Below, piece by piece: positions 1 through 64,000 of a stretch of DNA of 64,000 nucleotides (position 1 is its first letter; every line of letters begins with the position of its first letter). The notes beneath the pieces are model-generated. The model did not search any database, was not told where the DNA came from, and was given only the letters and a program-made list of their open reading frames with translations. A program made the position numbers and the translations under genes. The DNA is from Bacteroidetes bacterium GWF2_38_335 (GTDB lineage Bacteria; Bacteroidota; Bacteroidia; Bacteroidales; GWF2-38-335): positions 310,001-374,000 of the forward strand of contig MEOH01000022.1 of assembly GCA_001769535.1 (NCBI GenBank). Reading direction: 5' to 3'.

Positions 1-3000
1 ACAACCCAACCATTTATTTATACTGTTGTGGATGACTTTGGTTGCTCATACGATACTACAATTATGGTTACTGTTCTTGGAAACGGTGCCGTTGAATGTT
101 GCATCGACCCAGTTGTTAATATTATTACTCCCGCTCAGTCAATCTGCGGTACAATGCTTGACCTTGATGCCGGTGAATTCTATACTGATGGAAATGAAGG
201 TACTTGGACTGCTGTTCCAACTTCTGTCACTTTCTCAGATCCTACTCAGCCATTCACCAGTGTAACTGTTACAACTTTTGAATCTTATACTTTCACCTGG
301 ACTGAGGTAAATAATTCATCAACCGCTTGTACATCAGCAGATAACGTTGTAATCAACTTCCTCGAACAGCCTGAGGCTTTCGCAGGACTTGATACTGCTC
401 TTTGCGGAAATGTTATTATGCTTGATGCTGGTACACTTCCCGGTGGAGTTACCGGAACATGGTCTTCCGTTCCATCACTTCTGCCTTCAGCTTATGCAAA
501 CATTACAAGCCCTGTAACAAGTGTTACTATTCCGGGTTTCTCAGAGGTAATAAACTATGAATTTACCTGGACCGTTGACAATGGTATTTGTGATAATGAT
601 GACGATGTGAAAATCACATTCTATCAAAATCCAACTCCTAATGCAGGTCCCGACGAATCTATATGCGGATCAATCTATGACCTCAACGCAATAGGTGTTG
701 TTGGCGAAGGTTACTGGACTGTTACAACCGGTGCTGGTGTTCCCGTTTATGATGTTATTTTTATTGATCCGGATGATCCAACCAACCCATTCCCCGAAAG
801 GGAACCGGATGCTCAGGCAAATATTGCCCTTATAACCACTTCCAGCGTATTTAATTTTACATGGAATGAAAGCAACGGTATGTGTCTTGGCCAGGATGCT
901 GTTCAGATTACTTTCACTGCTGGCCCATACGCATATGCCGGTAATGACAACTTCATTTGTGGTGACTCACTGCAACTTAACGCTGATATCACCGGTGTTG
1001 AAACACTTAACGGTTACTGGACCTCTGATGATGGCGTTATTTTCTGGGATCATGAAACTTTATCACCCATTGACCCGGCTAACGATAACCAGGCATTTGT
1101 AACCATTCCTCCATCAGAAGATGATCTCTATATTGACGGCGTTGCTGTCCTCGATCTTATCTGGAATATGGACAACGGATCATGTACAAGTTCTGATGTT
1201 GTTACTATGACCTTCTATCAGCAACCCGATGCTTACGCCGGTGTTGATACTTTTGTCTGCGGTCAGACTTTTACCTTTGTTGCTGAACCTTCTGTTGATA
1301 CTTCTGTTGGACAATGGCTTATGATTGATGGCCCTGTTGGAACAACTCCGGTTTATACTTCAACCGTATTCCCGGCAATTCCTACAAGAGACCCACATGC
1401 TACTGTTTTTGTTACCCATTATGGAGATTACCAATTCCAGTGGACTGAATCTAACCCGTCAAGCTCATTGTGTAATACCAACGATGTAATGAATATTACT
1501 TTCGTGCAAATACCACTCGAAATGGATGCCGGAAACGACACCATGTTCTGTCAGACTCCAACCGACCAATATATTGCTCAGCTTAATGCTACCGGAGGTT
1601 TTGGAACAGGAGTTTGGCATAGTACTACATACCTTACTGGTTATAGCTATGTGAACCAAATGTCACCATCCACTCAGGTTACTTCAAACCACCCTGGTAC
1701 TGAAACATTCTGCTGGCGCGAAACCATCGAATCAGGCTTCTCACAACCCTGTATCGTTGAAAAATGTGTTGACATTACCTTTGAACCCACTCCGAATGTT
1801 GCATTGCTGACCGGAGATGACTGGGTGTGCGGTCCTATTTATTGGAATACCATTAATGGTAGCGTGTTTGATGCAGACACCGCTTATTGGTTCGATGCTA
1901 CTCATGCGGGAACTGATTTTCTTAGTACAGACCCCACCAATCCAATCAATGTTCATGATACTGTTAGCGTTAGCATTTATGGCGATCACCAGATTTACCT
2001 CATTGCAGAAAATCACGTGATGATAGGATCATACGATGCAGTTTGTTCTGACACAGCAAATGCTTTAAATATTACATTCTACGAATGGCCCGAACCTTTT
2101 GTAAGACCTACAGATACCGCTTGTGGTAACTGTTATACTCTTGAAGGCCTTCAGTCAATGGATACAACATCTGTTACATGGAGCAGCTTGTCACCATCAG
2201 GTTTGACATTCTCCTCAACCGGAACTATTGTTGGTACAAGTATTCTTGACACCGTTTGTGTTAATATAGTTGATACAACCAGGATTATTAACCTGACAGA
2301 ATACTACCCATATGGCAACAGATGCGGTGTTTCAACATCTATTGCAATCAGGTTTGCCGGAATACCTTACGGACTGTTTGATTTCGATGCTCCTGAATGT
2401 TTCGGAGGTCAGTGGGCCATTTCGGCACGCGCCGACTCTTTGCCAACATATCAGTGGACTTTCGGTGATGCAGGTGAGTTTGAAATAGATTCTGCAATTT
2501 TCAATACTGCCGGTGGCGAATATATGGATACTGTCAGTTGGGTTGATGGCGATACCATGCACGTGGTTGACCTGATGGTAACCAGTTCTTATGGATGTAA
2601 TTCATCAATCTACCGTGATACCCTTAACGAACCACCAATTAACTACGCAATTACCACTCTTGAAGATGCAACCTGCGGCGATAATAATGGTTGGGTTGTA
2701 ATCCAGGGTGCCGGTGGTTTGGCTCCGCTTACACACCATGATGTAACATGGACTGATACTCTTGGAGATGTGATACCTTACGAAGATTCAATCCGTGTAG
2801 AGAATCTGCCTGAAGGAACCTACTGGGTGCAAATTGAGGATATATACAATTGTAAGATTCTCGACACCATCAACATTCTTAACCTTGGGTTGATTGATGC
2901 AATAATCGATACAACACAGTTTACCCTTATCGATGGCGAACATCACGGTATTGTTGGTGACCCATCTGTAAACATCAACCTTATAAGTTTAACCGAAGAT

Positions 3001-3480
3001 GCCCGTTTTTACAGGTGGTATATTTACGACGAAAACGACAGTCTTGTTGCCGGTCCGCTTACAGGTCAGATTACTAGCTTCGAATTCCTTGCCGATGGCG
3101 ATTATGTAATCCGCCTCGCAGTCGAAAGCCGCGAAGGTTGTGTTGATGAAATTGATTATATGTACATCAAAATTCTTGGTGAATCAGTTCTCGAAGTACC
3201 CAACGTATTCACACCTAACGGTGATGGTGTAAATGATATCTTCCATGTTCATGCCAAGGCACTCAAATCATTCGATGGATTGATTGTTAACCGCTGGGGC
3301 AAAACATTGTATGAATGGAATGATTGGAATTCACCTAATTCCGGATGGGACGGTAAGATTAATGGCGGTAGCCAGCTTGCTTCTCCGGGTGTTTACTTCT
3401 ACGTGATCAAAGCTGTTGGTATTGATAACAACAAACCATACGAAATTAAAGGTGCATTCCACCTGATCCGTGAAAAATAG
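1..3480 (+). CDS. Giant secreted repeat protein, gliding-motility-type C-terminus (5' partial)
   Basis: The frame is open from base 1, so the N-terminus and any signal peptide lie outside the window; 1159 residues are visible. The protein consists of about eight consecutive modules of 85-100 residues. Each begins with an AGxDxxxCG-like motif (Cys codons near 145, 405, 663, 957, 1258, 1546, 1828 and 2121) and contains GxW and TFxW-type strands, which suggests Ig/PKD-like beta-sandwiches. A more divergent segment follows. The last ~95 residues (from about base 3190) contain VPNVFTPNGDGVND, NRWGK and a GVYFY strand, the hallmarks of the gliding-motility-associated C-terminal domain (CHU_C type) used as a type IX secretion signal. 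Family knowledge implies an exported, surface-attached or adhesive protein. The ligand is unknown. Confidence 0.88.
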   Translation, partial: TTQPFIYTVVDDFGCSYDTTIMVTVLGNGAVECCIDPVVNIITPAQSICGTMLDLDAGEFYTDGNEGTWTAVPTSVTFSDPTQPFTSVTVTTFESYTFTWTEVNNSSTACTSADNVVINFLEQPEAFAGLDTALCGNVIMLDAGTLPGGVTGTWSSVPSLLPSAYANITSPVTSVTIPGFSEVINYEFTWTVDNGICDNDDDVKITFYQNPTPNAGPDESICGSIYDLNAIGVVGEGYWTVTTGAGVPVYDVIFIDPDDPTNPFPEREPDAQANIALITTSSVFNFTWNESNGMCLGQDAVQITFTAGPYAYAGNDNFICGDSLQLNADITGVETLNGYWTSDDGVIFWDHETLSPIDPANDNQAFVTIPPSEDDLYIDGVAVLDLIWNMDNGSCTSSDVVTMTFYQQPDAYAGVDTFVCGQTFTFVAEPSVDTSVGQWLMIDGPVGTTPVYTSTVFPAIPTRDPHATVFVTHYGDYQFQWTESNPSSSLCNTNDVMNITFVQIPLEMDAGNDTMFCQTPTDQYIAQLNATGGFGTGVWHSTTYLTGYSYVNQMSPSTQVTSNHPGTETFCWRETIESGFSQPCIVEKCVDITFEPTPNVALLTGDDWVCGPIYWNTINGSVFDADTAYWFDATHAGTDFLSTDPTNPINVHDTVSVSIYGDHQIYLIAENHVMIGSYDAVCSDTANALNITFYEWPEPFVRPTDTACGNCYTLEGLQSMDTTSVTWSSLSPSGLTFSSTGTIVGTSILDTVCVNIVDTTRIINLTEYYPYGNRCGVSTSIAIRFAGIPYGLFDFDAPECFGGQWAISARADSLPTYQWTFGDAGEFEIDSAIFNTAGGEYMDTVSWVDGDTMHVVDLMVTSSYGCNSSIYRDTLNEPPINYAITTLEDATCGDNNGWVVIQGAGGLAPLTHHDVTWTDTLGDVIPYEDSIRVENLPEGTYWVQIEDIYNCKILDTINILNLGLIDAIIDTTQFTLIDGEHHGIVGDPSVNINLISLTEDARFYRWYIYDENDSLVAGPLTGQITSFEFLADGDYVIRLAVESREGCVDEIDYMYIKILGESVLEVPNVFTPNGDGVNDIFHVHAKALKSFDGLIVNRWGKTLYEWNDWNSPNSGWDGKINGGSQLASPGVYFYVIKAVGIDNNKPYEIKGAFHLIREK

Positions 3481-3503
3481 TACACGCAATATTATATATA
3501 TAG

Positions 3504-3530
3504 AAAAGGCTGCCTCGTGCAGCCTTTTTT
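3504..3530 (+). terminator. Rho-independent terminator of the giant secreted protein gene
   Basis: A 10-bp perfect stem (AAAAGGCTGC / GCAGCCTTTT) with a 5-base loop is followed by a T run, 24 bases after the stop codon. Confidence 0.9.
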
Positions 3531-3583
3531 ATTACTACGCAGCGATAATCCCAGGGAATTGTCCTGCCATCATTTGAGTTTAA

Positions 3584-3637
3584 GGTCTGAAAGACCGATT
3601 TGTAATACCACAGGGTGAAACACAGTGCAACCCTGTG
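3584..3637. repeat. Degenerate solitary copy of the ~50-bp palindromic repeat
   Basis: A small palindrome (GGTCTGAAAGACC) is followed after ~13 bases by CACAGGGTG...CAACCCTGTG. The order and spacing match the units of the tandem array at 53141-53365 (GCCCTGAAAGGGC then ACAGGGTGCAACCCTGT), so this is probably a decayed single member of the same family. Confidence 0.6.
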
Positions 3638-3778
3638 AATAAATTAAAATGACTATCAGGATACATTAATAATAAGACCGTCATCGCTAGACCTAAAATT
3701 TTATTTAAAAATTCACAAAACAGGATGATATAATGCTGTAATAAAAAGCTCATTAGAAGTATTCCAGCCCAGTTTTAG

Positions 3779-3937
3779 CCGTCATTGCGAAGAGCTTGAC
3801 CGAGTTAATGGATTGTAAAAGTGGCCAATGCGATGAAGCAATCTGCCAATTATATTCATAGGATCAATAAGCAGATTGCTTCATCGCATCGACTTTTTTA
3901 TAATCCATAAAATCTGTTTAGCTCTTCGCAATGACGG
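3779..3937. repeat. 160-bp hairpin element (REP/MITE-like)
   Basis: The outer 18-base arms (CCGTCATTGCGAAGAGCT at 3779-3796; complement at 3920-3937) are perfect inverted repeats. A second perfect 19-base pair lies inside (3828-3846 and 3871-3889, containing GATGAAGCAATCTGC). The sequence between outer and inner arms is also partly complementary, so the whole element can fold into one long hairpin. It contains no gene. It lies between the convergent ends of the secreted-protein and EF-G-like genes and resembles intergenic palindromic repeats with a GTCATTGCGA...GAAGCAATCT core seen in several phyla. Confidence 0.75.
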
Positions 3938-4133
3938 TCAATTATTTGTTTTTAGTGCTATTTATGAGAAATCACAAATTGTAAAAAAAAAATATAAATA
4001 ACAAAGAAGAAATTATTCATCTTTCCCGATAGTCATATAAAATAATAAAGATTGGGGCGCTTTGACGAAGTCAGGTCAGTAAAAAACTTCCGCAATTAAA
4101 ACTGTACAAATTCTTATTTTTTTAATTTAAGCA

Positions 4134-4160
4134 TAAAAAAATCCCGGTGTTACCCGGGAT
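4134..4160 (-). terminator. Terminator of the EF-G-like gene
   Basis: A 7-bp stem (ATCCCGG / CCGGGAT) with a 6-base loop is followed, on the minus strand, by a run of seven T residues, 11 bases beyond the stop codon. Confidence 0.85.
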
Positions 4161-4170
4161 CAAATATGAA

Positions 4171-6327
4171 TTACTCATCTTTTTGTTCTGCTTCGTATTC
4201 TTTAAGCAGTTTGTCCTGAATGTCTGGCGGAACCTGCGCGTATTCAGCAAATTTCATTGTGTACATTGCGCGGCCACCGGAAATAGAACTTAAAGAAGTG
4301 GAGTATTTGTTCATTTCAGCAAGGGGTATCTTGGCGGAAATTTTTTCAAATCCGCTTTCACTGCTCATACCCTGAACAATGGCTCTTCTTCCCTGCAAAT
4401 CACTCATCACATCACCCATTCTGTCACCAGGAACAAAAACTTCAACGTCGTATACAGGCTCCATGATTTTTGGACCTGCAGCTTTAAATGCCTGACTGAA
4501 AGCATTTCTTCCGGCAAGACGGAAAGAAATTTCGTTTGAATCAACAGGGTGCATTTTGCCATCATATACATATACCTTAATATCGCGGGCATAGGATCCG
4601 GTAAGTGGACCTTCTTCCATTTTTTCATTGATACCTTTTAAAATAGCTGGCATGAAACGGGCATCAATTGAACCTCCAACGATACAGTTGTAATACATAA
4701 GTTTACCACCCCATGGCATATTAAGTTCTTCCCTGTCTCGGATGGAAATTTTTAATTCCTTACCCTGAATTTTAAACATGTTTGGCTCAGGAGCTCCTTC
4801 AATATACGGTTCAATAATCATGTGAACTTCACCAAACTGACCGGCACCTCCCGATTGTTTTTTATGCCTGTAGTCGGCTTGCGCAACTTTTGTAATGGTT
4901 TCCCTGTAAGGAATCTTTGGTGCGTAAAACTCAGTAGGAATTTTATAAATGTTATCAAAATGCCATTTTAGAATGTTGAGATGGTATTCTCCTTGACCGT
5001 AAACAAGAATTTGTTTCAGTTCTTTTGAATACTCATAAGTAATTGTAGGATCTTCCTTGCTCATTCTTACAAGTGATTCTCCCAGTTTCTCATCATCACT
5101 TTCACTTAGCGGCCTTATTGCAGTGCGAAATTTGGGTTCCGGATATGCAATAGGGGCAAATGTCATGGATGCGTTGTTAACAGTAAGGGTGTTGTTTGTT
5201 TTTGTGTTTTTCAGTTTTACTGTGGCACCAATATCACCGGCACAAAGTTTGGCAACTTTGACGCGGTTTTTTCCTGCACATACATAAAGCTGTGAAAGAC
5301 GTTCTTTGGAACCGGTGTTCTGGTTTACAAGGTCAATGCTTTCATTTAACTCACCCGACATAACCTTGAAGTAGTTAATCTCGCCAACATGTTCTTCTAT
5401 GGAAGATTTAAAAACAAAAATCACAGCAGGGCCTGAAGATTTACATTCAACAGCTACTTCGTCGGTATTAAGCGGTGCAGGCATTTCGTCTGGTGATGGC
5501 ATAGTGTCAGCAATAAACTCCATTAAACGGTCAACACCAATATCTTTTTTTGCAGATATACAGAAAACAGGAGCAATCCCATTGCTGATAAGTCCCGCTT
5601 TAATACCCCTCTGCATTTCCTCAGGAGTTAGGGTGTCTTTTTCAAAGAAAATTTCCATAAGACTTTCATCGCCTTCAGCCGCTTTCTCAATGAGTTCACC
5701 ATGAATGGCAGCTGCTTTATCTTTTTCTGATTCAGGTATATCAAGGATTTCAGCTTTTCCTCCGCCAGCAGGATATTTATACATTTTCATGCTGACAACA
5801 TCAATGATTGAATTGAAGGAACTTCCGGTTTCAACAGGGTATTGAGCAACAATAACTTTGCTCCCAAGTCTTTCTTTCAAATGCTCAACAGTTTTTTCCC
5901 AGTTGGCATTTTCATGATCAAGAAAGTTTACCACAAGCATGAATGGAAAATTGTTGTTGTTTGCATGCCTGTTCTGAATTTCAGTACCAACTTCAACACC
6001 GTTTTGAGCATTGATCACCATCACACCACAATCAGATGGACGCATCGACATAATTGGGCCTCCGCAAAAATCATCAGCACCGGGGTTGTCAATGAAATTA
6101 ATTTTTTTATTCTTATACTCTGAATATAAAACAGTTGAAAAAACAGAAATTTCATTTTCGTGTTCAATCTTGTTAAAATCAGATACAGTGTTGTGACTAT
6201 CAGTGTCTCCTCTTCTGTCAATTACACCACCTTTAAATAACATGGCTTCCGCCAGCGTGGTCTTTCCCGACCTTGAGTTACCTAAGAGGGCAATGTTTTT
6301 AATTTCATTGGTTTGATATACTTTCAT
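4171..6327 (-). CDS. Elongation factor G-like protein (EF-G2 type, degenerate GTPase)
   Basis: This 718-residue protein has the full EF-G domain order (G, II, III, IV, V): an LRDREEL/GGxAGQFG-like domain IV start and a C-terminal domain V with GDRMGDVMSDLQGRR. The nucleotide-binding motifs differ from true EF-G. The P-loop is GNSRSGKTT (16-24) instead of AHIDAGKTT. Switch I has HENEISV instead of RGITI. Switch II is DNPGADD (80-86), so the catalytic His position is Ala84. The NKxD motif is NFLD (134-137). Known family background: Bacteroides encodes an EF-G paralogue reported to translocate without GTP hydrolysis, and this gene fits that group. It is divergent from the str operon, which encodes the canonical EF-G, and ends at its own terminator. 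Translocase role is inferred. Confidence 0.85.
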   Translation of the reverse strand: MKVYQTNEIKNIALLGNSRSGKTTLAEAMLFKGGVIDRRGDTDSHNTVSDFNKIEHENEISVFSTVLYSEYKNKKINFIDNPGADDFCGGPIMSMRPSDCGVMVINAQNGVEVGTEIQNRHANNNNFPFMLVVNFLDHENANWEKTVEHLKERLGSKVIVAQYPVETGSSFNSIIDVVSMKMYKYPAGGGKAEILDIPESEKDKAAAIHGELIEKAAEGDESLMEIFFEKDTLTPEEMQRGIKAGLISNGIAPVFCISAKKDIGVDRLMEFIADTMPSPDEMPAPLNTDEVAVECKSSGPAVIFVFKSSIEEHVGEINYFKVMSGELNESIDLVNQNTGSKERLSQLYVCAGKNRVKVAKLCAGDIGATVKLKNTKTNNTLTVNNASMTFAPIAYPEPKFRTAIRPLSESDDEKLGESLVRMSKEDPTITYEYSKELKQILVYGQGEYHLNILKWHFDNIYKIPTEFYAPKIPYRETITKVAQADYRHKKQSGGAGQFGEVHMIIEPYIEGAPEPNMFKIQGKELKISIRDREELNMPWGGKLMYYNCIVGGSIDARFMPAILKGINEKMEEGPLTGSYARDIKVYVYDGKMHPVDSNEISFRLAGRNAFSQAFKAAGPKIMEPVYDVEVFVPGDRMGDVMSDLQGRRAIVQGMSSESGFEKISAKIPLAEMNKYSTSLSSISGGRAMYTMKFAEYAQVPPDIQDKLLKEYEAEQKDE

Positions 6328-6709
6328 TGGTATTAATTATTAAATTATTTACTTTTTTAACCCGTTAATTTTCAAATTGGGGTTCAAAAATAGTAAAAAT
6401 TTACTAACTGTCAAGAGGTTTGCGTATTTTACACAAAGAAAATCGTTAAGGATTGGAACATTTTTTAATGCCGTTAATGATGAGGTTTGAAGAAAATAAT
6501 GCAGGAACCCCTGCAAACTAAAGAAAAGCACAAGGAAACCATCTTTTTTTTGAACGAAAAAAACCCTGTTAACGCATATTATATAATCAGCAAAATTTAT
6601 TTTTGACAAAAAAAACAAGTTACTAAGAAAAAAAAGTTGATAAGTTCTTGTTTTGTAAAAAAAAACCATATCTTTGCAGCCCAATTTTATAAATAATTAA
6701 GGATTCTAT
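6328..6709 (+). promoter_or_regulatory. Divergent AT-rich promoter region of the str operon
   Basis: This 382-base interval between the EF-G-like gene and rpsL is very A/T-rich and holds no convincing gene. A Bacteroidetes -7 box TATCTTTG lies at 6669-6676. A CTTG at 6647-6650 gives an 18-base spacer for a -33 element, and an alternative TTTTG lies at 6651-6655. Transcription would begin near 6682, giving a leader of about 28 bases before rpsL. The minus-strand promoter for the EF-G-like gene should also lie here, but I cannot place it. Confidence 0.65.
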
Positions 6710-7090
6710 ATGCCTACAATACAACAGTTAGTAAGAAAAGGCCGGACCAAAATTGAAGAAAAGAGCAAGTCCAGAGCATTGGATGCTTGCCCTCAAAGAA
6801 GAGGTGTTTGTGTGCGTGTATACACCACCACACCTAAGAAACCAAACTCGGCTATGAGAAAAGTTGCCAGGGTGAGATTAACCAATACAAAAGAGGTTAA
6901 TGCCTATATTCCTGGTGAAGGACACAATTTACAGGAACACTCAATAGTTCTGATTCGCGGTGGCAGGGTTAAAGATTTGCCAGGTGTGCGTTATCACATT
7001 GTTCGTGGTGCTCTTGATACATCTGGTGTTGAAGGCAGATCACAGAGACGTTCAAAATATGGTGCAAAAAGGCCTAAAAAGAAAAAATAA
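6710..7090 (+). CDS. rpsL: 30S ribosomal protein S12
   Basis: S12 (126 residues) sits at the decoding centre and is the first gene of the str operon. The conserved PKKPNSA loop is intact, with Lys at the positions (43/44) where substitutions give streptomycin resistance, so a sensitive-type S12 is predicted. The C-terminus is the usual basic KRPKKKK tail. The start is the ATG following TATCTTTG promoter and an AT-rich leader without an SD sequence. rpsG starts 3 bases after the stop. Confidence 0.98.
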
Positions 7091-7093
7091 GAT

Positions 7094-7570
7094 ATGAGGA
7101 AATCAAAACCAAAAAAACGGATTTTATTGCCTGATCCAAAATTTAATGATGTTTTGGTAACCAGGTTTGTTAACGATCTGATGGAAAGCGGAAAGAAAAG
7201 TGTTTCCTATAATATATTTTACGAAGCTTTATCAATTGTAGAAAAGAAAACTAAAGAAGCTGGCGTGCCTGCACTTGATGTTTGGAAAAAAGCAATTGAT
7301 AATATTACTCCAGCTGTTGAGGTAAAAAGTAGAAGAATTGGTGGAGCTACTTTTCAGGTTCCAATGGAAATCAGAGCAGATAGAAAAATTTCTATCGGCA
7401 ACAAAAACCTGATACTTTTCGCAAGAAAAAGAACAGGCAGATCTATGAGCGATAAACTCGCCGCAGAAATTCTTGCTGCATTCAACGAAGAAGGCGGCGC
7501 TTTTAAGAAGAAGGAAGATACACACAGAATGGCAGAAGCTAACAAGGCATTCTCTCATTTCAGGTTCTAA
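7094..7570 (+). CDS. rpsG: 30S ribosomal protein S7
   Basis: S7 (158 residues) binds the 3' major domain of 16S rRNA and contacts the E-site tRNA. The N-terminal MRKSKPKKR segment, the [11 protein letters not shown] strand and the [15 protein letters not shown] end are typical of bacterial S7. It is the second gene of the str operon, between rpsL and fusA, with very short spacers. Confidence 0.98.
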
Positions 7571-7602
7571 TATATGTTGATTTATTGTCAGCGGGGCAGC
7601 AG

Positions 7603-9705
7603 ATGATTGATGATCTGAATTATACCAGGAATATTGGGATTATGGCGCATATTGACGCCGGGAAAACAACTACAACCGAAAGAATCCTTTTTTACACCGG
7701 TATTAATTATAAGATGGGTGAGGTTCACGACGGCGCAGCTACCATGGATTGGATGATCCAGGAACAGGAGCGCGGAATCACAATCACTTCTGCAGCAACA
7801 ACGACCTTTTGGGACTTTAACAACAAAAAGTATAAAGTCAACATTATTGACACTCCAGGTCATGTTGATTTTACAGTTGAAGTTGAAAGATCTCTTAGGG
7901 TACTTGACGGTGCAATTGCCATTTTCTGCGGAGTGGGAGGGGTCGAACCCCAATCCGAAACCGTATGGAGACAGGCAAACAAATACAACGTCCCCCGCTT
8001 GGCTTACGTGAATAAAATGGATCGCTCAGGGGCCGACTTCTTTAACGTGGTCAGCCAGATCCAGGACAAACTCGGGGCAAAACCTCTTCCGGTTCAAATT
8101 CCTATCGGAGCCGAAGAACAGTTTGCCGGAGTGATTGATCTGATTAGATTTAAAGCAGTGGTTTGGGATGAAGAATCACTGGGAGTGAAATTCGAACTGA
8201 AAGACATTCCCGATGACCTTCTGGAACAGGCAACAGAATATCGAGACCTGCTCTTCGAAACCATCGCTGAATTTGATGATAATATTTTAGAAAAGTTCTT
8301 TGAAGATAAGGAGTCAATTACAGTTGACGAGATTAATGGAGCAATTAGAAAAGGTGTTTTATCCAGGACTATTGTTCCGGTTTTATGCGGATCTTCCTTT
8401 AAAAATAAAGGAGTACAACCATTGCTTGATGCAGTGGCAGCATTTTTGCCAAGCCCTCTCGATATCGATGCTGTTAAAGGTGTTGACCCTAAACTTGATG
8501 AAGTGATTTATAGAAAAGCCGACCCGGCAGAACCATTTGCTGCTCTGGCTTTCAAAATAACCACCGACTCTTTTGTGGGAAAACTGGCGTTCCTCAGAGT
8601 TTATTCTGGAACACTAACAACCGGACAGCAACTTTTAAATCTGAGAACAGATAAAAAAGAAAGAATATCCAGGATTTATCAGATGCACGCTAACAAACAA
8701 AAACCAATCGAAACAGTTTATGCAGGCGATATTATCGCCGTGGTTGGTTTTAGAGAAATAAAAACCGGAGATTCACTTTGTGATAGCAATAAACCAATCC
8801 TCCTGGAATCAATTGTGTTTCCCGAACCGGTTATCAGGGCAGCAGTTGAACCAAAAACACAACAAGATGTGGACAAACTTTCCGACGCGTTACGAAAAAT
8901 AACCGAAGAAGATCCCACATTCGATGTGAGAATTGATGAAGACTCAGGTCAAACCATCATTAGCGGAATGGGCGAATTGCACCTCGAAATAATCACCGAC
9001 AGGCTTAAAAGGGAATATAATCTTGAAATTAGTCAGGGAAAACCCCAGGTAGCATATAAAGAGCGGATCATGTCAACTGTTAAACACCGTGAAGTGTTTA
9101 AAAAACAATCAGGAGGAAAAGGAAAATTTGCAGACATCGAAATCATCCTTGAAAAAGCAGATGATAATTTCAGAGGACTGCAATTTGAAAACAAAATCGT
9201 TGGAGGGGCTATCCCAAAAGAATATATCTCTTCAATTGAAAAAGGCCTGAAATCCTCAATGCACAATGGAGTGCTGGCAAGTTGCCCTATTTTTAGTGCA
9301 AAAGTTACACTCACCGGCGGGTCTTATCACCCGGTTGACTCCGACAGTTTGGCATTTGAAATAGCAGCAAAATTAGCATTTAGGGAAGCTTGTAGAAAAG
9401 CACAAATTATTTTGTTGGAGCCAATTATGTCAGCAGAAGTTGTTACACCCGAAGAATATATGGGTGACGTAATTGCTGACTTTAACAGAAGAAGAGGTCA
9501 TATTGATCTCATGGACTCCAGAGGAGGCGCAAGAATTATACGCGCAAAAGTTCCCCTAGCAGAAAATTTTGGTTATGTAACAGCTCTTAGAACAATTACA
9601 TCAGGAAGAGCTACTTCATCTATGGAATTCTCTCATTACGACGAGGTTCCTCCAAACATCGCAAAAGATATTATTGAACGTTCAAAAGGAATATTTATAT
9701 TTTAA
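7603..9705 (+). CDS. fusA: Elongation factor G
   Basis: Canonical translocase of 700 residues when started at ATG 7603 ([20 protein letters not shown]). An in-frame TTG at 7585 would add six residues; I prefer the ATG because family members begin just before the DLxxTRNIGI motif. All GTPase motifs are intact: [22 protein letters not shown] with the catalytic His, and NKMD. Domains II-V follow in the usual order. It is the third gene of the str operon. The usual next gene, tuf, is absent and rpsJ follows after 16 bases. This intact copy contrasts with the degenerate paralogue at 4171-6327. Confidence 0.97.
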
Positions 9706-9721
9706 TTATTTATAATTAAGT

Positions 9722-10027
9722 ATGGCACAAAAAATTAGAATAAAATTAAAGTCGTACGATCACAACCTGGTAGACAAGTCTGCAGAAAAGATTGTGAAGA
9801 CAGTAAAAACCACCGGCGCAGTTGTCAGCGGACCAATTCCCCTGCCAACCCACAAAAGGATTTTTACTGTTAACAGATCTACTTTTGTTAACAAGAAATC
9901 AAGGGAACAGTTCGAATTGAGCTCTTATAAGAGATTACTCGATATCTACAGCTCAACCGCAAAAACCATTGATGCATTAATGAAACTTGAATTACCAAGT
10001 GGTGTGGAAGTAGAAATAAAAGTCTGA
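9722..10027 (+). CDS. rpsJ: 30S ribosomal protein S10
   Basis: S10 (101 residues) is a 30S head protein that also acts as the NusE subunit of antitermination complexes. The family motif [10 protein letters not shown] is present. It opens the S10 operon part of the cluster, only 16 bases after fusA, so str and S10 genes are probably co-transcribed. Confidence 0.98.
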
Positions 10028-10044
10028 TAATAAGGAATAAAATT

Positions 10045-10662
10045 ATGCCTGGATTAATTGGAAAAAAAATCGGAATGACATCCGTTTTCAGTGCCGAGGG
10101 TAAAAATATACCATGCACTGTTATCGAAGTAACACCCAATGTGGTGACCCAGATCAAAACTGTTGAAAATGACGGCTATAACGCTGTGCAGTTAGCTTTT
10201 GACGAAATGAAAGAAAAACATTGTAATAAAGCAATGATTGGACATTTTAAAAAGGCTAATACAACACCTAAAAGAAAACTTATCGAACTGAAAGGTTTTG
10301 TAAAAGACTGGAAAGTTGGAGATCAAATCGGAGTTGATTATTTCGGCGACGATACTTGGCTCGATATTTCTGGAGTTTCTAAAGGTAAAGGTTTTCAGGG
10401 TGTTATCAAACGCCATGGTTTTAGCGGTGTTGGTGGCGCTACACACGGTCAGCACAACAGACTCAGAGCTCCGGGTTCATTAGGTGCCTCTTCTCATCCT
10501 TCAAGAGTTTTTAAAGGTATGAGAATGGCTGGAAGAACAGGTGGAGATAATGTTAAGATGCTTAACATCAGAGTTGTAAAATTATTGCCCGAGAAAAATT
10601 TATTGATAGTAAAGGGTTCTGTTCCCGGAGCTAAAGGTTCATATTTAATTATTGAGAAGTAA
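10045..10662 (+). CDS. rplC: 50S ribosomal protein L3
   Basis: L3 (205 residues) is an early 50S assembly protein reaching the peptidyl-transferase region. It has the N-terminal [13 protein letters not shown], the extended [15 protein letters not shown] loop and [20 protein letters not shown]. Its stop codon shares one base with the rplD start, suggesting translational coupling. Confidence 0.98.
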
Positions 10663-11282
10663 TGAAAGCAAATGTATTTAATATATCAGGTGCCGATACC
10701 GGAAAAAAAGTTGATCTTGAAAAAGCAGTCTTTGAAATTGAACCTAACGATCATGCCATTTACCTCGATGTAAAACAAATTATGGCTAATAATCGTCAAG
10801 GAACACATAAATCAAAGGAAAGAGCTGAAATCAACGCAACAACTAAAAAACTCAAAAGGCAAAAAGGTACCGGTGGAGCCAGAGCAGGTAGTATGAAGTC
10901 ACCTGTTTTCGTTGGTGGGGGTAGGGTGTTTGGCCCACAGCCCAGAGATTATTCACAAAAACTGAATAAAAAAGTTAAACAGCTCGCCAGAAAATCTGCT
11001 CTTACTTATAAGATGACTGATAAGGCAATTATGGTAATTGAAGATTTTAATCTTGAAAAACCAAAAACTAATGAGCTGATTAAAATTATTGATAATCTGA
11101 AAATCAGCGATAAAAAAACACTGTTTGTACTCAATGAACAAAATAAAAACTTATATTTGTCATCCCGTAACCTGGAAAAAGTACATGTTGTAACGGCCTC
11201 AAGGTTAAATACATATGACATTCTTGATGCATCAGTATTAGTGCTTGCAGAAAGTTCAGTTGAAGTTTTGAATAAATTTTAA
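10662..11282 (+). CDS. rplD: 50S ribosomal protein L4
   Basis: L4 (206 residues) lines the peptide exit tunnel and in other bacteria can autoregulate the S10 operon; no L4-binding leader is evident here. The tunnel loop [13 protein letters not shown] is conserved. The ATG overlaps the TAA of rplC by one base. Confidence 0.97.
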
Positions 11283-11297
11283 GTAAATATTACAGAC

Positions 11298-11588
11298 ATG
11301 GATATACTAATTAAACCCATAATAACCGAAAAAATGACAATCCAGACTGACAAGCTGGGTCATTACGGGTTTATTGTGAACAAAAAGGCAAACAAAATCC
11401 AGATTAAAAAAGCCATTGAAGAAATGTATGGCGTAACGGTTGCTGCTGTAAATACCATGACCTATTCAGGTAAAGCAAGGTCCCGTTTTACAAAATCAGG
11501 GGTTTTAAGCGGCAAGACTGCAGCTTTCAAAAAAGCTGTTGTCACACTTAGAGATGGAGAAACTATTGATTTTTATAGCAATATTTAG
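11298..11588 (+). CDS. rplW: 50S ribosomal protein L23
   Basis: L23 (96 residues) surrounds the tunnel exit and docks trigger factor and SRP. The start [14 protein letters not shown] matches the family's IxxPxxTEK motif. It lies between rplD and rplB with gaps of 15 and 5 bases. Confidence 0.97.
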
Positions 11589-11593
11589 ATAAA

Positions 11594-12415
11594 ATGGCTT
11601 TAAGAAAAATAAAACCAACAACACCGGGTCAGAGACGGAAAATTATCAGTACATTCGATGAAATCACTTGTACTGTTCCTGAAAAGTCTTTACTGACACC
11701 GCTGAAAAAATCCGGAGGAAGAAATAATTCCGGTAGAATGACAATGAGGTATATCGGCGGAGGCCACAAAAGAAAATACCGTATTATCGACTTTAAAAGA
11801 GATAAAGAAGGTATGATTGCTGTGGTTAAAACCATCGAGTATGATCCAAACCGTTCGGCAAGAATTGCCTTGGTTGAATATAAAGATGGTGAAAAAAGAT
11901 ATATCATTGCTCCGAATGGATTGCAGGTAGGTCAGGAAATTATATCTGGTAAAGGAATAGCTCCTGAAGTTGGAAATTCACTTCTGCTTAGCGAAATTCC
12001 CCTCGGAACAATCGTTCACAATATCGAACTTCGTCCCGGTCAGGGTGGCATTATCGCCAGAAGCGCTGGTTCATACGCATCCCTTACTTCAAGAGAAGGT
12101 AAATATGCAATCATTAAAATGCCTTCAGGTGAAACAAGAAAAATCCTTGTTACCTGCAAAGCAACTGTCGGAACAGTGTCAAACTCTGATCATGCACTTG
12201 AAATATCAGGTAAAGCCGGTAGGTCAAGATGGCTGGGTCGCAGACCAAGAACCAGAGGCGTTGTAATGAACCCAGTTGATCACCCAATGGGTGGTGGTGA
12301 AGGTAGAGCCTCAGGTGGTCACCCAAGGTCAAGAAAAGGTCTTCTTGCTAAAGGTTATAAAACCAGAGCTAAGAAAAAGGCTTCAAATAAATTTATTGTC
12401 GAAAAAAGAAAGTAA
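11594..12415 (+). CDS. rplB: 50S ribosomal protein L2
   Basis: L2 (273 residues) is essential for subunit association and peptidyl transfer. It has the [21 protein letters not shown]-terminal signature and the [13 protein letters not shown] segment, which carries the His of the peptidyl-transferase loop; Met replaces the second His of the proteobacterial DHPHGG form. Length and position in the S10 operon are standard. Confidence 0.98.
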
Positions 12416-12434
12416 TTGAAAAAATTATAAGAAT

Positions 12435-12704
12435 ATGAGTCGATCATTAAAAAAAGGCCCGTTCATAGACCAAAAGCTGGAAAAATCTGTTCTTGGCATG
12501 CAGGAAGCAGGTAAGAAGAATACCATCAAAACCTGGTCAAGAAGATCAGTGATTTCTCCCGACTTTGTAGGGTTAACCCTTGCAGTTCATAACGGAAATA
12601 AATTCATACCAGTGTATGTTACTGAAAATATGGTAGGTCATAAACTTGGTGAATTTGCACCGACCAGAATGTTCAGAGGTCACGCAGGAAAGAAAAATAA
12701 GTAA
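12435..12704 (+). CDS. rpsS: 30S ribosomal protein S19
   Basis: S19 (89 residues) pairs with S13 in the 30S head near the A-site t[15 protein letters not shown] at the start and [12 protein letters not shown] near the end are diagnostic. It is located between rplB and rplV. Confidence 0.98.
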
Positions 12705-12725
12705 AAAGGCTAATTATATTTGAAA

Positions 12726-13139
12726 ATGGGAGCAAGAAAACGAAATAGAGCCAACCAACTCAAAGAAGAAAAGCAAAATAAAGCATTTGCTGTACTGAAA
12801 AATTGTCCTACATCTCCAAGAAAAATGAGATTAATGGCCGACCTTATCAGAGGCGAACAGGTAAACAAAGCTTTAGATGTTCTGAGGTTTAGCTCAAAAG
12901 AATCATCAGGCAGACTTGAAAAACTGCTCATGTCAGCTATCGCAAACTGGCAGGCAAAAAATCAGGGAGCCCGCATTGAAGACAGCAACTTAGTTGTAAA
13001 AGAAATTTTTGTTGATTCAGCAAGAGTCCTGAAAAGACTCAGACCAGCTCCTCAGGGCAGGGCATACAGAATCAGAAAAAGATCAAATCATGTGACTGTT
13101 GTTCTCGATAGTAATAACACTAATGATAATCAGGAATAA
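12726..13139 (+). CDS. rplV: 50S ribosomal protein L22
   Basis: L22 (137 residues) forms the constriction of the exit tunnel with L4; its beta-hairpin is [21 protein letters not shown] start it at ATG 12726 ([11 protein letters not shown]); a TTG two codons upstream at 12720 is less likely. rpsC follows after 2 bases. Confidence 0.96.
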
Positions 13140-13141
13140 TA

Positions 13142-13837
13142 ATGGGAAATAAAGTAAATCCAATAGGAAACCGTTTAGGTATTATCAAGGGCTGGGACTC
13201 CAACTGGTACGGAGGAAGAAATTATGCCGAAAAGATTTTAGAAGATGATAAAATCAGAAAGTATTTAAGTGCCCGTTTGGCTAAAGCCAGTGTTTCAAAA
13301 ATTGTTATTGAAAGAACTTTAAAACTGATAACAATTACAGTTAACACTGCACGTCCAGGTATTATTATCGGAAAAGGTGGCCAGGAAGTTGATAAACTTA
13401 AAGAAGAACTGAAAAAAATTACCAAAAAGGAAGTTCAGATTAATATCTTCGAGATTAAAAGACCAGAAGTTGACGCTGTTCTTGTAGCTAATAATATTGC
13501 CCGACAAATTGAAGGTAAAATTTCATACCGCCGCGCTACCAAAATGGCTATCGCTTCAACAATCAGAATGGGTGCCGAAGGTATTAAAGTATTGATCAGC
13601 GGTCGTTTGGGTGGTGCCGAAATGGCACGCAGGGAAACTTATAAAGAAGGAAGAATTCCCCTCCATACCTTTAGGGCTGACATTGATTACGCCTTAGGCG
13701 AAGCTCATACTACCTACGGATTGATCGGTGTTAAAGTCTGGATTTGCAGAGGCGAAATTTTTGGTAAAAGAGATTTGTCTCCGAACATCGGACAAACTCA
13801 GCAAAAGACCAAAACATTCAAAAAAAGAAGAAAATAA
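13142..13837 (+). CDS. rpsC: 30S ribosomal protein S3
   Basis: S3 (231 residues) forms the mRNA entry channel with S4 and S5. It opens with [13 protein letters not shown], has a KH domain with the GIIIGKGG loop around residues 75-85, and the C-terminal [19 protein letters not shown]. The C-terminus is a short basic KTFKKRRK tail. Confidence 0.98.
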
Positions 13838-13862
13838 GTTTAATTTGATAATATAACAGGAA

Positions 13863-14282
13863 ATGTTACAGCCAAAGAAAACGAAATATAGAAGACAACA
13901 AAAGGGTAAAATGAAGGGAAATGCCCAGAGGGGAAACCAACTGGCTTTCGGCTCTTTTGGAATCAAAGGATTGGAAACTTGCTGGATAACTGGAAGGCAA
14001 ATTGAAGCAGCTCGTCAGGCTGTTACACGTCACATGAAACGTGAAGGCCAGATTTGGATCAGAATTTTCCCGGATAAACCAATTACCAAAAAACCAGCCG
14101 AAGTAAGGATGGGTAAAGGTAAAGGTGCTCCCGAAGGATTCGTTGCCCCAATTACTCCGGGAAGAGTCATTATCGAAGCTGAAGGAGTTCCCTTCGAAAT
14201 CGCTAAGGAAGCACTCCGACTGGCAGCTCAGAAACTTCCGATCAAAACCAAATTCATTGTTAGAAGAGACTACGTTGAATAA
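13863..14282 (+). CDS. rplP: 50S ribosomal protein L16
   Basis: L16 (139 residues) helps position A- and P-site tRNA. It starts with [15 protein letters not shown] and has the [18 protein letters not shown] segment typical of the family. It is located between rpsC and rpmC. Confidence 0.98.
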
Positions 14283-14293
14283 AAAAGGATAAA

Positions 14294-14494
14294 ATGAAAA
14301 ATTCAGAAGTAAAAGAATTATCTACACAGGAAATTGTGGAAAGAATGGGTGAGGAAAAATCACACCTGATTAAACTCAGATTGAACCACGCAGTTTCTCC
14401 TCTGGACAACCCAATGAAAATTAAGGCTGCTCAGAAGAATGTCGCAAGATTACAAACTGAGTTAAGAAAAAGACAGTTAAGTGTACAAAAATAA
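14294..14494 (+). CDS. rpmC: 50S ribosomal protein L29
   Basis: L29 (66 residues) is a helical hairpin protein near the tunnel exit beside L23. It has the EKSHLIKLRLNHAVSPLDNP and NVARLQTELRKRQ helices. It sits in the usual rplP-rpmC-rpsQ order. Confidence 0.96.
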   Translation: MKNSEVKELSTQEIVERMGEEKSHLIKLRLNHAVSPLDNPMKIKAAQKNVARLQTELRKRQLSVQK

Positions 14495-14508
14495 TAAGCT
14501 TTAAGTAA

Positions 14509-14769
14509 ATGGAAACGAAGCGAAATTTAAGAAAAGAAAGAATAGGGATTGTGGTCAGCAATAAAATGGAAAAATCCATTATAATAGCTGTGAAAACAAA
14601 AATGAAACACCCTATTTATGGCAAGTTTATTAACAGAACTGCCAAATTTGTTGCTCATGACGAAAAAAATGAGTGCAATATTGGTGATACTGTAAAAATA
14701 ATGGAAACCAGACCATTAAGTAAAAGAAAGAACTGGAGATTAGTTGAAATAATTGAAAGAGCTAAATAA
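14509..14769 (+). CDS. rpsQ: 30S ribosomal protein S17
   Basis: S17 (86 residues) is an OB-fold primary 16S rRNA binder. It starts [17 protein letters not shown] and contains [16 protein letters not shown] near the end. rplN begins 2 bases after the stop. Confidence 0.97.
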
Positions 14770-14771
14770 TC

Positions 14772-15140
14772 ATGATACAACGCGAATCTAGATTAACAGT
14801 TGCCGATAACAGCGGTGCAAAAGAAGTTCTTTGCATTAATGTTCTTGGTGGTTCAGGCCGAAGATATGCTTCTGTTGGAGATAAAATTGTAGTAACAGTT
14901 AAAAGCGCTATCCCAGGCGGTGAAGTGAAAAAAGGTACAGTTTCTAAAGCTGTAGTCGTTAGAACTTCTAAAGAAATTAGAAGACCCGATGGTTCATACA
15001 TCCGTTTTGATGACAATGCATGTGTGTTGCTTAAAACTGATGGCGAAATCAGAGGCACTAGGATATTTGGTCCGGTTGCTAGGGAATTAAGGGAGTTACA
15101 ATATATGAAAATTGTTTCTCTGGCACCGGAAGTATTATAA
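14772..15140 (+). CDS. rplN: 50S ribosomal protein L14
   Basis: L14 (122 residues) forms an intersubunit bridge and binds the silencing factor RsfS. It has [18 protein letters not shown] and [20 protein letters not shown], standard for bacterial L14. First gene of the spc segment. Confidence 0.98.
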
Positions 15141-15158
15141 TTAGAAAATTAATGAATT

Positions 15159-15482
15159 ATGCGAAAAAAACTGCACATAAAAAAAGGAGATACAGTGATT
15201 GTTCTTGCAGGTGATTCAAAAGGTCAGCAGGGAAAGGTTCTGGAAGTAATTTCAGAAAAAGAAAGAGCAATTGTTGAAGGTGTGAATTTAATATCAAAGC
15301 ATACTAAACCCAACGCCAAAAGTCCACAGGGTGGGATCCTTAAAAAAGAAGCTCCCATTCATATTTCTAATCTGATGCTGGTTGACCCCACTTCAGGCAA
15401 ACCGACCAAAGTAGGTCGCAAAATTGGAAGCAAAGATAAATTGGTACGTTACGCTAAAAAATCAGGAGAGGAGATTAAGTAA
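15159..15482 (+). CDS. rplX: 50S ribosomal protein L24
   Basis: L24 (107 residues) is an assembly initiator near the tunnel exit. A KOW motif lies at residues 6-30 ([20 protein letters not shown]). Its TAA overlaps the rplE ATG by one base. Confidence 0.97.
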
Positions 15483-16039
15483 TGAGCTACACACCTAATC
15501 TAAAGAAAAAGTATAATGAGGAAGTAATTCCTGCCTTATTAAAGGAATTCAAATACTCAAGTATAATGCAAGTGCCCAAGCTTGAAAAAATTGTTCTCAA
15601 CCAAGGTGTTGGACAAGCTGTGGCTGATAAAAAATTAATTGATGTTGCAGTTAAGGAATTAACTACTATAACCGGACAAAAGGCAGTTACTACACTCTCA
15701 AAAAGAGATATCTCAAACTTTAAATTGAGAAAGAAAATGCCAATCGGAGTAATGGTTACCCTAAGAAAAGACAGAATGTATGAATTTCTCGAAAGACTTG
15801 TAGCCGTTGCTTTGCCAAGGATCAGGGATTTCAGGGGCATCAACTATAAATTCGACGGTAAAGGAAATTACTCCCTAGGTATTACTGAGCAAATCATTTA
15901 CCCCGAAATTGACATGGATAAAATTACTAAAATCATGGGTATGAACATTACTTTCGTAACTTCAGCTAAAACTGATGAAGAAGGTTATGCTCTGCTCAGA
16001 GAATTCGGATTACCCTTTAAAAATATTAAAAGAGATTAA
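15482..16039 (+). CDS. rplE: 50S ribosomal protein L5
   Basis: L5 (185 residues) binds 5S rRNA and contacts P-site tRNA. It has [14 protein letters not shown], the RDFRGI segment and a typical [15 protein letters not shown] end. Coupled to rplX by a one-base overlap. Confidence 0.98.
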
Positions 16040-16041
16040 AT

Positions 16042-16311
16042 ATGGCCAAGGAATCAATGAAAGCTCGTGAAGTAAAAAGAGCTAAACTTGTGGAAAAATT
16101 TGCCGAGAAAAGAGCTAGGCTTAAAGCCGAAGGTGATTATGCAGCACTCAGCAAACTGCCACGCAACTCAAATCCAATCAGATTGAGAAACAGATGCCAA
16201 CTGACCGGCAGACCAAGAGGTTTTATCAGACAGTTCGGAATCAGCCGTATCACTTTCCGTGAAATGGCCTCTCATGGATTGATTCCCGGAGTTAAAAAAG
16301 CTAGTTGGTAA
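16042..16311 (+). CDS. rpsN: 30S ribosomal protein S14
   Basis: S14 (89 residues) is the longer, zinc-independent form. The region that carries paired CxxC motifs in the short form has only one Cys here ([20 protein letters not shown]). The C-terminal [11 protein letters not shown] is conserved. It starts 2 bases after rplE. Confidence 0.98.
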
Positions 16312-16331
16312 ATAATAAAAGATAAAAAGAA

Positions 16332-16727
16332 ATGACAGATCCAATTGCAGATTATTTGACAAGAGTGCGTAATGCCATAATGGCTAAGCATAAAGTTGTT
16401 GAAATACCCGCATCAAAACTGAAAAAAGAAATTACTAAGGTTCTTTTCGATAAAGGTTTTATTCTCAACTATAAATTCGTTGATGAAAAAATTAACAGCT
16501 CTATTAAAATAGCTCTTAAATATCATCCCGAATCTAAAAGCCCGGCTATTAAAAAAATTGAAAGAGCCAGCCGTCCGGGTTTAAGACAGTACGTTGGAGT
16601 TGATGAGTTACCCAGAGTACTCAATGGACTAGGAATTGCCATTGTCTCTACATCACAGGGTGTGATGACCGACAAGGAAGCCAGAGAAAAAAAGATTGGC
16701 GGCGAGGTTTTATGTTACGTTTATTAA
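16332..16727 (+). CDS. rpsH: 30S ribosomal protein S8
   Basis: S8 (131 residues) binds the central domain of 16S rRNA and in E. coli regulates the spc operon. It has [15 protein letters not shown] and the C-terminal [20 protein letters not shown] motif. rplF starts 13 bases after the stop. Confidence 0.98.
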
Positions 16728-16740
16728 TGGAGGAAAAAAA

Positions 16741-17295
16741 ATGTCACGTATAGGAAAATTACCGATAAACATCCCTAAAAGTGTTACCATTAGCGTTAGC
16801 AAAGATAATGTTGTAACAACTAAAGGACCTCTTGGTGAACTTCACCAGGAAATTCATCCTGATATTACTATTGAATTACAGGATAACCATTTGATTGTCT
16901 CTCGCCCAACTGACGAAAAAAGACACAGATCAATGCATGGTTTATACCGCTCCCTGATTAATAACATGGTTATTGGAGTTTCCGAAGGATTCACAGTAAA
17001 ACAGGAATTTGTCGGTGTTGGTTATAAAGCCGAAGCTAAAGGCCAGTTATTGGAAATGTCTCTGGGATACTCTCACGACATCGTTTTCCAGATTCCTAAC
17101 GAAATATCCGTTGAAGCTGTAACCGACAGAAGAGCTAATCCAATTGTAACCCTTAAAAGTTGCGATAAACAACTGTTGGGACATGTGGCGGCTAAAATCA
17201 GATCGCTTAGATCACCTGAACCTTACAAAGGAAAAGGTATCAAGTTTGTAAACGAACAATTAAGAAGAAAAGCAGGAAAATCTGCGAGTGTATAA
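16741..17295 (+). CDS. rplF: 50S ribosomal protein L6
   Basis: L6 (184 residues) lies near the factor-binding site. I start it at ATG 16741 (MSRIGKLPINIP), which is preceded by GGAGG, an SD-like site that is uncommon among its neighbours. A longer frame reaches back into rpsH but does not match the family. The C-terminal RRKAGKSASV is typical. Confidence 0.97.
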   Translation: MSRIGKLPINIPKSVTISVSKDNVVTTKGPLGELHQEIHPDITIELQDNHLIVSRPTDEKRHRSMHGLYRSLINNMVIGVSEGFTVKQEFVGVGYKAEAKGQLLEMSLGYSHDIVFQIPNEISVEAVTDRRANPIVTLKSCDKQLLGHVAAKIRSLRSPEPYKGKGIKFVNEQLRRKAGKSASV

Positions 17296-17313
17296 CATTA
17301 AAAGGATTTAATT

Positions 17314-17670
17314 ATGGCTTTAACTAAGCAAGAACGCAGGTACAGGATCAAAAAGAGAGTACGTAAAGTTGTAAATGGTACCACTGAAGCGCCCAGAATG
17401 AGCGTTTTCAGAAGCAATAAGCATATCGCAGTTCAGATAATTGACGATGTTACCGGAAAAACATTGGTCTCTGCTTCCTCTTTGGCAAAAGATATGGCTG
17501 ATAAGAAAATGAAAAAAATAGAACAGGCCGAAATGGTTGGAAACCTCATCGCTAAAAAAGCAGTCGAAGCCGGTATCACTACCGTTGTTTTCGATAGAAG
17601 TGGTTATTTATACCATGGAAGGGTAAAATCTCTGGCTGATTCTGCAAGAAAAAATGGTTTAAAATTTTAG
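17314..17670 (+). CDS. rplR: 50S ribosomal protein L18
   Basis: L18 (118 residues) binds 5S rRNA with L5. It has the [11 protein letters not shown] start, [18 protein letters not shown] and the C-terminal [20 protein letters not shown]. Located between rplF and rpsE. Confidence 0.98.
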
Positions 17671-17682
17671 AAACTCGAAGAT

Positions 17683-18198
17683 ATGTCATTAAGTATAAGA
17701 AAAGTTAAAACAACTGATTTGGAACTGAAAGACCGTTTAGTCGCAATTAAACGTGTTACAAAAGTTACTAAAGGTGGACGTACTTTCAGTTTTTCTGCTA
17801 TCGTGGTAGTTGGAAATGAAGATGGTATTGTCGGATATGGACTTGGAAAAGCCAATGAAGTTACCACAGCCATCGCCAAAGGCGTTGAAGATGCAAAGAA
17901 AAATCTGATTAAAGTGCCGATTTTAAGAGGTACTATTCCTCACGAACAGTATGGAAAATATGGCGGAGCCAATGTCTTTATCAAACCTGCCTCATCAGGT
18001 ACCGGTGTTAAAGCTGGTGGTGCTATGCGTGCAGTTCTTGAAAGTGTTGGCGTTAAAGACGTTCTTGCTAAATCAAAAGGTTCATCAAACCCGCATAACG
18101 TTGTGAAAGCAACTATCGATGCCTTGATCGAACTCAGAGATGCCAGAACAGTTGCTCAGCACAGAAATGTTGATATGGAAAAAGTTTTTAAAGGATAA
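17683..18198 (+). CDS. rpsE: 30S ribosomal protein S5
   Basis: S5 (171 residues) lies at the mRNA entry and influences decoding accuracy. The double-stranded-RNA-binding-like N-domain contains [20 protein letters not shown], and the C-domain [20 protein letters not shown]. It occupies the standard rplR-rpsE-rpmD position. Confidence 0.98.
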
Positions 18199-18209
18199 AA
18201 CTAAGTAAA

Positions 18210-18392
18210 ATGGCAAAAGTTAAAATTACTCAGATAAGAAGTAGAATCGGTAGCACCAAAAGACAAAAACTTACTTTAGATGCTCTCGGTATCAGAAAAA
18301 TGAACAATCCCGTTGAATTGGATTGTACTCCGCAAATTCACGGAATGATTGAAAAAGTTAAACATCTGCTTAAAGTAGAAGATATTAAATAA
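18210..18392 (+). CDS. rpmD: 50S ribosomal protein L30
   Basis: L30 (60 residues) is the small bacterial form with VKITQIRSRIGSTKRQKLTL and a TPQIHGMIEKVKHL helix. It lies between rpsE and rplO. Confidence 0.96.
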   Translation: MAKVKITQIRSRIGSTKRQKLTLDALGIRKMNNPVELDCTPQIHGMIEKVKHLLKVEDIK

Positions 18393-18413
18393 CAACGATA
18401 TTAAATTATAGTT

Positions 18414-18860
18414 ATGAACTTAAGTAATTTAAAACCTGCTGAAGGGTCAACAAAAAAGAGAAAAAGAATTGGTAGAGGACAAGGATCCGGTCATGGAGGC
18501 ACTTCAACAAGAGGTCATAAAGGAGCAAAATCAAGATCAGGTTACTCCAAAAAAATTGGCTTCGAAGGTGGTCAGATGCCATTGCACCGCCGACTACCAA
18601 AATTTGGTTTTCAGAATATCAACAGAGTTGAATATAAGGCTATTAACCTAAAAGACCTTCAGAGTCTTGCTGATAAAAGAAATCTGAATAAAATCGATAT
18701 ACAGGTATTAATTGACAATGGCCTCATTTCGAGAAATGACTTGGTGAAAATTCTTGGTAACGGTAAACTCACAACAAAACTTGATGTTACTGCACACAAA
18801 TTTTCAAAAACAGCCAAGGAAGCCATTGAAGCAATACAAGGAACAGTTAACACCCTTTAA
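18414..18860 (+). CDS. rplO: 50S ribosomal protein L15
   Basis: L15 (148 residues) is a late-assembly protein whose long glycine- and arginine-rich N-terminal extension enters the rRNA core ([18 protein letters not shown], residues 18-35; [18 protein letters not shown]). secY follows 10 bases later. Confidence 0.98.
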
Positions 18861-18870
18861 TTTATAGTTG

Positions 18871-20199
18871 ATGAAACGTTTTATTGAAACTTTAAAAAAT
18901 ATCTATAAAATAGAAGACCTGAGAAAAAGAATTCTTTTTACTCTCGGAATTCTTCTGGTTTACAGATTAGGTGTTCATATTGTATTACCAGGAATTAACC
19001 CTGATGCACTTGAAGGTTTGCAAAAGCAAACATCAGGCGGTATTATGGGACTTCTTGATATGTTCTCAGGCGGTGCCTTTTCACAAGCATCTATTTTTGC
19101 TTTGGGTATTATGCCATACATCTCATCTTCAATCGTTGTGCAACTTCTTGGAATTGCAATACCTTATTTCCAAAGATTGCAGAAAGAAGGTGAAAGTGGA
19201 AGAAAAAAGATTAGCCAGATAACCCGTTATCTGACTGTTATTATTACCATCTTTCAGGCCCCGGCGTTTATTACAAACCTAAAAGCTCAAGCTCCGGGTG
19301 CAATGGCAGATGGCCAATTCTTCTGGATTCTTTCAATTATAATCCTTGTTGCAGGTACTATCTTTATCATGTGGCTTGGTGAAAAAATTACAGATAGGGG
19401 TATCGGTAACGGTATATCTCTCATAATTATGATTGGTATCATTGCTCGTCTACCTTATGCTCTTACTGCTGAATTTAGTATGAGACTTGAAGGCGCTGGA
19501 GGACTTATTATGTTTCTGGTTGAAATTGTCATGCTGCTCCTTGTTATTATCTTCTCAATTTTATTGGTGCAGGGAACGCGGCGAATCCCTGTACAATACG
19601 CAAAAAGAATTGTTGGTAATAAACAATATGGTGGTGTAAGACAATATCTGCCGCTTAAAGTTAATATGGCTGGTGTAATGCCTATTATTTTTGCTCAGGC
19701 ATTAATGTTTGTACCTCTTGCAATTGCAGGTTTTGGAGTTGGATCAATGAGCGGAATGTCTGCACTTATGAACATGAACGGTTTTTGGTATAACTTCCTT
19801 ACTGCATTATTAATAATATTATTTACATATTTCTATACTGCCATCCAGTTTAATCCAACTCAAATGGCAGAAGACATGAAGAAAAACGGCGGTTTTATCC
19901 CAGGCGTTAAACCCGGAAAGAAAACTGTTGAGTTTCTCGACAATATCATGTCAAGAATAACACTCCCCGGATCAATTTTCCTCGCTTTTGTGGCTATCCT
20001 TCCGGTATTCGCAAGACAATTTGGAGTCAGCCAACAGTTTGCTGCATTCTATGGAGGTACTTCATTGCTTATCATGGTGGGGGTTATACTCGATACATTG
20101 CAACAGATCGAAAGTCATCTGTTGATGCGTCACTACGACGGACTGATGAAATCGGGAAGGATTAAAGGAAGGGCCGGAGGAATTGCTTCCGGAATGTAA
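18871..20199 (+). CDS. secY: Protein translocase subunit SecY
   Basis: SecY (442 residues from ATG 18871; a TTG one codon upstream is also open) is the channel subunit of the Sec translocon. Ten hydrophobic segments are visible, with the plug/TM2 region SGGAFSQASIFALGIMPYIS and the cytoplasmic loop GIIxARLP...RRIPVQYAKR. Placement after rplO is canonical; adk does not follow, and map is next. Confidence 0.98.
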   Translation: MKRFIETLKNIYKIEDLRKRILFTLGILLVYRLGVHIVLPGINPDALEGLQKQTSGGIMGLLDMFSGGAFSQASIFALGIMPYISSSIVVQLLGIAIPYFQRLQKEGESGRKKISQITRYLTVIITIFQAPAFITNLKAQAPGAMADGQFFWILSIIILVAGTIFIMWLGEKITDRGIGNGISLIIMIGIIARLPYALTAEFSMRLEGAGGLIMFLVEIVMLLLVIIFSILLVQGTRRIPVQYAKRIVGNKQYGGVRQYLPLKVNMAGVMPIIFAQALMFVPLAIAGFGVGSMSGMSALMNMNGFWYNFLTALLIILFTYFYTAIQFNPTQMAEDMKKNGGFIPGVKPGKKTVEFLDNIMSRITLPGSIFLAFVAILPVFARQFGVSQQFAAFYGGTSLLIMVGVILDTLQQIESHLLMRHYDGLMKSGRIKGRAGGIASGM

Positions 20200-20210
20200 A
20201 ACGTTCTTTG

Positions 20211-20987
20211 ATGGTTTTTTATAAAACAAACGAGGAAATTGAATTGCTGAGGGAAAGTAATCTGCTTGTCAGTAAAACTCTCACTGAAATTGCTTCGATG
20301 ATGAAACCCGGAATAAATACCCTGGCTATTGATAAAAGAGCTGAGGAGTTTATTCGAGACCATGGTGCAGAGCCTGGATTCAAGGGTTATAACGGATATC
20401 CTAATACTCTGTGTATTTCTGTAAATGATCAGGTTGTACACGGAATACCTTCAGATTATGAACTGAAAGAGGGGGATATTGTTTCAGTTGATTGCGGAAC
20501 AAAAAAAAATGGCTTCTACGGCGACTCAGCCTACACTTTTATGATAGGCGAGGTCAATGCAGATATCAGGAAATTGCTGAAAGTTACCCGTGAATGCCTT
20601 TATCTGGGAATAGAAAAAGCAGTAACAGGTAATCGGGTGGGAGATATCAGCTACGCAATTCAAACTCATGCAGAAGCAAATGGATACTCGGTGGTTCGCG
20701 AATTGGTCGGACACGGAGTTGGCCGACAACTGCATGAAAAACCCGAGGTGCCCAACTACGGAAGAAAAGGGGTGGGCATGAAACTAAACAGAGGCCTTGT
20801 GATTGCCATTGAACCAATGATCAATATGGGGAAAAAGGAAATCAAACAGGCAAGAGACGGATGGACAATAAGTACTGCAGATAAAATGCCTTCAGCACAC
20901 TTTGAACATACCGTTGCCATTGGAGATCAAAAAGCGGATATTTTATCAACTTTTGATTGTATAGATAAAGAAATTATTAAAAAGTAA
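20211..20987 (+). CDS. map: Methionine aminopeptidase, type I
   Basis: This enzyme removes the N-terminal Met from nascent proteins. Length is 258 residues from ATG 20211 (MVFYKTNEEIELL); a TTG codon precedes it. The five metal ligands are visible: Asp in SVDCGTKKNGFYGDSAYT (two), His in GHGVGRQLHE, Glu in IEPMI and Glu in the final HFEHTVAI. It is co-directional between secY and infA, as in other Bacteroidota. Confidence 0.97.
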   Translation: MVFYKTNEEIELLRESNLLVSKTLTEIASMMKPGINTLAIDKRAEEFIRDHGAEPGFKGYNGYPNTLCISVNDQVVHGIPSDYELKEGDIVSVDCGTKKNGFYGDSAYTFMIGEVNADIRKLLKVTRECLYLGIEKAVTGNRVGDISYAIQTHAEANGYSVVRELVGHGVGRQLHEKPEVPNYGRKGVGMKLNRGLVIAIEPMINMGKKEIKQARDGWTISTADKMPSAHFEHTVAIGDQKADILSTFDCIDKEIIKK

Positions 20988-20996
20988 AAATTATTT

Positions 20997-21215
20997 ATGT
21001 CAAAACAACCATCGATAGAGCAAGATGGAACAATAATTGAAGCATTGTCTAACGCAATGTTCAGGGTTGAATTACAGAATGGGCACATCATTACCGCCCA
21101 TATCTCAGGTAAAATGCGCATGCATTATATCAAGATTTTACCCGGAGACAAAGTTAAGGTTGAAATGTCTCCGTACGATCTTACAAAAGGAAGAATAACA
21201 TTTAGGTATAAATAA
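20997..21215 (+). CDS. infA: Translation initiation factor IF-1
   Basis: IF-1 (72 residues) is an S1/OB-fold factor that occupies the 30S A site during initiation. [20 protein letters not shown] and the ending [12 protein letters not shown] are diagnostic. It sits between map and rpmJ. Confidence 0.98.
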
Positions 21216-21226
21216 ATTTATCAAAT

Positions 21227-21343
21227 ATGAAAGTTAGAGCATCAGTGAAAAAACGTTCTGCAGATTGCAAGATTGTCAAAAGAAATGGCAGAATTTATGT
21301 TATTAATAAAAAGAATCCGAAATTTAAACAACGTCAAGGTTAA
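21227..21343 (+). CDS. rpmJ: 50S ribosomal protein L36
   Basis: A 38-codon gene between infA and rpsM, read directly: [20 protein letters not shown] ... [11 protein letters not shown]. It is the zinc-free form of L36. Of the usual Cys-Cys-Cys-His ligand set only Cys14 remains; the other positions are Ser11, Asn27 and Phe32. L36 completes 50S assembly around the base of the L7/L12 stalk region. Confidence 0.95.
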
Positions 21344-21362
21344 TATTTAAAATTTATAATAT

Positions 21363-21740
21363 ATGGCTAGAATTGCTGGAGTAGACATACCCGATAATAA
21401 AAGAGGCGAAATAGGATTAACCTATATTTACGGCATTGGCAGAAGCAGGGCTAATACCATCCTGTCAAGAGCAGAAATTGATGTGAATATTAAAGTGAAA
21501 GACTGGACAGATGACCAACTTTCAAAAATACGTAACGTCATTTCTGAGAACTTTAAAATTGAAGGTGAACTCCGTTCCGAAACACAGCTTAACATCAAAA
21601 GGCTTATGGATATCGGATGCTACAGAGGCATCAGACATCGTATCGGTCTTCCGGTTCGCGGACAATCAACTAAAAATAATGCGAGAACCAGAAGAGGTAA
21701 AAGAAAAACTGTTGCAAATAAAAAGAAAGCTACTAAATAA
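21363..21740 (+). CDS. rpsM: 30S ribosomal protein S13
   Basis: S13 (125 residues) contacts the P-site tRNA and bridges to the 50S. It has [20 protein letters not shown] and the [20 protein letters not shown] motif with a basic C-terminal tail. It starts the alpha-operon segment. Confidence 0.98.
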
Positions 21741-21750
21741 GAAGTAAGTT

Positions 21751-22140
21751 ATGGCAAAGAAGACAAAATCAACGAAAAAAAGGGTTGTTAAAGTTGAACC
21801 AACTGGAGAAGCTCATATCCATGCTTCTTTTAATAACATCATCGTTTCGTTAACAAACAATGAAGGACAGGTAATTTCTTGGGCTTCAGCCGGAAAAATG
21901 GGTTTTAAAGGATCAAAGAAAAATACTCCTTATGCTGCCCAGGTTGCTGCTGAAGAATGTGCAAAGGTTGCTTATGATCTTGGTCTCAGAAAAGTGAAAG
22001 TTTACGTTAAAGGACCAGGATCGGGAAGAGAATCAGCTATCCGTTCGGTTAATAACGCTGGTATCGAAGTTACCGAAATCGTGGATGTTACTCCGCTGCC
22101 ACACAATGGCTGCAGACCTCCAAAGAGAAGAAGAGTTTAA
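21751..22140 (+). CDS. rpsK: 30S ribosomal protein S11
   Basis: S11 (129 residues) lines the mRNA exit on the platform. It has [16 protein letters not shown] and the C-terminal [17 protein letters not shown], including the conserved Asn-Gly. Located between rpsM and rpsD. Confidence 0.98.
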
Positions 22141-22173
22141 TATTATTGTGTAACAAAATTAATTATTATATAG

Positions 22174-22782
22174 ATGGCTAAGTACATTGGACCTAAGTCA
22201 AAAATTGCAAGGAAATTTGGTGAACCCATTTTCGGACCGGATAAATATCTCGATAAGAAAAATTTTCCTCCCGGACAACACGGCGTTGCCAGAAAAAGAA
22301 AAAAACATTCTGAATACGGAGTTCAGCTAAAAGAAAAACAAAAAGCCAAATATACTTATGGCATTCTTGAAAAACAGTTCAGAAATATTTTTGAAAAAGC
22401 TTCAAGCAGCAAAGGTATCACCGGTGAAGTTCTTCTTCAGCTTTTGGAATCAAGATTAGACAACGTAGTATATCGTTTCGGAATAGCTCCTACTCGCAGT
22501 GCTGCAAGACAACTTGTTGGCCACAGGCATATTACTGTAAACGGAAATGTTGTGAATGTTCCTTCTTACAGAGTTAAACCCGGCGACCTTGTTGGTGTAA
22601 GAGAAAGATCAAAATCCCTTGAAACAATTACTGATTGTGTGTCTTCTTCCCGTTCAGGTAAATACTCCTGGTTAAGCTGGGATGCCCAGAATATGGTCGG
22701 TAAATTCAGTAATGTTCCTGAAAGGGCAGAAATACCTGAAAATATTAAGGAACAGTTAATAGTGGAATTATACTCTAAATAG
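22174..22782 (+). CDS. rpsD: 30S ribosomal protein S4
   Basis: S4 (202 residues) is a primary 16S binder and fidelity protein. The N-terminus lacks the zinc-binding Cys cluster ([20 protein letters not shown]), so it is the zinc-free form. The S4 RNA-binding domain spans about residues 92-155 ([20 protein letters not shown]). It precedes rpoA. Confidence 0.98.
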
Positions 22783-22796
22783 TAAAATATAAATAT

Positions 22797-23789
22797 ATGG
22801 CAATTTTAGCTTTTCAAAAACCTGATAAAGTAATAATGCTGGACTCAGACGAGAACCTCGGTAAATTCGAGTTTCGTCCTCTTGAACCGGGATACGGCCT
22901 CACAGTAGGAAATGCTCTCAGAAGAGTTCTGTTATCTTCTTTGGAAGGCCATGCAATAACCAGTATAAAAATCGAGGGCGTTGAGCATGAATTCTCAACC
23001 GTCGAAGGCGTTATTGAAGATGTTCCTGAAATAGTTTTAAATATTAAACAGGTTAGATTTAAAAAACAAATCGAAGACATCGATAACGAAAAAGTTACTG
23101 TTACTATTGCCGGACAGGATGAGTTCAGAGCAGGTGATATTGGTAAGTTTCTTACAGGTTTTAAAGTTTTAAATCCTGATTTGTTGATCTGCCGAATGGA
23201 ACCTTCTGTTAAACTACAGATGGAAATAACCATCAATAAAGGCAGAGGCTATGTTTCTTCAGAGGAAAATAAAAATATTGAGGCTGAATTTGGGGTTATT
23301 CCCGTTAGTTCAATTTTTACCCCTGTCAGAAATGTAAAATATACCATTGAAAATATCAGGGTTGAACAGAAAACCGACTTCGAAAAACTGCTCTTTGAAA
23401 TTGAAACCGATGGTTCAATTCATCCCAAAGATGCTTTAAAAGAAGCTGCTAAAATTCTGATCTATCACTTTATGCTTTTCTCAGATGAAAAGATTACACT
23501 TGATTCTGATGAGAAATTTGCTAATGAGGAATTTGATGAAGAAGTTCTGCATATGCGTCAGCTACTGAAAACCAAATTGGTTGACATGGATCTTTCTGTA
23601 CGTGCACTCAACTGTTTGAAGGCAGCCGACGTTGACACTCTTGGTGATCTTGTTCAGTACAATAAAAATGATCTGCTGAAATTCAGGAATTTTGGTAAAA
23701 AATCATTAACAGAACTGGATGAACTGCTTGTGAATATGAACCTTTCATTTGGTATGGACATCAGTAAGTATAAATTAGACAAGGAATAA
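22797..23789 (+). CDS. rpoA: RNA polymerase alpha subunit
   Basis: Alpha (330 residues) dimerises through its N-terminal domain (about 1-235; [20 protein letters not shown]) to start RNA polymerase assembly. The C-terminal domain (about 250-325) has the helix-hairpin-helix segments [20 protein letters not shown] and [19 protein letters not shown], used for upstream DNA and activator contacts. Gene order rpsD-rpoA-rplQ is canonical. Confidence 0.98.
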
Positions 23790-23824
23790 TAAATTGGATA
23801 TGTATCCTTTAAATTGAGAAAGCG

Positions 23825-24385
23825 ATGAGACACGGAAAAAAAATAAATCATTTAGGAAGAAAAAAGGCACACAGAGACGCTATGCTTGCAAATATGGCCA
23901 GTTCTTTGATTTTACACAAAAGAATTTCCACAACTGTGGCTAAAGCAAAATCTCTCAGAAAATATATTGAACCTCTGATTACCAAATCAAAGGAAGATTC
24001 AACCAATTCTAGAAGAGTTGTTTTCAGCTATTTGCAGAGTAAAGAGGCAATTTCAGAATTATTCAGGGAAATTTCTGTAAAAATTAGCAACCGTCCCGGT
24101 GGTTACACCAGAATTCTAAAAACTGGAAACAGAATTGGTGATAATGCTGAAATGTGCATTATTGAATTCGTTGATTACAACGAAAACATGCTCGGCACAA
24201 AAGAAACCAAAACTGATGCTAAGAAAACAAGGAGAAGAAGAAGCCCTGCTAAAAAAGAAACTGCTGCAGCTGCTGAAACTACGGCCAGTACAGAAGAAGC
24301 AAAACCTAAAGCTCCAAAAGCAAAAAAGGAAACTGCCGAACCTAAAGCTGAAGCATCAGAACCCGAAGCTGAAACTAAAGAATAA
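23825..24385 (+). CDS. rplQ: 50S ribosomal protein L17 with long charged tail
   Basis: L17 has a normal core (about residues 1-125; [40 protein letters not shown]). The remaining ~60 residues are a low-complexity tail of Lys, Ala, Glu, Pro and Thr (for example [15 protein letters not shown]). Extended L17 proteins occur in Bacteroidota, and the role of the tail is unknown. It is the last gene of the ribosomal cluster and ends at a strong terminator. Confidence 0.97.
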
Positions 24386-24412
24386 ATCCATCTGGATTCT
24401 TTATAGAAAAAT

Positions 24413-24445
24413 AAAAAGCCATCAGATTTTTTCTGATGGCTTTTT
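24413..24445. terminator. Bidirectional terminator, rplQ / sulfotransferase
   Basis: A 14-bp stem AAAAAGCCATCAGA / TCTGATGGCTTTTT with a T5 loop lies between two convergent genes. It has T runs in both orientations, so it can end both transcripts. Confidence 0.92.
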
Positions 24446-24462
24446 ATTTTTTCATAAACTAC

Positions 24463-25410
24463 TTATTTTAACCAATGTGTCAAATCTTTTTTTATCAAGA
24501 CTGAGGTTTTTTTAATATCCTCAATGAAGATTTCATTCAGAAATGCTTTGTCTTCAGGATTCATTTTTGGAAGCTCATCTTTGCTGAAAAAGTATTGCTT
24601 TAACTTCTTTTTGCCGCCGTCAGTCAATAACTTTTTTGATAATTTCTTAATTCCACTTTGCGCAAGGATGCTATTGAATTTTTTATATTTTGGTACTGAT
24701 GCTGAATTGAAAATTTTTGAGGAAATAACTGTAAATGGCTCAATAGCAAAAAAATCTGAGCATTCTGAAAGCACGTCTCCGGTTTTTTTATTTATTTCTT
24801 CAAATAGAAAAACCTTAATCTGGTTCTCGGGAAAAATATCATAAAATCTTTTTATCTGCTCATAGTATTGACTTAGTTCAATAAAAAGTTCTGATTTTCC
24901 CCATCCTTTTTCTTTCTGATGCATGTCTTTTTCAATGGCCTTTCTGAAATCCAGACTGGTAAAGCCATAGCGCAAAGCCATTAAATAATGTGAAAAAGTT
25001 CTTTCTGCAGGGTTGCGAAGAGAAATAATTATTCGGGAGTTTTTGTTGTATTTATAAATGTTCTCAGCAGCAGTATGCGAGTAAAGATAAGAGGTGCTGC
25101 ATTCTCCTATTACTTTTTCATTTTCAACACCTTCAAAAAGCATTTTGTATTGCTCCTCATTTCTGACAAATGACAACTGAAGGTCTTCAAGTGGCTTTTT
25201 TGAAAAATACGAATTAAGATCCAAAACCGTATTTTTTCTGTATAAAGATGAAAATTCAGCTGGATTAATGTCGTTCGAGAAATAATTGGGTTCTTTAATC
25301 GGACTCAAATATACCGATGGATGGTTTTTTAAATATTGATATAGCGAAGTGGTCCCCGCCTTTGCTGCGCCAACAATGAATAAATTGGGAGTGTTTTGCT
25401 TTCTTGTCAT
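24463..25410 (-). CDS. Sulfotransferase family protein
   Basis: A 315-residue protein with the PAPS-binding 5'-phosphosulfate loop near the N-terminus (FIVGAAKAGTTSLYQYLKNH) and the 3'-phosphate motif RIIISLRNPAERTFSHYL about residues 125-143. These identify a PAPS-dependent sulfotransferase of the heparan-sulfate N-deacetylase/sulfotransferase-like group. It overlaps the upstream flippase gene by 4 bases (ATGA), so the two are co-translated. That pairing suggests sulfation of an exported glycan or lipid-linked saccharide. The acceptor cannot be deduced. Confidence 0.88.
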   Translation of the reverse strand: MTRKQNTPNLFIVGAAKAGTTSLYQYLKNHPSVYLSPIKEPNYFSNDINPAEFSSLYRKNTVLDLNSYFSKKPLEDLQLSFVRNEEQYKMLFEGVENEKVIGECSTSYLYSHTAAENIYKYNKNSRIIISLRNPAERTFSHYLMALRYGFTSLDFRKAIEKDMHQKEKGWGKSELFIELSQYYEQIKRFYDIFPENQIKVFLFEEINKKTGDVLSECSDFFAIEPFTVISSKIFNSASVPKYKKFNSILAQSGIKKLSKKLLTDGGKKKLKQYFFSKDELPKMNPEDKAFLNEIFIEDIKKTSVLIKKDLTHWLK

Positions 25411-26744
25411 TTTTTAAATTTCACATTAAATGGAAATGTCAGAAAACCAAATTTCCTGTAAATAACCAGTACAGCAAGCAGATTCCATAATATAAGCGTT
25501 GCTGATGTTGCAATTGCAGCCCCTTCAATTCCGTAAACCGGAATTAGAAAATAATTCAACAAAATATTCGGAATAGATGAAAAAATAAGAATGTATTGTG
25601 CTGCTTTTTCCCTACCGCACATATTTAATATGTTGATCGTTGATCCTGAAAATGCACTGAAAAACTGACCCGCCGCAAGAATTAATAAAGTGTTTTTTCC
25701 TTCAGCAAACTCTGTTCCGAATACCTGTAAAATTTCAGATGGGAAAAGCATTATTAATATCAAAACAGGAAAAGAGAATATGAAAACAAGTAAGGTTGAT
25801 TGCTTAATGAAGTTTCTGAATAGGGATTTGTCATTTCTTTCAAAAATCTCAGCAAATTTAGGCATTGCAATGCTGTTGACTGCTACAAGGACTAACGTGT
25901 TGACTGCTGCAATTTTTGATGCCATGCTGTAAACACCAACATCACTTTCAGGAAGATAATAGCTTAGCATTAATATGTCTGTCCAACTTAAGATAAAGAA
26001 TAAAAACGAGGACAAAAACATTGGGAAGGTCGTCTGCAGAATATCTTTGTTTTTCAGTGAGAATGTTTCGGAATGGACATCCTGTCTTTTTAGTCGCCTG
26101 GAAAAGCTGTTTGATATCATTAAAAAACTAAGCGGTATCAATACAGCAAATGTGAGACAAAGTGAATATATAATATTGTCGGCACTGAAACTATAGTGAT
26201 TAAGGATAAACAGAAACATTAACATCACAATGTAAATGGTGCCATTCTGTAAAATTGAGAAACCGGTTATGTTTTTTAAAGATTTTAGTGACTCTGCGTT
26301 GTAATTGATTATGGCCATGGGAATTGTGAGCAATCCAACCAGAAAAATGAAAAAGGAATAGTCAGAATTTTCAAAAAATAACAACGATATCTGATTTGAA
26401 AAAGCGAAAACCAAAAGGGTTATTATCGTTCCTGCAAGTAAGATTATAAAAACACCCTTCCTGTAAATAATTTTAATAAAACTGAATTTTTTCTGACCAT
26501 AAAACCCGGCAATGTATTTTACAATTGAAGTGTCGAAACCCAGTTTTGCGAAAATAATGCAGAACAATAAGATAGTCCAAAGTGTTGAAAACACCCCAAC
26601 GCCTTCGGTCCCATAATAATCGGCAAGTACATAAAAGAAAAGATACCCAATGGCTACCCCAGTCAGTTTGAAAAGAAAAGCTACCATACTCCCCCTCAAC
26701 AACTCAAATAAATGGCGGTCTCCTATGATTTTTATTAATTTCAC
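25407..26744 (-). CDS. Polysaccharide flippase (MOP superfamily, Wzx-like)
   Basis: This 445-residue integral membrane protein has 12 or more hydrophobic segments, an N-terminal LLRGSMVAFLFKLTGVAIGY pattern and a GTEGVGVF motif characteristic of Wzx/oligosaccharide flippases. It would move lipid-linked saccharides across the inner membrane. It is the first gene of a two-gene unit with the sulfotransferase, behind its own promoter candidate. No glycosyltransferases are nearby, so it is an isolated flippase. Confidence 0.88.
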   Translation of the reverse strand: MKLIKIIGDRHLFELLRGSMVAFLFKLTGVAIGYLFFYVLADYYGTEGVGVFSTLWTILLFCIIFAKLGFDTSIVKYIAGFYGQKKFSFIKIIYRKGVFIILLAGTIITLLVFAFSNQISLLFFENSDYSFFIFLVGLLTIPMAIINYNAESLKSLKNITGFSILQNGTIYIVMLMFLFILNHYSFSADNIIYSLCLTFAVLIPLSFLMISNSFSRRLKRQDVHSETFSLKNKDILQTTFPMFLSSFLFFILSWTDILMLSYYLPESDVGVYSMASKIAAVNTLVLVAVNSIAMPKFAEIFERNDKSLFRNFIKQSTLLVFIFSFPVLILIMLFPSEILQVFGTEFAEGKNTLLILAAGQFFSAFSGSTINILNMCGREKAAQYILIFSSIPNILLNYFLIPVYGIEGAAIATSATLILWNLLAVLVIYRKFGFLTFPFNVKFKK

Positions 26745-26763
26745 CTTTTTCTTTTCATTTTTG

Positions 26764-26794
26764 CAAAATTAGATAATAAAATTAGATAATCAGA
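26764..26794 (-). promoter_or_regulatory. Promoter candidate for flippase-sulfotransferase
   Basis: On the minus strand TAATTTTG (26764-26771) matches the Bacteroidetes -7 consensus TAnnTTTG. TCTG lies 19 bases upstream at 26791-26794, close to the -33 TTTG. The predicted start site is about 10-15 bases from the flippase gene. Confidence 0.55.
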
Positions 26795-26797
26795 CCA

Positions 26798-28648
26798 TTA
26801 TTCAATCTTCTCAAGTCCTGATTTTATTAACTTTTTATATTTGTTTGAAGGAGAGTTTATTAATGGTAATGAAAACATTTTATTCCATTTCTCATCAATT
26901 AATTTTATAGTTGTGGCATCTGAAATTGTAGCATTTGGCCAGTCACGATCGAAATTGTTTCTGCCATGCTTTGTTGTAGCATCAATGACCATTGTATGCA
27001 ATCCTTCTTTTTCAATAAAGAAATGATCTCTTTTTGGATCAGAGTTTCCGGAAATCATCCAGGAAACCATGTTGTAATCATTAAGATCAACTGCTCCATC
27101 GGTAATAAAAATAAATTTAACTCCGGCCGGAATATTTTTCTCCAGCATGATTTTGGTTATGCAGTTATTATCTTTAACGGAAATAATGATAACAGAAATA
27201 TTTTTTTTAAGCAATTGACTGTTAACGTTTTTTGCTTCCGGAACAGATCTTAAAAATTCTTCATCAGTAAAATTGATGGAATCAACAATGGAACCTTCAT
27301 TTGTGGCATCAATGCACATTTTTCCGCCAAAGGCTTTTTGTGAGGACGAATGGTCCAGAATATCCAGAGGGCCGGTTCCAAAATGAACATCCCTCATGGG
27401 GTCTACATTTTTTGAGATTACACGGCAAACTTCCTCGTAATCGTGGATGTTTGTATTTCCCGGAAGTATTAAAAGATTTTTATTAAACATCATCTGTCCT
27501 GCTCCCCAAAGGGTATTCATGACTTTAAGGGCATGACCGGGAAATGCACTGTCAATTTTAACTATAGCCAGATTGTGTGCAACTCCCGAAAAGGGTAAGT
27601 CCATATCTAAAAGCTCGGGCAGCATAGTAAGCTGAATGGGAGAAAGAAATAATCTTTCAGTTGCTTTCCCAATCCAGGCATCCTCCTGAGGAGGAATTCC
27701 AACAATTGTGGCCGGATAAACTGCATTTTTTCTATGTGTTATGCAGGTAACATGAAATTTTGGATAGTAATCCTGAAGTGAATAAAAACCGGTGTGATCG
27801 CCAAAGGGGCCTTCAATAACAGGTGCTTCAGATGGATCAACGTACCCTTCAATTATATAATCTGCATCTTCAGGAACAAAAATTTCCTGAGTTATGCACT
27901 TAACCAATTCAACTCTTTTTTTCCTGATAAAACCGGCAAGCAGATATTCATCAATGTTTTCGGGAAGCGGTGCAGTGGCCGAATAGGTATACACAGGGTC
28001 TCCTCCCAGAGCTACTGCTACCGGCATTATTTTTCCGGTCTTTTTGTATTTATTGAAATGGTTCGCACCGGTTTTATGCAAATGCCAATGCATTCCTGTG
28101 GTTTTTCCATCAAAAACCTGCATGCGGTACATTCCTACATTTCTGTTTCCTGTTTCGGGATCAACTGTATGTACGAGGGGCAGAGTAATAAAACGACCGC
28201 CGTCATAAGGCCAGCATTTCAGTATTGGGAGCTTGTAAAGATCCGGGTCATGGTATATTATTTCCTGGCATTTCCCTTTGCCTGATTTTGTTTTTGGAAA
28301 CCATGAAGCAAACTGCTTTAGCGATGGCAGGACACTTAATTTTTCAAAAAAAGTATTCTTTGGTTCAGTAACTTTTTTGAAAAGCGATTTTATTTCTAAC
28401 CCAATATCATCAAGATTTTTAACTCCCAAGGCCAGACAAATCCTTTTTTCTGAACCAAAAGCGTTGATTAATAATGGAAAGTCGGTGCCATTATTTGTGA
28501 AAAGAAGGGCTTTGTTATAGCCCGACTTTGAAATACGGTCGGTTATTTCGGTTATTTCAAGTTGTGGATCTGTTAACTCATTTATTTCAATGAGTTCATC
28601 TTCCTGCTTCAGTTTTTCAATAAAATCATTTAAACTTTTGTAGGCCAT
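26798..28648 (-). CDS. UbiD-family decarboxylase
   Basis: A 616-residue member of the UbiD family of prenylated-FMN-dependent (de)carboxylases. Recognisable segments are KCWPYDGGRFITLPLVHTVD, GMYRMQVFDGKTTGMHWH and EGPFGDHTGFYS, the last carrying the conserved acidic/catalytic region. Homologues of this length in Bacteroidota are commonly assigned to menaquinone biosynthesis (aromatic carboxylate removal), but the substrate cannot be read from sequence. It lies downstream of eno, separated by a terminator, and 53 bases upstream of the flippase gene. Confidence 0.85.
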   Translation of the reverse strand: MAYKSLNDFIEKLKQEDELIEINELTDPQLEITEITDRISKSGYNKALLFTNNGTDFPLLINAFGSEKRICLALGVKNLDDIGLEIKSLFKKVTEPKNTFFEKLSVLPSLKQFASWFPKTKSGKGKCQEIIYHDPDLYKLPILKCWPYDGGRFITLPLVHTVDPETGNRNVGMYRMQVFDGKTTGMHWHLHKTGANHFNKYKKTGKIMPVAVALGGDPVYTYSATAPLPENIDEYLLAGFIRKKRVELVKCITQEIFVPEDADYIIEGYVDPSEAPVIEGPFGDHTGFYSLQDYYPKFHVTCITHRKNAVYPATIVGIPPQEDAWIGKATERLFLSPIQLTMLPELLDMDLPFSGVAHNLAIVKIDSAFPGHALKVMNTLWGAGQMMFNKNLLILPGNTNIHDYEEVCRVISKNVDPMRDVHFGTGPLDILDHSSSQKAFGGKMCIDATNEGSIVDSINFTDEEFLRSVPEAKNVNSQLLKKNISVIIISVKDNNCITKIMLEKNIPAGVKFIFITDGAVDLNDYNMVSWMISGNSDPKRDHFFIEKEGLHTMVIDATTKHGRNNFDRDWPNATISDATTIKLIDEKWNKMFSLPLINSPSNKYKKLIKSGLEKIE

Positions 28649-28656
28649 GATAAAAT

Positions 28657-28689
28657 ATTAAAAGGGTAACAGTATTGCTGTTACCCTTT
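28657..28689 (-). terminator. Terminator after eno
   Basis: A 12-bp stem (AAAGGGTAACAG / CTGTTACCCTTT) with a 5-base loop lies just downstream of eno on the minus strand. The trailing TTTTAATATTTT tract is not a pure T run. Confidence 0.8.
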
Positions 28690-28708
28690 ATAAAATTATG
28701 TAATTCTA

Positions 28709-30094
<1,386 letters not shown>

Positions 30095-30154
30095 TTAAAT
30101 TTATTAGGTAGATATTTCAATAAATAGTATATTAGCAATCACTACTGATTAATA

Positions 30155-33100
30155 ATGAAAAGAAATTTTTATATACTGTTTTTGCTCCCTTTCGTTTTGA
30201 TAATAAACGGAATATGTGCTCAGGATGATGACTATCTTTTTGACCATTATTCAAACAAAGAAGGACTCACTCAGGCAACAATAAACTGTATTATCCAGGA
30301 CATGGATGGATATATCTGGTTTGGTACACAGGCAGGGATCAATAAATTTAACGGATATAGTTTTGAAAATATACAATATAAAACCACCGGCGAAAGATCC
30401 CTCTCTAATAACTGGGTAATTTGTATGGATGAGGATGATGAAGGAAATATATGGGTCGGAACCCGTAATGGCTTGAACAAGGTTAGCAAAGACAGAAAAA
30501 CAATTACCAAGTACATGCATAATCCATCTGATCCCGAAAGTCTAAATGACAAAGGAGTGTACGGCGTTCATGTGGATAAGGATGGCGTCGTTTGGGTGAA
30601 AACTTTTACTGCTTTAAATAAATTAGACCCCAAAACCAATAAATTTACACGATTTGAACAGAAAATAGACCTTTTTAATGCCGGAAAAGATCGCGACCGA
30701 CATTTTCCCATTTATGAGGATCAAGAGGGCTATTTATGGATTGGCTCATCTGAAGGGTTACACCGATTTCATAAAGGATTTCAGGACTTTACCCTCAGAC
30801 TGAAACATGACCCAGATAACCCAAATACAATTTCAGACGACAACATTACAGCTCTTATAAGGGATAAACAAGGTTATTATTGGATTGGAACTGCAAATGG
30901 ACTGAATAAATATGATCTTAAAACTGGTGAGGTTATTAGATATATGCACAATCCCGATGATGTGTTTTCTATCAGCGATAATGATATTTTTGAAATTGTT
31001 GAGGATTACCTGGGTAATATTTGGGTTGCCACCGGAAGCGGACTGAATAAATTAGAAAAAGCCACCGAAAGGTTTATAAGCTTTCAACATAGTAAATCTG
31101 CTCCTGATGGTATCAGTAACAATATGATCAGAACTCTGCTTCAGGATAATACTTATAACCTTTGGATTGGTACAGACGCAAAAGGTGTCGATAAAATTGA
31201 CCTGAAGAGAAAAAATTTCTATACAATAAAACCTCGTGATGGAAAAAGACCTATTGACCTGTCATTTGAAATTATTGCTTCAATTTACAAACAATCAAGG
31301 GATACTATATGGATTGGCACTTGGGGAAGAGGACTCGATATTTTAAACAGAAAAACTAATGAAGTTATCCATTATAAAGAGGAATATATTGGAAAATACC
31401 ATATTAACGACAATTTTGTTCAGGTTATTTATCGCGATAGTAAAGGCACGATATGGCTCGGAACAAGAAAAGGTATAAATATTTATTATCCGGAAACACA
31501 GAGTTTTATTGATCTTAAGGACCTTTATAATAATCAGTATTATCCTAATTTGACGGGCAACCGTATTTATTCCATAAAAGAAGACAGAGAAGGAAAATAC
31601 TGGGTTGCAACCTCCAGAGGCTTGTTTAGATTTGATTTACGTAATCTTGACGTGGAAAATTTTTATTCAGACGTCAATGACAAAAATTCATTGTCAGTTA
31701 ACGTTGTGAACTCCTTACTTATTGATGAGGATGGAATTGTCTGGATCGGTACATATACAGGGGGTTTAAACAAGTACGATCCGCGCACTAAGAAAATGAA
31801 ACTGTTCGAAAATGATGAAAAAAATGAAAATTCATTAAGCCAAAACACTATTTTTTCCATGACCGAGGATAAAGATGGATTTATATGGATTGCAACTGAA
31901 ACCGGGCTTAATAAATTTGATAAAAGAAAGGAAACATTTAAGAGATATTTGACTGAAGACGGACTGCCTGATGAATGTATTTATCAGGTGCAAAAGGATT
32001 TTCAGGAAAATATCTGGGTTAGTACCCGACGCGGGTTGGCTGTTCTGAACAAAACCACAGGAAAAATTAATGCTTTTGACCCCGATGACGGTCTGCAAGG
32101 TTATGAGTATAATAACGGTGCAAGCCATTTAGGATACGACGGAGAACTGTTTTTTGGTGGCACAAATGGTTTGGACGCATTTTATCCCAACACTTTGAAT
32201 AATAATCCTTTTAAACCAAAAATGGTTTTCACTTTATTTAAAAAAGCTGCAACTGAAAACGATGAACCACTTGATATCAGTGATGGTGATCATATTGTCC
32301 TTTCTTATAAGGAAAATGTTTTTACTATTGAATTTGCTGCTCTTGAATTTACCAAGCCCAGGATCAACAAATACAAATACAAAATGGAAGGTCTTGAGGA
32401 TGAATGGAGAGAAATTGGAAACCAACACTATGTGACATTTAACAACATTCCCCCGGGCGAATATAAATTTCTGCTTATGGGAGCCAATAATGACGGTGTT
32501 TGGTGCGATGAACCAATTTCAATTACAATTGAGATTAAACCACCATTCTGGCAAACTAATGTTGCTTACCTTATTTATGTTCTTCTGGTTGCATTAGCCA
32601 TATATCTTTTCCTTGAAATCCGAACAAAAAGCCTTAAAAAAGCCAATCAGATTCTTAGGGAAAAACAATTGGCCGCTCTTGAAATTGCTAAGCAAAAAGA
32701 GGAGCTTACGGTTAAAAATAAAAATATCACCGACAGTATTAACTATGCAAGGCGTATTCAACAAGCCATGATGCCTTCGCAATTCCTTTTCAGGAAATTA
32801 TTCCCCGATTTTTTTATTCTGTACAAACCTAAAGATATTGTGTCGGGCGATTTTTATTGGATTACCGAACGAAATAACAAAATATTCCTTGCTGCTGTTG
32901 ACTGTACCGGTCATGGTGTTCCCGGAGCATTTATGAGTATTATCGGATTTGACCTCCTGAGAAATATCACCGGGGAACAAAAAGTTGAGGAGCCTGCTGA
33001 AATATTAAACCTTCTAAATAAGGGAGTTTCAGAAACATTTAGTAAAAATGTGCAGGATGGAACAGTGAAAGATGGTATGGACCTTTCTCTGATTGTGATT

Positions 33101-50244: not shown

Positions 50245-51396
50245 ATGAAAGTATATTTAGACAACTCAGCCACCTCATGGCCCAAACCCGAAGGTGTTAT
50301 CAAAAGCATCACCAACCTTGTTCAGAATTACGGCGGGAATCCCGGTCGTTCGGGACATGAGTTTTCTTTGCGGGTTGCCCGTGATGTCTTTGATACCCGC
50401 GAGCTGGTGGCCGGTTTTATCGGGGCACCGTCGTCAGATAACATCATTTTTACCTCCAACGGTACCCATGCGCTGAACATCGCCATCAAAGGTATTTTAA
50501 AGAAAAACGACCATGTGATTGTCAGCTCGGTCGAGCACAACGCAGTGATGCGCCCTTTGCGCGCCATCGAAAAGGAAAGAAACCTGGAGATTACCATCGT
50601 TCAGTGTGATTCATTCGGACAAATCAATCCGCTGGATATCGAAAAATCCTTTAAGAAAAATACCAAAGCCGTCATAACAGTCCATGGTTCCAACGTAACC
50701 GGTACATTGCTGCCTATCCACGAAATAGGCGCCATCTGCAAAAAACACGGAGTGCTGTACATGGTGGATGCTTCACAATCGGTCGGACTGATTCCCATCC
50801 ACATGCAAAATGATTGCATCGATGTGCTGGCGTTCACCGGACATAAAAAATTGTATGCACCTCCGGGAATCGGTTGTTTATGCATAGGAAAAGATGTGGT
50901 CATTGACGAGCACATGCAGGGCGGCACCGGCAGCAATTCGGAAAATGATTTTATGCCCGATTTTTACCCCGACAAGCTGGAAGCCGGAACAAAGAACACA
51001 TACGGAGTGGTTGGCATGAAGGCCTCCCTTGAATTTATTCTTGCAAACGGCATCGAAAACATGCGAAAAGAAATGATGGAAAAAACCGGAAAGATGATAT
51101 CCGGATTAAAAGCCATTCCGGGCGTCACCGTTTACGGCTCCATGAACCTTAAAGAAAAACTGCCCACCATTTCCTTCAATATCGCAGGAAAAATTCCGGG
51201 AGACGTAGCCCACATCCTCGACAAAGATTACGGAATCATGGTACGTGCAGGCCTGCATTGCTCGCCCAACGCCCACCGCACCATCGGCACCTTCCCCACA
51301 GGAACCGTCCGCTTTGGCCTGGGCCATTTCAACACCGAGGAAGAGATTCGGTATGCTTTGGAGGTGGTTGCGAAAATAGTAGCAAGTAGTGAGTAG
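50245..51396 (+). CDS. Class V aminotransferase / cysteine desulfurase-like (EF2568 type)
   Basis: A 383-residue PLP enzyme of the NifS/SufS fold: YLDNSATSWPKPEGV start, SSVEHNAVMRPL, the VDASQSVG aspartate motif, PLP lysine in FTGHKKLYAPPGIGCL, and a Cys-bearing loop RAGLHCSPNAHRTIGTFPTG near the end. Proteins of this subfamily are known to co-occur with SelD and YedF, so mobilising selenium from selenocysteine or handling an activated selenium species is likely. Generic cysteine desulfurase activity remains possible. The last codons (VASSE and the stop) are written in a 7-bp tandem repeat. Confidence 0.88.
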   Translation: MKVYLDNSATSWPKPEGVIKSITNLVQNYGGNPGRSGHEFSLRVARDVFDTRELVAGFIGAPSSDNIIFTSNGTHALNIAIKGILKKNDHVIVSSVEHNAVMRPLRAIEKERNLEITIVQCDSFGQINPLDIEKSFKKNTKAVITVHGSNVTGTLLPIHEIGAICKKHGVLYMVDASQSVGLIPIHMQNDCIDVLAFTGHKKLYAPPGIGCLCIGKDVVIDEHMQGGTGSNSENDFMPDFYPDKLEAGTKNTYGVVGMKASLEFILANGIENMRKEMMEKTGKMISGLKAIPGVTVYGSMNLKEKLPTISFNIAGKIPGDVAHILDKDYGIMVRAGLHCSPNAHRTIGTFPTGTVRFGLGHFNTEEEIRYALEVVAKIVASSE

Positions 51397-51433
51397 CAAG
51401 TATCAAGTAGTGAGTAGCAAGTAATAAGTAACA
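51378..51433 (+). repeat. Heptamer tandem repeat spanning a stop codon
   Basis: Eight 7-bp units of AGTAnnn (AGTAGCA, AGTAGTG, AGTAGCA, AGTATCA, AGTAGTG, AGTAGCA, AGTAATA, AGTAACA) run without interruption from the last six codons of the aminotransferase gene into the intergenic region. The TAG stop (51394-51396) is itself part of the repeat. Confidence 0.9.
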
Positions 51434-51472
51434 AAAAAAACATTCGCGCATTCGCGGCAAAATAAAATAGAA

Positions 51473-52081
51473 ATGAAAAAATTAAATGCAAAAGGAAAGT
51501 TGTGTCCCGTCCCTCTGATCATGACCAAGAAGGAATTACAAACTATGGAAGAAAACGAATCCCTATTGATCCTCCTCGACAACGAAACCTCGGTAAAAAA
51601 CGTCTCCCGATTCCTCCAGGACAACGGCATGTCCGTCAACATCATTGAAAAATCAGGAGTATGGGAACTTCAAGTAGTAAAAAAAGGCAACAAGTTTGAG
51701 CAGTCAAACCCCGAGAACTACTGCGAAATAGATTTACCAAAAACCCATAGTTTTGTAATTTGCTTCCAAAACGACAAAATGGGACACGGAGCCGAAGAGC
51801 TTGGAAAAATCCTCATCAAAGGGTTCATCAACACCCTGCCCGATGCCACCATTCTTCCCTCAACCATGATCTTTTTAAACAGCGGAATACATCTGGTAAC
51901 AAAAGATTCTCCGGTAATCGCTTCCATCAAAAAACTGGAAGAAAAAGGAGTCAACATCCTCACCTGCGGAACCTGCCTCGATTATTACAAAAAAATGCAG
52001 GAACTGGGGGCAGGAAAAGTCTCCAATATGTACGAGATCATTGAAAAACTGTCCAGTGCATCAAAAGTAATATATCCGTAA
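51473..52081 (+). CDS. yedF: Selenium metabolism protein YedF
   Basis: A 202-residue two-domain protein of the selenium-associated YedF family. Residues 1-72 are a TusA-like domain with the sulfur/selenium-carrier motif KGKLCPVPLIMTKK (Cys11). Residues ~85-200 are a DsrE-like domain (VICFQNDKMGHGAEELGK) with a redox-type ILTCGTCLDYY motif. It would relay selenium or sulfur between the upstream aminotransferase and SelD. It overlaps the next gene by one base. Confidence 0.92.
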   Translation: MKKLNAKGKLCPVPLIMTKKELQTMEENESLLILLDNETSVKNVSRFLQDNGMSVNIIEKSGVWELQVVKKGNKFEQSNPENYCEIDLPKTHSFVICFQNDKMGHGAEELGKILIKGFINTLPDATILPSTMIFLNSGIHLVTKDSPVIASIKKLEEKGVNILTCGTCLDYYKKMQELGAGKVSNMYEIIEKLSSASKVIYP

Positions 52082-52302
52082 TGAGCACTTATATTTTCAC
52101 ATTTGAATCCATCCATCACGTGCTGAAAGCTGAGAAAATTTTGCTTTCGCACAGTATTTCATTTGAGATCATTCCCACTCCGCAGGATCTTTCAACCAAT
52201 TGTGGAATGGTGATACGCTTTTCGGAGGTTGACACCGGGCAAATTAAAAAAATATTGAAAGAAGCCGGATTGAATTTTGAGGTTTTTAAAAGGCAGCAAT
52301 AG
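52081..52302 (+). CDS. DUF3343 protein
   Basis: A 73-residue protein of the DUF3343 (putative Se/S carrier) family: IFTFESIHHVLKAEKILLSH and IIPTPQDLSTNCGMVIRF, with one Cys in SxxCG. Members are commonly found in YedF/selenium neighbourhoods. It starts inside the yedF stop codon, so the two are translationally coupled. A carrier role is family-level inference. Confidence 0.88.
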   Translation: MSTYIFTFESIHHVLKAEKILLSHSISFEIIPTPQDLSTNCGMVIRFSEVDTGQIKKILKEAGLNFEVFKRQQ

Positions 52303-52314
52303 TATTAAAAAAAG

Positions 52315-52322
52315 TATCTTTG
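52315..52322 (+). promoter_or_regulatory. -7 box candidate for the Fic gene
   Basis: TATCTTTG, identical to the rpsL -7 box, lies 17 bases upstream of the Fic start codon. No clear -33 element. It suggests that the Fic gene has its own promoter. Confidence 0.5.
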
Positions 52323-52338
52323 CAATATTGATTAAATT

Positions 52339-53121
52339 ATGATTTTTAAGATTCTGACTGATAAGCTGCTTGATGATTTCACAAAGAGTGTGACAGAATC
52401 TCCTTTGGATAAAATTGATAAGATTAAAAAGTCAGAAATACCGGTTGATTATTTTCAGTTTTATAAGTCTGTTTCATCGGTATATTCATCAAAGATTGAA
52501 GGAGAGGATATTGATTTTGACAGTTATTATAAACACAAATTTCTAAAAGTAAAGTTTTTACCTGATTACACCCGAAAAGCAGATGATCTGTATTCTGCTT
52601 ACGATTTTATTGACCAGAATAAGCTTAATCTCGAAAACGTCAAAAAAGCACATTCCATTATAAGTAAGAACCTTTTGCCAAAAAGTCAGCAGGGCCTGAT
52701 CCGCAACAATCCCATGTTTGTGATAAACAGCGATGATAAAATTGAATATGTGGCGGCTAATCCGGATATTGTGACTTTAGAGTTGGAAAAACTATTTGAT
52801 GACATTGCCATTTTACAAAAGCATACTTTAAATCCCTTTGAGGTTTTCTATTATGCATCATTTATCCATTTGGTTTTTGTGAAAATCCACCCCTTTCAGG
52901 ATGGCAACGGCCGTACAGCACGACTGATTGAAAAATGGTTCCTGATTGAAAAGCTTGGTGAAAAGTCCGCTGCAGTTCAGTTAGAGAAAAACTATTACAG
53001 AAATATCAAAGATTATTACGCAAATATCAGAAAAATAGGACTGGAGTACGAAAATTTGGACTATTCAAAAAGTTTGGATTTTTTATTAATGACAGTAAAA
53101 GGAATTGATGCCCATGAATAA
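52339..53121 (+). CDS. Fic-domain protein (AMP transferase type)
   Basis: A 260-residue Fic protein. The catalytic motif HPFQDGNGRTARL lies at about residues 186-198, with the His and the GNGR phosphate loop intact. An N-terminal SSKIEGE motif (about 51-57) matches the inhibitory [ST]xxxE[GN] helix, so it is a self-inhibited (class II) Fic enzyme that would AMPylate a target when relieved. It has its own -7 box and interrupts the selenium gene run between DUF3343 and selD. No antitoxin gene accompanies it. Confidence 0.9.
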   Translation: MIFKILTDKLLDDFTKSVTESPLDKIDKIKKSEIPVDYFQFYKSVSSVYSSKIEGEDIDFDSYYKHKFLKVKFLPDYTRKADDLYSAYDFIDQNKLNLENVKKAHSIISKNLLPKSQQGLIRNNPMFVINSDDKIEYVAANPDIVTLELEKLFDDIAILQKHTLNPFEVFYYASFIHLVFVKIHPFQDGNGRTARLIEKWFLIEKLGEKSAAVQLEKNYYRNIKDYYANIRKIGLEYENLDYSKSLDFLLMTVKGIDAHE

Positions 53122-53140
53122 AAGGATCTTTCCAGTAAAA

Positions 53141-53365
53141 GCCCTGAAAGGGCGTTCTGTAAAAATACAGGGTGCAACCCTGTGAAAACGCCCCAAAGGA
53201 GGCGCACTCTAACAAAACAGGGTACAACCCTGTGAAAAGCCCTGAAAGGGCGCTCTGTAACAACACAGGGTATAACCCTGTGAGAAACGCCCCAAAGGGG
53301 CACCAGCATCAACACAGGGCAACGCCCTGTGCATAATGACCAGGTAAACATCGCCCTGAAGGGGC
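53141..53365. repeat. Tandem array of ~49-bp double-palindrome units
   Basis: Units start at 53141, 53190, 53239, 53289 and 53353 (lengths 49, 49, 50, 64, then partial). Each contains a GCCCTGAAAGGGC-type palindrome and an ACAGGGTnnAACCCTGT-type palindrome. It fills the gap between the Fic gene and selD. All six frames give Cys/Arg/Pro-rich artefacts, so no gene is assigned. A degenerate single unit occurs at 3584-3637. Confidence 0.88.
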
Positions 53366-53378
53366 ATAAGCAATTAAT

Positions 53379-54413
53379 ATGAATTTTGACCTACTAAAAA
53401 ACATCGAATACGGCGGCTGCTCAGCCAAGCTCCCCGCCAACAAACTAAAGGAAGCCCTGAAAAACCTTCCCGTGGTTACCAATGAAAACCTCCTCGTAGG
53501 AATCGAAACCCACGACGATGCGGGCATCTACAAAATTTCCGATGATCTGGCACTCATCCAGACCACCGACTTTTTCCCCCCTATGGTTTCAGACCCTTAT
53601 GAATTCGGAGCCATTGCCGCTGCCAATGCCCTCAGCGATGTGTATGCGATGGGAGGAGAGGTGCTCACCGCCATGAACCTGGTGATGTTCCCCGCAAGTT
53701 TCCCCATGGAAGTTTTGTTTGAGATTCTCAAAGGCGGAGCCGAAAAAATCAAAGAATCTGGAGGCGTTATCGCCGGCGGACATACCATTACCGACGACAC
53801 ACCAAAATACGGACTGGCAGTAACCGGCAAAGTCCACCCGAAAAAAATGATCACCAATTCGAGTGCTGCCGAAGGCGATGTGCTGATACTCACAAAACCC
53901 GTTGGCTGCGGAATTATTCTGGCAGGCAAACGCCTGGGCGAAGTGAAAGACCAAACCCACAAAAAAGTAGTACAAAGCATGATGCAGTTGAACAAAGCCG
54001 GAGCAGAGATCATGCAGAAATACGGAGTAAAATCCGCCACCGACATCACCGGCTTCGGACTGCTGGGCCATGCCATGAGGATGGCCACCGAAAGCAAAGT
54101 CACATTTAAAATAAACGCCAACAAAATACCCCTTTTCGAAGAAACCTTGCGGCTGGCCGATATGGGCTGCATACCGGGTGCCTGTTTCCGAAATCAGGAA
54201 TACGCTTCAGAAAACATCACTTTCAGCGAAAAACTTAAGTACGAACTCAAAATGATCCTGTTCGATGCACAAACCTCAGGAGGGCTATTCATATCAGCTC
54301 AAGCAAAATCTGCAGAAAAAATGCTGAAGGAATTGATTGATGCGGGGTATGAGCATGCTGGAATTATTGGGGAAGTGGTTGGAAAAGGAGAGAGGGCGGT
54401 ATTCATTGATTAA
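53379..54413 (+). CDS. selD: Selenophosphate synthetase SelD
   Basis: SelD (344 residues) makes selenophosphate from selenide and ATP. The N-terminal catalytic segment YGGCSAKLPANKL has Cys14 and Lys17 at the positions of E. coli Cys17 and Lys20, so it is a Cys-type rather than Sec-type enzyme. Other motifs: VGIETHDDAGIYKI, QTTDFFPPMVSDPYEFGAIA, VIAGGHTITDD, and TDITGFGLLGHAMRMA. It supplies selenium to SelA; separation from selAB by the Fic gene and repeats suggests later insertion. Confidence 0.96.
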   Translation: MNFDLLKNIEYGGCSAKLPANKLKEALKNLPVVTNENLLVGIETHDDAGIYKISDDLALIQTTDFFPPMVSDPYEFGAIAAANALSDVYAMGGEVLTAMNLVMFPASFPMEVLFEILKGGAEKIKESGGVIAGGHTITDDTPKYGLAVTGKVHPKKMITNSSAAEGDVLILTKPVGCGIILAGKRLGEVKDQTHKKVVQSMMQLNKAGAEIMQKYGVKSATDITGFGLLGHAMRMATESKVTFKINANKIPLFEETLRLADMGCIPGACFRNQEYASENITFSEKLKYELKMILFDAQTSGGLFISAQAKSAEKMLKELIDAGYEHAGIIGEVVGKGERAVFID

Positions 54414-54466
54414 TTCAAACCAAAAAGTCAGTATAATAATTTCAAAAAAAGGATTAACTTTGAGTT

Positions 54467-54868
54467 GTGAAAAGTAAAATAGAAAATATTGATAAAATTG
54501 TTGAATATTGGAAGGAATCCTCTGATCAGAATTATTCCACAATGCACAATCTTATTAAAACAAAAGAATATAGTTGGGCTTTGTTTCTTGGACATTTGAT
54601 GATAGAAAAACTCTTGAAAGCTATTTATGTAAAGAAAAATAAAGCACATGCTGTTTTTACCCATGACTTATTAAGATTATCAAAAATGGCTGAAATTGAA
54701 TTGTCCGATGAATTTGAAGAATGGATTGATGAAATTTCTACATTTAATTTGAATACCCGATATGATAATTATAAGCATGATTTTTATAAACTTTGCACAA
54801 AGGAGTATTCAGAAACGTGGATCGTTAGAATTGAAAAAATACGAAAATGGTTAATCCAGCAATTATAG
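54467..54868 (+). CDS. HEPN-domain protein
   Basis: A 133-residue helical protein starting at GTG 54467. YSWALFLGHLMIEKLLKAIY is the characteristic HEPN helix. RYDNYKH near residue 103 is an Rx5H arrangement like that of HEPN ribonucleases. It overlaps the following nucleotidyltransferase gene by 22 bases, the layout of HEPN-MNT toxin-antitoxin pairs. Toxin activity is an inference. Confidence 0.85.
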   Translation: MKSKIENIDKIVEYWKESSDQNYSTMHNLIKTKEYSWALFLGHLMIEKLLKAIYVKKNKAHAVFTHDLLRLSKMAEIELSDEFEEWIDEISTFNLNTRYDNYKHDFYKLCTKEYSETWIVRIEKIRKWLIQQL

Positions 54869-55161
54869 AAACTTTAAAGAATTATATCTTGCTGATTCCT
54901 GATGATCTGGGAATTAAAAAGGCATATCTGTTTGGTTCTTTTGCAAAAGGAAGCGAAAGGGAAGATAGTGACATTGACATTGCTCTAATTCTTGAAAACA
55001 TGCCCGATTTTTTTTCAACACAAATGCTGCTAATGCGACTCAGACGAAAAATAGACCTTAGGATCGAACCTCACCCAATAAGTATCCACGATTTTAACTT
55101 ATCTAACCCTTTTGCCTACGAAATCCAAAAAACAGGAATTGAAATTTCTGTGAAAGACTAA
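54847..55161 (+). CDS. Minimal nucleotidyltransferase (MNT)
   Basis: A 104-residue protein with the polymerase-beta-fold motif YLFGSFAKGSEREDSDIDIA (GSx10DxD; about residues 26-45), giving the two metal-binding Asp residues. In characterised HEPN-MNT pairs the MNT partner AMPylates and neutralises the HEPN toxin. It overlaps the HEPN gene by 22 bases. Confidence 0.88.
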   Translation: MVNPAIIETLKNYILLIPDDLGIKKAYLFGSFAKGSEREDSDIDIALILENMPDFFSTQMLLMRLRRKIDLRIEPHPISIHDFNLSNPFAYEIQKTGIEISVKD

Positions 55162-55264
55162 TACTTTCTTTATTTAATTGAACTTTACGTTGAGTTTTTG
55201 GAAGTATGCAATCGGAAATTTAATCACCTGCTGGAGAAAACTATCATAGTAAAAACTTGTAAAA

Positions 55265-55296
55265 TTTGCAATTCATATCCATTATAACTATATTTG
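55265..55296 (+). promoter_or_regulatory. Promoter of the 55317 lipoprotein gene
   Basis: TTTG (55265-55268), a 20-base spacer and TATATTTG (55289-55296) are a perfect match to the Bacteroidetes promoter consensus, 20 bases upstream of the start codon. Confidence 0.75.
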
Positions 55297-55316
55297 TTTA
55301 AGCAAATTAGTAGAAA

Positions 55317-55748
55317 ATGAGAAACACCTTACTATTTATTCTTATCAGCATTCTGATTTTTTCCTGCTCAAAATACGAGGATGGCCCCAATATTACATTT
55401 CGCAGTTCGCAAAAACGGCTCGAAAACGGAACATGGCACTCACAAACATTAATATATAAAAGCACAGAATCCGATATTCCTGATATGTACCTGGTTGATT
55501 TTAGCCTTGACGGATATGATGGATACTATGATATAGTAATCGGAGGCGACCAGCTCTCAGGCACTTGCCGACTTACCGAAGAAAACACAAGAATCGAATT
55601 TTTAACAACCACTGATACCACAGGAATTGATACAATACCCGAAACCATTCTCAGCTCATGGAAAATTTTAAGATTAAAAAACAAAGAACTCTGGATAGAA
55701 ACAAACTTTGAAAACAATGACCTTGAAATGCTTTTTAAAAAAGAATAA
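55317..55748 (+). CDS. Lipoprotein of unknown function
   Basis: A 143-residue protein with a lipoprotein signal (LLFILISILIFSC, lipid-bearing Cys at about 17). The mature part (SQKRLENGTWHSQTLIYKST, FSLDGYDGYYDIVIGGDQLS) suggests a small beta-barrel or lipocalin-like fold and ends with acidic residues. It is driven by a consensus promoter and overlaps the start of the next gene, so the two may be coupled. Confidence 0.75.
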   Translation: MRNTLLFILISILIFSCSKYEDGPNITFRSSQKRLENGTWHSQTLIYKSTESDIPDMYLVDFSLDGYDGYYDIVIGGDQLSGTCRLTEENTRIEFLTTTDTTGIDTIPETILSSWKILRLKNKELWIETNFENNDLEMLFKKE

Positions 55749-56187
55749 TCTGTTATCAGGTATTGTTCTGGCAGTAATTTCAATGATTTTCTGCCAGTGC
55801 TATATTCCACCAGATTTTACAGGAGATTATAATTTCTTTGTTCAAAATAATTCAGATTATATAGTAAACATTGAAGCAAAAATAGAAATGCCTGATTCAT
55901 ATTATCATGATCAAGAGTTTAAATACGTTAACATATTTGTAATGCCCAAAGAAAATGTACTTATATATGAATGTGATGCTGATCTTTATGGCTACCACGA
56001 GGATATATTTGCTGATAGTCTGACAATTTTTAAAAAAATAGAGATACAATGTGTAAAAAACCTGCTTACCAATTCAACCGGACCAAAAATTGAAATTTCA
56101 AGCCGGGATTATTGGCTTTATGAATATATTAAAGGCGAAGGAATAGGAAAATACACTGCTGTAGTGGATAATGAAATGTTAGAGTAA
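55717..56187 (+). CDS. Exported protein of unknown function, lipoprotein-like
   Basis: About 156 residues. An N-terminal hydrophobic stretch (LLSGIVLAVISMIFCQCYIP) has two Cys that could serve as a lipobox. The mature domain begins FTGDYNFFVQNNSDYIVNIE and is probably beta-rich. The start is uncertain: ATG at 55717 (used here) or 55708; both lie within the end of the preceding gene in another frame. No family recognised. Confidence 0.6.
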   Translation: MTLKCFLKKNNLLSGIVLAVISMIFCQCYIPPDFTGDYNFFVQNNSDYIVNIEAKIEMPDSYYHDQEFKYVNIFVMPKENVLIYECDADLYGYHEDIFADSLTIFKKIEIQCVKNLLTNSTGPKIEISSRDYWLYEYIKGEGIGKYTAVVDNEMLE

Positions 56188-56290
56188 CAAAAATTCAATC
56201 ATAAAAGAGTGGACAAAAAAGTAAAGCACTGATTAATACAGATATTCCTTCCTATTGCTTCAATGTATTTTATCCGATAATTTAACAGGA

Positions 56291-57064
56291 CTAAAGTTTT
56301 TCAAAATCCATCAACACTTCCCTTCCCGATTCATTTATCAACTTTATATATTTTAAAAACTGTCTTTTTTTGTGCTTTTCCTTCATGAACTGCTCATATA
56401 AATCAGGGTAATACGTGTTCAAATATTTATTCAGCATCTTTTTCTTAAGTTCAAATATTTTGCGGTTTTTCAGGTCAACAATCATTCTGTCGGTATACGG
56501 AATTGGTATTATTCCAAAGGATTTATATGTAGAAAAAATATAATATTTAATTGCTTTCTCTTCAAAATAGCAAAGTGGCCCAATTTCGGTTACCAGGTTG
56601 TATTTTTTATATCCCCTGATGTATATTGAGTCATTATAACAAAAGCCAAATATTCTATCCCTTTTCAATTTCGTGATTTTATTTTTGTAAAAAACCTTTC
56701 TCTTTGTAAATGAAAAATCATCACGAATGGTCGGGTAGTTAAAAATAAACTCATCAATACTTTGATAAACACCCCGGACCAGCTTTGAATTCTTATTTAC
56801 AAAGCTCATGGAATCATGGTTTATTACCAATTGATCTGCATAAGGGTTTACAATAGTAAAATTCAGATCTTCGGCTTTTTTATAACTTACTATTTCTGCT
56901 TTTGATCTGTTTACAGCAACACCTTCAATGGTATATTTTATTTTCTCTTCGCTTATTTCCTTAATTTTACAGTTTATGGTGTCGGTATATATAATAACCA
57001 TTTTGTCCTGACAATACACGTTTATTATCGGAAAGATAAACAGAGCAAGAATTATTGATTTCAT
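56291..57064 (-). CDS. Exported protein of unknown function
   Basis: A 257-residue protein with a signal peptide (MKSIILALFIFPIINVYCQ). The following VIIYTDTINCKIKEISEEKI segment is typical of a widespread group of Bacteroidota exported proteins that begin with a short beta domain reading as a response to a structural cue (xLxxGxxIxxKIxEI). The rest is rich in Lys/Tyr/Ile with no catalytic motif. It is transcribed toward the preceding gene and no terminator is evident between them. Confidence 0.7.
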   Translation of the reverse strand: MKSIILALFIFPIINVYCQDKMVIIYTDTINCKIKEISEEKIKYTIEGVAVNRSKAEIVSYKKAEDLNFTIVNPYADQLVINHDSMSFVNKNSKLVRGVYQSIDEFIFNYPTIRDDFSFTKRKVFYKNKITKLKRDRIFGFCYNDSIYIRGYKKYNLVTEIGPLCYFEEKAIKYYIFSTYKSFGIIPIPYTDRMIVDLKNRKIFELKKKMLNKYLNTYYPDLYEQFMKEKHKKRQFLKYIKLINESGREVLMDFEKL

Positions 57065-57235
57065 ATTTAACTATTTTCAATACAATAGTAAAATTTTTAA
57101 GACACAAAACCAAATTGTACATGAAAGTCATGAGGCAAATGCATTAAAATCTCAATAAATCATTAATAAGCTTCTTTGTGTAAGATGTGGGGTTGATATA
57201 AGGTTAAAATTGTTCAGCAAATTTTAATACTATGT

Positions 57236-57330
57236 GAAAATTGTAATTAAATTTGACTATTGTAGATATACACCCAAATTGGAATAAAAAGCGCAAGTTT
57301 GTGTGGATATATTTTGGTTGTACGCAAGCA
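57236..57330 (+). repeat. Cassette-associated repeat, copy A
   Basis: Begins GAAAATTGTAATTAAATTTG and continues with the TTGTAGATATACACCCAAAT block and TTGGAATAAAAAG. It ends near GATATATTTTGGTTGTACGC, 34 bases before the first beta-lactamase-like gene. Copies B (60341) and C (60918) share the same core. The surrounding interval 57065-57364 has no gene. Confidence 0.85.
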
Positions 57331-57364
57331 ATACAAACAGAACGCAAATTAGTAATAACAAATC

Positions 57365-59053
57365 ATGATGAAAAAGAGAAAAATAGGAACACTTGGATTA
57401 GGATTAATGATAATTGTTAGTCTTATACAGTGTAAGACTGCACAGGATAAAGAGATGAAATCACCGTTAGATGCCTACTTTGAACAGATGGAAGGAACAT
57501 TAAGTGAAGGCGATATGCCCGGATACTCTATTATAATTACAAAGAAGAATTCTGTTTTATACCAAAGGAATTTCGGTTTTGCTGATTTAGACAAAAAAAC
57601 GCCAATAACAGAAACTACAATTTTTGATATCGCCTCTGCTGGTAAACAATTTACAGGAATGGCAATCGCTCTTTTAGAAGAACAAGGTAAAATAAATATT
57701 AATGATAAAATCATTAAATATCTACCTGATTTATCGGAGGCTATGAGTGACATTACAGTATATCAACTTGTTCATCATACATCTGGAATCAGAGATTGGC
57801 CAACACTATTTGCATTGAAAGGATGGCAGCCCGAAAAGCCACTATCGTTGGATGATATTTATGACATTCTTAAAAAACAAGAGAGTTTAAATTTTACACC
57901 GGGCACCGAATTTTCTTATAGTAACTCAAATTACAATCTTTTGGCAAAAATAGTTGAAGCAGTTACAGATACATCTTTTGAAAGTTGGGTACATGATAAC
58001 ATATTTGTTCCTATAGGAATGGAGAATACTTACTTTGTTAAAGATAGCAACTTAGAAAAAAACATTGCTGCAAATTCGTATTATTTTGACGGAAACAAAT
58101 ACCTTCCTTTTGCTAATAATCTCAATGCCTATGGTTCTAGTTCGCTAATGAGCAGCACTGCTGATATGTTAAAATGGTTGACAAACTTTAATAGTAAGAT
58201 ATTGGGTGGCAATGATGCTTTTAATAAAATAACCCAAAAAGGGAATTTAAACAATAGCAAAACCATTGATTATGCTTATGGATTATACTTAACTGAAATA
58301 AAAGACAGGAAAGCTTATTATCATGATGGTGCTTGGGGCGGTTACCGCTCAGGAATTGTTTATTTTCCTGAAGAAAATGTTGGTGTGGTTATTTTAAGTA
58401 ATAATGGAACACTTAACCCCAAAAAAATAATATATGACATTGCTGATATCTTATTTGGCGATAAGACAGAGAAGAAAACAAAAGAAAGTGTGTCAACTGA
58501 GCAAGAAATAAACGATGAATTTTTCACTTTGTGTGCAGGTAAATACCAACAGGTTGACGACAAAAATTGCTATCTGACTTTTTTCAAAGAAGGTGATGAG
58601 TATTTTATAAACATGTATGACAAGAACTATAAATTATATGCCAAATCAGATTCAGTATTTTTTGTAAAAGAAGCTAAAGCTGAATTCGTATTTCATTTAA
58701 GAAATGGAAAGGTAAACAGCCATGCACTTGAACAAAATGGCAATAGCTATTTAGCATTGAGAGTTGAGGAAGATAAAAAAGAAGTAAATATCAATTACAA
58801 CAAGTTAACCGGGATTTTTTATTCAAGTGAACTTGATGTGAATTACGAGATTAAATATGAAAATGAGCAATTACTAATTCATTGTAGAGTATTCCCGGAA
58901 GATAAAATTCTTGAACACTCAGAAGACTTGTCATTTAAAAGCAATTCAGGTTTAATACAATCAATTTCATTTTTTGAAGAAAACGGAGCAATTACAAGTT
59001 TTGCAATAAATAATCCAAGAGCGAAAAAAATAAAATTTAAAAAGACGAATTAA
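57365..59053 (+). CDS. Beta-lactamase-fold serine hydrolase, lipoprotein
   Basis: A 562-residue class C beta-lactamase-related hydrolase. Lipoprotein signal IIVSLIQC (Cys about 24). Catalytic motifs: Ser and Lys in FDIASAGKQFTG, Tyr in FSYSNSNYNL, and HDGAWGGYRSG in the place of KTG. A C-terminal beta domain of ~180 residues (from about 385) resembles those of D-aminopeptidase/esterase relatives. The substrate could be a D-amino acid peptide or ester; true beta-lactam resistance is not implied. It is preceded by repeat copy A. Confidence 0.88.
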   Translation: MMKKRKIGTLGLGLMIIVSLIQCKTAQDKEMKSPLDAYFEQMEGTLSEGDMPGYSIIITKKNSVLYQRNFGFADLDKKTPITETTIFDIASAGKQFTGMAIALLEEQGKININDKIIKYLPDLSEAMSDITVYQLVHHTSGIRDWPTLFALKGWQPEKPLSLDDIYDILKKQESLNFTPGTEFSYSNSNYNLLAKIVEAVTDTSFESWVHDNIFVPIGMENTYFVKDSNLEKNIAANSYYFDGNKYLPFANNLNAYGSSSLMSSTADMLKWLTNFNSKILGGNDAFNKITQKGNLNNSKTIDYAYGLYLTEIKDRKAYYHDGAWGGYRSGIVYFPEENVGVVILSNNGTLNPKKIIYDIADILFGDKTEKKTKESVSTEQEINDEFFTLCAGKYQQVDDKNCYLTFFKEGDEYFINMYDKNYKLYAKSDSVFFVKEAKAEFVFHLRNGKVNSHALEQNGNSYLALRVEEDKKEVNINYNKLTGIFYSSELDVNYEIKYENEQLLIHCRVFPEDKILEHSEDLSFKSNSGLIQSISFFEENGAITSFAINNPRAKKIKFKKTN

Positions 59054-59102
59054 TGATATGAAAACATACCGCTGTCCGTTACACACTATTTAAAAAAAGA
59101 AT

Positions 59103-59720
59103 ATGCTAAAGTTTGTGGGAAAACAACTTCGAAAGCCAACAGGTTTTTTTGGTAAAATAATCTCGATACTTATGCAAAAAGGCAATAGTTCTATTTATAA
59201 TAGAATTATTTCAGAACTAGAAATAAATCAGAATGACAATATACTTGAAATTGGCTATGGTCCTGGTCTTGGAATAGAAAGAATATTGGCAAAATACGAT
59301 TGTTTTGTAACCGGGATTGATTTTTCCGAATTAATGTTTAAGGAAGCAACCAAAAGAAATAAAAAGTATATTGATTCTAAAATGGCTGTATTATATCTAG
59401 GAGATTTTTTAAGCATAAATATTAATTCGAATGAATTTGATAAAATTTTCTGCTTGAATGTCATCTATTTCTGGGATAAACTACATGAACCATTTGCAAA
59501 GATATATAGAGGTTTAAAAGATGGTGGTTTATTTTGTTTTTATATGGCTCATCAAGAAGATTTAAACAAACTGAAATTTACAAAAAATGATATTTTTAAT
59601 AAGTATTCTATAGAGCAGGTTGTTGAGAAATTAGAAATATCTGGATTTAAAGTTATAAATTATGAAATTGAAATTGAATATAGATTTGAAAGAGGATATT
59701 TTATAAAATGCAGAAAATAA
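59103..59720 (+). CDS. Class I SAM-dependent methyltransferase
   Basis: A 205-residue methyltransferase. Motif I is NILEIGYGPGLGIERIL (about 50-66), followed by VTGIDFSELMFKEATK for motif II, FDKIFCLNVIYFWD and GLKDGGLFCFYMAHQ. The substrate is not evident. It starts 49 bases after the serine hydrolase. Gene and codon usage are noticeably more A/T-rich than the housekeeping genes. Confidence 0.88.
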   Translation: MLKFVGKQLRKPTGFFGKIISILMQKGNSSIYNRIISELEINQNDNILEIGYGPGLGIERILAKYDCFVTGIDFSELMFKEATKRNKKYIDSKMAVLYLGDFLSININSNEFDKIFCLNVIYFWDKLHEPFAKIYRGLKDGGLFCFYMAHQEDLNKLKFTKNDIFNKYSIEQVVEKLEISGFKVINYEIEIEYRFERGYFIKCRK

Positions 59721-59976
59721 ACAATGTATAATAATTAAGCTTCGTGTGGTCGTGGAACGAAACCTAATATGAAGTCCCGAATGCTTTCGTGATTGCACGA
59801 AACCTTATGCCGGCGCAAGGAAAAGGTGCAGCGCACCATACTCTTTGTAGAAAATATCAAGAGGTCAGGATAAAGGTGCAGCGCACCGTGCTATTGGAAG
59901 TAGCGTTTTGAATGTGAGGTTGAGTTTGAGTGAGAAGAGTGTAGAGAGATGGAAAATGTTAAAACTGCATGGTATA
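59721..59976. other. Gene-free interval with short repeats
   Basis: Two perfect copies of the near-palindrome GGTGCAGCGCACC (59825-59837 and 59875-59887, exactly 50 bases apart) and a pair of direct repeats of the type TCGTG..CACGAAACC (59751-59806). No gene is visible. Confidence 0.7.
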
Positions 59977-60334
59977 TAATTAGGGCCTGCTGGTTAAGTC
60001 AAAAATTAATATTTGTCAAAGAAGGTTACGGTACGCTGTACCTTTTTTATTCACTGTAAAATTTTAACCTACAGAGGTTTTGGTGCTCTGCACCATATGA
60101 AAACACAATTGGTGCAGAGCACCAAGTCCTCTGTAGGATACAGAATAATATGTAAAAAATCGCCGCCCGGAATTCTCTTAGAAAGATTTTTTCTTTTGCG
60201 GCGGAAATGAAAACGAATCTTAATGCAAGGAAAAACGAAGAATTATTAATAAAACCTTGCATTTAATAGATGGTTTTAAGCATTTAACAGACAGAATTCA
60301 AAATATATAGCAGTTTATCAGCTGGCCCTAATTA
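59977..60334. mobile_element. 358-bp inverted-repeat element (MITE-like)
   Basis: Terminal inverted repeats TAATTAGGGCCTGCTG (59977-59992) and CAGCTGGCCCTAATTA (60319-60334) match at 15 of 16 positions. The interior has no gene, a GGTACGCTGTACC hairpin followed by T6 (60030-60048), and a long hairpin (60068-60136). The right end lies six bases from repeat copy B. Non-autonomous mobility is inferred from structure only. Confidence 0.55.
60068..60136. repeat. Long hairpin inside the MITE-like element
   Basis: Arms 60068-60096 and 60108-60136 are inverted repeats of ~29 bases with two or three mismatches. Each contains CCTACAGAGG and GGTGCTCTGCACC or its complement, with an 11-base loop. The GGTGC...GCACC core is shared with the palindromes at 59825 and 59875. 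Confidence 0.8.
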
Positions 60335-60340
60335 GTTTTT

Positions 60341-60419
60341 GAAAATATTAATTAAATTTGACTATTGTAGAAATAAGCCCTGATTGGAATAAAAAGAATG
60401 AGTTGGTGGGGGTATATTA
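60341..60419 (+). repeat. Cassette-associated repeat, copy B
   Basis: GAAAATATTAATTAAATTTG, then ACTATTGTAGAAATAAGCCC, TGATTGGAATAAAAAG and GGTATATTAAAG. Same block order as copies A and C. It ends 29 bases before the preferred start of the SF0329-like gene. Confidence 0.85.
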
Positions 60420-60448
60420 AAGCTGGGGGTAATATAAAGACAGCAATT

Positions 60449-60928
60449 ATGATTTGGAGTAAAATCAGAAAAGAATTACATGACAGACTTGCTGATAATT
60501 TAAAAAGTAGATTGAATTATCACATGACATCTTATAAAAACTCAACTGGATATATTGGTAGAGCGTGGATAACTTACGATGGAGTTGAAGTAATTAATTT
60601 CTCAAATCTTGAAACATGGAGCGAATTTAAAAGTTTATCAAATTTGACAGTTGGAACTAATTATTCGACACATTCTCCTGTTGACGAAAGTAAAAGAACC
60701 GAAGGATTATTAATGGAAAAAGGAGAGTTTTCGAAATATGATTTTGGTGAATCGGCATGGCAATTCATTAATCTTGACATAGAGAGTGCAATTGAAAGTG
60801 AGAATGCAATTCTCCGAGCGTTAGCCGTTTTGGATAGAAGAGTCGGAATAAAACGACTTGAAAAAATTGAAATAAAAGAAAAACATCCATTTGTTTTAAA
60901 TTTAATAAAATTGAGAAGAAAATATTAA
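60449..60928 (+). CDS. SF0329-like protein of unknown function
   Basis: A 159-residue protein from ATG 60449 (MIWSKIRKELHDRLADNLKS), chosen because related proteins begin near a WSK motif and because the 17 codons gained from an earlier ATG at 60398 lie in repeat copy B. The segment YIGRAWITYDGVEVINFSNL matches the GRAWITxDG pattern of the SF0329 group, and LRALAVLDRRVGIKRL is the conserved C-terminal helix. Biochemical role unknown. Its stop codon lies inside repeat copy C, so gene plus repeat form a ~575-bp unit. Confidence 0.75.
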   Translation: MIWSKIRKELHDRLADNLKSRLNYHMTSYKNSTGYIGRAWITYDGVEVINFSNLETWSEFKSLSNLTVGTNYSTHSPVDESKRTEGLLMEKGEFSKYDFGESAWQFINLDIESAIESENAILRALAVLDRRVGIKRLEKIEIKEKHPFVLNLIKLRRKY

Positions 60929-61010
60929 ATTTGACGATTGTAGATATACACCCAAATTGGAATAAAAAGAGTGAGTTTAGGCAAATATATTCTGGTTAGC
61001 GGCAAGTAAA
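60918..61010 (+). repeat. Cassette-associated repeat, copy C
   Basis: It overlaps the stop of the SF0329-like gene. GAAAATATTAAATTTGACG is followed by a block identical to copy A over more than 30 bases (TTGTAGATATACACCCAAAT, TGGAATAAAAAG). It ends near GGTTAGCGGCAAG, 16 bases before the next serine hydrolase gene. Confidence 0.88.
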
Positions 61011-61026
61011 TAAATGAAATCTATAC

Positions 61027-62133
61027 ATGAAACAGAAACTAAAATCCACCCTGTTTGTAATATTTATTCTTACCTCAATCGCTTTTAAACTGAGTGCTCA
61101 AAGTAATCTGAATTTTCAAGCAGATATAGACAATCAAATAAACGAGAACATACCTGGTGTATTGGTTACAGTTATTTGCAAAGAAAAACAAATCGATTGG
61201 AGCGGAGCATCGGGATATGCCGATAAAAATAATAAAGTCCAGCTCCTTCCTGACCAAACTTTTAGAATAGCAAGTGTTACAAAAACCTTTGTGGCCTGTG
61301 CCATATTGCGACTTTGGGAAGATAAAAAACTGAAACTTGATGACCCCATCATAAAATACATCAGTAAAGAACATTCCGAAATATTGAAAAAAGGGGGGTA
61401 CAACCCTGAGGAAATTACCATTCTTCATTTATTGACTCACTCGAGCGGAATGGCTGAGCATACCCAAACCGAGAAATATAAAATTGAATACATTAAAACG
61501 AATCACATTTGGACCCGTACCGAACAATTGTTGGAATTAATAAACCAAACAAAACCGGTAGGAGCAATAGGCGGGCAGTTTTCGTATTCCGACTCGGGGT
61601 ATTTATTATTGGGCGAAATCATTGAAAAGATAACCCAAAAATCTATGGGAGAAGCCATGGAAGAGCTACTGAATCTTAAGAAACTTGGCTTAAAATCCAT
61701 TCATATTGAAGATGAAAAGGGAGAGTTTGATTCGGTTAGAATTCACCAATATATTGACGGCGAAGACACCTATTATATAAACCCGACACTTGATTTGTAC
61801 GGAGGAGGAGGTTTATTATCTTCTACCCGCGATTTAACCTTGTTCTATAAGAATTTGTTTGAAAATAAAGTATTTCGCAAAAAATCTACATTAAAAAGAA
61901 TGCTTAAACCCATTAATTATTCCACCATGCAGGCACTTGATTATAGAATGGGAATTTGGGAGACAGAAATAGAAGGATTGAAAGCCTATACACACACAGG
62001 ATTTTGGGGAACACAAGTTATATATATCCCCAAAATAGAAACTATTATAGCAGCAAATTATAGCCAAAGGTGGACAAAGCAGGCATTTGCCCCAATTATT
62101 CCAATCATAGTAAAGCAACTTTTGGAAAAATAG
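61027..62133 (+). CDS. Beta-lactamase-fold serine hydrolase, exported
   Basis: A 368-residue class C beta-lactamase-related protein with a signal peptide (1-24, ending KLSAQ). Catalytic motifs: Ser-Lys in RIASVTKTFVACA, Tyr in FSYSDSGYLLLGE, and HTGFWGTQV replacing KTG. Its N-terminal VLVTVICKEKQIDWSGASGY is typical of the serine hydrolase group. Last 82 bases (62051-62132) recur almost exactly downstream of the FRG gene. It is preceded by repeat copy C. Confidence 0.88.
   Translation: MKQKLKSTLFVIFILTSIAFKLSAQSNLNFQADIDNQINENIPGVLVTVICKEKQIDWSGASGYADKNNKVQLLPDQTFRIASVTKTFVACAILRLWEDKKLKLDDPIIKYISKEHSEILKKGGYNPEEITILHLLTHSSGMAEHTQTEKYKIEYIKTNHIWTRTEQLLELINQTKPVGAIGGQFSYSDSGYLLLGEIIEKITQKSMGEAMEELLNLKKLGLKSIHIEDEKGEFDSVRIHQYIDGEDTYYINPTLDLYGGGGLLSSTRDLTLFYKNLFENKVFRKKSTLKRMLKPINYSTMQALDYRMGIWETEIEGLKAYTHTGFWGTQVIYIPKIETIIAANYSQRWTKQAFAPIIPIIVKQLLEK
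62051..62132 (+). repeat. 82-bp direct repeat, left copy
   Basis: The 3' end of the serine hydrolase gene, starting CAGCAAATTATAGCCAAAGG. It matches 62938-63019 at 81 of 82 positions (offset 887). Confidence 0.97.
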
Positions 62134-62188
62134 CCCATAGAGAATAAAATATTTGAAAATAATTAATACCTGTATCTTAATGTTTTCT

Positions 62189-62196
62189 TATATTTG
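62189..62196 (+). promoter_or_regulatory. -7 box candidate for the FRG gene
   Basis: TATATTTG matches TAnnTTTG, 26-47 bases upstream of the two candidate starts. No TTTG at the expected -33 spacing. Confidence 0.45.
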
Positions 62197-62243
62197 AATA
62201 AATTAGTAGACAAGCCAACGATGTGCACAATAATGAAAGAAAC

Positions 62244-62927
62244 ATGCGATCGATAGAAATAAAAAATTTTAATGATTTAAATCAAGTTTTAGATAAATAT
62301 TTGAAATCTAACATCTGGATTTTTAGAGGACAGGCTAATTTAGATTGGGAATTAATACCTAAAGCATTTAGGTTACCATATTCAAAATACAATGATGAAA
62401 AACTGTTAAATTCATGGAAAAATAGGGCTGTAGAATATTTATCGAATGGATTAAAAAATGATTGGGAATGGTTATTTTTAGCACAACACCATGGTGTGCC
62501 TACTAGATTATTAGATTGGACTATTAATCCTTTAATTGCATGTTTCTTCGCCTCAATTTCAAACCAAGATAATGATGGAGCTATTTATGCTGTTCATTAT
62601 TGTGAGAGGATCAAAATAAATTCTTCAAAACCATTTGACTTAAAAGGAATATCAATAGTAATTCCAAATTCCATTACAAAAAGAATAACTAACCAAGGTG
62701 GCGTTTTTACAATCCATCCAAATAATTCACCTCAAATAATAGAATCAACTTTTGAAACAATTGAACAAATAATTATTCCATTACATATAAAAAAAGATAT
62801 TCTATTTAAACTCAACCAATACAACATTAGTTACTCTTCAATATTCCCTGATTTAGATGGGCTAGGAAAACATCTTTGTTGGCATATTGAAAATATGGAT
62901 TATTGGGATTCTAAATATAATTTATAA
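62244..62927 (+). CDS. FRG-domain protein
   Basis: A 227-residue protein from ATG 62244 (MRSIEIKNFNDLNQVL); a GTG at 62223 would add seven residues. The FRG domain is clear: WIFRGQANLDWELIPKAF at about 28-45, then LAQHHGVPTRLLDWTINPLI about 77-96. FRG domains are named for that Phe-Arg-Gly motif and occur in anti-phage and toxin-type systems, but their biochemistry is poorly known. It is the only gene between two copies of an 82-bp repeat and has an A/T-rich composition. Confidence 0.88.
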   Translation: MRSIEIKNFNDLNQVLDKYLKSNIWIFRGQANLDWELIPKAFRLPYSKYNDEKLLNSWKNRAVEYLSNGLKNDWEWLFLAQHHGVPTRLLDWTINPLIACFFASISNQDNDGAIYAVHYCERIKINSSKPFDLKGISIVIPNSITKRITNQGGVFTIHPNNSPQIIESTFETIEQIIIPLHIKKDILFKLNQYNISYSSIFPDLDGLGKHLCWHIENMDYWDSKYNL

Positions 62928-62937
62928 TACTGTGTAA

Positions 62938-63019
62938 CAGCAAATTATAACCAAAGGTGGACAAAGCAGGCATTTGCCCCAATTATTCCAATCATAGTAA
63001 AGCAACTTTTGGAAAAATA
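62938..63019 (+). repeat. 82-bp direct repeat, right copy
   Basis: Duplicate of the 3' end of the upstream serine hydrolase gene, 10 bases after the FRG stop. It has one substitution (TATAACC for TATAGCC) and is not attached to any coding frame here. The next bases, CCTGCCGCTAAGCG, hold the reverse complement of the TTAGCGGC found before the hydrolase gene. Confidence 0.97.
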
Positions 63020-63070
63020 ACCTGCCGCTAAGCGATTTTTAGACCAAACAAAACAAACACACAAATCATA

Positions 63071-63376
63071 ATGTCCAAATATACTGTAGTATTAGATAAA
63101 GAACCATAATCATTAACCGGAATCACTCATTAAACTAACGGAATCATATATTACAAATACGGAATAGCATATTACATTAGCGGAGTGTATTATTACAATA
63201 ACGGAATCACAAATTACAAGAGCGGAATCATAATTTACAGAAGCGGACTTATATATTACAATGACGGAAAAAGAAAGTATACAAACGGAATCGCGTCTTA
63301 CATAATCGGAATAGCTTTTTGCAGTAACGGAAACACATCTTGCAGTAACGGGAAGACATTTTACAAGGAAATATAG
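63071..63376 (+). pseudogene. Heptapeptide-repeat gene with two in-frame stops
   Basis: From ATG 63071 the frame reads MSKYTVVLDKEP, then TAA (63107), then SLTGITH, TAA (63131), and then continues in the same frame through eleven further repeats of the type YxxGIxx to TAG 63376. The second TAA stands where other units have TAC or TAT for Tyr. A GTG at 63185 opens an intact 63-residue frame, so a shorter product is possible. No known function. Confidence 0.6.
63118..63369. repeat. 21-bp tandem repeat, 12 units without indels
   Basis: CGG recurs at 63118, 63139, 63160, 63181, 63202, 63223, 63244, 63265, 63286, 63307, 63328 and 63349, exactly every 21 bases. The consensus is roughly CGGAATCAnAnnTTACAAnAn, and many positions have diverged while the period has not. 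One strand reads as heptapeptides with YxxG; the other gives Arg/Cys-rich heptads. Confidence 0.93.
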
Positions 63377-63589
63377 AGGGGATGAGAAGAAATATATGAT
63401 GGAAGGGGTGAATTATATTTTTTTGTCTTTTAATTATGTAATGATAGTAGCTAAAAACTAGTCTGTTACGAGACAAATATTACGAATAGTAAATATGTAA
63501 AACTGTTTTCTGAAAAAATATGGGGGATTCATTTTCGTGATATATATTTAACAGTAAAAAAATATTAAGCAATTATTAGTGTTAATGAT

Positions 63590-64000
63590 ATGACAGACAG
63601 GCAGGAAAATAAATTAAGCATGTATCTGGCAGTTAAACTGGTTTGTGAAGACAATGAGGAAACATGGAACAGTGTTCCGGCATTTGTTTATGCTTTTAAT
63701 GAGTTCAGGAATAAAATTGAACGTTTAAGGGAATGCATCAGAGTACAGATTTTGAATATAACAGGTGCAGCCATGGGAAAAATGCGGGCAAAGGAGCTGT
63801 TGTTACAAAAGGCGCTTAATGTTTCTTCAGCAGTTTTTGTGTATGCAAAAACAATAGAGAATCAGGAACTGGCAGACATGATGAAATTTGGAAAATGGAT
63901 GTTAAGCAAAGTCAGGGACACCGTTATGGTTGGCAATTGTACCCAGATCATAGAAGCGGCGTTGGAGAATGTGGGGGCCTTGACTGATTACGGTGTGGAT
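63590..64000 (+). CDS. Helical protein of unknown function (3' partial)
   Basis: The frame is open from ATG 63590 to the window end (137 codons). It begins MTDRQENKLSMYLAVKLVCE and includes NEFRNKIERLRECIRVQILN. It is predicted to be mostly helical. Proteins starting with this MTDRQENKLSMYLAV pattern are familiar hypothetical proteins of Bacteroidota. I cannot assign a role. A ~210-base gene-free A/T-rich stretch precedes it. Confidence 0.75.
   Translation, partial: MTDRQENKLSMYLAVKLVCEDNEETWNSVPAFVYAFNEFRNKIERLRECIRVQILNITGAAMGKMRAKELLLQKALNVSSAVFVYAKTIENQELADMMKFGKWMLSKVRDTVMVGNCTQIIEAALENVGALTDYGVD

Follow-up and report, generated by a model that had tools for sequence, protein, structure and literature searches.

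Copies of an attI-type repeat in Bacteroidetes bacterium GWF2_38_335 as probable recombination sites of an integron-like gene-capture system

Described integrons and the three repeats of the window

The closest described systems to the one considered here are the chromosomal integrons with their integrase IntI, their attI site and the attC sites of their cassettes. As in these integrons, a recombinase gene in our system adjoins a site with a GTT core and the cassettes form arrays in one direction; likewise, the R'' arm of the attC-like sites is complementary to the start of the site's own cassette, and most of these sites are stabler as bottom strand. It was the gain of the additional domain (I2 helix), according to one description, that let integron integrases use single-stranded DNA (PMC7790495); this insertion is reported to be not fully conserved in an integron-like subgroup, yet essential for integron function (PMC8138268). 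In Treponema integrons, transcription of intI reportedly runs toward attI, the same way as the cassettes (PMC3607928). For a class 1 integron, excision of attI1-aadB-attI1 at over 97% was reported from tests (PMC12901181). Since Bacteroidota have already been named among the integron-bearing phyla (PMC8618304, PMC9668308, PMC2426708), specialists may know members of the system presented below; none of the titles and opening abstract lines listed in our searches of open-access literature describes such a system.

We propose that a repeat family in the genome of Bacteroidetes bacterium GWF2_38_335 consists of attI-type recombination sites of an integron-like gene-capture system that is apparently common in Bacteroidota, a reading we consider likely. 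In the window, that is, the whole analysed stretch of 64 kb, repeat finding grouped three 86-nt copies into a single family; they lie at 57246, 60351 and 60924, and identity to the first copy is 73% for the second and 83% for the third. With copy A as query against the 5.27-Mb genome, copy C was recovered at E 5.5e-19 and copy B at E 1.1e-15, so that the three repeats claimed in the first-pass annotation are real by both approaches, and the block order given for them is present in the copies. All three lie on the forward strand: A at 57236-57317 (core G at 57317), B at 60341-60422 (core reads GCT, 60422) and C at 60918-60995 (core G at 60995). Repeat family, genome search and profile agree on each of them. 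The common part stops at the GTT core, a few bases before the ends set originally. To the left of copy A, a weaker likeness to some copies extends to ~57207. The start codons behind A, B and C stand at 57365, probably 60449, and 61027; the second is preferred because the open reading frame called from 60398 matches Pfam only from residue 20 on.

Open reading frames and Pfam matches outline the genes behind the copies, all on the forward strand. In the cargo of A (57318-59053), a PF00144 serine hydrolase gene (57365-59053) follows a short leader, and no attC was recognised. Next comes a methyltransferase gene (59103-59720), possibly a second cassette behind A, with GTTA at 59077. Between B and C there is, as claimed earlier, a single gene, which belongs to the SF0329 family (PF25753; 60449-60928) and has its stop codon inside C. 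Behind C follow a second PF00144 serine hydrolase gene (61027-62133) and an FRG-domain gene (62223-62927). The arrangement of B, the SF0329 gene and C resembles the deltaattI-type cassettes of mobile integrons, where a gene lies between two attI-type sites; unlike those cassettes of class 1 and 2 integrons, the copies here are dispersed over the genome and are known from sequence.

Several other features of the window are recorded here in their own right. Adjoining copy B on its left is a MITE-like stretch (59977-60334) with 21-nt inverted ends that are 86% complementary; a 621-bp query holding it gave 54 genome matches, many of them to that part. An element of ~98 bp lies directly past the stop codons of three different genes (window 59720-59817; C22:2686-2783; C23:83789-83864), its further copies being 86% and 75% identical and all of them close to attI-type copies. 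The FRG-domain gene is flanked by two 88-bp direct copies (62048-62135 and 62935-63022), 97% identical, of the serine hydrolase gene's 3' end. At 63118-63373 there are 21-bp tandem repeats beginning CGGAAT, in 10 overlapping copies.

Single-strand folding of the repeat, proposed in the first-pass annotation as a check, did not emerge: 12 folds of six copies were no more stable than shuffles. A search of Rfam gave only miRNA models below threshold, on an unrelated hairpin. We also considered a coding remnant with an apparently conserved frame (LTIVDIxPNWNKK) and rejected it, as the minority letters are even over codon positions (34, 23 and 23; seven copies) and stops interrupt the frame.

Copies across the genome and the boundary at the core

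Besides A, B and C, the genome holds six more clear copies and three weaker ones at other places, so that the family counts nine clear and three weaker members. A consensus search led to eight places, and the ninth copy (J) came from comparison of the surroundings. The weaker copies were found by R1, a sequence-only profile of the nine clear copies, on contigs C13 (copy K; E 0.001), C27 (0.008) and C1 (0.02). The first-pass annotation had named two outcomes as contrary to its cassette-like layout, namely that the genome holds no other copies or that the copies always precede homologous genes. Neither was found: further copies exist and the genes behind them are not all homologous, although hydrolases of PF00144 stand behind both A and C (27% identity between the two over 341 columns). 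Copy D heads an AAA_21 and RloB pair matching PADLOC AbiL, copy F heads CTD10 and DUF2326 genes matching PDC-M68, and copy G a DUF4209 protein matching PDC-S39. The first gene behind F starts 655 bp off, with a weak attC site in the gap (E 2e-4, attC model). The proteins behind E, H and J have no family match, and behind the weak C1 copy no gene start was seen within ~900 bp. None of the copies A to J adjoins a recombinase; in all, about a dozen attI-type copies stand in this genome without an adjacent recombinase, nearly all heading different genes. As contig ends are 0.4-10 kb away from A-C, D/H, E/J and F, the copies may form fewer loci.

At the DNA level, the repeat had no match in 59 genomes of relatives (0/59), in viral contigs (two patterns) or in phages; 353 plasmids yielded one 26-base chance match alone and the genome contigs five chance matches. 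A multicopy sequence confined at the DNA level to one genome could be a small MITE-like transposable element inserted beside genes. We consider this highly improbable, since all nine clear copies point at the gene behind them in one orientation, no terminal inverted repeat was seen in the attI-type repeat, and related sites occur at recombinase genes.

These related sites, which fit the attI-type reading, became visible with profiles. R1 matched 2/296 genomes of the phylum, namely this genome and G228. R2, a profile of the nine clear copies, the three weak copies and the G228 site, whose E-values for the latter four are not independent, matched 39/247 genomes of the order at E 0.01, this genome included; some weak R2 matches are chance, for example that in G001, which lies inside a gene. 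G428 alone had 14 R2 matches at this threshold. At the sites of G025 and G228 and at several of G428, the DNA just to the left codes for the C-terminus of a tyrosine recombinase reading toward the site.

Homology between the copies stops at the GTT core, and the alignments place the start of the cargo there. We compared 123 copy pairs, each within this genome or within G428. Left of the core, 57 pairs were similar, and in 48 of them the similarity ends at most 5 bases from it; the remaining nine, from this genome, end 14-30 bases short of it. Right of the core only 5/123 were similar: in one, B reaches into C's own cargo, two share 21-22 bases of cassette start, and two longer ones come from G428. 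By eye, copy H and G428 copy k have ~30 bases of cassette start in common and different left halves.

The extent of similarity to the left bears on the history of the copies. In G428 it reaches up to ~600 bp from the core, the limit searched, and runs across remnants of the recombinase. By eye, copies c, e, h and m (L152, L154, L156 and L158) have one internal deletion of the recombinase in common, and they differ in cargo. Copies A to J might accordingly be the remains of separate complete platforms after loss of the recombinase, and not the result of attI spreading alone. This history, which would fall within our best explanation, is a real possibility, though we would not call it probable: in this genome the left similarity ends ~110 bp from the core with no recombinase remnant recognised, and the common deletion in G428 argues for copying after the loss.

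The recombinase and its link to the site

One intact close member of the recombinase family was found in this genome. It is encoded on contig C17, has 374 aa, and is followed by a site of the same layout and then by a putative AraC-type gene. This site was detected by neither R1 nor R2 and is therefore divergent from those of A to J. The protein carries the domains PF00589 and PF13495, and its best match of known structure by sequence is IntI4 (2a3v; 133 bits), with Xer-type proteins next. Between the aligned blocks it has 29 residues, compared with 71 in IntI4, and the motif interval is 58-59 residues in 51/51 relatives in which both motifs could be measured (51/63). Due to this short interval, we conclude that the IntI additional domain is absent. 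In this respect the system differs from chromosomal integrons and also from those of Treponema, whose recombinases are reported as IntI and with which it shares the reading of the recombinase gene toward the attI-type site. As the additional domain was tested and is absent, we speak of an integron-like system and not of a proven integron. A search for canonical IntI gave nothing above the TIGR02249 cut-off in the genome. The predicted structure of the recombinase reached pTM 0.49, and the fold search lends rough support at best.

Recombinases like that of C17 occur, at E 1e-45 or better, in 139/393 genomes of the order and 117/395 of the phylum; the surroundings were inspected at 63 loci with at least 42% identity, and the remaining similar recombinases need not all be of the same kind. 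At L186, L187 and L177, recombinases 34-39% identical to that of C17 are followed by the apparent start of an IS91-type transposase, with no attI by eye.

At the loci of at least 42% identity, the position of the recombinase gene, judged from sequence, is next to an attI-type site. A relaxed core motif lies within 220 bp downstream at 50/57 of these loci, compared with 3/56 upstream, 3/57 antisense and a mean of 4.3 (maximum 10) after shuffling. The strict motif TAWNCNAGTTR was present within 400 bp at 25/52 loci downstream, 0/52 upstream and 2/52 antisense; among distant recombinases (up to 39% identity) it occurred at 1/20, in G428 (C46), a true member by eye. To the eye, many of the recombinase-linked sites carry an inverted repeat on the left side of the core, whose letters are specific to each lineage, and among the folds of seven such sites that of G374 alone clearly beats shuffles. 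Multicopy attI, a difference from chromosomal integrons, was seen in this genome and in G428. It is not the rule, as a second copy within 16 kb of other recombinases was found in 1/20 regions only (G418), three matches of 16-21 bases in G733 at E 0.041 being taken as chance, and strict motifs past the first site were not enriched in the 20 regions (3 sense, 5 antisense).

The consensus TAnnTTTG is the -7 element of Bacteroidota promoters. It is found in 6/8 clear copies that have the left half, and near the stop codon in 18/57 recombinase matches (shuffled mean 4.1, maximum 9). Of the two roles suggested in the first-pass annotation, the recombination site with its cassette layout has held up, and the promoter-bearing leader is weakly supported by these counts. 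Together with the uniform orientation of the clear copies toward their genes, the box would suit a repeat that serves accessory genes only as a common promoter or regulatory leader, has spread by copying and plays no role in recombination. Such a leader is very unlikely in our view, because sites of this kind go together with recombinase genes, homology stops at GTT and attC-bearing cassettes follow D/H, F and G.

Two Chryseobacterium plasmids extend the attI-type arrangement to annotated replicons. Their recombinases, named 'site-specific tyrosine recombinase/integron integrase' or 'site-specific integrase', are 46% identical to ours; a core motif starts 97 bp past the stop codon and co-directional genes lie behind it. 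The records stop at naming the recombinase; neither attI nor cassettes appear among their listed features. With the attC covariance model R3 (see below), one plasmid yielded four attC sites and the other yielded none. In a Chryseobacterium plasmid, the cassette region also contains a group II intron reverse transcriptase gene on the opposite strand (L277:14750-16066). Altogether 70 plasmid records had a similar recombinase, 49 of them from Acinetobacter, for which the alignment covers just 66% of the query among the matches listed.

Folded cassette ends and the proposed capture system

In complete loci a tyrosine recombinase gene reads into the site, after which co-directional cassettes follow, at least seven of them in G331. 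Each cassette begins at the GTT core, and many end in a folded site of ~130 nt whose R'' complements the first bases of the same cassette. In 45 cassettes, the complement of the first 12 bases recurs at the 3' end with a mean of 2.2 mismatches vs 3.33 for the starts of other cassettes, the starts used for G417 and G394 being doubtful by eye; it is followed by long inner arms and then by the next GTT. A chain search, in which the score of 16 and the limit of two mismatches were our choices, gave 60 attC sites from 29/58 starts tested, many of which lie in short regions, with up to seven sites in the longest chain (G331). For first cassettes in regions of more than 5 kb, a site was found in 14/19, compared with 16/558 random GTTR starts. 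Bottom-strand folds of the 60 sites had a median z of -5.5 (z < -3 in 58/60), and the bottom strand was stabler than the top in 55/60.

For an alignment (A6), 42/60 sites were chosen (length 123-138, regions L256-L275) and the third G418 site was removed; in the resulting 41 sites, compensatory changes occur in 17/17 consensus pairs. R3, built from these sites, was applied to loci outside the building set. In this genome it detected ten sites at E 2e-4 or better (three at D/H, three at C17, two at copy K, one each at G and F), and elsewhere 25 sites at E 0.1 in 13/22 other loci; every site is on the same strand as the attI or recombinase of its locus (10/10 and 25/25). The R'' test on 13 starts of this genome gave one mismatch for D alone; H, C17, C and B had two, a value also reached by controls, and the other eight had three or four. 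The chain search found sites for D, H and C17 only. In the window, R3 found no attC up to E 5. For the cassette behind C, positions 63021-63032 of the forward strand may be a decayed R''; this stretch has two mismatches to the complement of the cassette start, which is within the range of controls, and is missed by the attC model. Putative attC sites, with R''/R' complementarity and a folded bottom strand, thus occur in cassettes that follow recombinases and at D, H, F, G and K, and not in the window, and the cassettes form co-directional arrays.

Two details distinguish these sites from those of chromosomal integrons. Their length is nearly constant at ~130 nt (128-134 nt in 54/60 chained sites), and R' reads GTTR and is often not RRRY; of the R boxes RYYYAAC / GTTRRRY, GTTR and AAC are kept and the rest often differs, with GTTAGCG being common. 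G054 has an attC-bearing cassette flanked by two attI-type copies, and cargo of G054 is 51% identical over 897 columns to a protein of ~900 aa encoded in the array that follows copy G.

Based on these arrangements, we propose that the recombinase would join the GTT of attI to the GTT of the folded site of a cassette, whereby cassettes would enter behind attI and be exchangeable. Copies A, B and C would then represent three heads in a row, whose cassettes would have lost a recognisable attC, leaving the layout attI-gene-attI. Whether Bacteroidota as a whole harbour a widespread and mostly unrecorded integron lineage, in which an Xer-length recombinase lacking the additional domain uses folded single-stranded attC for recombination and reads toward attI, and in which attI multiplies as the head of separate arrays, seems to us evenly balanced. 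If a folded attC is indeed used by a recombinase without this domain, the single-stranded-DNA step would be directly testable. A large pool of unannotated cassettes, including defence genes, would also be opened, and the system may be a means by which these bacteria collect defence and other accessory genes.
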